Below, in pieces: positions 1-64,000 of a stretch of DNA of 64,000 bases. How positions within the stretch are numbered: position 1 is the first letter of the stretch; every line of letters begins with the position of its first letter. Below the pieces are notes generated by a model, which worked only from the letters and a program-made list of their open reading frames with translations, was not told the origin of the DNA and ran no database searches. The position numbers and the translations under genes are program-made. The DNA is taken from NCBI RefSeq assembly GCF_000737515.1, contig NZ_CP006587.1:4645001-4709000 (forward strand). Direction: 5' to 3'. Source of the stretch: Hymenobacter sp. APR13 (GTDB lineage Bacteria > Bacteroidota > Bacteroidia > Cytophagales > Hymenobacteraceae).

Positions 1-167
1 TTTTGTCTGTAGGCTGCTAGCGGCCTTTTACGGCCGGCAACCTTTGGGCCAGCATACCAGCCATCGGCCGGCTGGAAGCAGGCCGGGCATTGCTGCTCCC
101 AACAAAGAATGTAGCTCAGCTGCTTGTTTTTGCGTAGGCAGCATTCTGTTGTACTTGTTTTCTGCCT

Positions 168-1079
168 ATGCTGCTCGACGTCAAGCTTCCTGTCTACTAC
201 ATCTTCAAGCGCATCCTGCCCGACATTTTGCGGGTGCTGCTTATCTCCGTCATTTTCCAACTGCTGAAATATTTCTTCGGCCGCTATCTGCCCGAAATTC
301 CGCTGCAGCTGGCCACCATTCTGGGCAGCGCTATTTCGCTGCTGCTGGCCTTCAACGTGAGCCAGTCGTACGACCGGTGGTGGGAAGGCCGCAAGATTTG
401 GGGGGCCGTCGTGAACGACTCCCGGACGCTGGTGCTGCAGGTGCGCAGCTTCCTACAGCCCGACGCCTTGCCCCCGCAAGAGGCGGCCGACCATCTGACC
501 ACCGTCGCCTACCGCCAGATTGCCTGGTGCTATAGCCTGGGCGAATCGTTGCGTAGCCAGGATCCGCTGCCTTCACTGGGCCGCTTCCTGTCGGAGCCTG
601 ACCTGGCCTACGCCAAAGCTCAGAACAACCGCCCCTTGGCCCTGCTAGCGCTGCACAGCATGCAGATCAGAGAGCTGTTCCAGCAGCAGGCTATTAACAC
701 GTTCCAGCAGGTGCAGCTCGATTCCACGCTGGTGCGACTATGCGAAACGATGGGCCAGGCCGAGCGCATCAAGAGCACCGTGTTTCCGGCCAACTATCGG
801 CTGCTTGTGCATTTTCTGATTTATCTGTTCTTAGGCACGTTGTCGCTGAGCTTGGTGGAGTCGATGGGCTTTTGGGAAGTACCGGTGCTGCTGCTCATTG
901 CCACCACCTTCTTCCTCATCGAGCGCACAGCCCGCTTCCTGCAGGATCCGTTCAACAACTCCCCGACTGATACGCCCGTCACGGCCATTGCGCGCAACGT
1001 GGAAATCAACCTCAAGCAGTTGCTGCAGGAGCCCAACGTGCCGGCTCCGCTCACTTCCGATACCTTCTATCTGATGTAA
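168..1079 (+). CDS. Bestrophin-like chloride channel family protein
   Basis: A 303-residue integral membrane protein of the bestrophin/UPF0187 family, which forms pentameric anion-selective (in some bacteria cation-selective) channels in the inner membrane. Visible family marks are the N-terminal hydrophobic helices (about residues 20-65), the conserved SYDRWWEGRK segment at residues 67-76, a second hydrophobic pair around 205-250, and the DPFNNSPTDTP segment starting at residue 260, which corresponds to the cytosolic DPFG-like turn of the family. Length matches bacterial members. The ATG at 168 gives a short N-terminus before the first helix, as expected. The gene stands alone ahead of ybaB; the substrate ion cannot be told from sequence. 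Confidence 0.9.
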   Translation: MLLDVKLPVYYIFKRILPDILRVLLISVIFQLLKYFFGRYLPEIPLQLATILGSAISLLLAFNVSQSYDRWWEGRKIWGAVVNDSRTLVLQVRSFLQPDALPPQEAADHLTTVAYRQIAWCYSLGESLRSQDPLPSLGRFLSEPDLAYAKAQNNRPLALLALHSMQIRELFQQQAINTFQQVQLDSTLVRLCETMGQAERIKSTVFPANYRLLVHFLIYLFLGTLSLSLVESMGFWEVPVLLLIATTFFLIERTARFLQDPFNNSPTDTPVTAIARNVEINLKQLLQEPNVPAPLTSDTFYLM

Positions 1080-1219
1080 GGTTTGCAGCCGCTGATAGCC
1101 CGGAAGTTCCGGCCAATGGCGGCGGCGCTGTACCTTGCATTTGGTTTCAGCGGCCCGCTCCGGCCCGCCCAGGCCTCTTCTTTCTCTGTTTCCCCGAAGA
1201 AAATAACCACCCGAGAGCT

Positions 1220-1549
1220 ATGTTTGACATGATGGGCATGATGGGCAAAATGAAAGAGCTGCAGGAGAAAATGCAGCAGGCCCAGCAGGAAATGCAGTTT
1301 GTGACGGCCACTGGCGAAGCCGGCGGCGGCCTGGTCCGCGCTACGGCCAACGGCCAGCGCCGGGTGATTAAGCTCGAAATCGACGACTCGCTGCTCTCCG
1401 ACCGCGAAATGCTGGCCGACCTGGTGGTAGCCGCTGTGAACAAGGCCCTCGATGAAGCCGGCGACAAGGCCAAGGAAGAGCTGAAGCGCAAAACCAGCGG
1501 CCTCATCCCCAATATTCCCGGCCTCGACCTCGGCGGCTTTGGCCTCTGA
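1220..1549 (+). CDS. ybaB: YbaB/EbfC family nucleoid-associated protein
   Basis: A 109-residue protein of the YbaB/EbfC family, small dimeric DNA-binding proteins that coat the nucleoid. It begins with a Met/Lys/Gln-rich helix (residues 1-30, MFDMMGMMGKMKELQEKMQQ) followed by the beta region with GEAGGGLVRATANGQ, typical of the family, and a C-terminal acidic then basic helix. A TAccTTgC element at 1131-1138 could be the -7 promoter element. Its stop codon overlaps the start of the following glycosyltransferase by 11 bases, so the two are probably cotranscribed. Confidence 0.93.
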   Translation: MFDMMGMMGKMKELQEKMQQAQQEMQFVTATGEAGGGLVRATANGQRRVIKLEIDDSLLSDREMLADLVVAAVNKALDEAGDKAKEELKRKTSGLIPNIPGLDLGGFGL

Positions 1550-2687
1550 TACTACATCGGCGCCCTGCGCCGATGTGGCCGTAGTAATCCTGAACTGGAA
1601 CGGGCGCGACTTCCTGCGCCGGTTTCTGCCGTCGGTGCTGGCGCACTCCGAAGGGGCCGCAGTTTTTGTCGCCGACAACGCCTCCACCGACGATTCGGTG
1701 GAGGTCGTGCGGCAGGAGTTTCTAGGAGTTCAGGTTGTGCAGCTTCCCGACAATCTGGGCTTCTGCCAGGGCTACAACGCGGCGCTGGACGAAGTACGCC
1801 GGTTGGGTATGCAGGCGAGCACACTAACCCCGCTTCATCCGACGCCTGAAGTCAGCCCTAGCCAGCCGAACTCGTTGGGCTTCCGATACTACGTGCTGCT
1901 CAATTCCGATGTGGAGGTAACGGCGGGCTGGCTCTCGCCCCAACGGGCGCTGCTGGAAAGCCGGCCGCAGGCCGCGGCGTGCCAGCCGAAAATCCGGCAG
2001 TACAGCCCCGACCCAGCCCAACGTGCGCTTCTGGAGTACGCCGGGGCCGGCGGCGGTTACCTCGACCGGTTCGGCTACCCCTTCTGCCGCGGCCGCCTCT
2101 TCGACACCCTCGAAACCGACCACGGCCAGTACGACGACCCACGCCCGGTGGCCTGGGCTACCGGCGCCTGCATGCTGGTACGGGCCTCGGCCTGGCACGC
2201 GCTAGGCGGGCTGGAGTCCACGTTTTTTGCCCACATGGAGGAAATCGACCTGTGCTGGCGCCTCTGGAATGCCGGCCACGAGGTGTGGTACCACGGCGGC
2301 AGCACGGTGTTTCATGTAGGCGGCGGCACGCTGCACAAGTCTAACCCACGCAAAACCTACCTCAACTTCCGCAACGGCCTGGCCCTGGTCTACAAGAACA
2401 CGCACGCCGACGAGCTGACCACCACGCTGGCCGTGCGGCTACTACTCGACTGGGTGGCGGCCCTGCGCTTCCTGCTACAAGGCGCCCTCCCCGACGCCCG
2501 CGCCATCCTACGTGCCCAGCGCGACTTCTACCGCCGCCGCGCCTATTGGCAGCAGCAGCGGCAGCAGTTTCCGCCGCGCCTCACGCTGGCCGAGCGCCCC
2601 GGCGTGTTTCGGGGAAGCCTTGTGTGGGCTTACTTCGGGCAGGGCAAACGGAAGTTTTCGGAGCTGGATGCAGATCTACTGAATTGA
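1539..2687 (+). CDS. Glycosyltransferase family 2 protein
   Basis: A 382-residue GT-A fold glycosyltransferase. The N-terminal VAVVILNWNGRDFLRRFLPS (from about residue 13) and the ADNASTDDSVE segment are the nucleotide-sugar binding start of GT2 enzymes; LLNSDVEV is the DXD-like metal site region; EEIDLCWRLWNAGHEVWYHG is the rhamnosyltransferase-like acceptor motif. The C-terminal part has a hydrophobic stretch (VRLLLDWVAALRFLLQGAL) that may contact the membrane. Probable role is transfer of a sugar to a surface polysaccharide or lipid carrier; acceptor unknown. The start is a TTG at 1539 inside the end of ybaB, chosen because no later start retains the first strand. Confidence 0.88.
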   Translation: MASDTTSAPCADVAVVILNWNGRDFLRRFLPSVLAHSEGAAVFVADNASTDDSVEVVRQEFLGVQVVQLPDNLGFCQGYNAALDEVRRLGMQASTLTPLHPTPEVSPSQPNSLGFRYYVLLNSDVEVTAGWLSPQRALLESRPQAAACQPKIRQYSPDPAQRALLEYAGAGGGYLDRFGYPFCRGRLFDTLETDHGQYDDPRPVAWATGACMLVRASAWHALGGLESTFFAHMEEIDLCWRLWNAGHEVWYHGGSTVFHVGGGTLHKSNPRKTYLNFRNGLALVYKNTHADELTTTLAVRLLLDWVAALRFLLQGALPDARAILRAQRDFYRRRAYWQQQRQQFPPRLTLAERPGVFRGSLVWAYFGQGKRKFSELDADLLN

Positions 2688-2779
2688 GCAGCAGGCATAC
2701 AGCATAGGCTGCTTGCGAGAACTATCGGCCAAGAAATCTGTAAAATTCCCTTATTCAATCTGCAGAATCTGCGAATAAG

Positions 2780-2809
2780 AAAGCCTGCCCTTTTGCAGGA
2801 GCAGGCTTT
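2780..2809. terminator. Bidirectional hairpin terminator
   Basis: The arms AAAGCCTGC (2780-2788) and GCAGGCTTT (2801-2809) are perfectly complementary around a 12-base loop, with A/T runs outside. It sits between the convergent glycosyltransferase and PspC genes and can serve both. Confidence 0.75.
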
Positions 2810-2837
2810 GAAATCAACTGTACGGCAGTAATTAAAC

Positions 2838-3056
2838 CTACAAATCCCAGACGGTGCTGCGCTGCCGGCGCATGGCGCGGCGCACGTTCATCCAGAAGGC
2901 CAGCGCGAAGTACAGCACGATGGGCGAGCCGAAGGTGAAGAACGACGCGTAGACAAAGGACAGCCGGACGCTTCCCGTGGAAAAACCCAACCGGTTGCCC
3001 AGGGCGTTGCAGACACCGAAGCTCTGCTTTTCGATGTAGTCGGTGAGTCGTTTCAT
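2838..3056 (-). CDS. PspC domain-containing small membrane protein
   Basis: A 72-residue protein beginning MKRLTDYIEKQSFGVCNALG. The cytosolic start is followed by a segment reading ITTGSVRLSFVYA-like (here FSTGSVRLSFVYASFFTFGS) and a single strong membrane helix, then a basic tail, as in short stand-alone PspC proteins of Bacteroidota linked to envelope stress. The ATG at 3056 was chosen because upstream in-frame sequence is not conserved-looking and a promoter lies just upstream. Ends in TAG. Convergent with the glycosyltransferase gene. Confidence 0.8.
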   Translation of the reverse strand: MKRLTDYIEKQSFGVCNALGNRLGFSTGSVRLSFVYASFFTFGSPIVLYFALAFWMNVRRAMRRQRSTVWDL

Positions 3057-3094
3057 GACGGATGGTGGTAAGTGATGCACACTGCTAACCCTGT

Positions 3095-3125
3095 ACAAGG
3101 TAGCACGATACGATAGCACAAGCAA
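3095..3125 (-). promoter_or_regulatory. Bacteroidota-type promoter for the PspC-domain gene
   Basis: On the minus strand TTG (3125-3123) is followed after 20 bases by TAccTTGT (3102-3095), matching the -33/-7 layout. The start codon lies about 40 bases downstream. Confidence 0.5.
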
Positions 3126-3213
3126 GCCGAAGCAGGGTATTTTCCTTCGAAGATACGTCTCCCTTCCGCGGTTTTGCGTTTGTTGTTGGAAATTCCGCCC
3201 CGAACCTGCCTGT

Positions 3214-5022
3214 ATGAGAAGCCCGTTGCCCCGTAATCTTTCTATTCTGCTGCTGGCGGTGGCCGGCACGCTCCCTGCTTGTACGCTGCCCCGGATGCTG
3301 AAGGTTGCGCAAAGCGGCCAGCAAGTGAGCGTGCAGCCGGCGGTGCTGGAAAGCAACGGCGAAAACGTGCTGTTTGAAGTAACGGCCCGCGTGCCGGCCA
3401 GCCACCTGAAAAAAGGCGCCGCCTACGGCCTCAACCTGCGCTACGTCTACGACAACGGCCTGCGCGAAGACACGCTGGGCCGCCTCAGCTTTCAGTCGGG
3501 CGAGTATGTCTACGATGAGGAAAAGAAAGATCAGCTGGTCATCAAAAAGCAGCTTTCCTTTCCATACGCGCCCAACAAAAACCCCGGCCAGCTGCTGGCC
3601 CTGGCCGAAGTGCGGGAGCTGAAGCCCAACGGCAAGCGCCTGAAGGGCAAGGAAACCCGGCTGGCGCGGGGCGTGGCCAGCACCGGCCGCCTGGTAGTGC
3701 GCCAGGATACGGCCATTGCCCTGCTACCCGAACTGGCCGACAACAACATGAGCGGCACCCGGGTGCTGCCGTTCTTCTTTGACGCCGGCCGCTCGGAAAT
3801 CCGCAACTTCCTGGGTACTAACGTGGCGGCGCTGGAAGACTTCATCGAGGCCAACCAGCGCACTGAGAAGGTGATGATTGTGGCCGGTCACTCGCCCGAC
3901 TCGCTCGATGCCCACGACCTGCGCCTGGCCGACAAGCGTGTGCAGGCCCTGCAGCGCTACTACAAAAACCGCGTCGACACCGACTCCTACCTCAACCGGG
4001 TGCGCGACATCGACTTCGAAACCGAGGCCTACCACCGCCGCTGGGACTTGTTCCTGAACAAGGTGCAGGAGTCGGCGCTGAAACCGGCGCAGGTGGATTC
4101 GGTACTGCTGCTCATCAACGATACGCCCGGCACCTACGCCCAGAAGGAGAAAAGCCTGCACAGCCTGTCGTTCTTCGACTACCTGGAGCAGTACATCTAT
4201 CCGGTGATGCGCTTCGGCACGGTGGCCGTGCAGTACACCGCGCCCAAGCGCTACGACTCGGAAATCTACCTGCTGTCCAAGAAGATTGTCGACAAGCAGC
4301 TGGAAGTGGATGCCCTCACGCCGGAGGAGCTGCGTTATTCGGCCACGCTCACGCCGCTGCTGGCCGAAAAGCAGCGCATCTACGAAACCTCGGCAGCTAC
4401 CACGGGCCGCTGGGAAGCCTACCACAACCTGGCCGTGGTGCTGCTGCAGCGCTCTGAAAAGGAAGTCAGCGACAAGGTGCGCAAGGCCTACTTGCGCCGC
4501 GCGGCCGTCAATTTCACGCTGGCGGCGCACCGCAACCCCACGGCCACCATGTTCTACCGCGTGGCCACCGCCTACCACCGCGCCGGCGACAAGCTGGAGG
4601 CCCTGCAGAACTACGACTACGCTATCAAGCTCGGCGGCGCCCGCCCGGTGCTCGACAAAGTATTTGCCGACAAAGCCGCGCTGGAAATCGAAATCGGGCA
4701 GCTAGATGATGCGCTGGGCAGCCTCAGCTACAGCGCCAAAAGCTACCAAAACACCATGAACCGCGCCCTGATCTACCTGCTCAAGGGCAACTACGACGGG
4801 GCCGCCGGCATCTACCAGGAGGCCCTCACGCTGCAGCCCAACGACCCGCTGGCCTACTACTGCCTGGCCGTAGTGGCCGCCCGCCAGAAGGACGAGGCCA
4901 AGCTGGGTGAGAACCTGCGCCGCGCCGTGCAGCTGGACCGCAAATACGCCAACCGCGCCGTCGAGGACCTGGAGTTCATGGACTACGCCAGCGGCAAGGT
5001 GTTTCTGGAGACGCTGCGGTAG
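3214..5022 (+). CDS. TPR and OmpA-like domain lipoprotein
   Basis: A 602-residue envelope protein. Residues 1-23 form a lipoprotein-like signal (LLLAVAGTLPAC, Cys at 23). The middle part (about residues 185-245) reads VLPFFFDAGRSEIRN, then MIVAGHSPDSLDAHDLRLADKR, resembling the peptidoglycan-binding OmpA/MotB fold. The C-terminal half (about 395-590) holds several tetratricopeptide-like helical pairs, e.g. AVNFTLAAHRNPTATMFYRV and ALIYLLKGNYDGAAGIYQEA. Such proteins are common as outer membrane lipoproteins of unknown partner in Cytophagales. Single gene, no operon partner seen. Family assignment is by eye; exact function unknown. Confidence 0.75.
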   Translation: MRSPLPRNLSILLLAVAGTLPACTLPRMLKVAQSGQQVSVQPAVLESNGENVLFEVTARVPASHLKKGAAYGLNLRYVYDNGLREDTLGRLSFQSGEYVYDEEKKDQLVIKKQLSFPYAPNKNPGQLLALAEVRELKPNGKRLKGKETRLARGVASTGRLVVRQDTAIALLPELADNNMSGTRVLPFFFDAGRSEIRNFLGTNVAALEDFIEANQRTEKVMIVAGHSPDSLDAHDLRLADKRVQALQRYYKNRVDTDSYLNRVRDIDFETEAYHRRWDLFLNKVQESALKPAQVDSVLLLINDTPGTYAQKEKSLHSLSFFDYLEQYIYPVMRFGTVAVQYTAPKRYDSEIYLLSKKIVDKQLEVDALTPEELRYSATLTPLLAEKQRIYETSAATTGRWEAYHNLAVVLLQRSEKEVSDKVRKAYLRRAAVNFTLAAHRNPTATMFYRVATAYHRAGDKLEALQNYDYAIKLGGARPVLDKVFADKAALEIEIGQLDDALGSLSYSAKSYQNTMNRALIYLLKGNYDGAAGIYQEALTLQPNDPLAYYCLAVVAARQKDEAKLGENLRRAVQLDRKYANRAVEDLEFMDYASGKVFLETLR

Positions 5023-5049
5023 AATGGCGTTTGCAGTGCTGTGAAGTGC

Positions 5050-5655
5050 TTATTCATCGACCCACTTTACTGAGTAGATTATCTTTCGAAATAGCTCACG
5101 CTTCTTTTGATTGTCTTTTGTCAATCCTCGTTGTGCCATACATACTATCGATACAAGGTTTCCTTTCCTGTGATAGCATCCATAAGTACACACTTGACTA
5201 AGATTCTGAGAAAAAACTCTATTATCATAGTCGATAAACACAAGTTCCCTATTTGCGAAAACGGAATCCTGAAAGGAAAGCATCTTCACTTGGTTCTTTC
5301 CTTCTACCTCCATGTTTTCTACAAAGTGCTTCTGATAGCTCTGTAAGTCGGGGTCACCTTCTATCTTCTTAATGATTACCATCACTGCATCACCGAGTAG
5401 GCTATCCTGCCGTTGAGCAGGATTTGTAAAAACGTGTGGCTCCGCCGTATCCTCGGAAGCAGGGTCACAATCCCTCTTCCGCCATGAAAAAGGAACATCG
5501 ATAGTGACAGGACCAAGAGTGTAAGGATATAAATTCTCTTCTCGTGTAATGACACGCTGGTTCTCCTGGGCACCCTGATTCTCCTGGGTACAATTGCTGC
5601 ATAAGAGACCCAGAACAAAGATCACAGGATAAGCTTTTTTAGGGGATGAGTTCAT
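5050..5655 (-). CDS. Hypothetical lipoprotein, AT-rich
   Basis: A 201-residue predicted lipoprotein: basic start MNSSPKK, hydrophobic stretch VIFVLGLLCSNC with the lipid-modified Cys, then a soluble domain. It carries a tandem duplication QENQGAQENQ directly after the lipobox. The ATG at 5655 is preferred over one 27 bases upstream because it gives a standard signal peptide. The gene is visibly richer in A+T than its neighbours and has no close functional signature, which suggests acquisition by transfer. The open frame continues far upstream antisense to the PDH gene, but that part is a high-GC artefact. Confidence 0.7.
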   Translation of the reverse strand: MNSSPKKAYPVIFVLGLLCSNCTQENQGAQENQRVITREENLYPYTLGPVTIDVPFSWRKRDCDPASEDTAEPHVFTNPAQRQDSLLGDAVMVIIKKIEGDPDLQSYQKHFVENMEVEGKNQVKMLSFQDSVFANRELVFIDYDNRVFSQNLSQVCTYGCYHRKGNLVSIVCMAQRGLTKDNQKKRELFRKIIYSVKWVDE

Positions 5656-5784
5656 TGGGCAATGATAGCTCCTTCTATGCATACACAATTCCGTAAAACG
5701 GCGATTTAAACAGTCTTTTTCCAAGAGGCATATAAGTCTAGCCAGACAAATAACATCTTCATTTAGGTCGACAGGTAATGTCGG

Positions 5785-5817
5785 TTTGCCCGTCCCGGCT
5801 ACTCGTCGTAGCTTTAC
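5785..5817 (+). promoter_or_regulatory. Promoter of the PDH E1-beta gene
   Basis: TTTG (5785-5788), 20 bases, then TAgcTTTA (5809-5816): a good match to the Bacteroidota -33/-7 consensus. Predicted transcription start near 5822, leaving a leader of about 45 bases that includes the small hairpin GCCGGC-TGAG-GCCGGC. Confidence 0.6.
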
Positions 5818-5868
5818 GCGCCGGCTGAGGCCGGCATTTTCATTCTGACTTTCGAACTGCCACAGACT

Positions 5869-6852
<984 letters not shown>

Positions 6853-6870
6853 GGAAGCTCCGGCTTCCAC

Positions 6871-6910
6871 GAAAAAGCCCCGCAACCAAGTTGGTTGCGG
6901 GGCTTTTTCG
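6871..6910. terminator. Strong bidirectional terminator after pdhB
   Basis: GAAAAAGCCCCGCAACC followed by a 6-base centre and GGTTGCGGGGCTTTTTC: a long perfect GC-rich stem flanked by A and T runs, serving pdhB and the convergent membrane-protein gene. Confidence 0.9.
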
Positions 6911-6923
6911 TGGCCGGTAGGTT

Positions 6924-8348
6924 TCACCACAGCGTCCGTGGCCCCAGTTCCAGGGTGGCTTGCGCCGTGGCTGAGGCCCAGAAACAGAGCGCCACAAACG
7001 CCACAAACGACACGCCTACGGCCACCAGCTGCCGGCGTGGCAGCCGGGCCGGGTGCCACGCCCGAGGCCAGCCGAAACACAGCACGGCGTATAGCAATAG
7101 GTGCAGCGGCAGCAGAAAGCGGCATTCCATACTCATAGGCAGCATAGGCACGCACGGTACCAGCAGCACGGCCAGCACCAGCCCCTGCGGCAGCGTGAGG
7201 TGGCGCAGGCGGGCGCGCAGCAGCACCAGCGCGGCCCCAAACCATACCGTATAGTTCAGCCACGCGAGGCCCCAGGTGGGCACGTACACCTGCTTGATGT
7301 ATGGCGTCGGGTACTGAATATCTAGGCCGTTGAATAGGCGCCACGCGTACATGCGGGCAAAAACTGCGGGGTGGCGCAGCACCAGCTGCAGGTAGCTGCC
7401 GTAGGAATCGAACCAGCCGATGCGCTCCTGCCGCACGAGGGCTTCGCCGGCATAGTCCCGGAAGATCATCACCCGGTCGGGGTAGTCGGTACCGATGCGA
7501 GTTTCATATTTCTGGTGCAGCAGGCCCCACTTCAGCTTTTCGCGATAGAGGTTGTCGGTTTCCAGGTTTTCGTCCTGGGCCAGCACCAGCGGCGTGTTCT
7601 GGTGGAAGTGGCGCTGGTTGATGAGCAGCTGCGGCCCCAGCACCAGCGCTGCCCCGGCCACCAGTGCCAACCCACGCGCCAGCCGCCCCCACTTCCGCGC
7701 CGGGCCCGGCAGCACCAGCGCCAGCGCTACGAAAAATGGCACCGCAATCAGATAGGACGGCCGGATATTACAGGCGGCCGCCAGACACGCCCCGGCCAGT
7801 ACCGTCCACCACAGGCCACGCCGGTGGAGCAGCAGCAAGCCCAGCAGCAGTGCCCCCAAGCTTGGAAAGTCGGTGAGCGGGAAGTTGAAATAGTCGCGCC
7901 AGAGCGCAAAACCCAGTGCCGCAAATGCAGCCCGGCGCGGCCAGCTTAGCGGCCCGGTTTGCGCAACCGTTTGCCAGAGGCGCGGCCCCAGCCAGCCAAA
8001 GCCCACCGCCGCCAGCACCGCCCCAAACAGGCGCGCAAACAGGATGGCCGGCAGCCCGCTGTAGAACTGCACGATACGCATGGGTAGCAGCAGCAGCGGC
8101 AGTAGATAGCCCCGGAAACTGTCGTGGAAGTTGAGCAACGACAGGTGACCGTCTTTGTGGAAGAAGATGGAGATGAACCAGTAGTTCAGCGCATCATTGT
8201 AGAGCATGGCGTAGCCCGACAGCGGCAGGTACACCAGGTATACCACCAGAATCAGCAGGGTAAGGCGCCAGTAGGGTATCCGGGCAGGGCTACCAGGCAA
8301 CAGGGAGGCTGGTTTCAACGGGAGAATTCTATAAAATACGCAACTCAA
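6924..8348 (-). CDS. Multi-spanning membrane protein, GT-C/PMT-like
   Basis: A 474-residue protein with about ten hydrophobic helices. Between the first two helices is a loop with YNDALNYWFISIFFHKDGH and LLNFHDSFRGYLLP, resembling the acidic first lumenal loop of GT-C glycosyltransferases that use lipid-linked sugars (ArnT/PMT group). A second periplasmic segment (about 255-330) follows the middle helices. It is paralogous along its length to the gene immediately upstream. The start is a TTG at 8348, overlapping the upstream stop by two bases, so the pair is translationally coupled. Specific donor and acceptor are unknown. Confidence 0.7.
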   Translation of the reverse strand: MSCVFYRILPLKPASLLPGSPARIPYWRLTLLILVVYLVYLPLSGYAMLYNDALNYWFISIFFHKDGHLSLLNFHDSFRGYLLPLLLLPMRIVQFYSGLPAILFARLFGAVLAAVGFGWLGPRLWQTVAQTGPLSWPRRAAFAALGFALWRDYFNFPLTDFPSLGALLLGLLLLHRRGLWWTVLAGACLAAACNIRPSYLIAVPFFVALALVLPGPARKWGRLARGLALVAGAALVLGPQLLINQRHFHQNTPLVLAQDENLETDNLYREKLKWGLLHQKYETRIGTDYPDRVMIFRDYAGEALVRQERIGWFDSYGSYLQLVLRHPAVFARMYAWRLFNGLDIQYPTPYIKQVYVPTWGLAWLNYTVWFGAALVLLRARLRHLTLPQGLVLAVLLVPCVPMLPMSMECRFLLPLHLLLYAVLCFGWPRAWHPARLPRRQLVAVGVSFVAFVALCFWASATAQATLELGPRTLW

Positions 8349-9829
8349 TCATCTACTAGCGACTTGCCATGGTCGGGCTGCAGATTGCGGAAAGTAGCGG
8401 CCGAAACCCAGAAGCAGCCGCCCAACCAAAGGCCGGCGGCCAGCACCAGGACCAGCGCCCGGCCCGGCTGGCCGCGCAGCTGCTGCCAGCGCCCTGGTGA
8501 AAACCCCAGCGCCGCCACCGCCAGCAGCAGCAAGTGCAGCGGCAGCAGAAAGCGGCACTCGATGGCCGTCGGGATGCCGGCGGCGCAGGGCAGCAGCAGC
8601 GCCAGCAGCAGCAGGGCCCGGGGCCACGTCAGCCAACGGGCCGGCCGCCACAGTAGCGTGAGGAGTCCGGCTCCCAGCGCGGTGTAGTTGAGCAGCTGCA
8701 CCCACGGCCGCTCCGGCCCATACGCGCGGATCAGGTACGGAGCCGGCTGCTGCACATCGAGGCCGTTGAAAAGGTGCCGCAGGTAGCGCACCGTATAGTC
8801 GAGCGGGTGTTGGAGTGCGATGCGCAGGAACTGGCCGTAGGAACTGTACTCGCGGATGCCTTCGGCCCGCAGCACCGCCAGCCCGGCCGGATCGGCATAA
8901 ATCAGGCGCTGCCGCAGGTCGGTGTCGTAGCGCAGCACGCGGGTGCCCCAGGTAAGCTGTTTGAGGTAGAGCGGGGCCGTATCGGTGGGGTTTACGCGGG
9001 CCAGCACCAACGGCGTGCTCTGCCCAAAATGCCGCTGGTTGATGCGCCACTGCGGCAACAGCACCAGTCCCACGCCGAGCAGCAGCAACGCCCAACGCCC
9101 CACTCCGTTCTGCCGGCCGGGCTGCATGCTCCACCAAGTCGCCAGCCCCAGCGCTGCCGGCACTGCCGCCAGGTAGGCCGGCCGGCTGTTGCAGGCCGCC
9201 GCCAGACTCAAACCAGCTAGCAGCCACCAGCCTAACCCAGCCCGGCTAAGAGCCCAGAGCGCCAGCAGCAGCAACGACAGCGCCGGCATATCGGCCATCG
9301 TAAAGCTGAAATGGTCGCGCCAGAAGGCGAAGCCCAACAGCAGCAGCAGTAGCCAGCGCCCCCCGGCCACGCGCCCCAGCCCCATGCTGCGCCACAGCGC
9401 CGGCAGCAGCCACGCATACAGCAGCGCGGCCCAACCCAGGCCGGTGGTTTTAGCCGCCACCGGCATCGAGCAGTGGGTGATAAAGCGCACGATGAGCGCC
9501 GGAAACTGCAGCAAGGCCGCGCAGTAGCCGTGGGTGGGGTCGTGGAAGTTGAGCAGCGAAAATCCCGTAGTCGGACTCTTCAGGTCGACGGCTGTTTCCC
9601 AGTAGTAGCCGGCATCGTAGGGCATTCGCTCACCCGTGAGGCCACCGCCCAGCAGGAAATAGCTGCCGTAGAGCGCCAGCACTATCAGTACCCGCACCAG
9701 CAGCGGCCATTCGCGGCGCAGCAGCGCCGGCGTGGGCACATGCGTCGGCGGAGGCGGAGAACCGGAAAACGAGGCAGGCGAAACAGGCATAGAACCGGGC
9801 GGGAGAAGCCGCGTAGAAGCCAGCGGCAA
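8345..9829 (-). CDS. Multi-spanning membrane protein, GT-C/PMT-like (paralogue)
   Basis: A 494-residue paralogue of the downstream gene: both have the matching first-loop phrase LLNFHDPTHGY / LLNFHDSFRGY, the AFWRDHFSF / ALWRDYFNF segment, an AAACNSRPAY / AAACNIRPSY helix end, INQRHFGQSTPLVLA / INQRHFHQNTPLVLA, and a C-terminal ECRFLLPLHLLL helix. This conservation in loops argues for a common catalytic or binding role rather than mere membrane character. The first 35 residues are Pro/Ser-rich and the true start may be the Met at residue 14. First gene of a two-gene unit. Confidence 0.7.
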   Translation of the reverse strand: MPLASTRLLPPGSMPVSPASFSGSPPPPTHVPTPALLRREWPLLVRVLIVLALYGSYFLLGGGLTGERMPYDAGYYWETAVDLKSPTTGFSLLNFHDPTHGYCAALLQFPALIVRFITHCSMPVAAKTTGLGWAALLYAWLLPALWRSMGLGRVAGGRWLLLLLLGFAFWRDHFSFTMADMPALSLLLLALWALSRAGLGWWLLAGLSLAAACNSRPAYLAAVPAALGLATWWSMQPGRQNGVGRWALLLLGVGLVLLPQWRINQRHFGQSTPLVLARVNPTDTAPLYLKQLTWGTRVLRYDTDLRQRLIYADPAGLAVLRAEGIREYSSYGQFLRIALQHPLDYTVRYLRHLFNGLDVQQPAPYLIRAYGPERPWVQLLNYTALGAGLLTLLWRPARWLTWPRALLLLALLLPCAAGIPTAIECRFLLPLHLLLLAVAALGFSPGRWQQLRGQPGRALVLVLAAGLWLGGCFWVSAATFRNLQPDHGKSLVDD

Positions 9830-9887
9830 GGATTTGCGTACCTTTTGCCCAAAGCTACGTCCTAACCGCCCACTCCGCTGCTATTCC

Positions 9888-10430
9888 ATGAACCATCGTC
9901 TGCATTTACGCTTCGAGCAACTCGAACTCGCCACCACCCATCTGCTGCAAGCGGCGGAAGCGCTCGGCAGCAGCGCCCACCAGTCGCCGGGGCCGGGGCA
10001 ATGGTCGGCGGCGCAGGTGGTGCAGCACCTGCTGGTGTCGGAGGCCGGCATCGAGCAGTATCTTGAAAAAAAGCTGCAGCAGACCGAGGAAATGGAGAAG
10101 GCCGGCGTGCTGCACACGCTGAAGTCGCTGCTGCTGCGGGGGCTGCTGCGGTTGCCGTTCACGCGCTTTAAGGCCCCCCGGCGGCTGGCTGAGCTGACGC
10201 CCGAGCAGGTAGCGCCGCTGCCGGAGCTGCAGGCCGAGTGGCAGTCGATCCGACGGCGGCTGGAGCAGCTGCTCAACGAATATCCCGGCCGCCTTCTCGA
10301 CCGGGCCATCTTCAAGCATCCCCGCTCCGGCATGCTCACCATCTATCAAACCCTGGATTTCATGCTCGACCACGTGCTGCACCACCAGCGCCAGGTAGAG
10401 CGCATTACCAAGGCGCTTAAGAAGGCCTAG
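9888..10430 (+). CDS. DinB family protein
   Basis: A 180-residue four-helix bundle protein of the DinB/YfiT-like superfamily. Seen are LELATTHLLQAAEALGSS, then the family phrase QWSAAQVVQHLLVSEAGIEQ (first metal-ligand His region), and near the C-terminus TLDFMLDHVLHHQRQVERI with the HxxHH-type metal site. Such proteins are metal-dependent thiol (e.g. bacillithiol) transferases or of unknown activity. The ATG at 9888 was chosen over upstream starts because the fold begins there. TAccTTTTGC at 9839-9848 may be the -7 element. Ends with TAG before a strong terminator. Confidence 0.85.
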   Translation: MNHRLHLRFEQLELATTHLLQAAEALGSSAHQSPGPGQWSAAQVVQHLLVSEAGIEQYLEKKLQQTEEMEKAGVLHTLKSLLLRGLLRLPFTRFKAPRRLAELTPEQVAPLPELQAEWQSIRRRLEQLLNEYPGRLLDRAIFKHPRSGMLTIYQTLDFMLDHVLHHQRQVERITKALKKA

Positions 10431-10458
10431 AGGCAAGATTTCACCGTCCCGATTCACC

Positions 10459-10498
10459 AAAAAAGCCCGTCGCACGAGGTTGTGCGACGGGCTTTTTG
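10459..10498. terminator. Strong bidirectional terminator
   Basis: AAAAAAGCCCGTCGCAC and GTGCGACGGGCTTTTT pair almost without loop, between the convergent dinB-like and thioesterase genes. Confidence 0.9.
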
Positions 10499-10520
10499 TG
10501 CGTTTAGATGACAGCAGCCG

Positions 10521-10976
10521 TTAGGCGTCCGGTTTCTTTTCGCGCACGATATCGGCGTAGGTGGCGTGGCGGGTGATGCCGGAGAAGGCGGCGACCAGCT
10601 CGGGCGGGGGCAGCGTGAGCTTGCGCAGGCGCAGATCCATCCAGGCGCCGTCCACCGTAACGGTGGCGGCTTCGCGGCCATCGGCTTTGTAGAGGGTGTG
10701 GATGATGCGCCAGCGGGAGCCGTCGGCGCTGATGCCGCCGAGCTCGGCCGATACGCGGATGGTTTCGCTCATGTGGATTTCCTTGAGAAACCGGGTGTCC
10801 TCGCGAAACAGGATGGGGCCGATTTTCAGCTCGGCGAAGTGCTGCATCGTGAAGCCCTGGTCGGCCAGAAACTCCAGGCGCACCTGGGCGGCGTAGTCGG
10901 TGTAGGCGGAGTGGCGCATGTGCACGTTGGGGTCCATATCGGCCCAGCGCACGGTGTAGGTTTTGCTATAGCTCAT
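10521..10976 (-). CDS. Acyl-CoA thioesterase (4HBT hotdog fold)
   Basis: A 151-residue single hotdog-domain protein. The phrase YTVRWADMDPNVHMRHSAYTDY (near residues 7-28) is the 4-hydroxybenzoyl-CoA thioesterase/YbgC active-site region with the catalytic Asp in DMDPNVHM. Predicted to hydrolyse acyl-CoA thioesters in the cytosol; substrate unknown. Length is standard. Stands between a terminator and the divergently read upstream space, followed on the same strand further upstream by a methyltransferase. Confidence 0.88.
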   Translation of the reverse strand: MSYSKTYTVRWADMDPNVHMRHSAYTDYAAQVRLEFLADQGFTMQHFAELKIGPILFREDTRFLKEIHMSETIRVSAELGGISADGSRWRIIHTLYKADGREAATVTVDGAWMDLRLRKLTLPPPELVAAFSGITRHATYADIVREKKPDA

Positions 10977-11045
10977 GGTAGCAGCGTACTTGATGAAGCA
11001 ACGAAAGGTTGAGGCGGCCCGGCAGCAGGCCTGAGCGCCAGCCGG

Positions 11046-11792
11046 CTAACCGTTGGCCACGGTGAGGCATGCTAGGTACTGCTGCTGCTCGTCTTCGCCC
11101 AGAAACTCTACCTCGTAACCGGCTTCCTGCGCGTAGTCCTGCAGAATGCTGGCATCGGCAAACAGCCAATGGAAGGCGGCGCCCTGCTCGGCCCCATACT
11201 GCATGGTGTAGGTTACTTCGCCGTGGTAAGGGCCGTTGAGGTCGAATACCAGCGCGCCGTCCTCGTCCTCGTAGAGGTAGCTGATGTCGGAAGACGTGGC
11301 CAGAATCTGGCCGCCGGGCGCCAGCAGCTGGCGCGCATGACGCAGAAAGGCGGCCAGTCCATCGAGCGTGCCCACCAGACCCAGGCCGTTCATGAGCATG
11401 AGGATGGTATCGTATTTTTCGTGGGTGAGGGCGGCGTCGCGCAGGTCGTGGTGCGCTACCTGGCGCACGCCGCGGGCCTGCATCACCTGCACGGCCCCGG
11501 CCGAAGCATCAATGGCTTTCACCTCGAAGCCCCGGCTCTGCAGCTCCAGCGCGTGGCAACCGGCCCCGGCGCCCAGGTCGAGCACGCGGCCCTGGCACTG
11601 CTCCAGGGCCTGCCGCTCCAGCTCGGGCATCTCCCAGAGGCTCCGGAAAAAGTAGGACGCCGGCAGGGGCTCCTCCTCGGCTACGTCGCTGAACACGGTA
11701 AGCGTGGCATCCAGGCGGCCATGCAGATAGTCGAGCAGGGCGTGGCCCAATGGATCGGCAGAAACGGGAGTGGCAACGGGGGGCATAGGCAT
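11046..11792 (-). CDS. Class I SAM-dependent methyltransferase
   Basis: A 248-residue Rossmann-type methyltransferase. Motif I is VLDLGAGAGCHALELQSRG (about residues 90-108), with the acidic strand end VKAIDASAGAVQVM, motif II DTILMLMNGLGLV and LLAPGGQILATSSD. The C-terminal 80 residues contain FDLNGPYHGEVTYTMQYG, probably the substrate lid. The methyl acceptor cannot be inferred. TAccTTGC on the minus strand at 11836-11829 is a possible -7 element. Confidence 0.85.
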   Translation of the reverse strand: MPMPPVATPVSADPLGHALLDYLHGRLDATLTVFSDVAEEEPLPASYFFRSLWEMPELERQALEQCQGRVLDLGAGAGCHALELQSRGFEVKAIDASAGAVQVMQARGVRQVAHHDLRDAALTHEKYDTILMLMNGLGLVGTLDGLAAFLRHARQLLAPGGQILATSSDISYLYEDEDGALVFDLNGPYHGEVTYTMQYGAEQGAAFHWLFADASILQDYAQEAGYEVEFLGEDEQQQYLACLTVANG

Positions 11793-11975
11793 CAGGAATA
11801 AAGGAAGAGCCGGCCAGGCTCCGGCGCTGCAAGGTACGGCATCGGGCGGGGCCGCAGTAGTGAGGGCAGTTCAATAAAGTTTCGCATATTTCCGGGGCCG
11901 CACCCGGCTGGCTCGCTATCAATTTCTTATCCCTTGTATGATTGCAGTGCCTTTCGTAGAAGGGTAGCCAGAAAA

Positions 11976-12053
11976 GGAAACGAGGTCACCAACTATCCCT
12001 AAATGCGGGGCTTCGGCCCTGACATTGCGCGTTAGAGACTGTGCCTCGTTTCC
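11976..12053 (+). ncRNA. Structured leader of the IS110 element, candidate bridge RNA
   Basis: An outer stem joins GGAAACGAGGTCAC (11976-11989) to GTGCCTCGTTTCC (12041-12053) with one bulged base. Inside it, 12007-12020 folds as a short hairpin closed by the very stable UUCG tetraloop (GGGC-UUCG-GCCC). The structure lies about 120 bases upstream of an IS110-family transposase start. IS110 elements are known to encode a bridge RNA in a non-coding end that pairs with target and donor DNA; this position and fold fit, but target- and donor-binding loops have not been assigned. Confidence 0.45.
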
Positions 12054-12172
12054 CGTTTTTGCCTGAAGACTGAACAGTATGGAGGGAGCCCGGCGTTGGC
12101 ATCCCGCATTTGTGCAAGGAGAGTTGCGGTAAAAACCGGACTGGCTAGTTCTTCCCCTTTTTTCATTTCCTT

Positions 12173-13264
12173 ATGCCTACCGCCCATCCCTGCACCAGCC
12201 CACTCAAATTTGTCGTGGGCATCGACATTGCGAAAGATACTTTCGTCGCCTGTTTTGGGCAAATTGATGCCCGCCAGCACCTGCGCTTCGGCAAACAGAC
12301 ATCATTCGACAACACGCTGACTGGCTTTGCTGCTTTGCTTAGTTGGACTGAAAAACAAGCGGTGCTGCCGGCTCCCATTTGGTTTGTAGTAGAGGCCACA
12401 GGCGTCTACTACGAAGAACTGGCCTATTTTCTAAGTGATAAGGCGCAAGCACTCAGCGTGCTCCTCCCCAACAAGGCGAAGCATTTTGCACAGAGCACCG
12501 AGCAAAAGAGCAAAACGGACCAACTTGATGCGCGCTTACTCTGCCGGCTCGGGTTGGAGCGTGCCTTGCCTGCCTGGCAACCGCCCTCACCAGCCTTACG
12601 GCAATTACGGGCGCTGGCCCGCGAGCGGCAAAGCTTAACCGGACATGGGGCACGCCTCAAGGTGAAAATCCATGCCTATCAGCACAGCTATCAACCCGAT
12701 GCCCGTTCCCTGTCCCGCTTGGCCACCCAACAAACACTTATTCAGTAGCAGTTGCTCGCCGTTGACCAGGACCTCGCCGCCTTGCTGGAAGCGGAACCCG
12801 AACTTGGTCGCAAGTTGAGACAGCTGACGAGTGTGCCTGGCATCGGTTTGACCACCGCTATCGTGGTCGTCGCCGAAACCAGCGGCTTCGTGCTCGTGGA
12901 TAACGAGCGGCAACTGGCTTCCTACGCCGGGTTGGATGTAGTGCAACGCCAAAGTGGGCTGTTTGCCGGAGCCACGCGCATCTCGCGCCGAGGGAACGTA
13001 CGCTTGCGTACGGCCCTTTATCTACCGGCTATCAGCAGCTTGCGTTACAACCCGCAGCAGATGGCCTTCTATACCCGACTGCGGGCGAGACACCCCAACG
13101 GCAAGCCTGGTGTGATTGCGGTCATGCGCAAACTCCTCCTGCTTTGCTACTCTCTGTGGAAAAATGACCGGATGTACGACCCGCAGTACCACCCCGCAGT
13201 TAACGAATTAGCAGCAGCGCTCGAATCCGTTCACCCCGAAACCAACGAGAAAGCACCAGTTTAG
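12173..13264 (+). pseudogene. IS110-family transposase with internal amber codon
   Basis: One continuous frame of 363 codons apart from a TAG at 12746-12748. The N-terminal DEDD/RuvC-like domain starts VVGIDIAKDTFVACFGQ and includes the EATGVYYE segment and the KSKTDQLDARLLCRLG phrase; the C-terminal Transposase_20 domain has LTSVPGIGLTTAIVVVAET and ISRRGNVRLRTALYL with the Ser of the recombinase site. The break reads LIQ-stop-QLLAVDQDL, so a CAG-to-TAG change is the simplest cause. Known members act as bridge-RNA-guided recombinases; this copy should be inactive unless the amber codon is suppressed. The stop overlaps the convergent GDCCVxC gene by four bases. Confidence 0.9.
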
Positions 13265-13494
13265 CCGCAGCAACTTCCTGAACCTTGTTCCTGAATGGGC
13301 GGACAGGGCACCGAGCCATAAGAGCAGTACACGCAGCAATCACCGGCCAGCGGTTTCAGAACCGTGTGGCAACTCGTGCATTCGTAGAAATATTGACAAG
13401 CGTCGGTCGGCATTTGCTCCGCTTGCGCGTGGCCGCATACCGGGCACGTTAGGACGGAAGTAAGCAACGGGGCCTTTGGTTCGAGCGTAAGCAT
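13261..13494 (-). CDS. GDCCVxC domain-containing protein of mercury operons
   Basis: A 77-residue Cys-rich protein. It has a CPVCGHAQAE knuckle (about 18-27), a second FYECTSCHTVLKP knuckle, and the hallmark GDCCVYCSYGSVPCPPIQ near the end. In other genomes this family (sometimes a selenoprotein with Sec in the GDCC region) lies next to merTP, and it probably binds or passes on Hg(II). Here the motif uses Cys throughout. It is the last gene of a three-gene mercury operon and its stop codon overlaps the end of the IS110 transposase frame. Confidence 0.85.
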   Translation of the reverse strand: MLTLEPKAPLLTSVLTCPVCGHAQAEQMPTDACQYFYECTSCHTVLKPLAGDCCVYCSYGSVPCPPIQEQGSGSCCG

Positions 13495-13508
13495 GGAGCA
13501 GGGGGAGG

Positions 13509-14126
13509 TTAGTTCGTGGCCAGCACTTTGTAGCCAGTGCCGTTAATAGCTTGGGCGACCTGCGCGGCGGGGCTTTTGGCCGCATCAAAGCGGACTTGCG
13601 CTGTGCCCTGGTCGTAGGAAACGGTCACGGCCTGCACGCCCGGCAGCTGCTGCACCGCGTGCTCGACGTGTTTCGCGCAGGCGTCGCAGGTCATGCCCCC
13701 GATGCGGTAGTTCGCCGTTTGCCAGACCGGTCCGGCTGCACTTGCGGCCACTGGAACGGGTGCGACTGGGGTGGGGTACAACTTTGCCCCGTAGTAAGGG
13801 AAGGCCAGCAGCAGCGCCGCCAGTACCGTTACCACACCTAGGAAGACCTTGGACTGCATAAAGGTGGGTTTTGTGTCCACTGTGCAGCCGCAGGCATCGG
13901 CGGCCGGCGCTGGTTTGAGTTGCTGATACCAGGCAAAGCCCAGTGCACCCACGGTAAGGGCTACTGAGTAGGGCCGCAGGGGTTCGAGCCAGGCAAAGGC
14001 CGAGGCCACGCCGCCCAGGCCCCCCAGGACCGCCAGCAGCGGCGTGATGCAGCACAGCGACGCGGCCAGCGCCGCCACCAAGCCGGCCCCGAGCAGGGGT
14101 TTGTTGGAAGAAGGGGAAGTATTCAT
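13509..14126 (-). CDS. merTP: Mercuric transport protein MerTP (fused MerT and MerP)
   Basis: A 205-residue fusion. Residues 1-115 are MerT-like: three membrane helices, the vicinal Cys pair LCCITPL (Cys25-Cys26) in helix 1, and a cytosolic CGC pair around residue 80. Residues 135-205 are a MerP-type HMA domain with GMTCDACAKH (Cys147, Cys150). It takes up Hg(II) across the inner membrane and normally feeds cytosolic MerA reductase, which is not in this window. Overlaps the regulator gene upstream by four bases (ATGA), so the operon is regulator, merTP, GDCCVxC protein. Confidence 0.93.
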   Translation of the reverse strand: MNTSPSSNKPLLGAGLVAALAASLCCITPLLAVLGGLGGVASAFAWLEPLRPYSVALTVGALGFAWYQQLKPAPAADACGCTVDTKPTFMQSKVFLGVVTVLAALLLAFPYYGAKLYPTPVAPVPVAASAAGPVWQTANYRIGGMTCDACAKHVEHAVQQLPGVQAVTVSYDQGTAQVRFDAAKSPAAQVAQAINGTGYKVLATN

Positions 14127-14506
14127 AAGGCCGATTGAAGCGAAGGAGTGGCCGCTAAGCCCGCCAATAGCGGTTGCAGAATGGGTAAATGCGGTTGGCT
14201 GAGGGCATAAAACACGGTCTGGCCGACCTTATGGGCGTGCAGCACGCCCCCATCTTTGAGCTTGCGTAAGTGCTGGGACACGGCCGAGACGGTCATTTGC
14301 AGCACGTCGGCGATGTCGCACACGCACAACTGCTGTTCGTCGGCCAGTAGCAGCAGAATTTTTAGGCGCACCTCGTTGCCGGCCAGGGCTAGGACCGAGG
14401 CCAGGGACTGAAGGGCCGGCTCAACGTGCGCCAATCGCGCCTGGCACTGCTCGATACGGGCCGTATCAGCGAATACCCGGATGCAGGCAGTAGCTTTTTT
14501 AGTCAT
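14123..14506 (-). CDS. ArsR/SmtB-family metalloregulator of the mercury operon
   Basis: A 127-residue winged-helix repressor. The DNA-binding helix is MTVSAVSQHLRKLKDGGVL (about 71-89); the preceding helix carries LCVCDIADVL with Cys61 and Cys63, the ArsR-type metal site, and additional Cys8 and Cys21 near the N-terminus could complete a thiolate site. Expected to repress its own operon and release on Hg(II) binding. The promoter just upstream overlaps a 10-base palindrome that is a likely operator. Replaces the MerR regulator of Proteobacterial mer operons. Confidence 0.9.
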   Translation of the reverse strand: MTKKATACIRVFADTARIEQCQARLAHVEPALQSLASVLALAGNEVRLKILLLLADEQQLCVCDIADVLQMTVSAVSQHLRKLKDGGVLHAHKVGQTVFYALSQPHLPILQPLLAGLAATPSLQSAL

Positions 14507-14512
14507 GGTTAT

Positions 14513-14546
14513 GCAAAGGTACTACTTGCGAATTTAAGCAATTGCT
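14513..14546 (-). promoter_or_regulatory. Mercury operon promoter with palindromic operator
   Basis: On the minus strand the perfect palindrome AGCAATTGCT (14546-14537) contains the -33 TTG, and TACCTTTGC (14521-14513) is an exact -7 element. The start codon at 14506 is only six bases beyond the -7 element, so the transcript would be leaderless or nearly so. Confidence 0.6.
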
Positions 14547-14610
14547 AAAATAAAAAGTTTCTTCTTTTTAAGCTAAAGCGCAGTCTTTGCTTGCATTTCA
14601 TCACAGTATC

Positions 14611-14841
14611 TCATGCGTTAGCCAACTGCTGCAGGCGCCGTTCTATCTCATACTTGCGCTCGTATCCCGAGCCAGCCGCCAAGGTCCACTCTACGGCTTC
14701 TAAAAAATCGGGGAGCGCGAGCAGTTCCACTAACCGTAGTTGGATATCGCGGCGCACGTCGGCGGGCGCGGCCGCCAACTCAACTGCCAGCCCTTTACGA
14801 TTGTCCACTACGTGCACTATGTCTTCCAAGTCCTGACTCAG
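14611..14841 (-). pseudogene. C-terminal part of a nucleotidyltransferase split by a TnpB element
   Basis: Reads LSQDLEDIVHVVDNRKGLAV from the element edge to the stop at 14611, ending RRLQQLANA. The SxDLEDIxxVVDxR phrase is what normally follows KLVALRDRGW in AbiEii-like nucleotidyltransferases, and that N-terminal piece is found on the other side of the inserted element (16135-16598). Joining GACTTAC-GC to CTGAGTCAG restores the frame as DLR-LSQ. Confidence 0.8.
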
Positions 14842-14860
14842 GCTTGACATCCTCTCCCGC

Positions 14861-15910
14861 CTAAAGGCAGGGAGATTCCCTTTGGCGCTGGATGTCCCCA
14901 GCGGAACGCAGGATATTTGCCGCCGCATTCTGGTCCCGGTTGTGTTCCGTTCCACAGGTGCTACAGCCCCACGTTCTTACCCCCAACGCGCTTAGTCCAC
15001 TCGGACCCGTCCTTTCGGAACAGACCGAGCAAGTCACGGTGGAGAACGATTCGTTGACTTCGAGGTACGTGATGCCGAGTCGTAGGCTCTTGTAGGAAAG
15101 CATCGTTTTGAAGTCTGCCCAACCGGCGTCTGACACCGATTTAGCCATTGTTGTCTTTTTGAGTTTGGAACTACTCACATTGCCCACCACCAATACGTCG
15201 TACTCATTGGTCAGCCGCGTGGTTTGCTTGTGGTTCCAGTCTTTGCGCTTGTTCTTAATCTTGGCGTGAATCCGCGTTACCTGCTTTTTCTTGCGGGCAC
15301 GTTGCGCCGTGGCAAGCTGCACTTCAAAGGTGCGCGTCAGGCTTTCGCGTGTGAGTTCTACACCGTCTGAGAGCGTTGCCAGCGTTTTCAACCCGAGGTC
15401 GATACCGGCTTGCTTGCCCGTTGGCGCACGTTCGGGCGTGAGGTCTTCACAGACGAAGTTCACGTACCAGCGCCCTTGCGCATCTTCGGCAAACGAGCCG
15501 AAGCGCACCTTGCCGGGCAATGGACGCGAAGACCAGAAGCGGAACGTATGCCCGTTGTACGTTACGCTATCGGCGCTCACCTTCACGCCCACGGCTTTGA
15601 ACGGTATCCAACCGAGGCTACGCTTGCGGCTACGCCAGTTGAGTTTCGGGCGCTTGAACTGCTTGCCACACTTGGCGTATTCATCCACTACGGCTTGCAC
15701 CGTTTGGCTATGCAAGCCCAGCTCTTTACCAACGCCAGCGGTCAACTTATGCAGGTCGAAGGCAGAAAGCAGCTTGCGGCGAAACGACCACTGATAGGCA
15801 TTGCGCTCGTTGCAGTAGTTCCAGATATCGTTACACGCCCAGCCCAGCTTGCGCAGGCGAACCCGGCAAGCTGAATCTTTGAGGCGGAAACGATACGTGG
15901 TGAGTTTCAT
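14861..15910 (-). CDS. tnpB: TnpB, RNA-guided nuclease of the IS605 family
   Basis: A 349-residue TnpB. The N-terminal domain starts MKLTTYRFRLKDSACRVRLR; the RuvC-I motif is AGIDLGLKTLATLSDG; a zinc knuckle CSVCSERTGPSG...CSTCG lies near the end and RuvC-III is HNRDQNAAANIL. At the position of the usual RuvC-II glutamate (IVxEDL) this protein reads VLVVGNVSSSKL, with no Glu, so it belongs to the group with a relocated or missing catalytic acid. TnpB cleaves the excised donor site guided by an RNA from the element's right end; here that RNA would overlap the 3' part of tnpB and run into the flank at 14841. Confidence 0.9.
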   Translation of the reverse strand: MKLTTYRFRLKDSACRVRLRKLGWACNDIWNYCNERNAYQWSFRRKLLSAFDLHKLTAGVGKELGLHSQTVQAVVDEYAKCGKQFKRPKLNWRSRKRSLGWIPFKAVGVKVSADSVTYNGHTFRFWSSRPLPGKVRFGSFAEDAQGRWYVNFVCEDLTPERAPTGKQAGIDLGLKTLATLSDGVELTRESLTRTFEVQLATAQRARKKKQVTRIHAKIKNKRKDWNHKQTTRLTNEYDVLVVGNVSSSKLKKTTMAKSVSDAGWADFKTMLSYKSLRLGITYLEVNESFSTVTCSVCSERTGPSGLSALGVRTWGCSTCGTEHNRDQNAAANILRSAGDIQRQRESPCL

Positions 15911-15935
15911 TTGATAAACATACGAAACAACATAC

Positions 15936-15944
15936 TATATTTGC
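15936..15944 (+). promoter_or_regulatory. Leaderless promoter of the RHH gene
   Basis: An exact TAtaTTTGC -7 element ends three bases before the ATG at 15948; a TTTG at 15910-15913, 22 bases upstream, overlaps the divergent tnpB start. The two element genes therefore share a 37-base control region. Confidence 0.5.
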
Positions 15945-15947
15945 AAC

Positions 15948-16133
15948 ATGAGCAAGCAAAAACCACCCTATCAAGTGCGTATGTCAGATGAACTTTATGC
16001 GCTTGCGCAAGCCAAAGCGAAAGCCCTTGGCATCTCATTTGCCGCCTACGTGCGCCTGTTAATCGCCAAAGACAGCAACGATTCAGTTCACGTTTCCCAT
16101 CCCCTGCCTAAAGGCCAGGGGCTTTCAACTTAG
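15948..16133 (+). CDS. Small ribbon-helix-helix-like protein of the TnpB element
   Basis: A 61-residue protein starting MSKQKPPYQVRMSDELYALA, with a short beta segment (PYQVRMS) and two helices (ELYALAQAKAKALG, SFAAYVRLLIAK) in the spacing of MetJ/Arc-type repressors. It occupies the place where tnpA is divergent to tnpB in canonical IS605 elements. The last dozen residues and the stop codon are read from the element's end hairpin, so gene and terminal DNA structure overlap. Likely binds the shared promoter region or the element ends; this is inference. Confidence 0.7.
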   Translation: MSKQKPPYQVRMSDELYALAQAKAKALGISFAAYVRLLIAKDSNDSVHVSHPLPKGQGLST

Positions 16134-16134
16134 C

Positions 16135-16598
16135 GTAAGTCCGCCCAGCCCCGGTCGCGTAGCGCCACGAGTTTGGTGGCTACAAAATATACGACACTCA
16201 GGATGCGAATCTCCAGGCCATTTGGCAGGCGGTATATCGTGGCGTGGGCAAATCCGGCGGGATACCAAGGATTACTAAAGCCCAAAATTTCCGGCTCGGT
16301 AGGCATGACGTCCACGGTCATCCCCTGATACGTCCCCCGGCATAATACGCCCGATGCAATGTCGTTTATAAGCCCCAGCGCCCGTAGCTCCTCCTCTAGG
16401 ACGTGGTACGCCGCGCGTGGGGCTATTTCTACGATACAATCAACGTCATACGTCACGCGGGGGCTCGGGTGGTGGCAAAGCACTCGTGCTGTATAGATTT
16501 ACCGTGGCGCCGCCGACGAAAACAATTCGCTCCCGCAGCTTCCCAAGGGCGAAGGCGACTGCCATTAGCTGGGGCAGATTGCGCGATTCAGTTGCCAT
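16135..16598 (-). pseudogene. N-terminal part of an AbiEii-like nucleotidyltransferase, frameshifted
   Basis: Starts at ATG 16598 (MATESRNLPQLMAVAFALGK), goes on with RIVFVGGATVNLYST, the GG nucleotide-binding start of the fold, then needs removal of one base in the G5 run at 16459-16463 (plus-strand view) to continue PRVTYDVDCIVEI, with the DxD catalytic pair. The frame then runs to KLVALRDRGWADLR where the TnpB element begins. So the gene is broken twice. Its start overlaps the stop of the upstream winged-helix gene by 11 bases, as in two-gene AbiE-type toxin-antitoxin units. Confidence 0.8.
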
Positions 16599-17136
16599 TC
16601 GCTGCGCTGACGTGCTGGGTGATGGCGGCCTCTACAAGTTGGGCCGCTACTCGCCGTTCGCGGGGACGGCCTAGCCGCAGAGCATCTACCAGCGCCAGTA
16701 GCTCATAAAGACGGGCATCTTTCTGCGCGGCGGCGGCTACACCTGGGTAAAGCGGCTCAATGGCAGCTCCCCACGCCTCACCCGCAGCATTGGGCCAGAC
16801 GTAAGTCGGTTCTGTCCCAAAGGTTTTATTGAGTGGAGCGGCACTGGAGGCAGTCTGTATGCCGCGTGCCTGTGCGCCGGCATGGGCGGCGAATACGTAG
16901 GGCAAGCCATACAGCAAAAATTCTATCAAGGCCCTTGCCTGCACCTGATGAGAACCCGGATCGGGAGCCAGCAGACGACTGTAACGACACCGGGCCAGCG
17001 CTTCCGACACCTCGGAAGCACTCAATGATAGCTCATTAGCTAACTCCTTACCCAACCACACCCTTGCCTTCGAACTGGCTACCAGCTTCAGCAATAAGAC
17101 AATATCCTGAGGTCGCAACCCGTTAAATTTACGCAT
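16588..17136 (-). CDS. Winged-helix protein paired with the nucleotidyltransferase
   Basis: A 182-residue protein with an N-terminal winged helix (LRPQDIVLLLKLVAS, then LANELSLSASEVSEALARCR as the recognition helix). The rest has HQVQARALIEFLLYGLPYVF and a C-terminal helix region. It resembles the regulators found directly upstream of stand-alone AbiEii-like nucleotidyltransferases and would be the antitoxin or repressor of that pair. The downstream partner is destroyed, so it is now an orphan. A TATATTCGC-like -7 element lies close upstream. Confidence 0.7.
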   Translation of the reverse strand: MRKFNGLRPQDIVLLLKLVASSKARVWLGKELANELSLSASEVSEALARCRYSRLLAPDPGSHQVQARALIEFLLYGLPYVFAAHAGAQARGIQTASSAAPLNKTFGTEPTYVWPNAAGEAWGAAIEPLYPGVAAAAQKDARLYELLALVDALRLGRPRERRVAAQLVEAAITQHVSAANGN

Positions 17137-17424
17137 GATTCTTGATTTGCGAATTGCGAATATAATACCAGAGTGGATAAATAGTTACTGGACTGGCCGT
17201 ATTTTCAATTAGCGCTTGATCATCTGGCTCATCTCCACCCAATACTCTTCAATAACCGCTCATAAATCTAACCATCACTTGTAGGCCTCCTCATCTTGTG
17301 AGCAATGGAAAGCACCAGGGCCCTGATCCAAGCCCTACCCTACCCAACGACCATCAGATCCTCCAGCCGGGTAGTAAACGCTTGGCTTTTGTGTTGGGCC
17401 TTGCCCTGCCAGGGCGCGGGCTAA

Positions 17425-17565
17425 CCAGTAGCAGTCATCGTCGGTATGGATTTCGGTGCCCCGCATGCTCTCGCCCGACACCCGGATCAGGTACGTGGCC
17501 TCGGTGTGGCGGAACAGGATGCGGTTGAGGTCGAAGAACTCCTTGAGCTGGTCGGAGGAGCTGCT
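17425..17565 (-). pseudogene. Fragment of a umuD-like gene
   Basis: The stretch SSDQLKEFFDLNRILFRH and then TEATYLIRVSGESMRGTEIH matches the intact UmuD at 37,832-38,299 almost residue for residue, including the catalytic Ser in GESM. It lacks the N-terminus with the cleavage site and the part with the catalytic Lys, and enters unrelated sequence on both sides. Confidence 0.8.
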
Positions 17566-17942
17566 ACTGGCGAACCACCACGTACACGAATGCGAGGATA
17601 CCGGACAACCAGCCATCTGGCTGGCCAATATGATAACTGCCTCGGGCGAGTGCCAGCGAACCACCTCTTCGCTCACCGATTAATCGGCCGGCCACGTCCT
17701 GTAGCAAACAGCTCTGGCAGGTTCGCCGAGTCCGTAAAGTGGCCCGTGCCCAGCAACACCAACTTTTCGCATCAGAACTGGAAAGCATCGTGGTCATCAC
17801 GCTGCACTCCACCACCCAAACGCTGACCGTGGCCGTTGAGCGACCCGATGAGACGCAAGTCGTCGACACGCTCCGCGAGGCTCTGTGTTACCGCCGTCAG
17901 GCCCTGAAAACTGAAGCCCGCCAGCTGCGCCAGGACTATTAA
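17564..17942 (+). pseudogene. Decayed copy of two genes of an unrecognised three-gene set
   Basis: Bases 17564-17683 encode LANHHVHECEDTGQPAIWLA, the end of a relative of the protein at 45957-46196 (LANHRIHECEDTGQLTYWLA). Bases 17697-17942 encode a relative of the protein at 46186-46497: SKQLWQVRRVRKVARAQQHQ, then VVITLHSTTQTLTVAVERP, ending KTEARQLRQDY. The first piece has lost its 5' half at the junction with the umuD fragment; the second has lost the ATG and is cut short after QLRQD. No function is known for either family. Confidence 0.65.
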
Positions 17943-18195
17943 GAAACCGAGTCGCTGCGGGCTCGGAAGAACCAGTCTAACTCTGGCTAGCACTTAGCCA
18001 GCGACTCCTAAAGCCTTAAGCGCTCATCGGCTCCGCCTTCAGCAAGCCATGGTAATTCAATAACGGTAGACGCTTAACGTCCCGCAATAGCATGGGGGGA
18101 CCAACACCTAGTGCTACCTGGCCGGGCCAGATATCACGAAGGCAGTGAGGACCTGAATTACCGGAAGCACGTGTCCCCATTGGCAAGCGTTCTGG

Positions 18196-18585
18196 TTAAG
18201 TCGTGCCAGCAACGACTTCGTTAATCGCCGTCAGCCGCGCGACGGCCCGTTCCAGGCTGGTGGCGGTGCCATCCAACTCCACCGACACTAGCAACGGGTG
18301 CTTGGCGGGTTTCGCAAGGGCTTCTCCTTCCCGCCGGCCCCCGGTCTGCACCCGGCCCGGCTCTAGCGCAGGCCCCGGTGACTGGCTCAGGTCTTGGCTG
18401 CGTAGCGCGTCGAGGCTGACGTGAAAGACCTGGCTCAGTTTGGTGAGTGCTTCGAGTTTGGGGGTTGATTTGCCGTTTTCATAGCGGCTAATCGTGTTGT
18501 AGTCGGTGGCGAGTTGGTCGGCCAGCTCAGACTGTGACAGTTCGGCTCGACGCCGTAAAAAGCGCAGGTTTTTAGCAAAATACAT
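18196..18585 (-). CDS. XRE-family transcriptional regulator
   Basis: A 129-residue protein with an N-terminal Cro/C1-type helix-turn-helix: NLRFLRRRAELSQSELADQL, then DYNTISRYENGKSTPKLEAL, the canonical recognition helix. The C-terminal half has a Pro/Gly-rich linker and a helix LERAVARLTAINEVV that may dimerise. The ATG at 18585 is used because it directly precedes the HTH; the frame stays open seven codons further. Plasmid-type regulators of this kind often sit next to mobile modules; the target is unknown. Confidence 0.85.
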   Translation of the reverse strand: MYFAKNLRFLRRRAELSQSELADQLATDYNTISRYENGKSTPKLEALTKLSQVFHVSLDALRSQDLSQSPGPALEPGRVQTGGRREGEALAKPAKHPLLVSVELDGTATSLERAVARLTAINEVVAGTT

Positions 18586-18975
18586 AGCCGTGCGTGTAAA
18601 GCACACAAAACTAGCCAGCTGAAAATGTGTATTTTACTGCATTATTAGTGAATAATAAGCTATTATAGTATATATCATTCGGCTAACATGCTGCATATTG
18701 CATTAGTCTCGCGTTGCTTAGTGATTCGCTTGTTTGCCTTGCCACCGCACTGCCAAACCCGGCAAACTCCTTTTCAGCGGGGGCTGATGGTTTGCTACGC
18801 CTGCTACTGTATTGCTTCCTCTCTCCGCCGATATGCTCCTGCACAGCCTAAGGCATTCATAATCCTCCTTTCCCTACGTCCCTATCCCATGGCCCAGGCT
18901 TGACAGCCCGTAAACCGCCTGCTTAGGGTCAGTGACCTTGCTGCTTTTACCCCTTTCTTAATTCTTGTTCTATAT
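18586..18975. other. Non-coding stretch
   Basis: A 390-base gap with an AT-rich left part (18600-18690) containing the small inverted repeat TTATT-AGTG-AATAA. It presumably holds the regulator's promoter. Nothing else could be supported. Confidence 0.5.
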
Positions 18976-19581
18976 ATGCTCGCTCTTCACTCCTTTCTCA
19001 CGCCTGCCACCCTGCTGCTGCTTGCTGGCGGGTGGATACTCGCCGGCTGCTCGTCCCCGAGTTCGACCGCCCCACCCACTGCCGACGCCGCGCAAACCTC
19101 CACTACCCCACCCCCCGCGTTTCCATTCGGCGGCAAAGTGGATTCGCTCAACGGCATCGCTGGCCACGCCTTTGGCGAGCCCCTGAGTGCCTTCACCGAT
19201 TTGCGACTACTGCCCCCCACCCCGGGCGTGCCAGTCGGCCCGACGCAGACCTACACCTACGAGGGGACCAAAGGCTGGTTTGGCAAGCACCGGACACAGG
19301 TACCCAGCCAGCTCTATACCTTTCTCGACGGCAAGTTCTATGCCTTCATGGCCATCGGCGATCCGACCGTACTGCGGCCGGAAGCTACTTACCTGCTAGG
19401 CCCCGGCCAAGCGCAGGGCGCCTACCAACTCTTCTGGGAGGGGGCCAAAGCCCGGGCCGTGTACGCCGAAAAAGCCGTTGGCTTCGGCCGGGAAGGGCGC
19501 CTGGACGTGCTGAGCAAAACAATGGAAGCCGCCCTGGCGGCCAAGCAACAAGCGCAACTCAAAGCTGACAACGCCCAATAG
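18976..19581 (+). CDS. Hypothetical lipoprotein
   Basis: A 201-residue protein with an N-terminal signal LLLLAGGWILAGC; the lipobox LAGC puts it in the cell envelope. A Ser/Thr/Pro-rich spacer (about 26-50) precedes a domain with GIAGHAFGEPLSAFTDLRLL, QTYTYEGTKGWFGKHRTQVP, and LYTFLDGKFYAFMAIGD. The domain looks like one that compares an expected and observed value, but no family was recognised. Followed by a hypothetical gene 46 bases downstream on the same strand. Confidence 0.75.
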   Translation: MLALHSFLTPATLLLLAGGWILAGCSSPSSTAPPTADAAQTSTTPPPAFPFGGKVDSLNGIAGHAFGEPLSAFTDLRLLPPTPGVPVGPTQTYTYEGTKGWFGKHRTQVPSQLYTFLDGKFYAFMAIGDPTVLRPEATYLLGPGQAQGAYQLFWEGAKARAVYAEKAVGFGREGRLDVLSKTMEAALAAKQQAQLKADNAQ

Positions 19582-19627
19582 AGCGCTAGTAAACAGCCCC
19601 ATTCCTCTCCCTTCTCATGAAGTTCTC

Positions 19628-20137
19628 ATGCAACCCACCACTATTACTCACGCGTGCCCCGAGAGCCACACCATCCCCTACCGCTGGGCTACGCCCGGCC
19701 AACACGCTCAGGCCGTGCTCTGGGTCGCTGAGCATCTCCACGCCCACTTTCCTACCTTGTCCGTGACCGACTTCGCGCAGGCCTTCCACGCGTTTCAGCC
19801 CGATTTGTGGGAAGACGGCAACGACCTCTGGCTCGACTACGCTGACTTGGTCCGCCTAACCCAGCGGCTGGCCCACTCGCCGCTCGTGCCGGAACTGAAC
19901 CCGCCCGTTTACTGCGCCGATGTGCGCTACCTGGCCGGCGTCCTGCACTACTTTCACCTCGTGGCCGTTGAGTTACGGGCCGAAATGCAGGCCGGCGCAC
20001 CATTGCATACCTTGCATCTGGAGTCTCTAATTGACCGACTGGCAATTGGCAACAGCGTCGTTGAGCGCGTGCGGCGGGAAACCCGGTCTCAAGCAGTGGC
20101 CCATGACCCGCAGGCAGCAGCCGACTTTGGGGATTGA
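19628..20137 (+). CDS. Hypothetical protein, third member of the unrecognised gene set
   Basis: A 169-residue soluble protein. Its segment WVAEHLHAHFPTLSVTDFAQ and FHAFQPDLWEDGNDLWLDYA aligns with WLTQYFPDPSWPTWEQAF and LRQQPDLLVKGEQVFLHWHD of the protein at 46,553, with shared LxRLxxxL just after. Both proteins lie downstream of HECEDTG- and QLRQD-type genes, so this is probably the surviving third gene of the same set. No known domain. In this copy the set is interrupted by an XRE gene and a lipoprotein gene. Confidence 0.65.
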   Translation: MQPTTITHACPESHTIPYRWATPGQHAQAVLWVAEHLHAHFPTLSVTDFAQAFHAFQPDLWEDGNDLWLDYADLVRLTQRLAHSPLVPELNPPVYCADVRYLAGVLHYFHLVAVELRAEMQAGAPLHTLHLESLIDRLAIGNSVVERVRRETRSQAVAHDPQAAADFGD

Positions 20138-20284
20138 TTCGGCCGGTGGTACCAATAAATCAGAATATACCAATGCGACTAGTAACTACCCAAACAGGTG
20201 TGGCACGTTAGCATGAGGAAGCTTAATTAGACCCTTGTTCGGACCGAACGTATCGCTGAAGTAACTGCTGTAACTATATGCAGC

Positions 20285-22737
20285 CTACCTGCTAATCTCT
20301 TGGTTTTTGCTCTGTGCTGGTGCGCTTTTCTGTGGTTGCTTCGCCTCATGGGCTAATCCCCGGTCTTTGGATTCGACGTACTGACCATAGAAATTCGTCG
20401 TTACTTCTTCAGATCGATAGGTCTGCCCGCTGGCCTTGTGTCGGAACGCCACCTTGCCTGCATCAAGCTCCGTCTCAATCCCTGAGTAATCCACGCGGGA
20501 CTTGAACTCGTTCCATTGCGTGAACCCGGCGGCCAGGACCGTCTTCACGACCGCCCGCACCTGGTCGAGGCCAGGCTGTTGCAATTGCACAAACTGTTCC
20601 CGGGTGAGGTTGGACGGCTCCGGTTTTAGAAAGCGCTTTTCGCCAACGTTAATGGGAAGCATGAGTGGCGTCCTTGAATCGATATCAAGCAAGCTGGTGC
20701 GCGCAGCCATCGCCCCCAACGTAAGCCCAAAGCCTTTTTTAGCTGCTTCTTCCAGCCGCTTCCGCTCACTGGCCATCCTACCAATTTCGTTTTCCCGGTC
20801 TTGCTGACGGGTCAGTTCAACCTGTAGATTCTCGAGTAAGACGTCTTTGTGCATCAACGGCGTACCGGGTGTTTTAACCAGCGTGATGGCGCCCCTTACC
20901 CCCGCCGCGTTCGGGCTATCCTCAAGCAGCCAGCTCACTTGAAGCAAGGCGCTGTTGTGCGCGATCACAGTTGCCCGCTCCTGCATGTACTGCTGGTAGC
21001 GGGACTCCCAATCCACAATGGGTGGGCGCGCGGCCGCTTCCGCCGCCTGCGCCGCTTTGGTGTGCACTGTCTCCAGAAAGGGCCGACCGGCCAGCCATAG
21101 GTCTTCCGCAGGAAACATTTCGCCGGATGACTGATGAACCACCCGGATGGGTTCCTCTCCCTGGGCCGGGAGCAAGGCTAGCCCTTGCGCCTGCATCAGG
21201 ACTTCAAACGCTGGCAGATTATGGTAGGTGGCTTGGTCCGCGGCCCCTATTTTCTGGATTACTTCTGCCCGCAAGTCGTAGTATCGATCCTCGTATGCTT
21301 CCCACTGAGCCTGCTCCGCTTGCTGTTTCTCCCAAGCCGCGAGCTTCCGGTCCAACTCCTTTTCTTCGGCGGGGGTCAGGTAGCGTAGCACGACTTCCGT
21401 TTCTGTTCCCGCGGTGACTGCCGCGCTTCCTGCGGTTGCCGTTTCTACCGGTGGCACGTCGTCCATTTTCGCGGGCATCGCTGCATTTGGGTCCGCTGGC
21501 CGGTCCAAGGGCGTGACCAGTTCCAGCAGGAGTTCACCGCCTGCTGCGGCTTCCACTAGCGACAAATCCTTTGGTAAAGGCGAGGCCGCACTCTCGGGTG
21601 GTACTGGGGCTGAATGCTCTGGTGCTTGGACACTTGCACCGATAGCCGTTGCTTCGATAAGTGATGGCAATGGTGCTGCCACTGAATTGCATGCTTCGGG
21701 TCGTTGCGGCACGTCCAGTCTTGCAGCGGTGGGTACCGGCGCGATTGACGCCGGGAATTCTTCCTGTGCCGGCCCCGTTGGCCGGTTATTCAGCACTTCC
21801 TTGACCGCGGATTGGAGCAGCGCGCTAAAACCGCCGATTGCTTCCTCACGTGCTGGTTGCACTGTCGGTGGACAAACCGACACGACAGGCGCTGCCCGCG
21901 TCTCCTCAGCAACCACCGTCGCTGCGGCCGGCGCGGGCAGCGTTGTGGACTCAGTCCGCTGGCTGGCCGTTTTCAGTGCTTGTTGCTGATTAGCCGCCAA
22001 CCGCCGGTCTATCCCCGTTGAACTATATTCTGGACCCAAAGCGCTGCCCTTGCAGGCATAACCACCCATTTTAAAGCTGATGCCCCTGACGTTTCCGCTA
22101 TTGTCGCGGAACTCCTGATGCGCGATTCCTCTCTCAGCCAACGCCGCTAACAAGGCCGGTCGCTGCGTGTGCTTGTCCGGCACCAGTTCCTGATCCAGGG
22201 CGGTGCGCAGCTTAAACCGGTTCAGATCCCGACCACGCAACCGCTCAGGATGCTGTAAATCCGGCCGCCTTTCTGTGGCAGGAGAGAGCCTGTGCCGGAC
22301 AACTAGCTTGTCAACTGCCCTCTTCGAAGCCAAATAGTTATTGCCCTCCGGGATGGTATGTCCATCGTTGGCTACCCGGGTAGCCATGATGTGCAGGTGC
22401 TTGTGCGGACGGTCCCGGTGGCGGACCATTAAGTACTGCGTTCCTGTCATGCCCATTTCCTCCATGTACTCTTCCGCAATCTGACGCATTTTATGGTCTG
22501 TCATGCGCGCGGCATCGTCTGGATTAAAGCTCAGTGAGACGTGCAGCAAAGACCGTCCCAGCTCTGGATGCAGCTGCGCACCCAACTCAAAATCGGTGAC
22601 CAAATGCGCCAGCGTGTCGGTTCGCACCCCTGCAGAACCGAGCACAGCCGCCTGCTTGTCGACTTTTTTACTCTTGTATCCCAGCAGGTAGCGGGCCAGT
22701 CCTTCCGGGTCCCCCCCGTCGTGAAGTTAGGAATCAT
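20285..22737 (-). pseudogene. MobA/VirD2-type relaxase with a frameshift near its start
   Basis: The gene starts at ATG 22737 as MIPNFTTGG and needs one extra G in the G7 run (22711-22717) to go on DPEGLARYLLGYKSKKVDKQ and then the main 786-codon frame. The relaxase domain shows LHVSLSFNPDD, EEYMEEMGMTGTQYLMVRH, and the metal-binding DRPHKHLHIMATRV. The rest is a long Pro/Ala/Glu-rich region and coiled coil (about 430-640). It would nick oriT and pilot DNA in conjugative mobilisation. The start overlaps mobC (ATGA). Whether the indel is real, a sequencing error or a slippage switch is open. Confidence 0.88.
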
Positions 22738-23126
22738 GCGATGCAGGTATCCAGGTAGCGGCTCACCTTCCGTGCTGCTTCAAGGGCCTCAGCTCCCAGA
22801 GAGGTTAGGCCCTCTTGGTTGGCCTGCCTGGCTAACGCCTCCATAGCACTGCTCAGTGTTGCCAATTCGCGACACAGCCGAAACTGCTCCGCAGTCCAGG
22901 GCTTTTTAAGCTGCACGAGGTCTTGGAACTGGGACCGAACCATAACTGCCAGTTGGCGACCACTCTTGCTTGCGTTATGCTTTAACTCCGCATATTCTTC
23001 TTCCGTGAAGCGGAGAACAATTCGCTTGACTCGTCTCTCCTCGATCGGAATCTCTTTTCGTCCGCCCCTGGCAGAGCCGACACGCTTACGCTTTTCAGGG
23101 GTTGGCGTTTGGAGAGGAGTATCCAT
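22734..23126 (-). CDS. MobC-like relaxosome accessory protein
   Basis: A 130-residue basic protein. The N-terminal half has KRIVLRFTEEEYAELKHNAS with the strand-helix pattern of a ribbon-helix-helix MobC, followed by SGRQLAVMVRSQF; the C-terminal half is helical (LCRELATLSSAMEALARQAN). It is expected to bind oriT and help the relaxase, with which it overlaps by four bases. The putative oriT would lie upstream of it, in the AT-rich gap. Confidence 0.85.
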   Translation of the reverse strand: MDTPLQTPTPEKRKRVGSARGGRKEIPIEERRVKRIVLRFTEEEYAELKHNASKSGRQLAVMVRSQFQDLVQLKKPWTAEQFRLCRELATLSSAMEALARQANQEGLTSLGAEALEAARKVSRYLDTCIA

Positions 23127-23781
23127 TGGATAGGTCTGGTTGGGCAGTCGTGAGCAAAACAGGCCAGTTAATAGTGCCTTTTAACATTACTTGCTAGGCA
23201 AGAATTTTCCGAATGTAAGCAGGTTATCTGATTTCTTATCATTTCAACTTAATGAAAAGTCATTGCAGGCATTCACTGTAATACTGGCATCGACTTTATA
23301 CAATGAGAGGTATTATTCTGCCGTTATGACCATGTCTTCAATCTACCGATTCGAGTGACACGATTGCATACCAACTAATCCATTAGGTATACCTCAACAG
23401 CCTGAAGCATCACTCTTGCTGATCTGAATGATTAGACTGATTACCGTAAAACAAACCTCTATAAATCACTTACTCACTATTCTCGCTTTTTGCCGGTAAC
23501 GTCACTTTACGCATTTATCATTTTTAATCAACTGATACGACATCTACTTTGAGACAAACTCAATTCTTAAAAGTCACATACTATACATACATTACTTTGT
23601 CATAGCGCAATAGCACTGGCTAGTTATGAAGCAACACCTTTCCCACATCTATACAATCCTATTGAACCTATTTTGATCAAAAAAGCATAGTTTTTACATT
23701 CATACAATCTATATTGGCCGCCACTGAGGTTTTTCAGTAATTTTCCAAGTACTAACATTTCACTTTTTCTCGTTTACACAA
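23127..23781. other. AT-rich gap, candidate oriT region
   Basis: About 650 bases without a gene, clearly poorer in G+C than the surroundings. It lies upstream of mobC on one side and a small gene on the other, where oriT normally sits. No nic-site consensus was recognised and no long inverted repeat was found by eye. Confidence 0.4.
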
Positions 23782-24096
23782 ATGACGGACGCAACTCAAC
23801 ACTCTGAGCAGTATAATGCACATCCATTACCTACTTCATCATCTGGAAAGGCTCAAAGCAGCAAAAAAGCTAAGCCAGTAAAAAGTGCCTATGTAAAAAC
23901 CTCTGTTCGCCTGCTCGTTGACCATGATCATGCATTGCGATTAGCTTCTGTACTACTGGAACGACTCGGAGAGCCTGTTCATACAATGCAGGCAATGGTG
24001 GATGAAGCAATATCACGTTATACTGACTTCTTACAAATCAGGAAGGGTATCGATTTTCAAGGAATAGTTCCTAAGAAAACGACAGCCACGAAATAA
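23782..24096 (+). CDS. Small hypothetical protein divergent from mobC
   Basis: A 104-residue protein: a low-complexity Ser/Lys-rich start (SSSGKAQSSKKAKPVKSAY) followed by VKTSVRLLVDHDHALRLASV and a helical tail with MQAMVDEAISRYTDFLQIRK. The YVKTSVRLxxDxxHAxRL pattern resembles DNA-binding accessory proteins encoded near Bacteroidota mobilisation genes. Lower GC than its neighbours. Function unknown; an oriT-binding or copy-control role is only suggested by place. Confidence 0.55.
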   Translation: MTDATQHSEQYNAHPLPTSSSGKAQSSKKAKPVKSAYVKTSVRLLVDHDHALRLASVLLERLGEPVHTMQAMVDEAISRYTDFLQIRKGIDFQGIVPKKTTATK

Positions 24097-25279
24097 CGCC
24101 TTGAATGCCACTTTACGCAGCTAGCTCGTTTGGCATATCAAGTATTCCGAGCTTCGACGCCAATCACAACCTGTGATTTTGTTGAATAGCTGCTTCAGCC
24201 ATTACCCGTTCAGCACTGGCTAGCTGGTCCACCAACATGCTCCATAAGCACCTGATGCCAATGAAGCATGTTGGTGGACCAGCAGCTTTCAGAGATAGCT
24301 TCAATTGCTCCGTTACTGAATGACCTTGCTGCATCATCAAGAGGTTCATTACCAGTCGTGCAAATGGCAGCGTCGTATTTTTGAGAGACAACGCACGTTT
24401 TGAGATCCTGCTAGCCAGCATTCCGTCATGATTTCCGGCGCTTGCCCGCTCTCATCCTCCTTCACCTAATCGTGCTCAACTGATCCTGTGCTGCTACTTG
24501 CTTTCGTTTAGCTTGAGTTTTCACTGCATCCAATAGCAGGGTGAATCGATGCTTAGCATCAACCCCCGGTTACCGAAAAGAAGTAAGCAATCAATGAGTG
24601 GTCGAGTAGTAGTGATGCAAGGTACTGGGCAGCCGTTTGACAGCTTCCAAAAGTGTGGGGCAAGTGAGTTAGGTGGCTACTTACACAGTTTCCGATGGGA
24701 TTTGATAGACAGCCGAGATGCTCCTGCAGATGACTAGTCGGCCCAACTGCTCCACACGTTTTGATGCTTCCTCTGTGTTTCTGGCCTGTTAGCTTAAAGT
24801 AAGCTTGGTCCAGCCCCTGCCTTGTTATGAGCACTTCTCGCACGGGAGCCTGTCCGACGCCCTAGGGAAAATAAACCTTACAAGACCATAACCTGACGAG
24901 CATCAAAAGCTGACCAGTTGGGTGGAGCCGCTATGGCCATAGGCGAGGTATAACCATCATCGGCCTGCGTGATATGGCCCGCCTCCTCTCTGATTGTGCT
25001 CTGAGTGGAGTCAGAACCACGCTCCTTCTCGTTGCCCCCCCACTTAGGCCATGCTGGACCCCTGGCCGCCAGAGGCCCACAATTTTGAGTTGGCCTTCCT
25101 GCTCCGACGCCATCACCCCTACGCATCGTTCGCTAAGCAAGATGCTAGTACAAGGCCACTACCATAAGCTCTTCATAACAAGTGCCAAACCATTAAAGGG
25201 TCGCACGAGCCTGAGTTAAAGGCATACGTGGCGCACAAGCGTAGTATTCTGGGCCTGACCTGAACACCTTCACTCAGAC
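24097..25279. other. Long stretch without a convincing gene
   Basis: Short open frames on both strands (e.g. 24164-24421 minus, 24559-24843 minus) have no recognisable features, and base use looks like decayed coding DNA. It contains a perfect 19-base inverted repeat listed separately. Nothing else can be supported. Confidence 0.5.
24223..24283. repeat. Perfect 19-base inverted repeat
   Basis: GCTGGTCCACCAACATGCT at 24223-24241 and its exact complement at 24265-24283, separated by 23 bases. No T run follows on either side, so a simple terminator is unlikely. A recombination, nick or protein-binding site are possible roles. Confidence 0.7.
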
Positions 25280-25639
25280 TTGGAGAAAGGCCGGCCCGTA
25301 GCTATCTACTGCCCAATGCTGGTAGAGCATACCACCGACAAGGCAGTGCTGGCCAGCCTGCTCAACAACTACCGCCTGGTCGTGCATCCCCTGCCCCTGA
25401 GTTCAGCGCGTGACTACGTACTCACCTTCAAGTCTGGCAAGCAGTTTACCACCAGCCAGGTCGAGGACTACCAGTATTGGACAATTAGGTTGGCCAACGC
25501 CGCACATGACGCGCTGGCCGTCGAAATTCTACGCCTGCTATGCCTGCAGGCACTAATGCACTTGGCAGGGGGCCGCTACATGGCGTCCTTGGCTCGCCAA
25601 TTCGTTGAGAAAGCACTTCTCTTCACCTATGACCAGTAA
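25280..25639 (+). CDS. Hypothetical protein, possibly a remnant
   Basis: A 119-codon frame: MEKGRPVAIYCPMLVEHTTD, LLNNYRLVVHPLPLSSARDY, and FKSGKQFTTSQVEDYQYWTI look like real protein with a mixed helix/strand pattern, but no family is recognised. The surrounding DNA is decayed, so it may be the end of a larger lost gene. Confidence 0.35.
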   Translation: MEKGRPVAIYCPMLVEHTTDKAVLASLLNNYRLVVHPLPLSSARDYVLTFKSGKQFTTSQVEDYQYWTIRLANAAHDALAVEILRLLCLQALMHLAGGRYMASLARQFVEKALLFTYDQ

Positions 25640-25818
25640 TCTGTGTAAAATGTGCGGCGCATCGACGTAGCGCCGGTGCTCATTGCTGGCTTGCGCTCGT
25701 GGCGGAAACCAGTCACGGCAGGATGCCAAAAAATTCATCCGCCCATTGCCTGGATGGGTTAACTATCTGGAAAGATGGCCAGCAGCGCAGACAAGGCATT
25801 CATAGACAGGCTATTACC

Positions 25819-25856
25819 GAAAAGCCCTTGCTACTTGTTAGCAGCAAGGGCTTTTC
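25819..25856 (-). terminator. Terminator of the small basic protein gene
   Basis: GAAAAGCCCTTGCT (25819-25832) and AGCAAGGGCTTTTC (25843-25856) form a 14-base perfect stem with flanking A/T. Confidence 0.85.
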
Positions 25857-25876
25857 AACATACGCTTGACCCGAGA

Positions 25877-26014
25877 CTAGGGGTTCACGTGCTTGAGCTT
25901 GTTGCGACGACGCTCTTGCGCCTTCTTTACGCGGCGGTGGATGATCTCAAGAGCGGTTAGCGGCTGCTGAGCAGCGGCGGGAGTGTTTTCGGTTTTGGTG
26001 GTCTTCTTCGACAT
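25877..26014 (-). CDS. Small basic protein
   Basis: A 45-residue protein starting MSKKTTKTENTPAAAQQPLT and continuing with a highly basic helix (HRRVKKAQERRRNKLKHVNP). It has a -7-like TATATTTG element upstream (26045-26038) and a strong terminator right behind it, so it is a genuine transcription unit despite its size. The basic tail suggests nucleic-acid binding. No family recognised. Confidence 0.6.
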   Translation of the reverse strand: MSKKTTKTENTPAAAQQPLTALEIIHRRVKKAQERRRNKLKHVNP

Positions 26015-26471
26015 AAAAGAGAAAGTTATGGACTGCCCAAATATACCCTTCACCGGCAAATTGGGTTCTACACTGCTCTCAAAAAAATGCGCTGAGTCTG
26101 AAAAGTAGCGCTGCAAAATGCGTTGAATGCGCGCTACCTGAACGAGGTCACCAGTCAGGTGTCCAAGCCCCGCACCTTGTCGCGGCCTAGACGCAAAGCG
26201 GCTAACACCCACTCAAACGTACCGTCAGCCGATCAGCGTCGAAACCACTCGTAAACCGTTTGGTGTACGCCCTCGTGCGCTGGCTGGTCTTGCCGCATTC
26301 ATGCACAGAATTCAGAGCAACGAGTTCCACAATACACGATCGGTTCGCCGCTACCTTACTATGCCCACGCTGGACAGGCCACACCAGCCTTCTGGCGGGA
26401 TGCATTATTATTGGGAGCCATCTACCACATCCTGCCCGTGGCGCGGTCTTCTCCATCACCCTCCGTTTGCT
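26015..26471. other. Non-coding stretch before the AraC gene
   Basis: About 450 bases. The left end holds the promoter of the small basic protein; short open frames in the rest show no features. No transposon end was recognised. Confidence 0.4.
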
Positions 26472-27301
26472 ATGCCATTTGCTTACCGCGAGCAGTACAC
26501 TGGGCCTTCACTGAGCACCTGGGTTCGAAAGTTCTGGGTGCTGGATAACGCCCGGAACGATCAGCCGGTTCACAACAAGAACGTGCTGCCCAACAGCTGT
26601 TTTAACCTGGCGTACGTGACCGGGCAGGGACTGCTTATTCGCAACCGGCGGGGGAGCTGACCATGCCGGCCACCACGTACTTCTGCGGACAGGCCCGCGC
26701 CAGCGTCGACGTGGTTATTCAGCCGCGTACCCTCGTGACCATGGTGCAGCTGCATCCCTGGGCGCTGACCAGCCTGACGGAGCAGTCGCTGTCGGATTCG
26801 GCGGATGGAATCATCCCGTTGGCTGAATTTCTGCCGGAGCTGTCTCCCTTGCTGCTGCCCTCCTACCAGCTGGCATCGGGTCCGGCTGGAGAAGCGGCCG
26901 TGGTGGAGCATATCAGCTCGGTATTGCCCACTTTGGTCCGGCCAACGGCGCCTGCGCCGCTGCTGCAGCGGGCCTGTCAACGCCTGCAGCAGGTGCAGGG
27001 CTGCCTGGCAATAGCCGAGCTGGCCAAGGAACTGCAGTGCTCATCCCGCACCCTGGAAAAACACTTCCGGCAGGGACTGGGACTGACACCCAAAGAGTTT
27101 ACGACGGTGCTGCGGGTGCGGGGTGTAGTGGATACCCTGCAGGCACCCGGTCCGCCCCTGCCGCTGGCGCAGGTGGCCCTGGCCCACGGCTTCTACGATC
27201 AGGCGCATTTCATCCACGCGTTTCGCCGCATGGTACAGCTTTCGCCCGGCAGGTTCAATGTGGAAGCCTACCTGCTGCCGCTCACGGGCACCGGCTATTG
27301 A
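26472..27301 (+). pseudogene. AraC-family regulator with a one-base frameshift
   Basis: ATG 26472 starts MPFAYREQYTGPSLSTWVRK, then WVLDNARNDQPVHNKNVLPN and NLAYVTGQGLLIRNRRG. One more G in the G5 run at 26650-26654 would continue ELTMPATTYFCGQARASVDV into the second frame, which carries the two C-terminal helix-turn-helix motifs: IAELAKELQCSSRTLEKHFR, then VALAHGFYDQAHFIHAFRRM. This is a full-length AraC regulator with an effector-binding N-terminal part, otherwise intact. The likely target is the adjacent NTF2-like/hydrolase pair. Confidence 0.85.
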
Positions 27302-27429
27302 GGATTCGCTTTTTTACAAGCCCCGTGGCTAGGCACGGCGGTAGGTTTGCGGCCACTCCTTTGCCGCCAGCCGGCTACCGGGCCCACCCGGCGGGAGTGA
27401 AAGCCACCCTCAATACACACACTTCCTGC

Positions 27430-27933
27430 ATGCACCGATTTCTACTGACGGGTCTGCTGACCTGCACCAGCCTCTGGGTTAGCGGCCAGACTACCCGCCC
27501 GGCCCGGCCGACCAATTCGGCCCCGGCCGCCGTGACCAAACCCGCTCTGGCGGATAGCCTGCGGGCCCAGATTGCCCGGCTCGATGCCCAGGCATTTGCC
27601 GCCTTCAATGCCCACGACGCGGACCGGCTGATGTCGTTTTTCTCGCCCGATGTGGAATTTTACCACGACCTGGGAGGCCTGAGCAACTTTGCCCAGACCC
27701 GGCAGGGCTTCGCCGGTATGTTTGCGCGTACGCCCGACATCCGCCGGGAGCTGGTGGCAGGTAGCCTGGAGGTGTACCCTATCAAAGGCTACGGGGCTAT
27801 TCAGGTGGGGGCACACCGTTTCTGCCACCAGGAAAACGGCCAGCCAGACTGCGGCGTGTTTCGGTTTATGATGGTTTGGCAGCAGCAGCCCACGGGCTGG
27901 AAAATCACCCGCGTGGTTAGCTATGGTCACTAA
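27430..27933 (+). CDS. Secreted NTF2-like/DUF4440-type protein
   Basis: A 167-residue protein: signal peptide MHRFLLTGLLTCTSLWVSGQ, Pro/Ala spacer, then a SnoaL/NTF2-like fold with ARLDAQAFAAFNAHDADRLM, FFSPDVEFYHDLGGLSNFAQ, and C-terminal strands GVFRFMMVWQQQPTGWKITR. Such domains bind or convert small molecules; no catalytic set is assigned. Its stop overlaps the following hydrolase frame by 11 bases, so they form an operon downstream of the AraC gene. Confidence 0.8.
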   Translation: MHRFLLTGLLTCTSLWVSGQTTRPARPTNSAPAAVTKPALADSLRAQIARLDAQAFAAFNAHDADRLMSFFSPDVEFYHDLGGLSNFAQTRQGFAGMFARTPDIRRELVAGSLEVYPIKGYGAIQVGAHRFCHQENGQPDCGVFRFMMVWQQQPTGWKITRVVSYGH

Positions 27934-29005
27934 ATCCCCCCTACGAAGCAAAGTCCTTGCAGCACTGCTGCTCACCTGTGGTGGGTGCCTGCTGAGTGCG
28001 CAGCCCGTAGCGGCCCAATCTGCCCGCAGCTTTCGGCTGCCCCCGCCAGACAGCCTGCACCGGTGGATGCAGGGTAGCCACGTATCCACGGTGGGAATCG
28101 GCCTTGTCAAGCGGGGCCGGGTGCGAACCGTGCGCGTGTAGGGCGAACTGGCCCCCGGTAAGCCGGCGCCCCGCGCGACGCTATTTCCCGTGGCGTCGCT
28201 GACCAAGCCCGTTGTGTCGCTGACGGTGCTGCAGCTGGTGCGGCAGGGCCAGTGGAACCTGGATGAGCCACTGGTGCACTACTGGACCGACCCGGATCTG
28301 GCCGCCGACCCACGACTGTCCCAACTTACCACGCGCCTGGTGCTCAGCCACCGGTCCGGCTTGCCGAACTGGCGCTACCAGCTGCCCGGAGGCAAACTGG
28401 CCTTCCTGCACGCGCCCGGCTCGGCTTACGGCTATTCCGGAGAAGGCTTCGAATACCTTCGCCGCGCCCTGGAGCGCAAATTCGGCTGCTCTTTGCAGCA
28501 GCTCTCCGACTCCGTGTTGCTGCGGCCGCTGCGGCTGCGGGATACCCGCTACAGCTGGGCCGATGACCGGCTGCTGGACTCCACCCGCCTGGCCGTCGGG
28601 CACGACGCGCGCGGGGCGGTGCTGCGCACCCCCAAGCCCGCGGCCCCCAACGCCGCCGATGGCCTGGTTACCACGGTGCAGGACTACACCCGGTTCGGCG
28701 CGTGGGTTATCCGGCAGACCAGCAAACCCGACAGCGTGTGGCAGGCGATGGTGGCCCCCCTCACTCCTACCGGGCAGCCCAATCAGGCCATGGGCTTAGG
28801 ATGGGAAGTCCGCACCATCACCAGCCAGCCTGATCAGGGGTATCTGCTGTTGCACTCCGGCCGGGACGAGGGGCTGTTCACCCTGATTGTACTGCATCCG
28901 CGGACCCGCCGGGGCCTCGTGCTGTTCACCAACGCCGACCGGGGCGCCGAACTCATCATCAAGGTGCTGCGGGCTACCTTGAACCTGCCGGAGCTGGAAT
29001 CCTGA
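27923..29005 (+). pseudogene. Serine hydrolase of the beta-lactamase family, amber-interrupted
   Basis: One 360-codon frame broken only by TAG at 28139-28141. The N-terminal piece has a signal peptide (LLTCGGCLLSAQPVAAQ) and TVGIGLVKRGRVRTVRV; after the stop comes GELAPGKPAPRATLFPVASL, the SxxK motif in ASLTKPVVSL, then GYSGEGFEYLRRALE with the YSN-like GYSG site, and HSGRDEG near the end as the third motif. The class C beta-lactamase/D-aminopeptidase fold is complete. The lost residue is probably Tyr (VRVYGEL), so the gene was recently inactivated, unless the amber is read through. Confidence 0.85.
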
Positions 29006-29105
29006 ACGGGTAGCCGGGTACAAGTATAGGTGCCGTGGTTGATCAGCCTCCGGGAGGCACCTCGCACTGCCTGTATCTGATCGGCGTTCTGCACTTTGCC
29101 ACGCA

Positions 29106-29171
29106 AAAGTGCCCCGTAGTCGGCCGCTGCCCGCTGGATAAGCTAGGCATTGGACGATTACGGGGCACTTT
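29106..29171. repeat. 13-base inverted repeat between convergent genes
   Basis: AAAGTGCCCCGTA (29106-29118) and TACGGGGCACTTT (29159-29171) are exact complements with a 40-base loop. Lies between the hydrolase and nitroreductase ends. Could be a long bidirectional terminator or the ends of a miniature insertion. Confidence 0.6.
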
Positions 29172-29187
29172 CGTCAAGGGCAGGTGC

Positions 29188-29859
29188 CTACTGGGCGGCC
29201 TGCTCCTCAGCGCTCGTCAGATCAGCCAGCGTCAGCTCTTGGGCGAATTCCTCCATCGGGGTGCGCACCTTCTTCATGTTCACCAACCAGTCTTCCGACT
29301 CCTGCCGGTAGCCAAGCGGCAGCAGCACCGCACTGCGGTAGCCACTGCCTTTCAGCTGCAGCAGGGTATCCAACTGCTCGGCGTTGAAGCCTTCAATGGG
29401 CGTAGCGTCCACGCGCTGTTCCGCCGCCGCCGCAATGGCCATGGCAAAGGCAATGTAGCTCTGCTTGGCCGCGTGCTGCGCGTGCCACTCCTGGCCCAGG
29501 GGCTCGTACATGGACCACAGATTCTGCTTGTAGTCGGCCATGGTCTGGTGCGGCAGGCCGCGCTGATCCATGGTGTAGTTGAAGACGCGCGTGATGCGCT
29601 CCTCGCTGTAGCCATCCCAGGCCACAAACACCAGCAGGTGCGAGCAGTCCGTCACCTGGCTCTGGTTGAAAGACACCTCCCGGATCTTGGCCAGCAGCGC
29701 CGGGTCCGAGATAACCAGGATTTTGTAGGGCTGCAGTCCCGACGAGGACGGGGCCAGGCGCGCCGCTTCCAGGATATAATTCAGCTTATCGGCGGGGATA
29801 CGCTCGCCGTTCATTTTTTTGGTGGCGTAGCGCCACGTCAGGTCTTCGAGTAATGACAT
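29188..29859 (-). CDS. NAD(P)H-dependent nitroreductase family protein
   Basis: A 223-residue FMN-binding oxidoreductase. The FMN phosphate and ring contacts lie in LTWRYATKKMNGERIPADKL and LAPSSSGLQPYKILVIS, typical of NfsB/YdgI-like enzymes; the C-terminal part has LLQLKGSGYRSAVLLPLGYR and SEDWLVNMKKVRTPMEEF. It reduces nitroaromatics, quinones or similar acceptors in the cytosol. Start at 29859 gives MSLLEDLTWRYATKK. Divergent from a HxlR regulator whose family typically controls such genes in response to electrophiles. Confidence 0.9.
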   Translation of the reverse strand: MSLLEDLTWRYATKKMNGERIPADKLNYILEAARLAPSSSGLQPYKILVISDPALLAKIREVSFNQSQVTDCSHLLVFVAWDGYSEERITRVFNYTMDQRGLPHQTMADYKQNLWSMYEPLGQEWHAQHAAKQSYIAFAMAIAAAAEQRVDATPIEGFNAEQLDTLLQLKGSGYRSAVLLPLGYRQESEDWLVNMKKVRTPMEEFAQELTLADLTSAEEQAAQ

Positions 29860-29892
29860 GTTGAAAGGTGTTTTTCCTGGAATAGATCCGGG

Positions 29893-29930
29893 GCAAAGGT
29901 AAATGCTCTTGCTGACAAGCCGTACCTTTG
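29893..29930. promoter_or_regulatory. Divergent promoter pair of nitroreductase and hxlR-type gene
   Basis: GCAAAGGTA at 29893-29901 is a perfect minus-strand -7 element, and TACCTTTG at 29923-29930 a plus-strand one. The two form an inverted repeat, so one regulator dimer could cover both start sites. Confidence 0.6.
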
Positions 29931-29992
29931 GGACAAAAGGTAACCGGGACATCCGCGGCCCTCTGGTGACAACCAGGTAACTACTCCTTCCC

Positions 29993-30358
29993 ATGCAGCA
30001 AGACCCGGCCGATCATTGCTTCACGGGCGCCTGTGCCCATCGCATGCGCGCCATCGACGATACGCTCGATATCCTGAGCGGCAAGTGGAAGCTCGCCATC
30101 ATTGCCCGCCTCTGCCACCAGCCGATGCGCTACTCGGCTCTGCTGCGCGAGGTGACGGGCATCTCCGGCAAAGTACTGAGCCGGGAGCTGCAGGACCTGG
30201 AAACCAACGGGCTCATTGTGCGGCACGTGGCCACGAGCAAACCCCTGACGGTTACCTACAGCCTTTCCGAAACCGGCCGCTCGCTGACCGCCCTAACCGA
30301 CAGCCTGGCGGAATGGGGCCTGGCCCACCGCGCCCGCATGATGCAGGCAGGCAACTAA
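29993..30358 (+). CDS. HxlR-family transcriptional regulator
   Basis: A 121-residue winged-helix protein of the HxlR/DUF24 family. Seen are the redox-type Cys in HCFTGACAHRM, IDDTLDILSGKWKLAIIARL, the recognition region MRYSALLREVTGISGKVLSR and ELQDLETNGLIVRHV, then the wing. HxlR proteins sense reactive electrophiles or disulfide stress through an N-terminal Cys. Divergent placement suggests control of the nitroreductase. Confidence 0.92.
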   Translation: MQQDPADHCFTGACAHRMRAIDDTLDILSGKWKLAIIARLCHQPMRYSALLREVTGISGKVLSRELQDLETNGLIVRHVATSKPLTVTYSLSETGRSLTALTDSLAEWGLAHRARMMQAGN

Positions 30359-30469
30359 ACCTGCGCGCAGTTTGATCGAAGCCGCCGGCATTCGCCCGTG
30401 CACACCCCTTGATGCGCGACTCTCAATGATCAGATAGCTGCCACTGTATCAAGGAAGCTCCGTGCTCCT

Positions 30470-31250
30470 TCAGCTCAAGCAGGCTGCGCCGCTATACCGT
30501 TAGAATAACGGTACGCTCGTTGATGCTGACGTTTAGGCTGTGTCTGAAAAGGCGTGTTGCGTATCTTATGGTATGGCAGCACGGTATGAGTTAACGGATG
30601 CTTGATGAGCCGCGGTGGAAAGCGACTTACCCCCACAACGTCTGGGGCGTTCCCGGCGCGATGACCGCCAGCAAAACAACTTGTAGAGCAATGTCGTGGA
30701 CGGCGGCCGCGTATTCGGCTTCCTCGCCCGTGTAGCCCTGGTCGGCACAGGCCACTTCGACGCGCTGACCCGTGACCTGCTGCACCCACTCACACAGCGT
30801 GGCGACTTGCCCGCGGTCCGGTTCACTGGCTGGCGTGACGATGGCAGCCAGGCAAGTGGCCCAGCGTATCCACGGCCACATGCACCTTGCTACCCTTGCG
30901 CCGTTTGGCCCCAACGTAGCCCGCATGGGCTCCGCTCTCGGGCGTGCTTTGCAGCGTACGCGAGTCCAGAATCACGGCCGTAGGTTCGGCTTGGCGACTG
31001 GCCAACAGACACGCCAGTTCGCGTAAATTAGCCAGCAGATGCTCAAAACAGCGGTTGCCCAAGCCAGCGCGCCCACTGCTGATACATGGCCGGCCAAGGC
31101 GGCAAATCGTGCGGGCGGTAGCGCTAGCCGCAGCCGGATTTGATCAGGCAGCGGACCGCGTTGAACAAGTCCCGCAACGAATGCTGCCGCTGCGGCGCCA
31201 CAAACGCTCATTCTGCATCCGTTACATCACTGGGGTAACCAACTTGCCGG
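30470..31250 (-). mobile_element. Decayed IS5-family transposase
   Basis: Fragments in several minus-strand frames together form an IS5-like transposase: the catalytic-D region [20 protein letters not shown], then [39 protein letters not shown], and VACADQGYTGEEAEYAAAVH with the second D. At least three frame changes are needed, and the C-terminal E region is not clear. Element ends were not located; the phrase starting at 30539 near the 3' side may belong to one terminal repeat. Confidence 0.75.
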
Positions 31251-31594
31251 GCCATACTCCCAATTTAACGTATCAGTCCATAACAGGCTCTAGACAAAGC
31301 AAAGCAGTCACAGCCGTCGTGGGGGCATTGAAAAAACACGTGTAACTGCGCGTCTGGAGAGCATAGATTCTGTGTAGCGAACTCATGCCCGACCAGGGGA
31401 TTGATAACAGACGGGCTACCGCCTTCCTCCTGTGTCAACCAAGGATAATTGAAACTGGAGTGTTAACTTCATCTGCCTCTCTCATGCCTACCTGTATCAG
31501 GCAATAAGCGCTTGGCTGCTAGTAGTTGCGGCACTGTACGCTGGCATGATTGAGACTTCTTTTGCAGCTTCTTATCACCTGAATTCATTTCCTC
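31251..31594. other. Stretch without a recognised gene
   Basis: About 340 bases between the IS5 remnant and a small open frame; no conserved coding, repeat or promoter feature could be supported. Confidence 0.4.
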
Positions 31595-31789
31595 ATGAGC
31601 AAGCAACGACATAGTGAAGACGATGAGCCAGAAGATGCAGGTCTTATTCAATCTGAGCCACTTACGGAAGAAGGTCTGCGGGAAATATCCCGGTTTATCG
31701 CAGAAAGCAAAAAACGCTGGTCGAGCCAGATGGGACAGCATCCGTACCCACCGGGACAAGATCAGCCACCTCAAGAGGGAAACCTATAA
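31595..31789 (+). CDS. Small hypothetical protein
   Basis: A 64-residue, acid-then-polar protein: MSKQRHSEDDEPEDAGLIQS, then PLTEEGLREISRFIAESKKR as one amphipathic helix. No homologue recognised. Composition and start are plausible for a real small gene in a plasmid region, but support is weak. Confidence 0.4.
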   Translation: MSKQRHSEDDEPEDAGLIQSEPLTEEGLREISRFIAESKKRWSSQMGQHPYPPGQDQPPQEGNL

Positions 31790-32366
31790 TAACAGGTTCT
31801 TTTAGTACTCTCTTAAGGTTATTCAGCATATATACTGACTGAAACAGCGGTACATGAACGACTTGCTGAACCAGCATACCCACTTCAGTCCTACATGCTG
31901 ATTGGAGCTGGCCATCTCAGCAATCCTGATTTGGGATTAGGTTCGGCTTCCTGAAGCTTGGAGTCTGGGGGGCCGAGCATAATCAGGGAATTCATAGCTA
32001 GGAACTTCAATACAAGTGCCAATGCTCCACTTCAGCAAGGATAGTATGGTACTCGGGGCTGAGCGGGCGGGCATGCATGCTACAGTAGGCTTGCAAGCCC
32101 TTAGTGTGGTGGTTTCGTGTGGCTTACTGAGGGCAATGCAGTACATATTGCCATAGCGAACGCGGTAGTAGCGGATGGTATTCATGTACTAAGATGTTTC
32201 GGCTTCCCGATGCCCAGCCTATCAGTGATGCGGCGAGTGGCCTGCTGATGGTCGCAGTTAATCTGCTCTTGACCGGCTTTAGGGAGCTAGCGGTTAGGCT
32301 GGAAATGGTGCTTGACGGCCGGTGCACCTCCTAGTGATAGTAAGTGATCTGCTTGGAGACGAGCAG
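31790..32366. other. Stretch without a recognised gene
   Basis: Nearly 580 bases with stops in all frames and no repeat or RNA structure recognised by eye; lower in G+C than the flanks. Confidence 0.4.
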
Positions 32367-32843
32367 CTACTGCGGCTCGGCGGGTATCTGCTCAGTATCA
32401 TACGGGATATCAGTACCAGTTCCCGGATTCGCCAGCGAAGCCCTGATGAGTTGCTCCACCCGTGCCAGCTTAGTCCGCTCCCTGGCCTGGGGGTGCTCAA
32501 GCACCTGCAGCATTGCGCGCAGCTGTTTGCGCAGACGATACGCTTTCTGCTGGTGCTCTTTCGGTAGCTGGCGGGCCGAGGCTAACTGCTCGGCGAGCTG
32601 ACGGTTTGCCGCTCGCTGCTGCTGCAGCTGGCTGCTGAGACTTTCCATTTCATCCTGCAGCTGGTTGCGTTCCCGCCGCAGCGAATCGGTCTGGCTGACC
32701 TGGGGCGTCTGGTGATAGAACTCGTTAGCCAGGGCCAGGGCCTGCAGGCCCGTCTCCAGGGGAATGCCTGCAGCGTCCAGCGCCAGTTGGGCTTGTCGCA
32801 GGTGCGGAGGCATGCCGAAGGGACCGGAACTCATCTGATTCAT
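32367..32843 (-). CDS. Hypothetical coiled-coil protein
   Basis: A 158-residue protein. Residues 1-40 are globular (PPHLRQAQLALDAAGIPLET), then a long coiled coil runs through QTDSLRRERNQLQDEMESLS, SQLQQQRAANRQLAEQLASA and RQLPKEHQQKAYRLRKQLRA. It lies just upstream of a truncated rep gene in a plasmid-like block, so a partition or replication accessory role is conceivable, but no family was recognised. The ATG at 32843 was preferred to upstream starts because the sequence ahead is not protein-like. Confidence 0.5.
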   Translation of the reverse strand: MNQMSSGPFGMPPHLRQAQLALDAAGIPLETGLQALALANEFYHQTPQVSQTDSLRRERNQLQDEMESLSSQLQQQRAANRQLAEQLASARQLPKEHQQKAYRLRKQLRAMLQVLEHPQARERTKLARVEQLIRASLANPGTGTDIPYDTEQIPAEPQ

Positions 32844-33132
32844 ATAATGGATCGAAAACAGCAGGACACTGAACGCCGGGCAGGCTCCCGGCACCTGCGG
32901 GCCCTGGTGCTGCCACCTGGTCCGTTACGGTAGCCAAATGCCGCGTGCCGGCGCCTAGTAGTGCTACGCAAACTCAGACACTTGTGCTGCGGGGCGGCTT
33001 CCTTGCTGCTGATTTCGGCTGGCAAGTACCGAGTGCTGAGCATCGACACAAGACCACTGAAGTACTGGGTAGCGGATCTGACCACTCAATATGCAGGAGG
33101 CGGATCACCTTTTGGTATCACATGCCGGTCGC

Positions 33133-33369
33133 CTACTGGTAGCCCTTGCCGCCGAGCCAGCGCCTGGACAGGGCCACAATTTCAGTGAGCGGAATGCGCA
33201 TCTCCAGTAACTCGCTTTTGCTAAGTGCCATGCATGCAAGCATGGTCATGAACAGGCGCGTTTCCACCATAGACAAATCAAAGCGTGCGTTTAACAGCGC
33301 GCTGTGATGCACAATGAGCTTGCTGACAGGCTTTTCGAGTGCGGGAATCAGATAAGGTGACTTGCACAA
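33133..33369 (-). pseudogene. Truncated Rep_3-type replication initiator
   Basis: Encodes only the first 78 residues: KPVSKLIVHHSALLNARFDL, MVETRLFMTMLACMALSKSE, MRIPLTEIVALSRR. It aligns with residues 12-65 of the intact initiator at 35,075 (PLIVQHNALINARFVLNTTE). The winged-helix part is gone. Five iteron-like repeats lie directly upstream, so this is the relic of a second replicon. Confidence 0.75.
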
Positions 33370-33379
33370 CGAATTTCCG

Positions 33380-33882
33380 CGTGGTTTCTGTAATAGATGA
33401 GGCGTTCTACCAGCTAAAAATCAAATAGTCAGCTACCCTGGAAACATATAAAGCAGGGAAACAATCAGGTTTGAACAGGTCGTATCTTTCAAGAAAAGGC
33501 TGTTAAAGAAGGGCCGCCGCTGTCGTGGTTTTTGTAATAGATGGATGACGCCGAATAATCAGTCAGACCTTCTAGCCCACTTCAAATATCACGACTTAGA
33601 AGCCTTTATATCATCTAGTTATTTCAATTGAAATACATTGAAAATGATGTCTTGCACTGGTGCTTCACGATCTATCGTATGCCGGACACCTATTACCAGA
33701 ACCACGCAGACTCCTTCCGGCCCGCCCCCATAATGAGCGGGCATCTATTACCAAAACCACGCAGAGGCACTGCTTCGCGTTTACCCAAGCAGGTGTAGGT
33801 GGCTGAGTGCTCATCGGAAGCAAAATCTTCTACGGACTAAGCGGAAGATCCTGATTCCTGTCGTGGTTTTTGTAATAGATGA
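33380..33882. repeat. Iteron-like array of the relic replicon (five copies)
   Basis: Consensus CGTGGTTTTTGTAATAGATGA, 21 bases. Plus-strand copies are at 33380-33400, 33524-33544 and 33862-33882; inverted copies at 33706-33686 and 33761-33741. Divergence is one to four bases per copy. The DNA between them is AT-rich, as expected for an origin. Confidence 0.8.
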
Positions 33883-34500
33883 GACTGTCCCTCCCCGGTT
33901 AGTGGCGCTGAACGCATTCCCGCTGGTAAGCCACTACGCAGGCTTTATTCCTGACGCCCACCCCCTTGCCAAACCCTGCTTCCAGTACGAATTGAATGGT
34001 ACTCAACTCAGATTCCCGCCTGAAAGGTTGCGCCTGCCATCAGCTCAGGACAAACCAGAATGGATTGCGCATCACGCGCGCTTTCAACGCGTCGAGCAAG
34101 ACCCCGTCCTGACGCGAGTCGAACTTGCGGGCTCAGCGGCGGCAGTGGCCCGAAGATCGGCCTGGAACACGGCCAGCAACAATTCGAGCTGGCCGGGCCC
34201 CCACCTCTGTGTCATTGCCAAGAGCCGGTACTCGCCCCACGCCAAGTGCACGCCTAGGTTGCTGTCGCCGGCGAAGCCAAGCTTGCGGGGGCGTGCGCAG
34301 CGGCCGGATTTCAGGAAACATATTGGCCAGCGGCTGCGGGCTCTGGGTGGACAAAACGTTGTTAACAACGATAATTTGAGGTGTTCTGGCTGATCCGGAT
34401 ACAACTGGGAGGGTGTTTTTCACCCTGTGCCCGGATTGCGCAAACGCCCCGCGCTATACTGTTTACCGGGTTGCCAGACGGAAGCAAAACGTGACTTCCC
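33883..34500. other. Stretch with decayed coding signal between the two origins
   Basis: No intact gene could be supported. On the minus strand, frames at 34084-34423 hold protein-like phrases (QIIVVNNVLSTQSPQPLANM; GVHLAWGEYRLLAMTQRWGP) in different frames, suggesting a broken gene of unknown kind. Confidence 0.35.
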
Positions 34501-35014
34501 ACCCCTTTTCTGTAGTTATATAACCCCTTTTTTGTAGTTGTATAGATACAGCTCCCGGCGCTCCGGGAATTACCCACAACTCATTAACATAAAGAACTTT
34601 ACAGTATATTACTACAAAAAGAGGGTCTGCCCTGCGGCATCTCCCTGCCGTTTACGGCTCTTACATCCCGCAAATCAGCTGATCCGGATGGCTGCGGAAC
34701 ATATGACTACAAAAAAGGGGTCAGCCCTAACCCCTCGTTTCCAGCTTAACGGCTACTGGGAGGCTGCTACTGCATGATCTTTTGAAAACTCACTTTCAAA
34801 AAGACTACTCAAGAAACTAGTAGTTTTCTTCATTTAAGAAGTTTACTAGTTTACGGGTGCCATAAGACACTGACATTCAAAATTATACAGAGGCATAATG
34901 CTACAAAAAAGGGGTCATACAACTACAAAAAAGGGGTGAGTTGCTACAAAAAAGGGGTCATATGACTACAAAAAAGGGCCCGCCAGCCCATGATATGACT
35001 ACAAAAAAGGGGTT
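34501..35014. repeat. Iteron array of the active-looking origin
   Basis: Consensus CTACAAAAAAGGGGT. Full direct copies start at 34707, 34901, 34923, 34944 and 34999; variant direct copies at 34612 and 34966; inverted copies at 34516-34501 and 34537-34523. The AT-rich block 34780-34860 between them, with the quasi-palindrome around ACTAGTAGTTTTC and TTTACTAGT, is a good candidate unwinding element. The array lies just upstream of an intact Rep_3 gene, the normal layout of an iteron plasmid origin. Confidence 0.85.
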
Positions 35015-35074
35015 AAACAGCTACATTTTTTTAGACATGTAGCATAATAGGGTCCGGCTGCGTATTTTAGGTCT

Positions 35075-36262
35075 ATGAAACAGCCTGACTCGATGAACGC
35101 AGCCCGCCCGGTACACCCGCTGATTGTGCAGCACAACGCACTGATCAATGCCCGGTTCGTGCTCAATACCACGGAGTCACGGCTGTTTCTGGCGCTGCTC
35201 AGCCGCATCGGCCGGGATGACACGCAGTTTCAGGTGTGCCGGATCCCGGTGCGCGAGCTCATGGCCCACAGCACGAGCAACTCTACCTACGAGCTGGTTC
35301 GCAAAACACTCCGGCACTTTGCTTCCCGCACCTTGCTGATCGAGAAGCTGGATGCCACCGCTCGCCGCCAGACCCAGCCCGACTTCTCCATTCTGCCGCT
35401 GCTGGCATTTGCCGAGTACAAGCATCAGGAAGGCGTGGTTGAGGCGCGCTTCAACGATCTGCTGATGCCCTACCTGCTGCAGCTCCGCGAAAACTTCACC
35501 AAAGCCCAGCTCACGGAGCTGCTGAAGCTTAAAAGCAGCAATGCCTACCGGGTCTACCTGCTGCTGCGCGAATATGCCGCCTTCGGCAAACGCGTGATGG
35601 CGGTGGCGGAGTTGAAAACCATCCTGGGGGTGGAAGAGGAATACGACCGGTTCACCAACTTCAGAGCCCGCATCCTGGACCCGGCGCAAAGCGAACTGGC
35701 CCAGACCGATATGGCCTTCACGTATGTGCTGGAAAAGCAGGGCCGTACAATCACGCATATCTGCTTTCTGTTTAAGCCTACCGGCGCCGCGCTGGTGCCG
35801 GCACCGGCACCGGAAACCAGCTGGGAAGCTACGCTGCTGGAAGCGGGCGTTGCCGCCAAAAGCCTAGCCGGCATCAAAACACAGCTGGAAAACGGCTACT
35901 ACGACGAAGGCTACATCTATTTTGTGGTCGCGCATGTTCGCCGCCAGGCGGCAGCCGGGAAGGTGAAGAAGCTGGCAGGAGCAGTGTACAAGGCTTTGCT
36001 GGAAGGCTACCTGCTGGAAGACTACCGACGACAGCTGCGCCACGGCGAGGCGGGAGAGCCGGGGCGAAACCCTGCCAAACCGGTCGTCGCGCAGCAGGAG
36101 CGGCACACGCTTGACGACGTGCACGCTATGTACGAAACCATGCGCCAGCGCAGGCTCATTCCCGATGAGAGCTTCGAGCAGAACCTGGCCCGGGTATGGC
36201 TCTCCGCCGGCTTTCGCCAGGAAACGGACGCGCAGGGCATCCAATGGCTGATCAAACCCTGA
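35075..36262 (+). CDS. Rep_3 (RepB)-family plasmid replication initiation protein
   Basis: A 395-residue initiator with two winged-helix domains. WH1 has HPLIVQHNALINARFVLNTT and ESRLFLALLSRIGRDDTQF, then YELVRKTLRHFASRTLLIEK; WH2 includes QLTELLKLKSSNAYRVYLLL and VAELKTILGVEEEYDRFTNF. The C-terminal 120 residues are an extra helical tail with LDDVHAMYETMRQRRLI. It binds the iterons upstream and opens the origin; excess protein handcuffs origins and limits copy number. Intact and of normal length, so this replicon may work if freed. Confidence 0.92.
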   Translation: MKQPDSMNAARPVHPLIVQHNALINARFVLNTTESRLFLALLSRIGRDDTQFQVCRIPVRELMAHSTSNSTYELVRKTLRHFASRTLLIEKLDATARRQTQPDFSILPLLAFAEYKHQEGVVEARFNDLLMPYLLQLRENFTKAQLTELLKLKSSNAYRVYLLLREYAAFGKRVMAVAELKTILGVEEEYDRFTNFRARILDPAQSELAQTDMAFTYVLEKQGRTITHICFLFKPTGAALVPAPAPETSWEATLLEAGVAAKSLAGIKTQLENGYYDEGYIYFVVAHVRRQAAAGKVKKLAGAVYKALLEGYLLEDYRRQLRHGEAGEPGRNPAKPVVAQQERHTLDDVHAMYETMRQRRLIPDESFEQNLARVWLSAGFRQETDAQGIQWLIKP

Positions 36263-36472
36263 GCTAGCCGCAGACGCACCATACCGCTATCAAGGGCAAT
36301 GCGTTCCTACGCGTGGCAGCAGCACCAAACCGGCCGTTGAGGCCGGCACCACTGTTTTCGACGAAGGCGCGAGCTGGCCTGCCACGAGGGGTGTTACCGA
36401 ATCTACCGTGACAGCTGGAAAACGCTTGATCTGCCTTTTCCGACGCGCGCCGAAACGCCATAGCTTTCAGCC

Positions 36473-37102
36473 ATGATGACGCAATTTGCGCAGTTCTACC
36501 CCTCGGGCCTGATCCGCTACACTCAGACCACCTACCTGGAGCTTGTCACCGATACCGAAGTCCACCGCATCGATATCGTGGGCAAGCTCAGCGCCCGGCT
36601 GCAGCGCGGCACCCACGGCCCCGTCTCCTTCCACCACGACCACCCGCTGCTCAATGGCGTCAACCGGCCCCAGACCTACCTCATGGCCCGGGCTACCAGC
36701 CATTACGTCCCCGACGCGCCGGCCCTGCTGGCGGCCATTCGCCAGGAGCTACGCAAGCAGGCCGGCGCGTGGTACAGCTTCGCGCCCGCCACCTGGGCCA
36801 TGTGGTGGCACCGGTTGGCGGCAAACAACGTGCGCCCCGACCTCACTCGCACCGGGGGCATTATCCTGGAAAGCGTACCCGTTCCTGTAGCTCAGGCAGT
36901 GGCCGCCATCTGCGCTGAGCATGGGGTGGAAACCTACTGGCAAACCGCCGGGGAACACTACGTTTCCCCAACCACCACGCCGCAGTACCAGCTGTTGCTC
37001 ATCGGCCGAAGCTACGTTATTGCCCGCACGTTTTTCGTCAGCACGCTGCTGGGAAACCCAATGGCAAGGACTGCGCCCTGCTTTCCTGGAAGGCCCGGCT
37101 AA
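36473..37102 (+). CDS. Hypothetical protein
   Basis: A 209-residue soluble protein: FAQFYPSGLIRYTQTTYLEL, VHRIDIVGKLSARLQRGTHG, FHHDHPLLNGVNRPQTYLMA, ALLAAIRQELRKQAGAWYSF and LLIGRSYVIARTFF. No family recognised. High-GC codon use fits the neighbourhood. The last 20 residues (from LGNPMARTAPC) are low in similarity to ordinary protein, and the gene may have been cut at its 3' end by the junction with the next fragment. Confidence 0.6.
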   Translation: MMTQFAQFYPSGLIRYTQTTYLELVTDTEVHRIDIVGKLSARLQRGTHGPVSFHHDHPLLNGVNRPQTYLMARATSHYVPDAPALLAAIRQELRKQAGAWYSFAPATWAMWWHRLAANNVRPDLTRTGGIILESVPVPVAQAVAAICAEHGVETYWQTAGEHYVSPTTTPQYQLLLIGRSYVIARTFFVSTLLGNPMARTAPCFPGRPG

Positions 37103-37171
37103 TCCCCACACTTTCAGCACGTCGAGCCTGCGTGGACGAGCGGCCGCCGCCCAGACCGGTGCCGTTGGCCA

Positions 37172-37393
37172 TCAGCTAGTTGTTGCGGTTCCAGCCCTGC
37201 ACCCCGCTTCTGTAAAACAGCGGCTGGCCGTGCTCTCGGCCAGCTGCATGGCGCTGCCGATGATGAGCTTGGTGCCGCCGCCGAGGTTGAAGCGCAGGGC
37301 GGCGTAGTTGCCGATATACCACATGTCGTAGGCGCGCTGGGCGCGGGCGGACAGGCCCACCGCCAGCAGCAGACTCAGTAACAGCTTATGCAT
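37172..37393 (-). pseudogene. 5' fragment of a secreted surface protein gene
   Basis: Starts MHKLLLSLLLAVGLSARAQR (signal peptide) and then AYDMWYIGNYAALRFNLGGG, the usual beginning of the first beta-propeller or PKD region of large T9SS gliding-type proteins (xNMWYFGxxAGLxF). After about 50 residues the similarity stops and the frame ends, so only the start of the gene remains. Confidence 0.6.
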
Positions 37394-37781
37394 ACACCCC
37401 GACGGAAATAACGATAGGCTGGCCCCGGCCCAGTGGGCTCGCGGACGCAAACCTATAGCTATTTTCGGGCAGCTTCCACCGCCATCCTCCCGGCCGAGGC
37501 GGGCTGGAAGGCAGGGGATGAAGCACAATAAAACTTGTTTAAAGCAAATATTTGCCTTTTATTATACCATTTGCATGCATCACACGGTGATGTGATGCCA
37601 GCTCCTGCTGGCGGACTCGCCGCCCCTACCCGCATTCTTGCCAGCTATTTTAGCTGGGTAACGCACGCCGTCATGCCGGCCCACGTAAGGGCATAGGTGG
37701 GTAAAAACAGGTTTTTAATCCGATGTTACCAAGTAACACCCGGGCTTATGACCGGACGCCAAGCCGGCTTATCAAACAATT
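37394..37781. other. Gap ahead of umuD
   Basis: No gene. AT-rich in 37530-37580, with an 8-base hairpin GCATCACA-CGGTGA-TGTGATGC at 37577-37598. Confidence 0.4.
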
Positions 37782-37798
37782 TACTAATTATATTAGTA
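37782..37798 (+). promoter_or_regulatory. Palindrome upstream of umuD, candidate SOS operator
   Basis: TACTAAT-TAT-ATTAGTA is a perfect 7-3-7 inverted repeat, 34 bases before the umuD start and overlapping where the -33 element would be (a TAtaTTCC -7-like element is at about 37817). LexA sites are expected at umuD promoters, but the binding sequence of this organism's LexA is not known to me. Confidence 0.5.
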
Positions 37799-37831
37799 TA
37801 CTTGCCGTGTTCGCGCTATATTCCGCTCCGT

Positions 37832-38299
37832 ATGACCACCATCGAACTCTTTGACGTCGGCGAGCCGACTACCACGCTGTGGCTGCCCGTGTTTGCCTCC
37901 CTGGTGCCCGCCGGCTTCCCCTCACCGGCCTCCGACGAGCTGGAAGAGCTCTTTGACCTGAACCGCATCCTGTTCCGCCACCCCGAGGCCACGTACCTGA
38001 TCCGGGTGTCGGGCGAGAGCATGCAAGGAGCGGAAATCCACGCCGGCGACCTGCTGGCCGTCGACAAGCACCTCGAAGCCGACCACAACCACATCGTGGT
38101 GGCCGTGGTGGAGGGCGAGTGCACCGTCAAGCGCCTGGTGCGGCGCGGCACCAGCTGGTGGCTGCAGGCCGAAAACCCGGCCTACGCCGACTACGAAATC
38201 ACCGAGCCCGACAACCTGCGCATCTGGGGCGTGGTCACCCACGTCGTGCACGAGCTCATCCCCGGCAAGCTCACCGCCCTGCTCCGCAGCCGCGACTGA
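37832..38299 (+). CDS. umuD: UmuD-like S24 peptidase, subunit of error-prone polymerase V
   Basis: A 155-residue protein. The self-cleavage site is Ala27-Gly28 (VPAGFPSP); the catalytic Ser63 is in SGESM and Lys100 in TVKRL, the correct spacing for the S24 family. RecA filaments induce cleavage, giving UmuD' that joins UmuC for translesion synthesis. The start at 37832 was chosen because it gives the usual MTTIELF-type beginning close to the cleavage site. umuC follows after about 110 bases. Confidence 0.93.
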   Translation: MTTIELFDVGEPTTTLWLPVFASLVPAGFPSPASDELEELFDLNRILFRHPEATYLIRVSGESMQGAEIHAGDLLAVDKHLEADHNHIVVAVVEGECTVKRLVRRGTSWWLQAENPAYADYEITEPDNLRIWGVVTHVVHELIPGKLTALLRSRD

Positions 38300-38411
38300 A
38301 TACCCTCATACAGCACGTCCTGCCTGATCTGGCGTCCGCCTGTTGGAGCATCTCTACTGCTTCGTTGCGCCTAAGCACCAAGCACTAACAACTATCCACT
38401 ACCAACTACCC

Positions 38412-39728
38412 ATGTACGGCCTTGTCGACGGCAACAACTTCTACGTCAGCTGCGAGCGGGTCTTCCAGCCCCGCCTCGACGGCCGCCCCGTGGTGGTCTT
38501 ATCAAACAACGACGGCAACGTGGTAAGCCGCTCGGCTGAGGCCAAGCAGCTGGGCATTGCCATGGGCGCCCCGTTCTTCGAGGTGCGCGAGCTGCTGCGC
38601 CGTTACCAGGGCCAGGCCCTGAGCTCCAACTACGCCCTCTATGGCGACATGAGCCGCCGCGTCATGGCCCGCCTCGCCGACCAGGTGCCGGCCGTGGAGG
38701 TCTACAGCATCGACGAAGCCTTCCTGGACCTGCACGGCCTTACAGCCTTCTGCGGCACGCTCGACGCCCGCGCCCAGCGCCTGCGCCAGGACGTGCTGCG
38801 CTGCACCGGCATTCCCACCTGCGTGGGCATGGGCCCCACCAAGACCCTGGCCAAGGTCGCCAACCGCCTGGCCAAGAAGTACCCCGAGCTGCAGGGCGTC
38901 CTGCGCCTCGACACCGAGAGCCGCCGCGAGCGGGCGTTGCGGGCCCTGCCCGTGGAGGACGTCTGGGGCATCGGGCGCCAGTACGCCGGCAAGCTGCACG
39001 CCCACGGCCTGCGCACGGCCTGGGACCTGAGCCAGGTGTCCGAGGCCTGGGCCCGCGGGCAGCTGGGCGGGGTGGTGGGCTGGCGGCTGGTGCAGGAGCT
39101 GCGCGGCCAGTCCTGCCAGGACCTGAACCCATCGGAGGACGGCACGCTGGCCCGCCAGAGCCTGAGCTGCTCCCGCAGCTTCGGCCAGCGCCTCACTGCC
39201 TTCGACGACCTGTGGGGCGCGGTGAGCACCTACCTGAGCCGCGCCGCCGAGAAGCTGCGCGCCCAGGGTGATCAGGCCCACATCCTCACCGTGTACCTCA
39301 GTCAGGACCGCTACGACAGCCGCGTGCCGCCGCCCTACACCCGCTCGGCCACGCTCACGCTGCCCGGCAGCCCCACCTCCGACACGCTCCAGCTGCTGGC
39401 ATACGGCCGCCGCCTGCTGGAGCGGGTCTACGAGCCCGGCCGCCTCTATGTGAAGGCCGGGGTGGTACTCGACGGCCTGGAGCCCCCCGGCCGCGGCCGG
39501 CAGCTCGACCTGTTCGCGCCCGCTGCCGCCGCTCTGGCCCCCGACGCGGGCCGCGCGCAGCAGCTTATGCGCACCCTGGACGCCCTGAACCGGCAGTTCG
39601 GCCGCGGCACGGTGCGGCCGGCGGCCACCATCACGCCCGCCGGCCAGCCCGCGCCCTGGCAGGGAAATGCCCGGCACCGCAGCCCGGCTTACACCACCCG
39701 GTTTGAGGACATGCTGGTGGTGGGCTGA
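38412..39728 (+). CDS. umuC: UmuC, Y-family DNA polymerase V catalytic subunit
   Basis: A 438-residue Y-family polymerase. MYGLVDGNNFYVSCERVF has the first catalytic Asp (Asp6); VYSIDEAFLDL holds the second carboxylate pair; PTCVGMGPTKTLAKVANRLA is the fingers/thumb region and ALPVEDVWGIGRQYAGKL the helix-hairpin-helix. The C-terminal little-finger domain ends with DLFAPAAA, close to the QxxLF clamp-binding motif (RQLDLF). Carries out error-prone bypass of DNA damage. Encoded with umuD; a partial umuD copy lies at 17.4 kb. Confidence 0.95.
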   Translation: MYGLVDGNNFYVSCERVFQPRLDGRPVVVLSNNDGNVVSRSAEAKQLGIAMGAPFFEVRELLRRYQGQALSSNYALYGDMSRRVMARLADQVPAVEVYSIDEAFLDLHGLTAFCGTLDARAQRLRQDVLRCTGIPTCVGMGPTKTLAKVANRLAKKYPELQGVLRLDTESRRERALRALPVEDVWGIGRQYAGKLHAHGLRTAWDLSQVSEAWARGQLGGVVGWRLVQELRGQSCQDLNPSEDGTLARQSLSCSRSFGQRLTAFDDLWGAVSTYLSRAAEKLRAQGDQAHILTVYLSQDRYDSRVPPPYTRSATLTLPGSPTSDTLQLLAYGRRLLERVYEPGRLYVKAGVVLDGLEPPGRGRQLDLFAPAAAALAPDAGRAQQLMRTLDALNRQFGRGTVRPAATITPAGQPAPWQGNARHRSPAYTTRFEDMLVVG

Positions 39729-39805
39729 GCCACGCCGGGCAAGGGGGTTATCATGGCGGCAGTATATTTCAGCTGCAAAACCCTTTCTTACCTATTTCCC
39801 CCTTT

Positions 39806-40054
39806 ATGTTCAAAGCGTTACTCCTGGCCGGCTCCCTGTTCCTGACCAGCGCGTCCCTGCCCGCCCGGCTTTCCGCTCCGACCACCCACCGCACCACCAC
39901 TGCAGCGGTCTACGTGTGCATGAGCAAGGGCTCCGTGGCGTACCATTCCACCAACGAGTGCGCCGGCCTGAACCGGTGCAACCACGAGGTGCAGAGCATG
40001 TCCACCACCGCGGCGGAGGAGCTCGGCAAGCGCGCCTGTCTGAAGTGCTTTTAA
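39806..40054 (+). CDS. Small secreted Cys-rich protein
   Basis: An 82-residue protein with a signal peptide (LLLAGSLFLTSASLPA) and a compact domain VYVCMSKGSVAYHSTNECAG, LNRCNHEVQSMSTTAAEELG, KRACLKCF. The YHxxxxCxGLxxC pattern is found in many small Bacteroidota exported proteins of unknown role; the Cys may bind metal or form disulfides. Confidence 0.75.
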   Translation: MFKALLLAGSLFLTSASLPARLSAPTTHRTTTAAVYVCMSKGSVAYHSTNECAGLNRCNHEVQSMSTTAAEELGKRACLKCF

Positions 40055-40102
40055 CCGGTCCTGCGGCGGCATAGCCTCTCCTACCACGCTGCCCGGCAGC
40101 TG

Positions 40103-40130
40103 CAACGGCTACCCATTGGGTAGCCGTTTG
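40103..40130 (+). terminator. Hairpin terminator
   Basis: CAACGGCTACCC-ATT? arms pair as CAAACGGCTACCCA type: CAACGGCTACC with GGTAGCCGTTTG, followed by CTTTT. Behind the small secreted protein gene. Confidence 0.75.
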
Positions 40131-40291
40131 CTTTTCCGGTGGCAAGGCCGGGCGGCTCCCGGCTATGTGTCCTTTCTGTTACGAATGCGGTGGCAGTGCC
40201 GGCAGTGCCAGGCGGCAGGGGTAGCTTTGTAGGATTTTTCGTGCCCACCCCGCCCGCTTTCCCTGCACACCTACTTTTACTTTTTCGTTTA

Positions 40292-41605
40292 ATGCCCGTT
40301 CACTTAACTGGCCGGCGCCCCCGCACGGGGCTGCTGCTGACCCTGCTGTGCCTGCTGGCCCCCGCCGCCTGGGCCCAGACCACCACGGAGTCCTTTGACT
40401 CCGGCACCAAGCCCACCTACCCGGCCGCGCCCGTGCCCCTTGCCACCGGCTCCTGGATCTTTGACGACGCCCTGCTCGGCACCGACGCCCAGGACCACCG
40501 CGCCGGCGCCCAGGCTGCCCGCCTGCAGCAGGCCGGCACGCTGACCATGGACTTCTTCCTGCCCGATGGCGCCAGCACCGTCAGCGTGCAGCACGCCGCC
40601 TACGGCACCGACGCCACCAGCGCCTTCGAGCTCTGGTACCAGACCCAGGGCTGCGACACCTGGGTGCGGGCCGGACAGCCGGTGGTGGCCACCACCTACA
40701 GCCTGCAGACGGCCTCCTTCCCGGTCAACGTGCCCGGCGGCCTGCGCTTCCAGCTGCGCAAGGTCACCGGCGGCAGCGCCCGCCTCAACCTCGACAACTT
40801 CACCGTCACGGCATTCACCACCACGGCCCCGCCGCCCCCGGTGGCCGGCGACAACCAGCACCTGACCATGGGCAACCCCAGCGGGGCCGTGGCCGACCTG
40901 GGCATGCCCACCAACTACCTGCTGGAAAAGACGCAGTACGCGCTGTCCTACCACCGCGACCGGGGCACGCCTAACTGGGTGAGCTGGTACCTGGCCCCCG
41001 TGTGGATCGGCTCGGCCTCCCGCCAGAACGACTTCCGTGCCGACCCCACGCTGCCCGCCGGCTGGTACCAAGTGGGCAGCGGCAGCTACTCGGGCTCGGG
41101 CTTCGACCGGGGCCACAACTGCCCCTCGGCCGACCGCACCAGCACCGTGGCCGACAACTCGGCCACGTTCCTGATGACCAACATGATTCCCCAGGCCCCC
41201 AACAACAACCAGCAGAGCTGGGCCGACCTGGAGAACTACGGCCGCACGCTGGTGGATGCCGGCAACGAGCTCTACATCATCATGGGCGCCTACGGCAAGG
41301 GCGGCACCGGCTCGGCCGGCTACGCCGAAACCCTCGACCAGGGCCGCGTGCAGGTACCCCGCCGCGTGTGGAAGGTCATCGTGGTGCTGCCCCGTGGCAC
41401 CAACGACGTGAGCCGCGTCTCGGCCGCCACCCGCATTATCGCCATCGACACGCCCAACGACAACGGCATGGTCCGGGGCTGGGGCCAGTACCGCACCAGC
41501 GTCGACGCCATTGAGGCCGCCACCGGCCTCGACCTGCTCTCGGCCCTGCCCACCAGCGTGCAGCAGGTGGTGGAGGCCCAGGTCGACAGCGGCCCCACCA
41601 ACTAG
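40292..41605 (+). CDS. Secreted DNA/RNA non-specific endonuclease (NUC1)
   Basis: A 437-residue exported nuclease. Residues 1-30 are a signal peptide ending AAWAQ; about 35-195 form a beta-sandwich choice-of-anchor-like domain (ELWYQTQGCDTWVRAGQPVV); from about 205 the NUC1 domain begins, with SYHRDRGTPNWVSWYLAPVW, the catalytic DRGHNCPSADRT, and the Mg-binding NMIPQAPNNNQQSWADLENY. It cleaves DNA and RNA outside the cytoplasm, possibly for nutrient phosphate or biofilm DNA turnover. No T9SS tail is seen in this one. Confidence 0.93.
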   Translation: MPVHLTGRRPRTGLLLTLLCLLAPAAWAQTTTESFDSGTKPTYPAAPVPLATGSWIFDDALLGTDAQDHRAGAQAARLQQAGTLTMDFFLPDGASTVSVQHAAYGTDATSAFELWYQTQGCDTWVRAGQPVVATTYSLQTASFPVNVPGGLRFQLRKVTGGSARLNLDNFTVTAFTTTAPPPPVAGDNQHLTMGNPSGAVADLGMPTNYLLEKTQYALSYHRDRGTPNWVSWYLAPVWIGSASRQNDFRADPTLPAGWYQVGSGSYSGSGFDRGHNCPSADRTSTVADNSATFLMTNMIPQAPNNNQQSWADLENYGRTLVDAGNELYIIMGAYGKGGTGSAGYAETLDQGRVQVPRRVWKVIVVLPRGTNDVSRVSAATRIIAIDTPNDNGMVRGWGQYRTSVDAIEAATGLDLLSALPTSVQQVVEAQVDSGPTN

Positions 41606-41683
41606 GCGGCTGCGGCCCGGCCCCCGGCTCACTTGCCCGGGGCGCATTTCGGTTTTTCCCCTTTCCCTGACTTTCCCTGCCTT

Positions 41684-44600
41684 ATGGCTCGTTCCTATAC
41701 CTCGTTCTCCCGCCTGCTCACGGCCCTGCTGCTGCTGCTGAGTCTGGGCGCCCGCGCCCAGTTGCAGCTCACCGGCCCGGCCGCCGTCACCCAGGACTTC
41801 AGCGCCCTGGCCACCAGCGGCACGGCCACGCTGCCCGCCGGCTTCCAGCTGGCCGGCGGCACCAGCCCCGTTTACGGCAACACGTCCAACACCAGCGCCA
41901 CCACCCAGGCCGGCGGCACCTCCGGCACCGGGGCGCTGAGCGGCTCCTCCTCCGGCGGGGCTTACAACTTCGCGCCCGGCGTCACGTCCTCCGCCACCGA
42001 CCGGGCCCTGGGCTTTCTGTCCTCCGGCAGCTACAGCTCCCCGCGCAGCATCCTGCTGGCCGTGCGCAACAGCACGGGCCAGACCCTGACCGACCTGGGC
42101 GTGGCCTTCGACATCGAGAAGTACCGCACCGGCACCCGCGCCTTCGACTGGCAGTTCTACACCAGCCCCGACGGCAGCACCTGGTCGCTGGTAACTGACG
42201 GCTCGCAGAGCTACGCGGCCGACGCGGCCGTTGCTGTGCTCAACCCGCCCGCCAGCCTCAGCAAGGCCGCGACGCTGAGCGCCCTGAACCTGGCCGACGG
42301 CGGCACGCTCTACCTGCGCTGGTCGTACGTGGGCAGCGGCGGCAGCACCAACGCCCAGGCCCTGGGCCTGGACAACCTGGTGCTCACGCCCACGCTCTCG
42401 GGCACCCCGGCCCCGGCCGCCATCACCACCGGCCCCATCACCGGCAGCCCGTTCTGCGCCGCCGGCAGCGGCGCGGCCGTCGCCGTGCCCTTCACGCTCA
42501 CCGGGGGCCTGACCGGCACCTTCGCCGCCCAGCTTTCCGACGCCGCCGGCGCGTTTTCGGCGGACCTGACCCGGAACCTGATCGGCACCGGCACCAGCTC
42601 CCCGCTGGCTGCCACCATTCCGGCCGGCACGGCCGCCGGCACCGGCTACCGTATCCGCGTGGTGCAGGCCTCATCCGCCACCATCGGCAGCCCCAACGGC
42701 GCCAACCTGACCGTCGCCACTGCGCCCGCCACCAACGGCGTTACGCTCGCGCCCGCCACGGACCAAAGCCTGACCACCACCGGCACGGGCGCGGCCATCA
42801 CGGCCACGCCGTCCATGCCGTCGTCCTTTACCTGGCTGTATTCAACCAGCAGCGACGGCCCGTTCACCACCGTTATTAGTGGGGCCACCGCCGCCAGCTA
42901 CACGCCCCGCGGGGCCGACTTCGGCGGTGCCGGCACCTATTACCTCGTGGCCCGGGCCACCAGCACCTGCGGCAGCGTCGCGGGCACCAGCGCCCCGGTG
43001 ACGCTCACCGTGAAAACGCCCACGCCCAGTGTAACGGCCACCCCTAGCCCCGTGCCCGACTTCGGCAGTGTGCCGGTGGGCACGCCCTCGGCCGCCCGCC
43101 CGGTGACGCTCAGCGGCCGCAATTTGGGCGGTGATGTGACGCTCACGCCCCCTGCGGGCTTCCAGCTGCGCACCGGCACCACGGCCTTCTCCTGCGCGGC
43201 GCTGACGCTGCCCGTCAGCGGCGGCTCGCTCACGACAACCGTCGAGGTGCGCTTCGTGCCGGCAGCGGCGCAGGCCTACAGCGGCGTGATTACGCTCACC
43301 AGCCCCGACGCGGCCCTGCTCGACGGCATTGCCGTGTCGGGCACCGGCGTGGCCCCGGCCTACCCGCCCAGCCTGAGCACGGCCGCCGTATCAGCCGTTA
43401 CCAGCACCACGGCCACGGCCGGCGGCACCGTCCTCGACGAGGGCGGCCGCCCCGTCACGGCGCGCGGAGTGGTCTACGCCCCCACCGAGGCCCCCACCAC
43501 CCAGGATGACTTCACCCAGGACGGCACCGGCACTGGCTCGTTCGGCAGCGCCCTCACCGGCCTGACGCCCGGCACCACCTACTACGTGCGCGCTTACGCC
43601 ACCAACGCCCAGGGCACCAGCTACGGGGAGCAACGCAGCTTCACCACCGCGGCCGTATCGCTGGCCGCCGAGCCCACCCAGGGCTCGACTCTCACGGCCA
43701 CCGCCGTGGCGCCCACCAGCGTCACGCTCGCCATCAGCGGGGGCGACGGAGCTAAAAAGCTGCTGCTCGTCACGCCCGGTCCGGCCCTGAGCTTCCAGCC
43801 TGCCGACGCCACCACCTACCTGGCCAACACCGTCTTCGGCCAGGGCGACCAGCCCGCCCCCAGCGTCTACGTAGTGGCAGCTGCCGCCACGGCCAGCGTC
43901 ACCGTCACCGGCCTCTCGGCCAGCACCGAGTACACTTACATGGTGTTCGACTATAACGACGACAACACCAGCGGGGCCGAGAACTACCTGCTCACGCCCG
44001 CCGGCGAGCTGACCCTGTCCACGCCCGCCCCGCCGGCCGGGCTGCTGCTGGCCGATAACTTCGACTACTCGGCCGGCGACCGGCTCACCGCCCACGGCTG
44101 GATGGCCCACAGCGCGCCCGGCACCAACGCCATTCTGGTCAGCACTTCCGGCCTGAGCTACGGCGGCTACGACGCCGATGCAGCCGGCCGGCCCGCCGCC
44201 GCGAATGCCGCGGCATCGCTCGCCGCCTCGGGGGAGGACGTTAGCCGCCCCTTCCCCAGCCAGGGTGCTGGCACGGCCGTGTACGCCTCGCTGCTGGTGA
44301 GCGTGAATGCGGTAACCACGGCCGACTACTTCTTCCACCTCGGGCCCGACCCTCTCAGCACCACCTTCCGCGGCCGCCTCTACGTCCGGCCCGCCGCCAC
44401 CGCCGGCAAGATCCAGTTCGGCGTGGCGGGCAGCGGCACCATCCAGTACGCCGCTGCCGAGTACGACCTGAAGCAGACGTACCTGCTGACGGTGCGCTAC
44501 GTGTTTGGCCCATCGGGCACGGAAACCCGCCTCTACGTGAATCCAGGTCAAGCGGAGCCCGCCACGGCCGACGCCACCAGCACGGAGGCCGCCAGCTCGG

Positions 44601-45289
44601 CTCCCGCCAACCTCGGCTCGGTGGTCCTGCGCCAGAGTTCCAACACCACCCAGCTGCTGGTCGACGGCCTGCGCGTGGCCACCAGCTACAACGCCGCCCG
44701 GGCCTTCTCGGCCGCCCCGCTGCCCGTAACGCTCACCGCCTTCAGCGCCAGGCGCACCGGTGCCGGGGTGCAGCTGCAGTGGGCCACGGCCCAGGAGCTG
44801 AACGCCCGCACCTACCACGTGGAGCGCAGCACAGATGGGCGCACGTTCACCCGCGTAGCGGCGCAGCCCACCGCCGGCACCACCACCCAGGCCCGGCGCT
44901 ACGCGGCGCTGGATGCCAGCGCCCCGGCCCGCCAGCTCTACTATCGCCTCGCCCAGGAAGACACCGACGGCACGCTGCACTACAGCAGCGTGGTGAGCGT
45001 GGCCGCCGGCCTGGGCACGCCCGCCGCGGCCCTCACCGTGGCCCCGAACCCCGCCGACCCGGCGCGACCCGTCACGCTGCTGCTCACCGGCCGCGCCGGC
45101 CAGGCCCTGACGCTGCAGCTGCTCGACAACGCCGGGCGCCTGCACCACACCCAGGCCCTGCGCCCGCTGACCGATGCCGAGCAGTTCCCGCTGACGCTGC
45201 CCGCTAATCTGCCCGCAGGCACGTATGTGCTGCGCGTCACCGGTGCCGGCAGCCAGCCCCTGCACACCCGTCTCGTGCTGGTGCGCTAG
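41684..45289 (+). CDS. Large T9SS-exported multidomain surface protein
   Basis: A 1,201-residue protein: signal peptide ending GARAQ, a choice-of-anchor region (FDWQFYTSPDGSTWSLVTDG), Ig-like repeats, a Spondin/HYDIN-like segment (VPDFGSVPVGTPSAARPVTL), a fibronectin-like domain with ALTGLTPGTTYYVRAYATNA, a lectin-like region around 790-1000, and the T9SS C-terminal signal starting PNPADPARPVTLLLTGRAGQ and ending LHTRLVLVR. The tail sends it through the type IX system to the surface. Domains are assigned by pattern; the ligand is unknown. Confidence 0.85.
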   Translation: MARSYTSFSRLLTALLLLLSLGARAQLQLTGPAAVTQDFSALATSGTATLPAGFQLAGGTSPVYGNTSNTSATTQAGGTSGTGALSGSSSGGAYNFAPGVTSSATDRALGFLSSGSYSSPRSILLAVRNSTGQTLTDLGVAFDIEKYRTGTRAFDWQFYTSPDGSTWSLVTDGSQSYAADAAVAVLNPPASLSKAATLSALNLADGGTLYLRWSYVGSGGSTNAQALGLDNLVLTPTLSGTPAPAAITTGPITGSPFCAAGSGAAVAVPFTLTGGLTGTFAAQLSDAAGAFSADLTRNLIGTGTSSPLAATIPAGTAAGTGYRIRVVQASSATIGSPNGANLTVATAPATNGVTLAPATDQSLTTTGTGAAITATPSMPSSFTWLYSTSSDGPFTTVISGATAASYTPRGADFGGAGTYYLVARATSTCGSVAGTSAPVTLTVKTPTPSVTATPSPVPDFGSVPVGTPSAARPVTLSGRNLGGDVTLTPPAGFQLRTGTTAFSCAALTLPVSGGSLTTTVEVRFVPAAAQAYSGVITLTSPDAALLDGIAVSGTGVAPAYPPSLSTAAVSAVTSTTATAGGTVLDEGGRPVTARGVVYAPTEAPTTQDDFTQDGTGTGSFGSALTGLTPGTTYYVRAYATNAQGTSYGEQRSFTTAAVSLAAEPTQGSTLTATAVAPTSVTLAISGGDGAKKLLLVTPGPALSFQPADATTYLANTVFGQGDQPAPSVYVVAAAATASVTVTGLSASTEYTYMVFDYNDDNTSGAENYLLTPAGELTLSTPAPPAGLLLADNFDYSAGDRLTAHGWMAHSAPGTNAILVSTSGLSYGGYDADAAGRPAAANAAASLAASGEDVSRPFPSQGAGTAVYASLLVSVNAVTTADYFFHLGPDPLSTTFRGRLYVRPAATAGKIQFGVAGSGTIQYAAAEYDLKQTYLLTVRYVFGPSGTETRLYVNPGQAEPATADATSTEAASSAPANLGSVVLRQSSNTTQLLVDGLRVATSYNAARAFSAAPLPVTLTAFSARRTGAGVQLQWATAQELNARTYHVERSTDGRTFTRVAAQPTAGTTTQARRYAALDASAPARQLYYRLAQEDTDGTLHYSSVVSVAAGLGTPAAALTVAPNPADPARPVTLLLTGRAGQALTLQLLDNAGRLHHTQALRPLTDAEQFPLTLPANLPAGTYVLRVTGAGSQPLHTRLVLVR

Positions 45290-45314
45290 AACAGGCGACG
45301 CACACACATGCCCC

Positions 45315-45353
45315 AAACAGAAACGGCCACCCATTGGGTGGCCGTTTCTGTTT
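45315..45353. terminator. Long palindromic terminator
   Basis: AAACAGAAACGGCCACCCA and TGGGTGGCCGTTTCTGTTT form a nearly loopless 18-base stem behind the large T9SS gene. Confidence 0.9.
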
Positions 45354-45559
45354 GAGGCCGCTACTACACCGGATAACTCCCTTGTGAAAAGGACAGAGGC
45401 TGCTGTCTTCAGGAAAAGCATCCGGCAGTGTGGACAAGGCAGGTCAACAGCACGGCTGCCTGAGTTATAGCGGAAGGCTACTCAATTACTACCTGCCTGG
45501 AGATAATGCCGGTGGCGTGGCGCCAGCAATGTGTAGCGTACAGGGATAATACACTATCC

Positions 45560-45727
45560 CTAAATCAATCCTAGTCTTCGTGCTTCGTCCTTGATGAGCA
45601 AGCGCACTAAAGCAGAAAAACCAAGTCCTCGCTCTTTGGCAACCCGTTCAGCAAGCTCCTTTTCCTCAACTGTGACCTCTAGACCTACCTGCTTTTTACC
45701 TGTTCGCTCGGACTTATCTTTTTTCAT
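45560..45727 (-). CDS. Ribbon-helix-helix-type small protein
   Basis: A 55-residue protein MKKDKSERTGKKQVGLEVTV, EEKELAERVAKERGLGFSAL, VRLLIKDEARRLGLI. The strand KQVGLEVTV and two helices fit an Arc/MetJ or CopG-type DNA-binding dimer, as in antitoxins; FSALVRLLIKDEA matches the SFAAYVRLLIAKD helix of the TnpB-element protein at 15,948. No toxin gene is next to it. Flanked upstream by three sets of inverted or direct repeats that look like operators. Confidence 0.7.
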   Translation of the reverse strand: MKKDKSERTGKKQVGLEVTVEEKELAERVAKERGLGFSALVRLLIKDEARRLGLI

Positions 45728-45746
45728 GAAGTAAATATAAAGGCGC

Positions 45747-45836
45747 TGATACCCTTGTATCAATATAATTATGGTATTCTATGAAAGACACTCTTGTTAT
45801 ACCATAAAAATATTGGTACTTTTATGGTACTCATAA
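45747..45836 (-). promoter_or_regulatory. Cluster of operator-like repeats upstream of the RHH gene
   Basis: TGATAC-CCTT-GTATCA (45747-45762) is a perfect 6-4-6 palindrome; TTATGGTAT (45769-45777) and ATACCATAA (45799-45807) form a 9-base inverted repeat; TTGGTACT and ATGGTACT repeat directly further on. A GGTAC/GGTAT core is shared, as for a repressor binding several half-sites. Confidence 0.5.
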
Positions 45837-45864
45837 TGAGTAACCCAACCGATAGTAGGCAAAA

Positions 45865-45892
45865 GAGGCCAGCCGCTGAAACGACTGGCCTC
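45865..45892. terminator. Hairpin, possible terminator
   Basis: GAGGCCAG and CTGGCCTC pair across a 12-base loop; A-rich on the left side, so it may end minus-strand transcripts. Confidence 0.5.
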
Positions 45893-45956
45893 CGATATAG
45901 CACCTGTTAGCGCAGGCACTACGGTAGGGTTCTTACAAACCTTATCGCAAAAGTAC

Positions 45957-46196
45957 ATGAAAACTCATGTAACCAGGCAGCCTGTGCCTGGAGAGCTTCG
46001 GCACGCCCTGTCGGCCGCATTTTTCGGCAACCCGCTCTTTTCTCCGCTGGAGCAGCTGCTGGCCAACCACCGCATCCACGAATGTGAGGATACCGGGCAG
46101 CTCACCTACTGGCTGGCCGAGCTGCCCGCTGTGCTGGCCCGCCGCCAGGCAGCCACCTTCTCCACTCCTACTGCCTCGGCCAGCCATGTGGTATAG
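45957..46196 (+). CDS. Hypothetical protein with HECEDTG motif (set gene 1)
   Basis: A 79-residue protein starting MKTHVTRQPVPGELRHALSA, with FSPLEQLLANHRIHECEDTG and then QLTYWLAELPAVLARRQAAT. The HECEDTG phrase recurs in a decayed copy at 17.6 kb. No family is known to me. The stop overlaps gene 2 by 11 bases, showing translational coupling. Confidence 0.65.
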   Translation: MKTHVTRQPVPGELRHALSAAFFGNPLFSPLEQLLANHRIHECEDTGQLTYWLAELPAVLARRQAATFSTPTASASHVV

Positions 46197-46497
46197 CAAG
46201 CAACTTCGCCAAATCCGCCGGGCCCGCAAGGCGGTCCGGGCCTGGCAGCACCAGATGCTGGCCCTGGAGCTGGAAGGCATCACGGCCCTGACGCTGTACT
46301 CAGCAACCAGCTCCCTGATCATCCCAATCGAACGGGAAGCGGGCGCGCAGGTGGTCGGCACGCTCTTGGAAGCCCTTAATGAGCGCCGCAAGACTCTGCA
46401 GGCCGAAGCCCGGCAGCTGCGCCAGGACTGGCACGAGCACGAATTGCTGCACGGCAGCCAAACCCGCCCCCACCCGCCCCGCGGACGGGCCGACTGA
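46186..46497 (+). CDS. Hypothetical basic protein (set gene 2)
   Basis: A 103-residue protein: basic helix MWYSKQLRQIRRARKAVRAW, a strand region LELEGITALTLYSATSSLII, then a long helix LLEALNERRKTLQAEARQLR and a His/Pro-rich tail. The strand-helix build and the ATSSLII core are conserved in the copy at 17.7 kb (LHSTTQTLTV). Function unknown. Gene 3 starts 55 bases downstream. Confidence 0.65.
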   Translation: MWYSKQLRQIRRARKAVRAWQHQMLALELEGITALTLYSATSSLIIPIEREAGAQVVGTLLEALNERRKTLQAEARQLRQDWHEHELLHGSQTRPHPPRGRAD

Positions 46498-46552
46498 CGC
46501 CGCCCCTTCCCGACTTACTCCCTCATCAAAGGCTTACTCCATCGTTACCTAT

Positions 46553-47192
46553 ATGTCAACCGAAACCGGACTTCCCGCCGCCGACACGCCCACCCGCATT
46601 CCGTTCCGGCAGGCCTCAGCCCCGCTGATTGCCAGGGCCATGAGCTTCACCCTGCAGTGGCTCACCCAGTACTTTCCCGACCCGAGCTGGCCCACCTGGG
46701 AGCAAGCCTTCCTGCGCCAGCAACCCGATCTGCTGGTGAAAGGCGAGCAGGTCTTCCTGCACTGGCACGACCTGCACCGGCTGGCCAGGCACCTAGAGGA
46801 GCTGCCAGGGCCGGACGGTGCCCGCCCTGCCCGGCCAGCTACCGATGTGGCCGCCGACGTACCGGCCGACAATGCGAAGGCAACCGCAGGTCTGACACCC
46901 CGGCCCCGGGCGGCCGGCAAGCGCACGCTCAGCAGCATCATCCACCACCACCCGCGCCCCGATGGCAAGGCCGGCTTCACCGTGCGTGAGCTGTGCCGGA
47001 CGATGCGCATCGGGGCCGAGTCGCTGACCGATGCCCAGCAAAACCCGGGGCGGCTGTCGCTAAGCGCCATCGAGGCCCTGGCCGGGAAGATGCAGGAAAG
47101 CCCCCGTGCAGCTGGTTGTTGATCTGCTGGCTGAGATGGAGGCCCGCCGCAAGCCACGCCGCAAAGCCCGCGTCCGCGTCACCGCGCGGTAA
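46553..47192 (+). pseudogene. Set gene 3: helical protein with a late frameshift
   Basis: ATG 46553 starts MSTETGLPAADTPTRIPFRQ; the first domain (AMSFTLQWLTQYFPDPSWPT, QPDLLVKGEQVFLHWHDLHR) is shared with the 19.6 kb protein. A linker leads to an HTH-like part FTVRELCRTMRIGAESLTDA and LSAIEALAGKMQESP. One C too many in the C5 run at 47101-47105 ends the frame at 47122; without it the protein continues VQLVVDLLAEMEARRKPRRK to a stop at 47192. So the DNA-binding-like tail is lost as sequenced. Confidence 0.6.
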
Positions 47193-47422
47193 TATCCGTC
47201 GCAGCACCTTGCCCGGCCCCGTGCGGCCGCCTGTCCGGCGGCCACACGGGGCCGGACTTGCTTTTATGCGGCCCGCGCGACCGGGCCGCAGGCGGCGGCA
47301 GAAAAAAACCGGCGGCGGCCGTGTGCAAACGGCATCGGCGCGGCATCAGACTGGCAGGCCCGCCGGGCGCGGCTTCCCGGAAGAAGCCGGCCCGGCGGGG
47401 TGTACTCAGTCCGCCTGCTGCC

Positions 47423-49312
47423 ATGAAAACCTCTCTCCCGCTGCTGCTGCTTCTACTGCTGCTACTTGTGTTCCGGGGCGCCGCCGCCCAGTCCACCACC
47501 GTCTCGGGCATTGTGCGCGACAAAGCCAGCCGGGTGGCCCTGCCCGGAGTCACGGTGCTGCAAAAGGGCACCACCAACGGCGCGTCCACCGACGCGCAGG
47601 GCCGCTTCACGCTCGTTGTCTCGGGCCACGCCCCGCGCCTTTTCGTGTCCTCGATTGGCTATATTTTCCAGGAAATCAGCCTCGCCGGCCGGCCCGATTC
47701 GGTAACGGTGTGGCTGGAAGCTGACGCGAAGGCCCTGTCCGAAGTGGTGGTGACGGGGCATGCTCCCTCCGGAACCAGCCACATCAGCGCTGCCGTAAGC
47801 ACGGTGAAGGGGGCGGCGCCCGGGATACGGATCCGGGGAATGAGCACTCTGGCCGCCCCGGCCCGCGCCGAGCTGAGCACCCGGGCCAAGCGTGAAACCG
47901 GGTCTTCGGGCCCGAAAGCCAGCGCGGGCGTGCTGACGGCCGGGGAAGTCAACGACTTCGGCAAGTGGCACCTGTGGCCCGACATTGCCCGGCAGGAGCT
48001 GAGCCGCTGGGGCGAGCAGTGGCGCATCCGGCCTCTGGAGCGCTACACTGCCCAGCTGCTGACCGAGGACGGCTACCCCGTGGTAGGGGTGGCCGTGCAG
48101 CTCAAAGACCAGCGCGACTCGCTGCTCTGGCAGGCCCGCACCGACAACACCGGCCGGTGTGAGCTCTGGAGCAACCTGTTCACGGCCGGGCCGGCCGCGG
48201 GCCCCGGGCAGGTGGCCAGCCTGCAGGCACTGGTGGACGGGCAGACCTACACCGTGCGCCAGCCCACGCGCTTTCAGCAGGGCCTCAATACCATCCGGGT
48301 GCCGCGGCCCTGCCGCACGCCGGCCGTGGTGGACGTGGCCTTCGTGGTGGACGCCACCGGCTCGATGGGCGATGAGATCCGCTACCTGCAGGCCGAGCTG
48401 GAGGACGTTATCGGCCAGGTGCGCGACTCACTGGCCGGCGTCACGCTCAACGTGGGCAGCGTGTTCTACCGCGACGCCGGCGACGAGTACCTGACCCGCC
48501 ACACCAACCTGAGCGCCAACCTGGGCCAGACCCTGGACTTCCTGCGCGCCCAGCAGGCCGGCGGCGGGGGCGACTTTCCCGAGGCCGTCGACCAGGCCCT
48601 GGACGTGGCCGTCAACGAGCTGGCCTGGGCCCCCGAGGCCCGGGCGCGGCTGCTGTTTCTGATTCTTGACGCCCCGCCCCACGAAAACCCGCAGGTGCTG
48701 GCCTCGCTGCAGCGCTCGGTGCGCAAGGCCGCCGCCCAGGGCATCCGCCTGATTCCCGTGGCGGCCAGCGGCATCGACAAAAGCACCGAGTACCTGCTGC
48801 GCGCTCTGGCCCTGGCTACCAACGGCACCTACGTGTTTCTCACCGACGACAGCGGCGTAGGCAATCCCCACCTCAAGCCCACCACCGACCGGTTCGAGGT
48901 GGAGCAGCTAAATGCTTTGCTGGTGAAGATCATCGGCCGCTACGCCGCCACCACCGACTGCCAGGTGCCGGCCGCAACGGCCGGCCGCCGGCCCGGCACG
49001 CTCTCCGGCCGCTACACCGCTGCCCGCGACACGGCCGCCCGCGACAGCACGGCGGCCCCCGCCACCCGGCCCGGCCGGCGCTGCACCTGGTCGTGCTATC
49101 CCAACCCCACCGCCGACGTGCTGCACGTGGAGCTGGAAGGCGACGTGCAGGAGCTGTTCGTCACCGACGCGGCGGGCAAGGTGCTGCTGCGCTCGGCCCC
49201 GGTGCGCCACCAGGCCACGCTGCGGGTAGACTATCTGCCCACCGGCGTCTACTTCCTGACCTTCTTCACGGGCCTGGGCTGGGAGAAGACCCGGTTCTTG
49301 GTGCGCCGGTAA
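47423..49312 (+). CDS. T9SS-exported von Willebrand factor A domain protein
   Basis: A 629-residue surface protein: signal peptide MKTSLPLLLLLLLLLVFRGA; a CarboxypepD_reg-like beta domain (VSGIVRDKASRVALPGVTVL, TDAQGRFTLVVSG); a middle domain with a second such beta fold (VVGVAVQLKDQRDSLLWQAR); a vWA domain from about residue 300 with the MIDAS motif VVDATGSMGDE; and a T9SS tail CYPNPTADVLHVELEGDVQE...FLVRR. vWA domains bind proteins through a metal ion. The segment VVVTGHAPSGTSHISAAVST resembles the plug start of a TonB-dependent receptor but the barrel is absent. Confidence 0.88.
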   Translation: MKTSLPLLLLLLLLLVFRGAAAQSTTVSGIVRDKASRVALPGVTVLQKGTTNGASTDAQGRFTLVVSGHAPRLFVSSIGYIFQEISLAGRPDSVTVWLEADAKALSEVVVTGHAPSGTSHISAAVSTVKGAAPGIRIRGMSTLAAPARAELSTRAKRETGSSGPKASAGVLTAGEVNDFGKWHLWPDIARQELSRWGEQWRIRPLERYTAQLLTEDGYPVVGVAVQLKDQRDSLLWQARTDNTGRCELWSNLFTAGPAAGPGQVASLQALVDGQTYTVRQPTRFQQGLNTIRVPRPCRTPAVVDVAFVVDATGSMGDEIRYLQAELEDVIGQVRDSLAGVTLNVGSVFYRDAGDEYLTRHTNLSANLGQTLDFLRAQQAGGGGDFPEAVDQALDVAVNELAWAPEARARLLFLILDAPPHENPQVLASLQRSVRKAAAQGIRLIPVAASGIDKSTEYLLRALALATNGTYVFLTDDSGVGNPHLKPTTDRFEVEQLNALLVKIIGRYAATTDCQVPAATAGRRPGTLSGRYTAARDTAARDSTAAPATRPGRRCTWSCYPNPTADVLHVELEGDVQELFVTDAAGKVLLRSAPVRHQATLRVDYLPTGVYFLTFFTGLGWEKTRFLVRR

Positions 49313-49478
49313 ACGACGGGCCGGCCGGACAGGCTGCCGCCCTGCCGGCCGGCAGCCCTTTCCCCGCGGCGCGAAAGCGCGGCCCTGGCCGTCAGGCCGC
49401 GCCCGCTACCGGATTGAAAGCATTCCCTTTTCCTATATTTCCGCCTGCTTATTCTGTATCACTTATTGCTTTCACGCT

Positions 49479-50078
49479 GTGCGCGTCCTTTACCTATTCC
49501 CCCTGGCAGCGGGGTTATTGCTGCTTTGCCCGGCCTGCGACAAGGTCTGCGACACCGACAACCTGCCCCAGTACCCGCTGACGCCCGGCCTGCGCGCCTG
49601 GGTTGATCCGTACGCCAAGGGAATGGTGCTACGGTTCCGCAACGCCGGCACGGGCTACGTGCGCAGCTACCGCGTGACCGAGGCCGAAGGAAAGATGGAC
49701 GGCAGCGGCTCAGGGGTTGACCCGTGCCCCGTGTACTACCGCGAGTACGCCACGCGCACGCTGGAGCGAACCGATTCCACTGGCAAGGGGGTAGAACACG
49801 TCATCCGGTTCTATCTGGCGGCGCAAAACTCCTCCCGGACGGAGGCGCAGCTGTCCGTGGGCTTCAGCAGCGTGGAGCCGCCGCTGCAGCAGATTGAGAA
49901 CGGCACCCAGGCGCTGGCGCCCGCCACCTTCGCGGGCCGCACCTACCCGGCGGTGTGGAGCGACAGCCCCTCCTTTCCCGGTTCGGGGTCGCGGGTGATA
50001 GTACGTCTGTACCTGACCAAGGCCGATGGACTGATCCGGTTCGAGGAGCGCAACGGCACGGCCTGGGACCGGCTCTAA
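49479..50078 (+). CDS. Hypothetical lipoprotein
   Basis: A 199-residue protein with a GTG start, signal VLYLFPLAAGLLLLCPAC and lipid-type Cys. The body is beta-rich: GMVLRFRNAGTGYVRSYRVT, VEHVIRFYLAAQNSSRTEAQ, VIVRLYLTKADGLIRFEERN. No known family. Followed by a strong terminator. Confidence 0.7.
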   Translation: MRVLYLFPLAAGLLLLCPACDKVCDTDNLPQYPLTPGLRAWVDPYAKGMVLRFRNAGTGYVRSYRVTEAEGKMDGSGSGVDPCPVYYREYATRTLERTDSTGKGVEHVIRFYLAAQNSSRTEAQLSVGFSSVEPPLQQIENGTQALAPATFAGRTYPAVWSDSPSFPGSGSRVIVRLYLTKADGLIRFEERNGTAWDRL

Positions 50079-50313
50079 GGCCTGGCACCCAGCCGCGCCG
50101 GCTGCACGCGTTGGGATGTCCGCTGTCCGGCCTGGGGATAGATGGTTCCGGGCTGCAGCGGCATGCGGCAGAAGAAGCGGCGGCCAGATCGCCCGCTAGC
50201 GGATTGCCAAGACGAGTGGCAGCCCGGCCGGTGGCGTTCCGGGCGCACGTTATCTGCCAGCCTGGCCTGATTGCTCTGGCCTGATTTCTGAGGAAACCCG
50301 CACCATACCGTCG

Positions 50314-50348
50314 GGCCGGCCCTGCCTTCCCGGTACGGGCCGGCCTTT
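50314..50348 (+). terminator. GC-rich hairpin terminator
   Basis: GGCCGGCCC (50314-50322) and GGGCCGGCC (50337-50345) followed by TTT. Confidence 0.75.
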
Positions 50349-50426
50349 CTGCGTCCCGGTTCCGGCCCGCGGCACGGCTACGCCCAGCCCTATGCTTAAG
50401 CGCTTTCACTCTCTTATCCTGCTACT

Positions 50427-51707
50427 GTGAGAAAAACCCTACTCCTGCTTGTGCTGCTGTGCATGGCCCTGGCCGCCCATGCTCAAGAGAAATTATCCTA
50501 TCTGCTGCAGACGGTCGACGTGGCCGCTTATCCGAACGCCACGTTCGAGGTGCGCGGCCAGGTGCTGATTGAGGACAAGGCGCGCCATGGCGGCGCCATT
50601 ACCTGCGCCGTCGCCTTGTTGGACAAGAAGACCATCAAGACCTACTTCGATAGGTACGGCATGGAAGCCTACAGGCCCGGCGCCTGGACTGCGCTGTCGG
50701 TTTCCGGGCGGATTGACCGGCAGGCCAACAAGCTGTCGGTGGGCATGTTCTTTTCCGGCCGGGGCCGGTATTATTTCGATGATTTCGAGCTGCTCATCAC
50801 CAGCAAGGGTAAAACGATCAGCGTGCCGCTGGGCAACGCGGGCTTTGAGGCCGACACGCTCCGGCCCTGGTATGTGGGGGAGTACAAGGAGATGGTCAAC
50901 GTGCGGCTGACCACCGACAAGGCCCGCTCCGGCCGGCAGTCGCTGCTGATTGACAACTCCCGGGCGGAATCAGAGGAGTACGGCGACAACACGCGGCGGG
51001 GCCGGTATGCCACCGTGAACGGCGTGCGGCTCTATTACGAGCTGTACGGCGCCGGCGAGCCGCTGCTGCTGCTGCACGGCAACAATATGTCCATCAACTC
51101 CTTCAGCCAGCAGATTCCGGCGCTGGCCAAAAGCTACCAGGTGATTGCGCTCGACAGCCGGGGCCAGGGCAACTCGCAGGCCGACACCACCCGGCTCACC
51201 TACGAGCTGTTTGCCGACGATGCGGCCGCGTTGCTGCAGGTGCTGGGCGTGGACAGCGCCCGCGTGCTGGGCTGGAGCGACGGCGGCAACATCGGCCTGC
51301 TGCTGGCCATGCGGCACCCGGGCAAGGTGCGGCAGCTGGCCTCGATGGCGGCAGTGCTCTACAACAACGACCAGTCAATATCGCCGAAGCTGAACGCGCA
51401 GCTGCGCCGGCAGCTGACGGAGATGAAAGGCCGCGGCGTGACGGAGGCGGATATGGAGTACCGGTTGAAAAACCTGCTGCTCACCGAGCCGCACATCGCG
51501 CCGGATGCGTTGGCCCAGATCAACGTGCCGGTGCTGGTGATGGCGGGCGAGAACGACATCGTCAGGCGGGAGCACACGGACCTGATAGCCGCCAGGCTGC
51601 CCCGCGCCACGCTGAAGATCTTCCGCAAAGCCGGCCACGATGCGCCCACGGAAGTTCCCGCGGAGTTCAACCAGGCCGTGCTGGAGTTCTTCGCCCGCCG
51701 CCGCTAG
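50427..51707 (+). CDS. Exported alpha/beta hydrolase with N-terminal beta domain
   Basis: A 426-residue protein with a GTG start and signal peptide ending AAHAQ. Residues about 25-185 form a carbohydrate-binding-like beta sandwich (VAAYPNATFEVRGQVLIEDK; FSGRGRYYFDDFELLIT). From about 190 there is an alpha/beta hydrolase: YATVNGVRLYYELYGAGEPL, LLHGNNMSINSF (oxyanion HGxN), nucleophile Ser in GWSDGGN, Asp in MAGENDIVRREH, and His in RKAGHDAPTEVP. Probably a periplasmic esterase or peptidase; substrate unknown. Confidence 0.88.
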   Translation: MRKTLLLLVLLCMALAAHAQEKLSYLLQTVDVAAYPNATFEVRGQVLIEDKARHGGAITCAVALLDKKTIKTYFDRYGMEAYRPGAWTALSVSGRIDRQANKLSVGMFFSGRGRYYFDDFELLITSKGKTISVPLGNAGFEADTLRPWYVGEYKEMVNVRLTTDKARSGRQSLLIDNSRAESEEYGDNTRRGRYATVNGVRLYYELYGAGEPLLLLHGNNMSINSFSQQIPALAKSYQVIALDSRGQGNSQADTTRLTYELFADDAAALLQVLGVDSARVLGWSDGGNIGLLLAMRHPGKVRQLASMAAVLYNNDQSISPKLNAQLRRQLTEMKGRGVTEADMEYRLKNLLLTEPHIAPDALAQINVPVLVMAGENDIVRREHTDLIAARLPRATLKIFRKAGHDAPTEVPAEFNQAVLEFFARRR

Positions 51708-51775
51708 CCCCGGACTGGCGGAGTGATGGGCACGCACGGCGGGGCACCGGCAGGGCGCACTTCTGCTGCCTGCCG

Positions 51776-52259
51776 GTGCCCCGCCGCCTGCCAGCGGAGG
51801 CCTCACCAGGCCAGCTTGCCGCCTATCAGACCCAATTCAGGCGGCGCATGAAGCGCGCCATCCGCCTGCGGGCCAAAGCCGACCGGAAAGCCCGGCGCTA
51901 CACCAAGCTGCTGGCCGATGCCATCGGGGCGGCCGGGGACGCGTCCTCGCAGATGAACGCGCTCAACCAACTCTACAACGCGGCCGCGCATACAGACGCT
52001 GCTGGTGCACGACCTGCAGCAGCCGGTGACGCGCGGGCAGCTGACCGATACGCTGGCCCGGAGTACGCCGGGCGAAGAGCTGGTCCTCTGCAACCAGATT
52101 CCGGACGGCAACGGCGGGCAGGTGCTGCCGGCTAATCCGCTGTTCGGGGAAGTGGTAACGGGCCCGCTCACTGTAGCGCCGGCGCCGGTTGCTATTGTGG
52201 TGAAGCCGGAACCGGACGCCGCGCCGATGGCAGCGCGGGAAGCGGAAACGCTGAATTAG
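51776..52259 (+). pseudogene. Hypothetical gene with a frameshift
   Basis: The first frame gives PGQLAAYQTQFRRRMKRAIR and LLADAIGAAGDASSQMNALN, then after LYNAA one extra base in the GCGGCCGCGC stretch (about 51979-51988) must be skipped to continue RIQTLLVHDLQQPVTRGQLT, GEELVLCNQIPDGNGGQVLP. The two halves together make a sensible 160-residue protein of unknown role. It is followed by a terminator. Confidence 0.5.
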
Positions 52260-52281
52260 CAGCCACCCAGCGACAACCGGC

Positions 52282-52314
52282 AAGGCCGGCTCCTACTCCG
52301 TAGGGGCCGGCCTT
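52282..52314 (+). terminator. Hairpin terminator
   Basis: AAGGCCGGC (52282-52290) and GCCGGCCTT (52306-52314), followed by T. Confidence 0.75.
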
Positions 52315-52400
52315 TCGCATTAGGTTTAGAGACGACGATATGAACTTTCTAATCCTAAGTCATAAGCACAGCGGACTTTCAACTCTTGTCATCGTGGCCC

Positions 52401-53600
52401 CTATTTGCCCTCCACATACGGAAACGGTAGGCTCATCCGGATTTCGTGGTCCTGGCCGCTGGCGTTGGTGAAGCAGGCGGCGCGCATCACGCGTAGCGCT
52501 TCTTCGTCACAGCCGGCCCCGAGGCCTTGCACGACTGTCACGTTCTGGGGCACGCCCTGGGGGTCGATGGTCAGCTGCACCGTGACGTGGCCGCTCAGGC
52601 TCTGCTGACGGGCAGCGGCGGGGTATTGCAAGCGGGCGTAAAGGACTTCGTAGCCGCCAATGAGCTCCACCGTTGACCTCTCCTCCTCCTGCGTTGCCAG
52701 GCGGGGTTGGGTGTAGAGTTCAGGCGGATTGGGGTTGTGGGTCGCCGTGGGCACCTGGTAGGCAATGTTCCACTTTTTCAGATAGTCCTCCAGCGGCGGC
52801 AGACCCACCTTGGCCCGGCGTACGTTTACCTTGGGCTCGTCTTCAATGGGGTGAAGTGTATAACGGCCATTCACGGCCGGCCCCAATTGGGAGCCGTAGA
52901 GTTGCTTTTCCCCCTTCATTCCCCGGATTCGATCCACGAACAGCGCTACCGCCGACCAGTTCACCTCGCCCTTATCGGCGGCGGCAGTAAGCAGGGGCAG
53001 GTACTTTTCGTCGGGGTTGTGCTGGATGACGAGAAAGGCCGTTGATTGCTGGTACTCGCCTACCTTCGACCTGCCGGGGTAGCCATGGATGGCCAGCAGG
53101 CTGTCCACCCGGCGGATGAGTTGGGGGTCCAGTTTATCCTGTTTGGCCATGGCCGCCCGCATCTGCGGCGCATCTACGCCGTATTGCCGTTCTGCTTCTA
53201 CTGCTACCACGCGGTACTGCTGATCCTGAAACCTGATTTTCCTCATCAGCGCCAGCAAGCCGGGGTCGAAGGCGGACTCGTGCTGCCGCTGACGGGCGCG
53301 GGCAGAGTCGAGCAGCCGCTCCCAGCCGGGCAGCTTCCGCAGGGAGGCAAAATCAGTTTCCTGCTCCAGGGTTTCGGCCGCAATAAACCCCTTCGCCACG
53401 GCCTGATTCAACTGGCGCAGCGCAGTTTTGGCGTCCTGCTTCAGCGCTGCCTGACGGGCCTCCGCGTACAACTCGCCCACCGTCGCGGGCAGGCGCCGGG
53501 CCGGCGGTTCGGCAAGGCGGGGAGTTTGAGCAGTGAGCGGGGCGGTGACCATCAGGGCCACGGTCAGGGACAAGACGATCCGCAGATCAGCTATAGACAT
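52401..53600 (-). CDS. TonB C-terminal domain protein with DUF6624-like region
   Basis: A 399-residue exported protein. After a signal peptide (VALMVTAPLTAQT) comes a short helical repeat part (ALRQLNQAVAKGFIAAETLE), then a DUF6624-like region with QQYRVVAVEAERQYGVDAPQ, IHGYPGRSKVGEYQQSTAFL, and a C-terminal TonB-type domain: YEVLYARLQYPAAARQQSLS, GHVTVQLTIDPQGVPQNVTV, GCDEEALRVMRAACF. There is no membrane anchor, so it is not a classical energiser; such fusions are common in Cytophagales. Confidence 0.82.
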   Translation of the reverse strand: MSIADLRIVLSLTVALMVTAPLTAQTPRLAEPPARRLPATVGELYAEARQAALKQDAKTALRQLNQAVAKGFIAAETLEQETDFASLRKLPGWERLLDSARARQRQHESAFDPGLLALMRKIRFQDQQYRVVAVEAERQYGVDAPQMRAAMAKQDKLDPQLIRRVDSLLAIHGYPGRSKVGEYQQSTAFLVIQHNPDEKYLPLLTAAADKGEVNWSAVALFVDRIRGMKGEKQLYGSQLGPAVNGRYTLHPIEDEPKVNVRRAKVGLPPLEDYLKKWNIAYQVPTATHNPNPPELYTQPRLATQEEERSTVELIGGYEVLYARLQYPAAARQQSLSGHVTVQLTIDPQGVPQNVTVVQGLGAGCDEEALRVMRAACFTNASGQDHEIRMSLPFPYVEGK

Positions 53601-53715
53601 AGGGAAATAGTATAGACCCGCAGGCCGGCGAAATACGATTGAGCTAATATAGCAGCGTCGGATTTACCTACGCACCGAAGTAGACTGCCGGAAGGCGGCA
53701 CTTGTTGCGGGTGGT

Positions 53716-56700
53716 TTGGATTCCTGTCACAATCGGGCGTTCCTTGCACGGCCGCCGCGACGTTGCGCGCTCAATTACGCTATCCTTACTGTATTGGAAA
53801 CGGGCCATTACGAAACGCTGGTTACGCAACAGCTGCGGAGCCAGCTTGCTGCATTAGAAACCACTACCTACGCTATTGCGGAAAAGAATCTGGGGGCCGA
53901 TGATGCGGCGGTGTTTATTACGCGGCACCTGACGCAGCTGCTGGGCAAAGTGCTGGGGCAGCTGGCCAAGAACGAAGAGGTAAGTGAGCAGCTGACTCTG
54001 GCCAACGAAGTCATTGCCTACCTGCAGGAAAAGTCGGACGTGCTGGCCGAGGGCAGCGGCCTGGCGCCGGAAGGGCAGCTGCTGCGGGCGGTGCTGCCGC
54101 GGCTGCAGGTGCCGCTGGCCGCGCAAAACGACTTGGGCAAGCACCTGGATAGCCTGGAGCCGGCGCTGCGGTTTTCGCAGAGCGACCTGTTCAGCGGGGG
54201 CAATACGGAGCTGTCGATGGAGGCCGAGCTGAAGAAGGAAATTGCGACGGCCGACCGGATTGACTTTATCGTGAGCTTCGTGAAGTGGAGCGGGCTACGG
54301 TTGCTGCTGCCCGCACTCCAGGCGTTTGCCGAGCAGGGCAAGCCGCTGAGGCTGCTCACGACCACCTACATGGGCGCCACCGACCAGAAAGCGGTGGATG
54401 CGCTGGCCGCGCTGCCGGGAGCCGAGTTGCGCATCAGCTACAACACGGCCCACGAGCGGCTGCACGCCAAGGCCTACCTGTTCAGCCGCAACTCGGGGTT
54501 TGATACGGCCTACATCGGGTCGAGCAACATGAGCCGCTCGGCGCTGACCAGCGGGCTGGAGTGGAACGTGAAGGTGACGGCCCAGGACAATGCGGCCATT
54601 TTGAACAAGTTTCGGGGCACGTTTGAGACCTACTGGAACTCGCCGGAATTTGAGGACTACCGCAGCCTGCCGGAACAACGCTTGAAGCTGGCCCAGGCTT
54701 TGCGCCAGGCCGATAGTGGAGCGGCGGAGGCTGATGCGTTGCCCAACTTCCGCATCCGGCCGTTTCCCTACCAACAGGAAATCCTGGACCGGCTGGCCGT
54801 GGAAAGGAGCCTGCGGGGGCACTTCCGCAACCTGGTGGTGGCGGCCACGGGCACGGGCAAAACGGTGGTGTCGGCGTTTGACTACGCCCGGTTTGCCCGG
54901 CAGCTGACGGGGTTGCCGCGGCTGCTGTTTGTGGCCCACCGGGAAGAGATTCTGCGGCAGGCCCGGGCCACGTTCCGGCACATTCTGGGGGAGGCCAACT
55001 TCGGGGAGTTGTGGGTGGGCGCCGAGCAGCCGGTGCAGTTTGAGCACCTGTTCGTGTCGGTGCAGACCTTCGCCTCGCGGCTGGATTTCTTTCAGCAGAC
55101 CATCCCGCGCGACTACTATCAGTACCTGGTGATTGACGAAGTGCACCACTTGGCGGCAGCTTCGTACCGGCCCATCCTGGCGTGGTTTGAGCCGACTATT
55201 CTGCTGGGGCTGACAGCCACGCCGGAGCGGGCTGATGGGGAGAGTATTCTGCCGGACTTCGATAACACCATTGCGGCGGAAATCCGGCTGCCCGAAGCCA
55301 TTGCGCGGGGGCTGCTGGTGCCGTTTCAGTACTTCTGCATCACCGACCCCGTGGACTACCGTAACGTGCGCTGGACCAACGGGCGCTACGCCGCCGAGGA
55401 CCTGACCAACGTGTACACCGGCAACGACGTGCGGGTGAGTGCCATTTTGGGCGCCCTGCAGCGCTATTTGCTGGCGCCCCAGCAGGCGCGGGCCCTGGGG
55501 TTCTGCGTGACGCGGGAGCACGCGCGGCTTATGGCGGCCAGGTTCCAGGCGGCCGGCCTGCGGGCCAGCTACCTGGCCAGCGGCGACACCACGCCGGAGC
55601 AGCGGCGGGCGGCGGTGGCGCAGCTGCGGCGCGGGGAGCTCAACTACCTGTTCGTGGTGGATATCTTTAACGAGGGCGTGGACATTCCCGAGGTGGACAC
55701 GCTGCTGTTTTTGCGGCCCACGGAAAGCCTGACGGTGTTTTTGCAGCAGCTGGGCCGGGGGCTGCGCCTGCACGAGAGCAAGGAGTGCCTCACGGTGCTG
55801 GACTTCGTGGGGCAGGCCCGGCAGGAGTACAGCTACGAGCAGAAGTTCCGGGCGCTGCTGGGCCGCACCGGCGGCTCGGTGCTGAGCGAAGCGGAGGCGG
55901 GCTTCCCGCGGCTACCGGTGGGCTGCAGCATCCAGATGGAGCGCGAGGCCATGCGGTTCATTCTCGACAACATCAAAGCCGCCACCGGCGAGAACGTGCG
56001 GGTGCTGGAACGGCGCATCCGCGGCTTCGCCCTGGAAAGTGCGCTGCCGCTCACGCTGGCCAATTTTCTGACGCACACCCACTTTGCGCTGGTGGATATT
56101 TACCGCTCCCGCGGCGACCGGGGCTGGACGGCGCTGAAAGTGCGGGCGGGGGTGTTGGTGCCGCAGGCGCTGGCGGCCACGGAAAGACAGCTGGTGGGCA
56201 GCGTGTGGCGGTTGGCCCAAGTGAACGGGCCCGCTTTCCTGGCCTTTGTGCGGCGGGTATTTGCGGGAGTGGAAGAGCTGACGGAGCTGTTGGCCATGCC
56301 GCTGGGCCCGGAAATGGGGCTGATGCTGCACTACCTGCTTTACCAGAAGCCGGGGCCCAGGCTGGGCCTGGTTTCGTTGCCGGACAGCCTAGCCACGCTG
56401 CGGGCCATGCTGACCCTGACGGCGGAGGTGCGGGAGGTAGTGGACGTGTGCGAAGCGCAAATCAGCAGTCCGCCCGTGGCCCTGGACCTACCCTACCCCT
56501 GCGCCCTGCAGCTGCACAGCCGCTATGGCCGCGACGAAATCCTGTGCGCGTTCGGGGTGTGGACGTTTGAGCGGAATCCGTCGGTGCGCGAGGGGGTGTG
56601 CTACGTAGCGGCGCTGAACACGGAGCTACTGTTTGTGACGCTTGAAAAGTCCAGCCGCAACTACTCCCCTACCACGCTCTACCACGACTATGCCATTAGT

Positions 56701-56976
56701 GACACGCTGTTTCACTGGGAGTCGCAGAACAGCACGGCCGAGGACACGCCCAAGGGCATCAGCTACATTCAGCACCAGGCGCAGGGCAAGCAGATTCTGC
56801 TGTTCGTGCGCGAGCGGAACCAGGATGCGGCGGGGCTGACCATGCCCTACGTGTTTCTGGGGCCGGTACGGTACCTGAGCCACCAGGGCAACCGGCCCAT
56901 GGCCATTACCTGGGAGCTGGCCACGCCGCTGCCGGGGTTCCTGTGGCATGATGCCGGGAAGATGGCCGTGGGCTAG
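53716..56976 (+). CDS. PLD-domain SF2 helicase with DUF3427 C-terminus
   Basis: A protein of up to 1,086 residues. After GHYETLVTQQLRSQLAALET comes a phospholipase-D-like nuclease domain (HxK in HERLHAKAYLFSRN, then GFDTAYIGSSNMSRSAL, about residues 245-275), an SF2 helicase with Walker A AATGTGKT (about 377), DEVHH (about 474), LTATPER, and the second RecA domain with IFNEGVDIPEVDTLLFLRP and QQLGRGLRL. The last 250 residues are DUF3427 (FGVWTFERNPSVREGVCYVA). TTG at 53794 may be the true start. Related PLD-helicase-DUF3427 proteins occur in phage-defence islands. Confidence 0.9.
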   Translation: MDSCHNRAFLARPPRRCALNYAILTVLETGHYETLVTQQLRSQLAALETTTYAIAEKNLGADDAAVFITRHLTQLLGKVLGQLAKNEEVSEQLTLANEVIAYLQEKSDVLAEGSGLAPEGQLLRAVLPRLQVPLAAQNDLGKHLDSLEPALRFSQSDLFSGGNTELSMEAELKKEIATADRIDFIVSFVKWSGLRLLLPALQAFAEQGKPLRLLTTTYMGATDQKAVDALAALPGAELRISYNTAHERLHAKAYLFSRNSGFDTAYIGSSNMSRSALTSGLEWNVKVTAQDNAAILNKFRGTFETYWNSPEFEDYRSLPEQRLKLAQALRQADSGAAEADALPNFRIRPFPYQQEILDRLAVERSLRGHFRNLVVAATGTGKTVVSAFDYARFARQLTGLPRLLFVAHREEILRQARATFRHILGEANFGELWVGAEQPVQFEHLFVSVQTFASRLDFFQQTIPRDYYQYLVIDEVHHLAAASYRPILAWFEPTILLGLTATPERADGESILPDFDNTIAAEIRLPEAIARGLLVPFQYFCITDPVDYRNVRWTNGRYAAEDLTNVYTGNDVRVSAILGALQRYLLAPQQARALGFCVTREHARLMAARFQAAGLRASYLASGDTTPEQRRAAVAQLRRGELNYLFVVDIFNEGVDIPEVDTLLFLRPTESLTVFLQQLGRGLRLHESKECLTVLDFVGQARQEYSYEQKFRALLGRTGGSVLSEAEAGFPRLPVGCSIQMEREAMRFILDNIKAATGENVRVLERRIRGFALESALPLTLANFLTHTHFALVDIYRSRGDRGWTALKVRAGVLVPQALAATERQLVGSVWRLAQVNGPAFLAFVRRVFAGVEELTELLAMPLGPEMGLMLHYLLYQKPGPRLGLVSLPDSLATLRAMLTLTAEVREVVDVCEAQISSPPVALDLPYPCALQLHSRYGRDEILCAFGVWTFERNPSVREGVCYVAALNTELLFVTLEKSSRNYSPTTLYHDYAISDTLFHWESQNSTAEDTPKGISYIQHQAQGKQILLFVRERNQDAAGLTMPYVFLGPVRYLSHQGNRPMAITWELATPLPGFLWHDAGKMAVG

Positions 56977-57067
56977 GTATTGACCGCCCTGAGGCGGGGC
57001 AAGGGCCACTGGTAATTTTGCGTGAGCGGTCTTCGTTTCGTTTGCGCCTGTTTTATCTTCGCTGCCT

Positions 57068-58171
57068 ATGTCTGGTCTCTCGTTACCATCTGATTATCCG
57101 CAGTTCCTGACCGAGCTAAAGGCCCACATCCGCGAAACGCAGGTGCGGGCGGCGTTGGCGGTGAATTCAGAGTTGGTGTAGCTGTACTGGCGCATTGGCC
57201 GCAGCATCTTACTGCAAGAGCAACAGCAGGGTTGGGGAGCCAAAGTAGTTGCCCGACTGGCAACGGACCTGCGCACTGAGTTTCCAGCTATTACCGGCTT
57301 TTCTGCGCGTAACCTGCGGTATATGAAGGCGTTTGCAGAACAGTGGGCAGACGAAGCAATTTTGCAGCAGCTTGCTGCAAAATTGCCTTGGTTCCACAAC
57401 TGCATCCTACTGGACAAGGTGAAAGACCCGGTCGAGCGGGCATGGTACGTGCAGCAGACCATTGAAAACGGCTGGAGCCGCAACGTGCTGGCCGCGCAGG
57501 TGGAAAGCGGCCTCTACCACCGGCAGGGCCGGGCGGTGAGCAACTTTAGCCGCACACTGCCCGCCCCGCAGTCGGAGTTGGCGCAGCAGATTCTGAAAGA
57601 CCCGTACACCTTCGATTTCCTCTCCCTGGGGCCGGAGGCGCAGGAACGGGATTTGGAGCGGGGCCTGCTCGAACATGTGCGCTCCTTCCTGCTGGAGCTG
57701 GGCAAGGGCTTTGCGCTGGTGGGCAGCCAATACCACCTGGAAGTCGGCGGGCAGGACTACTACCTAGATCTGGTGTTCTATCACCTTAAGCTGCGGTGCT
57801 TCGTCGTCATCGACCTGAAGATGGGCGAGTTCAAGCCCGAGGACAGCGGCAAGATGAACTTCTACCTGGCAGCGGCCGACGACCTGCTGCGCCACCCGAC
57901 CGACCAGCCCACCATCGGGCTGATTTTGTGCAAAAGTCAGAACCGGGTGGTAGCGGAATACGCATTGCGCGGCCTGAGCCAGCCGATTGGCGTGGCCGAG
58001 TGGCAGCTTACCACTACCCTGCCCGCGGAGCTGCGCCGCAGCCTGCCGACGTCGGAAGAGCTGGATGCCGTGCTCGGGAAGCCGGCGGCGGCGGTGGCGG
58101 CGCCGGGTCAGGGACCTGCCGGGCATAGTGCTGCAGCAGCGCCGAATTCTTCTGCTGGCCCCACTCAATAA
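57068..58171 (+). pseudogene. YhcG/DUF1016-type PD-(D/E)XK nuclease, amber-interrupted
   Basis: ATG 57068 begins MSGLSLPSDYPQFLTELKAH, then VRAALAVNSELV, TAG at 57179-57181, and LYWRIGRSILLQEQQQGWGA in the same frame. The N-terminal DUF1016 wHTH part is followed by the nuclease domain: VGSQYHLEVGGQDYYLDLVF, FVVIDLKMGEFKPEDSGKMN with the catalytic D, DLK set, and MNFYLAAADDLLRHPTD. Members of this family are nucleases linked to restriction and defence loci. Translation could restart at 57323, giving a 282-residue nuclease without most of the N-terminal domain. Confidence 0.88.
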
Positions 58172-58209
58172 GGTCAGGCGTGGCTGTATGAGTGGTTACG
58201 GATGCGCGG

Positions 58210-59511
58210 TCAGTTGGTGTATTTCTTTTTTATCGCCACCAATTTCTCGTCTAGCTCCTTCTTGGAAAACCACCGGCCGCGCACCATTACTCCACTGATC
58301 ATGGTAGTATTTGCAATGTCCAGCAGTGGATTCGCGTCGAGTAACACGATATCGGCAGGTTGGTCCGCTTCAATTCTGCCCCGCTTGTCCTCTCCGAAAT
58401 AGTGGGCAGCGTTGGACGTGCACGCTTGCAGAATGTGGGCGTTACTGATGCCGCACTGGGCGAACAGCTTCATTTCTTCAAAGTAGCTGTACCCCGGGAT
58501 TACAAACACGCCGTCGCCGGGGCTCACCAGTAGATTGACGCCCTGTTTGTCTTTGCGCGGCAACAGTTTTTTGTACGTGTTTACCCGCAGGGCATAGGCG
58601 TCGTATTTGCGCTTGAGGGTGGTGCTATCGATGCCGTACAGCTCTTTTTCCCAGCGGGCTACCATCTCTTTCGGAACGTACTCAATACCGGGGGAGGCCA
58701 GCAGCTTCGGCTTCGGAATCTGATACCCGTAGATCAGGTACCAGTACAGGTCGGGACACGACCAGAGCTTCTTCTCCACGAACCTGGTCATGGCGGCGGC
58801 ATAGCGCGTGCTGTCGTACAAATAGAGGCCGATGAAGGGTTCGATGTGCTCCACCGACGACTGACCGGCGTTGACGGCGGCCTCCAGGCCCATGGGTGGC
58901 CCATGGCCGGCGACCTTAATGCCGATTTGCTGCGCGATGTAATTGATGGAGTCGTACACCCCCTGGTTGTTGCCGCCGAGGTATTTGATGAAATCGTAGC
59001 CCTGCCGCTGGTAGCCTGCCAGGAGCGGGCGCAAAGCTTGCTGCTGCAACTTTTCGTCGACCACCAGGGCGGGAGAACCCACGAATAGAGAGGGCCCGAT
59101 TACCTCTTCGTTCTGGATCTTTTGTTTCCACTCCAACACGACCGGCGCGCCCCGCATGATCCGGAGAGAGGTGATGCCCCGCGACAGGTTGAGCAACAGG
59201 TAGTCGTCCACAGGAAAGGGTTCGCCATCGACGTTGGGAAAATGGGCATGCATGTCGTACATGCCGGGCATGATGAATTTGCCTTTTGCATCCAGTACTA
59301 CCGTGCCCTTGGGGAGCTTTGGCTTGCTGCGCCCAACGGCCACGATCTTCCCATTGCTGACTAGGACATTAGTGTTGGAGACGATTGAGCCCGACGCTAC
59401 ATCCACCACATTTACTCCCCGGAAGACATAGCTTCTGTCCGCCTTTTGCGGGGATTGGCTGTTGCACACAAGGGAGAAAAGGCAGAGCAGCAGCAAATAG
59501 CAAAACTTCAT
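58210..59511 (-). CDS. Exported amidohydrolase family protein
   Basis: A 433-residue metal-dependent hydrolase with a signal peptide (LLLLCLFSLVCNSQ). The first metal site is MPGMYDMHAHFPNVDGEPF (HxH); DFIKYLGGNNQG holds the bridging Lys region; VAGHGPPMGLEA and SVEHIEPFIG give the two further His; the last Asp is in LLVSPGDGV. C-terminal IEADQPADIVLLDANPL is the typical beta-sandwich end. Acts outside the cytoplasm, e.g. as imidazolonepropionase-like or peptidase-like enzyme; substrate unknown. Confidence 0.9.
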   Translation of the reverse strand: MKFCYLLLLCLFSLVCNSQSPQKADRSYVFRGVNVVDVASGSIVSNTNVLVSNGKIVAVGRSKPKLPKGTVVLDAKGKFIMPGMYDMHAHFPNVDGEPFPVDDYLLLNLSRGITSLRIMRGAPVVLEWKQKIQNEEVIGPSLFVGSPALVVDEKLQQQALRPLLAGYQRQGYDFIKYLGGNNQGVYDSINYIAQQIGIKVAGHGPPMGLEAAVNAGQSSVEHIEPFIGLYLYDSTRYAAAMTRFVEKKLWSCPDLYWYLIYGYQIPKPKLLASPGIEYVPKEMVARWEKELYGIDSTTLKRKYDAYALRVNTYKKLLPRKDKQGVNLLVSPGDGVFVIPGYSYFEEMKLFAQCGISNAHILQACTSNAAHYFGEDKRGRIEADQPADIVLLDANPLLDIANTTMISGVMVRGRWFSKKELDEKLVAIKKKYTN

Positions 59512-59587
59512 TGATAGAACGTATTCGGAAAGTAGAGTTCAGGTTAATTGAAAAGGCGTCAGGGAGTTGTAGTTTCTAGGCTGCAGT

Positions 59588-59755
59588 ATGGCCCTCCCTG
59601 ACTCGCAGTGGCAAAATATCAAGTTATTCGGCGGCGGCTGGCTGTGCAACGGCGTCGGCGGTTGTAGTTGGCGCCACGTCTTCCATGGCTTGCTGCTCGA
59701 TCCGGAGTTTTTGAGCTGGCACCGGACGAAGTGGGTAGCAGCAGCCCGGAACTGA
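59588..59755 (+). CDS. Small open frame, C-terminal fragment type
   Basis: A 55-codon frame from ATG 59588: MALPDSQWQNIKLFGGGWLC, then FHGLLLDPEFLSWHRTKWVA to a TGA at 59755. Its PEFLSWHRTKW core is repeated as PELLSWHRSKW at about 62,466-62,500, with differences mostly at third codon positions, so the phrase was under protein selection. Probably the remaining end of a larger gene. Confidence 0.45.
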   Translation: MALPDSQWQNIKLFGGGWLCNGVGGCSWRHVFHGLLLDPEFLSWHRTKWVAAARN

Positions 59756-59815
59756 GCCCAGCGGCCATCACCCAGCCGATGGAGTCCTGATGCGTTGGGA
59801 ATCTACGCCGACAAC

Positions 59816-62050
59816 TCAGTCGACCAGCAACTGGGTGACGGCCGCCGTGTTCCGGGCCCAGGTGGTGGAGTAGACTTCATCGGCCTCGGTGGTTTCCACT
59901 ACCTGCAGGTTCTGGGCCCGGGCCTTGACGGCCAGCAGCTGGCCGATGCTCAATTTGCTCTCCAACTTTCGCAGCAATGTCTGCACCCCGCCCACGTTGA
60001 GATTCTGCACCAGCTGGCCCTGGAACGACATTTCCAGCCACACAATCTCGCGTTGAGCTACATCCAGCACCCCAAACACCAGCCCCTTGGTCAGGGTCTT
60101 GGTTACCCGTACCTGTTGCTGCACGCAGGAGGGGTCATAGGCCACCCCGCTGCTGGAGATGCGCATGGGGTGCTGGCTGCTCATCCAGCCCACCACCAGG
60201 TTGGGCGAGAGGGCGCCGTGGGTGTAGGCGTTGGAAGTGAAGGTGACATATTGGGCCTGCGCCTGCTGCAGGACCGGCAGGTTCAACTCGATGTATTCGG
60301 CCGTGCCTACCTGGTCGGGAATGGACTGAATGTCGCCGCTGTGCTTGCAGCCGGTGGCCACCAACTGCGAGAACGAGCAGCTTTCCGTGCCACCCGCGTA
60401 GGATACGGTGCAGCTCAAATCCATGTCGAGGTGCTGGGCGGGCAGGCCTGTGCCCCACTGCATGAACAGGCGCACAGAATCCCCCTCGACGGGGAAGCGG
60501 GTGCCCATCAGGGCACCGGGCAGGTCCTGCACGGTTTCGCTGCGGTCGCCAATGGCAACCGGAATCTTGTAGAGGGCCGGGTCGATGTAGATGGTGCGGT
60601 GCGGGGTGGGCTGGGCCGCAAACCGGCGCTCCATGGCCAGCAGACACAGGCTGGCCACGGCCGTTTGCATGGCTTCCAGCTCGGGCTCGTCGTACATGTC
60701 GAGCAGGTGATTGGTGGGAATCTGCTTGCTGGCGCCGCCCAGCGGTTTGACGGCCCGCTTGCCACCCTTGATAAAGTAGGTGTCGGCGTACATGTTGAGG
60801 GTGAACACCAGCCGGGCCGGCACCTTATCAATCATGGCGGCAAAGGCGGCAATGGTGGGCTCGGCCCCAAACCAGAGCATGTTGGCAAACAGGGACCGGG
60901 CGAACAGGCCGGGCCGCTGCTGAAGCAGGGCGAAGGTCTGGGGCGCATCCACCCGCAGCCGGAAGTGGTTGACGCGGCCCTGCCACACGGGGTAGGTCTG
61001 GTGGTAGAATACGTCCAGGGTTTCGCGCAGCTTGTCTCGTCCGCCCTTCTGGCTGTACTCGGCCAGGCGGAGGGCCCGGATGAAGCGCACCCACATGCCC
61101 CGCTTGGGGTGCATGATTTCGCAGAGCTGGGCCGGGCTCTGGGGCAAGGCATTGAGCCAGTCGGCCACCATGGCAGCTTCCCGGCGGCTGTACTTGAGCT
61201 TGAGGTCGGCGGTGGCCTGCACCCGGGCCTGGGCGCTGCGGTCAAGCGGAGCGGCGAGGTGGGCGGCGTTGCGCTGCTGCTTGCGGAGGATGGTTTTCGG
61301 CTCGACGAGCTGCAGGAAGCCGGTTTTCCTGAACCACAGATACCGCAGGATGTCGGTGGGCGAGGTGAAGAAGGCCTGGGCCTGTTGGGGCTGCCCCAGG
61401 GTCACGTACGCATCGATGACGGCCATGCGGGTTTCCTTCATGGCAATGACCACGTCGGCGGGCAGGGGCAGCACGGCCAGCAAGCGTTGCAGGCTATCCT
61501 GCTGGGTGGCATCGAGGGCCGTCTTCGACGCCAGCAGGTCGCGCAGGTAGGCGGTCACCTCCGCATCGGTCCACAAGGTCAGTTCTTTGAGCTTGCTGCC
61601 CTGGCCGGTGTACTCGAGGGAAGCCAGCTCGAACGGTGTTCCGCAAAAGGGGCAGCCGTTGTAGCGCTCCAGCGGAAAGGTATCTGGGGGGATAAGGTGG
61701 CCGCAGGGCAGGCGGGTGCCCTTGTGCTGGAATACGTTGGCTAGCCAGGTAACCAGGTGGTCGAGGGGGCCTTCGCCCGTGAGCTGGTCCCAGCCCTTGA
61801 CCAGGGGCGTCCAGTTCTTGTCCGTGCCGGTTACCTCGCGCAGCACGGCCAGTAGCTGGTCCTGGAACGCGGACGTGGTGCCCACCAGCGCCTGCCGCAA
61901 AGGTTCCGCCGTGGCATACCCCAGCTTGGCTAGGTTGGCTATAAGCAGAGCCGTATCGGCCGACGGAGCAGCCGTAGTGGTGACTTGCGCTGCTGCCGGG
62001 ACATACATTGCTTGCTGCCGCAGGCTAACCTTGGCGATGGAATCGTTCAT
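59816..62050 (-). CDS. RING-type domain protein of the MXAN_6230/SCO0854 kind
   Basis: A 744-residue protein. Residues 1-105 are helical; at 114-140 lies a zinc-ribbon/RING-like motif RLPCGHLIPPDTFPLERYNG with Cys116, His118, then CPFC at 133-136. A long helical middle follows (LSRREAAMV.., GMWVRFIRALRLAEYSQKGG), then a region resembling a vWA-like fold (LDMDLSCTVSYAGGTESCSF; DLSCT in place of a MIDAS) and ends with a helical tail. I recall this family as RING domain-containing proteins of unknown role shared by myxobacteria and actinobacteria. It follows a tRNA-shaped RNA and an RNA ligase on the same strand. Confidence 0.75.
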   Translation of the reverse strand: MNDSIAKVSLRQQAMYVPAAAQVTTTAAPSADTALLIANLAKLGYATAEPLRQALVGTTSAFQDQLLAVLREVTGTDKNWTPLVKGWDQLTGEGPLDHLVTWLANVFQHKGTRLPCGHLIPPDTFPLERYNGCPFCGTPFELASLEYTGQGSKLKELTLWTDAEVTAYLRDLLASKTALDATQQDSLQRLLAVLPLPADVVIAMKETRMAVIDAYVTLGQPQQAQAFFTSPTDILRYLWFRKTGFLQLVEPKTILRKQQRNAAHLAAPLDRSAQARVQATADLKLKYSRREAAMVADWLNALPQSPAQLCEIMHPKRGMWVRFIRALRLAEYSQKGGRDKLRETLDVFYHQTYPVWQGRVNHFRLRVDAPQTFALLQQRPGLFARSLFANMLWFGAEPTIAAFAAMIDKVPARLVFTLNMYADTYFIKGGKRAVKPLGGASKQIPTNHLLDMYDEPELEAMQTAVASLCLLAMERRFAAQPTPHRTIYIDPALYKIPVAIGDRSETVQDLPGALMGTRFPVEGDSVRLFMQWGTGLPAQHLDMDLSCTVSYAGGTESCSFSQLVATGCKHSGDIQSIPDQVGTAEYIELNLPVLQQAQAQYVTFTSNAYTHGALSPNLVVGWMSSQHPMRISSSGVAYDPSCVQQQVRVTKTLTKGLVFGVLDVAQREIVWLEMSFQGQLVQNLNVGGVQTLLRKLESKLSIGQLLAVKARAQNLQVVETTEADEVYSTTWARNTAAVTQLLVD

Positions 62051-62128
62051 GGGGCCGGGAAGATGGGGTGGCTAAAGGCCGGTAAACAAGCTGATTGATC
62101 ATATCATCCCGCCGTCGAGGTGGGGAGT

Positions 62129-62239
62129 GAAGCAGGTTGGATTCGAACCAACGACCCTAAAATCCTGGAAGTAAGCACTGGTTGACCCGAGGAGGTAATT
62201 CCACTGCTGTTTCATGCTCTACCACTGAGCTACTGCTTC
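62129..62239 (-). ncRNA. tRNA-shaped RNA with a 47-nt anticodon loop
   Basis: Minus strand, 111 nt. Acceptor stem GAAGCAG/CTGCTTC (7 perfect pairs), then TA at positions 8-9, D arm GCTC-AGTGGTA-GAGC with the GG pair, A26, a 5-pair anticodon stem TGAAA/TTTTA (one G-T), variable loop GGGTC, T arm GTTGG-TTCGAAT-CCAAC, and discriminator A. All of this is canonical. The loop between the anticodon stem strands (62209-62163) is 47 nt instead of 7. Inside it AGCA-G-TGG (62208-62201) pairs with CCA-G-TGCT (62181-62174). No CCA is encoded. It may be a tRNA mimic, an intron-bearing tRNA or a disrupted tRNA gene. Confidence 0.75.
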
Positions 62240-62439
62240 GAAAGGGCCTTATTCAGATTAAAAGGAACACCGGAAAAAACCAGGTAATTGAGCTGCTGAT
62301 TCGGGACAGGAAGAGAAGTAAGCAACTCTTGACCTGGCTTTTTCTAGGCGGTGGCCGCTTTGCTGTAATTAGGCCGGTAAGATAGGAGGGTTTTGCAGCA
62401 TATTCCACCGCTGGAACGGTTGCGCCACAAAATGCCTGA

Positions 62440-62514
62440 AGCCTGCGGCAGCGGTTTCTGCCGGACCCGGAGCTTTTGAGTTGGCACCGCAGCAAGTGGC
62501 GGGATGTGGTATAG
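62440..62514 (+). pseudogene. Second copy of the SWHRxKW C-terminal fragment
   Basis: After a stop at 62437-62439 the plus-strand frame reads FLPDPELLSWHRSKWRDVV and ends in TAG at 62514. It matches the end of the small frame at 59,588-59,755. Too short to name. Confidence 0.4.
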
Positions 62515-62527
62515 TACCCAACAGAAA

Positions 62528-62560
62528 GCCCGGCCCGGCTCTATGCGAACAGGGCCGGGC
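62528..62560 (-). terminator. GC-rich hairpin after the RNA ligase gene
   Basis: GCCCGGCCC (62528-62536) and GGGCCGGGC (62552-62560) pair perfectly across 15 bases. It lies 31 bases beyond the ligase stop and separates it from the tRNA-shaped RNA. Confidence 0.65.
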
Positions 62561-62590
62561 CGGAAATCAGGCTGTTATATGGGTAGAAGA

Positions 62591-63475
62591 CTAGGCCTTA
62601 CCGCGTTGATTGAGCGTGCGCTCATAGTCCTCGAAGCGAATTTTGACAATTGAGGAGCGGTCGGCAGTGCGTAGAATAGCCCCTTCCGCCCGGCCGGGGA
62701 TGGCCTGACCAGACAGGGCGGCCTGCGTTTGCGGAATATGCTCCCGCAGCCACGCCAGCACCGTTTCGTGGGTAGATTCGGCGGCGGGCACCGCATAGGT
62801 GGGCAGTTGGGGGACGTCTGGCAGGCCTACCTGGGTGAGGTAGGCCGTCAGCTCCTTTCCGGACAGGAACGGTTGGCCATAACGCATACCAGCCGGGGTT
62901 TCCGACTCGCGCCAGGTGGACAGCTCCCGAATATCGGTCTGCAACTGAGTGGCCAGGGCGGCGGCATCTGTAAACACGGCCACGTCGAAGACCCGAAACC
63001 CGACCTGTTCGGGTGGACCATACTGCTTGGAGTTGCCCGTGACTTTGCCACCGTAGAACTCTCCAAACAAAACGGTTAGTGGAGCCGGCTGGCCGGTGCC
63101 GGCGCCGTAGGGTAGCCGGGGTAAGTGCCCCTGTTCATCGGCGTAATGCGGGAAAATCAGGCGGCGCAGTCCTTCCACAATGCCCACAGCCGGGTCAAAA
63201 AGCAGGTCGCCGCTAACGGTGAGCAGGTTTTCGCGGGAGCCTACCACATACGAACCATCGGCGAAGACCAGCAGGCGGGCACTGGTACCGTCTATCTTCT
63301 CGGTGGCCGTGAGAGGTTGGCTGAACAGCGCCGGGGTGGTGAAGTCGGTAGTGAGGCGGCCCCGGTCGCCGAGGGCATGCAGCGTAAGGATGGACGGGTA
63401 TTTGGTCAGCGTGTTGAGTTGGGCCAGGGAATGAGCCACCGCAGTGCGCGCTTGGCTTTTAGCAGGGAGTAGCAT
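62591..63475 (-). CDS. RNA ligase, Rnl2-type nucleotidyltransferase
   Basis: A 294-residue ATP-dependent RNA ligase. Motif I is TEKIDGTSARLLV with the adenylated Lys60; motif Ia-like SYVVGSRENLL follows; motif III is FGEFYGGKVTG (137-147), motif IIIa RVFDVAVF (161-168), motif IV EGAILR (264-269) and motif V SIVKIRFEDYER with Lys278. This order is the Rnl2/DRB0094 group, which seals nicks in duplexed or structured RNA. Short, without the C-terminal domain of T4 Rnl2. The start at 63475 is about 70 bases behind the broken nuclease gene, so the genes were an operon. Confidence 0.9.
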   Translation of the reverse strand: MLLPAKSQARTAVAHSLAQLNTLTKYPSILTLHALGDRGRLTTDFTTPALFSQPLTATEKIDGTSARLLVFADGSYVVGSRENLLTVSGDLLFDPAVGIVEGLRRLIFPHYADEQGHLPRLPYGAGTGQPAPLTVLFGEFYGGKVTGNSKQYGPPEQVGFRVFDVAVFTDAAALATQLQTDIRELSTWRESETPAGMRYGQPFLSGKELTAYLTQVGLPDVPQLPTYAVPAAESTHETVLAWLREHIPQTQAALSGQAIPGRAEGAILRTADRSSIVKIRFEDYERTLNQRGKA

Positions 63476-63544
63476 AAGACAACGGATTAATGGGGTGAAG
63501 CTACTGAAAAAAGATACCGGTCCACCGGTGAGGCGGGCCGGCGG

Positions 63545-64000
63545 CTAAGCGGCCTGCCCGAGGTGGGGCGTAGCCAGTGACTGCCCAATCTGGCGGGCGT
63601 GGTGACGTAGCAGGGCGGTGTACTTCTTGCGGCCGTGCTCCATGAGGATGGTGTTGACACTTATTTCCACCGTCCAGAGTGCATGGGGGGCTTTCTTCTG
63701 CCCCCCCGATGATGAGGAAGCAGTCAGCCTGCAGCACGTCAAGATAGAGGGTGGCCTAGCGGTCGTAGTCGTACTTCTCGATGGTAATCAGGAAGTGTGC
63801 CAGGTCGGGGCTGCTGGTGGTTTTGAAGTCGATGAGCGTGAGCTGGCGGCCGGCGCGGCTGCGCACCAACAGGTCCGGGCGGAGCTTCCCCCCTACTCCG
63901 GTGGCCGCGTGGATGGCAATGTAGGACTGTTCGGCGTGGCCGCGGTAGAGCAGGTCGCGGCAGTAGCGCTGGCGGCGCACTTGGCGGACCAGCGTTTCCA
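63545..64000 (-). pseudogene. PD-(D/E)XK nuclease gene, broken twice and cut by the window edge
   Basis: From the window end the frame reads ETLVRQVRRQRYCRDLLYRG, then GKLRPDLLVRSRAGRQLTLI and DFKTTSSPDLAHFL, with the catalytic PD...DFK arrangement. TAG at 63758-63756 replaces what is probably Gln (YDYDR-x-ATLYLD). Then one G too many in the G7 run (63707-63701) must be skipped to go on QKKAPHALWTVEISVNTILM and end at 63545. N-terminus lies outside the window. The original protein was presumably the first member of the RNA ligase operon. Confidence 0.8.

Follow-up and report, generated by a model that had tools for sequence, protein, structure and literature searches.

In Hymenobacter sp. APR13, a structured RNA that is apparently undescribed lies just ahead of the gene for a 744-residue RING-TerD protein, within a neighbourhood of RNA-repair genes. 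It is built from a conserved hairpin module, one copy of which interrupts the anticodon arm of a tRNA-like cloverleaf. We propose, with moderate confidence, that this RNA forms a ribonucleoprotein with the RING-TerD protein and mimics tRNA in a response to tRNA damage. The features discussed below are numbered by position in the window, that is, the whole 64,000-nt stretch of contig NZ_CP006587.1 that was analysed, and are as follows.

59816..62050, minus strand: gene of the 744-residue protein (N-terminal helices, an incomplete RING-like zinc site, further helices and a TerD-fold domain)
62128..62239, minus strand: interrupted tRNA-like RNA with intact acceptor, D and T arms and anticodon stem UGAAA/UUUUA (Rfam tRNA, 55.2 bits)
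62168..62207, minus strand: 40-nt module within the anticodon loop (read from the sequence)
62277..62340, minus strand: free-standing module copy, a hairpin of P1, internal loop, P2 and UUACUUC apical loop (covariance model R1)
62378..62384, minus strand: candidate Bacteroidota -7 promoter element TATCTTA (script match to TAnnTT; weak)
62591..63475, minus strand: Rnl2-like ATP-dependent RNA ligase, 294 residues (Pfam PF09414)
63756..63998, minus strand: remnant of a PD-(D/E)XK-like nuclease frame (stops upstream; family assigned by eye)

The preliminary description had listed a broken nuclease, a ligase, a tRNA-like RNA and the 744-residue protein, in that order on one strand, and all four do lie in that order on the minus strand. 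The broken nuclease holds good as a frame remnant with stops farther upstream; its likeness to PD-(D/E)XK enzymes was judged by eye only. The candidate TATCTTA, immediately upstream of the leader hairpin, was called from TAnnTT, which we take to be the Bacteroidota -7 consensus. The RNA elements would be transcribed as a single leader.

The RNA at 62128-62239 matches the whole Rfam tRNA model (E 3.7e-9) as a cloverleaf with acceptor, D and T arms, and the enlarged anticodon loop described earlier is explained by the 40-nt module. The loop reads CA-[40 nt]-CAGGA, so that there is no 7-nt loop with U33; it imitates an intact anticodon poorly, which counts against the tRNA-mimic reading. ARAGORN calls no tRNA here. 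Within the module the order is P2' GCAGTGG, AATTACC, a loop, GGTCAA, P2 CCAGTGC and TTACTTC, with one G-G mismatch in P2. The hairpin at 62277-62340 is the same module, circularly permuted and free-standing; model R1, which was built from other genomes, scores it at 59.8 bits (E 1.3e-11). This second copy and the TerD fold of the protein were absent from the preliminary description.

Searches of Rfam gave the RNA no other identity. At gathering score tRNA is the only match, and extending the search to E 10 adds a single chance snoRNA. No Y RNA family matches the window RNA, no group I intron or other intron family matches the 40-nt insert, and in the scanned loci nothing matched except the tRNA part of the RNA. 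Known Rfam RNAs and a group I intron were set aside on these grounds, and a likeness in letters to the hairpin ribozyme was considered and dropped. The module can be written as the pattern GGUCAA-7 nt-UUACUUC with the partner A-7 nt-AAUUACC. It occurs three times in the organism's own 5.0-Mb genome, twice at this locus, and the reversed pattern does not occur, which puts the pattern above chance; the third match (L102) shows no partner strand by eye and was rejected as chance. A folding-energy shuffle test on the single RNA is weak (z -1.97); the case rests on relatives.

Relatives of the locus carry the module without exception among the 80 read, which are the best of 361. The pattern is found in one to 11 copies upstream of the gene of the 744-residue protein in all 80, and never on the opposite strand. 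In a sample of 345 Bacteroidota genomes, clustered copies mark exactly the genomes that encode the protein (11 of 11, against 0 of 334 without it), and there they lie directly upstream of its gene. Ten of these 11 genomes belong to one genus, and this, together with the choice of the closest 80 of 361 loci, counts against the ribonucleoprotein reading. A strain of Flavobacterium johnsoniae is among the carriers of the locus. Within the genus, R1 matches occur in eight of 61 genomes; seven adjoin the RING gene or fragments of it, and the eighth adjoins a possible 19-residue remnant. The helices covary in relatives far above shuffles and slid controls. In an alignment of the window's tRNA-like RNA with 26 relatives (27 sequences), the pairing holds in 97.2% of cells, and changes on both sides are seen at 19 of 26 pairs.

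These observations bear on the alternative of an RNA without function, either a tRNA gene in decay or a tRNA that took up a mobile insert. The rejection of the RNA by ARAGORN would fit this alternative, which we nevertheless regard as extremely improbable in the face of covariation, co-occurrence and free-standing module copies. A tRNA gene broken by chance, the explanation that the preliminary description had set against its own, is ruled out by the clustering of modules only in protein-bearing genomes and by the covariation of the helices. The same covariation and the association of the module with the RING gene support its proposal that a tRNA mimic is dedicated to an RNA-repair locus. The RNA is part of something larger than the single RNA of the window. 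A script finds an interrupted tRNA-like RNA in 71 of the 80 loci. The tRNA shape is optional, for the other nine lack such an RNA by the script and still carry the module pattern. Corresponding tRNA-like RNAs of Flavobacterium have different anticodon loops (UUU, UCU, UAU) on like acceptors, as for baits rather than for decoding.

The constant partner of the RNA is the RING-TerD protein and not the ligase. The ligase itself scores 43.3 bits with Pfam RNA_ligase, above the cut-off of 27; KxDG and the other motifs were recognized by eye, as was the Rnl2 subtype. It is variable, being present in two of 61 genus genomes, both of which also have the RNA, and the RNA is also present in genomes that lack it. 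The dedicated ligase-RNA pair that had been envisaged is therefore rejected; the co-occurrence with the RING gene stands.

Repair genes accompany the locus in a broader sense. A core repair gene (RtcB, Rnl1, Pnkp, Hen1, RlaP or a ligase, each family checked in Pfam by one representative) is found on the same strand in 49 of the 80 loci; all 89 matches to repair families are co-oriented and none is on the opposite strand. RtcB is a neighbour in 29. With its co-oriented ligase in the window and such relatives, the locus qualifies as an RNA-repair operon. In 31 of the 80 no core repair gene lies in the fetched stretch, which counts against the repair link. Five of 50 loci scanned have, shortly upstream, an array of at least six ordinary tRNAs. 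Enzymes of the Pnkp-Rnl-Hen1 and Rnl1/RtcB cassettes are found beside the RING gene; the literature searched contains no description of these cassettes with an RNA array or a RING-TerD protein.

The label "RING" is weak, since Prok-RING_4 scores 24.1 bits, below its cut-off of 27, and nothing else in Pfam matches the 744-residue protein. Four putative zinc ligands, C116, H118, C133 and C136, are invariant across 61 homologues, within a site that is incomplete (about residues 114-137). Fold comparison places a TerD fold at residues 522-688. A Foldseek search of the PDB returned nothing at E 0.001 or better; Ro60 was not among the structural matches listed, and such a listing cannot exclude it. 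NF041916, the MXAN_6230/SCO0854 family of RING domain proteins, aligns with residues 8-683 at 147.6 bits, short of the equivalog cut-off of 600. These proteins are distant relatives across most of its length, and no papers on the names MXAN_6230 or SCO0854 were found. Of 7997 database proteins scored, 4245 are homologues with E no higher than 1e-3; they are named only "RING", "TerD family" or "hypothetical". Tandem RNA repeats immediately before a protein gene recall type III toxin-antitoxin systems, in which the RNA would inhibit a toxic RING-TerD protein. We consider this very unlikely: the protein resembles none of the toxin families in Pfam or PADLOC, and the neighbourhood is one of RNA repair.

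The most serious competitor, possible though clearly less likely than a ribonucleoprotein, is that the RNA acts solely in cis as a 5′ leader that switches expression of the RING-repair operon upon sensing tRNA that is uncharged or cleaved, a nuclease that attacks tRNA, or the product of the RING-TerD gene. All copies in the 80 loci lie upstream on the same strand, and in 67 no more than 110 nt separate the last from the start codon (by script), which fits a purely cis-acting leader and so counts against the ribonucleoprotein reading. tRNA fragments trigger the response of the Salmonella rtcBA operon, according to excerpts of PMC7790460. On the other hand, as many as 11 copies, spread across more than 1.5 kb (locus L070), together with tRNA arrays, exceed usual leaders, and hairpins of similar form in phage Weasels2, Vibrio and Variovorax seem, at weak scores, to lie downstream of the gene.

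Phages also have relatives. The one in Weasels2 sits amid tRNA genes, with RtcB 3 kb away, and that of RcXuper adjoins tRNAs; a search of viral contigs yielded no close relatives of the protein. A pattern scan of viral contigs returned at least 120 stretches, with one match each in the 80 listed, and was read as chance. In 15 loci compared as lying outside Bacteroidota, two of which (L264, L265) are Bacteroidota, hairpins of the UU[AC]CUUC type adjoin the gene, convincingly by eye in several. We regard these hairpins, including those near MXAN_6230/SCO0854 family proteins, as tentative, because a strict 7/7 partner is in the flank of six of the 15 only, the 7-letter loop by itself turns up at other places in these loci, and good R1 scores are confined to Segatella and Prevotella (Weasels2, E 0.05 and 0.84; Vibrio, E 0.23; Variovorax, E 2.6).

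A bulge-helix-bulge tRNA intron has a 4-bp helix between two 3-nt bulges. The module resembles these introns and the permuted tRNAs of Archaea and algae in its helix flanked by internal loops and its place in the anticodon arm, and Weasels2 has an apparent permuted tRNA within a module. It differs in its 7-bp helix, larger conserved loops, conserved letters, bacterial host and occurrence as hairpins without a tRNA. It is tempting to see in the module a splicing or processing element, with the interrupted tRNAs as a reserve that becomes functional after cutting and religation by repair ligases, an idea we hold to be unlikely. When the insert is removed in silico, a 5-bp stem results in 50 of 53 cases and U33 as well in 41; because positions were searched to favour this outcome, only the repeated results in Flavobacterium and Hymenobacter carry weight. 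In three Hymenobacter relatives the outcome is a stem of 5 bp and a loop of 7 nt with zero leftover bases, and in many Flavobacterium RNAs it is a Lys-like CUUUUAA (18/53) or Arg-like CUUCUAA (9/53) arm with four bases left over. The frequent RtcB neighbour would also suit splicing. However, neither the place of the insert nor the set of leftover bases is constant, U33 is missing from the Hymenobacter loops, RNAs that correspond and have like acceptors carry different anticodons, and many hairpins stand free of any exon. An equally doubtful extension would be a bacterial and phage cut-and-join pathway in which RING-TerD recognizes module-bearing interrupted or permuted tRNAs, inactive or bait, which RtcB- or Rnl-type ligases cut and religate upon attack by an anticodon nuclease.

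We return to the ribonucleoprotein. One to 11 hairpin modules, often with cloverleaves that carry the module in the anticodon arm, would most likely assemble with the RING-TerD protein encoded behind them and, through tRNA mimicry, may serve as scaffold, sensor or bait once tRNA, perhaps its anticodon, is damaged; a substrate or decoy role, as first suggested, is conceivable as well. Repair partners would vary (RtcB, Rnl1, Pnkp-Hen1, RlaP, here an Rnl2-like ligase), sometimes with spare tRNAs. There is precedent, in excerpts of PMC7824862 and PMC7790460, for Ro60/TROVE proteins with a tRNA-like partner as RNA-repair platforms. The likeness to the Ro60/Rsr-Y RNA (YrlA)-RtcBA operon of Salmonella and Deinococcus would be one of analogy: a tRNA-mimicking RNA accompanies a dedicated protein gene, with RtcB-type repair genes adjacent in part of the loci. 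Here Pfam finds no TROVE domain in the protein, and the RNA is built of a repeated module for which Rfam gave no matching family, Y RNA included. No description of the structured RNA was found in the literature searched; RNA-repair reviews beyond that scope may treat the protein, if not the RNA.

The position of the RNA just before the gene of an unstudied protein suggests an unknown RNA-protein machine for damaged tRNAs. If so, bacterial RNA repair would gain a new family of structured RNAs and, alongside Ro60/Y RNA, a second platform of RNA and protein; a vaguely named protein family would acquire an RNA partner; and what the RNA-repair operons of bacteria detect and restore could be tested directly in a laboratory Flavobacterium.

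The locus lies on the minus strand, and its elements follow one another in the order given here, the module being part of the tRNA-like RNA.

Elements of the RING-TerD locus
63756–63998, minus strand: nuclease remnant
62591–63475, minus strand: Rnl2-like RNA ligase (PF09414, 43.3 bits)
62277–62340, minus strand: leader hairpin with the module, circularly permuted relative to the copy inserted in the tRNA
62128–62239, minus strand: tRNA-like RNA (Rfam tRNA, 55.2 bits)
62168–62207, minus strand: 40-nt module splitting the anticodon loop, GCAGTGG AATTACC TCCTCG GGTCAA CCAGTGC TTACTTC
59816–62050, minus strand: 744-residue RING-TerD protein

The acceptor, D and T arms of the tRNA-like RNA are all intact, and a 5-bp anticodon stem (UGAAA/UUUUA) carries the loop CA-CAGGA, interrupted by the module; ARAGORN does not call a tRNA at 62128–62239. 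Written as RNA, one strand of the module reads GGUCAA, seven bases (P2), UUACUUC, and the partner strand reads A, seven bases (P2′), AAUUACC. Its GGU and ACC begin a second helix, P1. Closed at the P2 end, the module is a free hairpin; closed at the P1 end, it is an insert within a tRNA. Rfam matched nothing but tRNA in the RNA region of the window and of ten of the 80 loci analysed, which are the best of 361 found when named genomes were scanned for relatives of the protein. Elsewhere in the window, a type IV restriction-like PLD/helicase protein (PADLOC mREase_IV, 773 bits) and then a YhcG/DUF1016 nuclease (PADLOC PDC-S02) occupy 53716–58171, probably a defence neighbourhood.

The letter pattern of the module occurs in all of these 80 best loci, exclusively upstream of the gene and on its strand, in 1 to 11 copies per locus (median 5; 347 in total). 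A 7/7 complementary partner precedes an [AG]ATTA[TC]C box in 141 of 343 exactly spaced copies, compared with 33 on average once the P2 sequences have been shuffled between copies; in 40 of the 343, no such box lies within reach. Structure was examined in 54 leader hairpins selected by conserved letters only, 26 of the 80 loci having yielded none or a duplicate. P2 is perfect in 46, has six pairs in seven and five pairs in one. In their alignment (A3), 97.6% of cells are paired in P2 and 82.5% in P1, where pair 5–80 is broken in 44 of 54 hairpins. Both sides have changed in 10 of 14 pairs. The alignment has a covariation score of 0.342; shuffled alignments score 0.125 and slid partners at most 0.105. 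A second alignment (A4) holds 27 interrupted tRNAs, that of the window and 26 chosen from the script finds; here 97.2% of cells are paired (P2, 89.4%), and both sides have changed in 19 of 26 pairs. RNAalifold, given no prior structure, predicted the acceptor, D and T arms together with P2 and P1. Selection by letters alone gave 84 insert-type modules, of which 52 form at least six of seven pairs, versus about 21 in shuffles; the 32 below this level perhaps arise in part from the pattern bridging neighbouring hairpins.

A script found one or more module-interrupted cloverleaves in 71 of the 80 best loci. The span is at most 160 nt in 62; in the remaining nine, only longer ones turned up, most of them including a second module. 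Nested second modules were seen upstream of the RING gene in L032, L035, L027, L039, L047 and L051, most with an extra T-arm-like hairpin in the apical part. The position of the insert within the anticodon arm varies among loci. The Hymenobacter insert divides the loop. That of most Flavobacterium cases lies within the stem's 5′ strand, and what remains is a tRNA-like arm, for example GGACA-CUUUUAA-UGUCC. A pattern requiring U33 counted the loops CUUUUAA 28 times, CUUCUAA nine times, and CUUUUGA, UUUCUAA and CUUAUAA once each. Since anticodons of Lys, Arg and Ile type (named by the code) vary among Flavobacterium genomes on acceptor stems that are alike, a role in decoding is argued against.

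ARAGORN was run on 50 loci, and seven of them carry at least six tRNAs upstream of the gene and in its orientation. The near end of the array is within about 1 kb of the gene in L032, L034, L038, L051 and L058, and the array lies 3.5 kb away in L033 and 5 kb away in L035. The array of L034, with 22 tRNAs, looks like an extra tRNA set, because among the 50 Rfam tRNA matches listed for that genome (150 of 341 candidates scored), 30 sit elsewhere and 20 inside the array. In L041, two long stretches nearly alike by eye (about −1110 to −860 and −720 to −500 from the RING start) separate interrupted tRNAs, as if that array had grown by duplication. In L037 (3806–3897) and L097 (4135–4226), a Flavo-1 RNA (RF01705) lies some 2 kb from the RING gene, on the other strand.

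Among 345 evenly drawn Bacteroidota genomes, 11 encode the protein and 39 contain the module pattern. Clusters of at least two copies are confined to the 11, where they sit immediately ahead of the gene; each of the remaining 28 has a single isolated match, or a pair on separate contigs (G205) or separated by 57 kb (G338). A reversed-pattern control over the 345 genomes also gave scattered matches, at most three per genome. One genus accounts for 10 of the 11, but 12 further sampled genomes of that genus lack both protein and cluster, one having a single isolated match. In the genus of the window, R1, a covariance model of the leader hairpin built from other genomes, matches 8 of 61 genomes, seven of them just upstream of the RING gene or its fragments. 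The eighth, G028 (locus L283, contig C577), looks like a deletion remnant: its leader hairpin and a truncated interrupted tRNA lead, through an apparent deletion, into what may be a vestige of the protein's end, 19 residues long (tblastn E 0.041). G022 and G053, with short RING-like fragments, gave no R1 match. BLAST with the tRNA-like RNA matched 5 of the 61 genomes, every match adjoining the RING gene; the Rnl2-like ligase is present in two of the 61. At another locus of the window's own genome (L102, contig C2, positions 1–1450), a long frame, by eye resembling an E1-like/JAB (ThiF + Mov34) fusion protein, lies close to an RNA-pattern match regarded as chance.

Farther afield, R1 matches beside Segatella and Prevotella relatives (E 1.4e-6 and 1.5e-6), the former with an interrupted tRNA. 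Hairpins with UUCCUUC, AUCCUUC or UUACUUC loops appear to lie upstream of the gene in Streptomyces, Kitasatospora, Deinococcus and phage LpeD, and downstream in Vibrio, Variovorax and phage Weasels2. One Weasels2 hairpin surrounds sequence resembling a circularly permuted tRNA, in which P2 pairs 7/7, the T arm 5/5 and the acceptor 7/7, this last pairing not being unique. With few sequences behind them, these observations are tentative.

Neighbouring genes in the 80 best loci were sorted into families by their similarity to a single Pfam-checked representative per family. Among those co-oriented with the RING gene are RtcB (29 loci), T4-Rnl1-type ligase (14), Pnkp-type kinase-phosphatase (10), RlaP (10), Hen1 (9) and PNKP-type ligase (9). 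One or more of these families, or the Rnl2-like ligase, are present in 49 loci, and none of the 89 repair-gene matches is on the opposite strand. The other 31 loci have none of these genes in the stretch fetched, which is short for some. A WYL regulator is found in 44 of the 80, on the opposite strand in 43. For more distant relatives of the protein, a nearby gene on the opposite strand is rtcR in Variovorax and an RNA ligase in Vibrio.

A literature search found no description of this RNA. By term search, PMC2864571 contains none of six terms, and PMC9723704 does not contain RtcB, tRNA-like, RING or RNA ligase; its Rfam and structured-RNA passages are silent on the element. The Ro60/TROVE platform with its tRNA-like partner (PMC7824862, PMC7790460) offers a precedent; neither this RNA nor this protein was found to be a member of that family. 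Observation covers only the RNA elements, the structure that covariation supports and the genes around them; transcription, binding and role are what we propose. The leader RNA would be transcribed, its tRNA-like parts may be set free by tRNA-processing enzymes, and the modules would bind the RING-TerD protein. The resulting RNA–protein particle would show tRNA shapes and anticodon loops close to repair enzymes, and may act as bait, sensor or scaffold.
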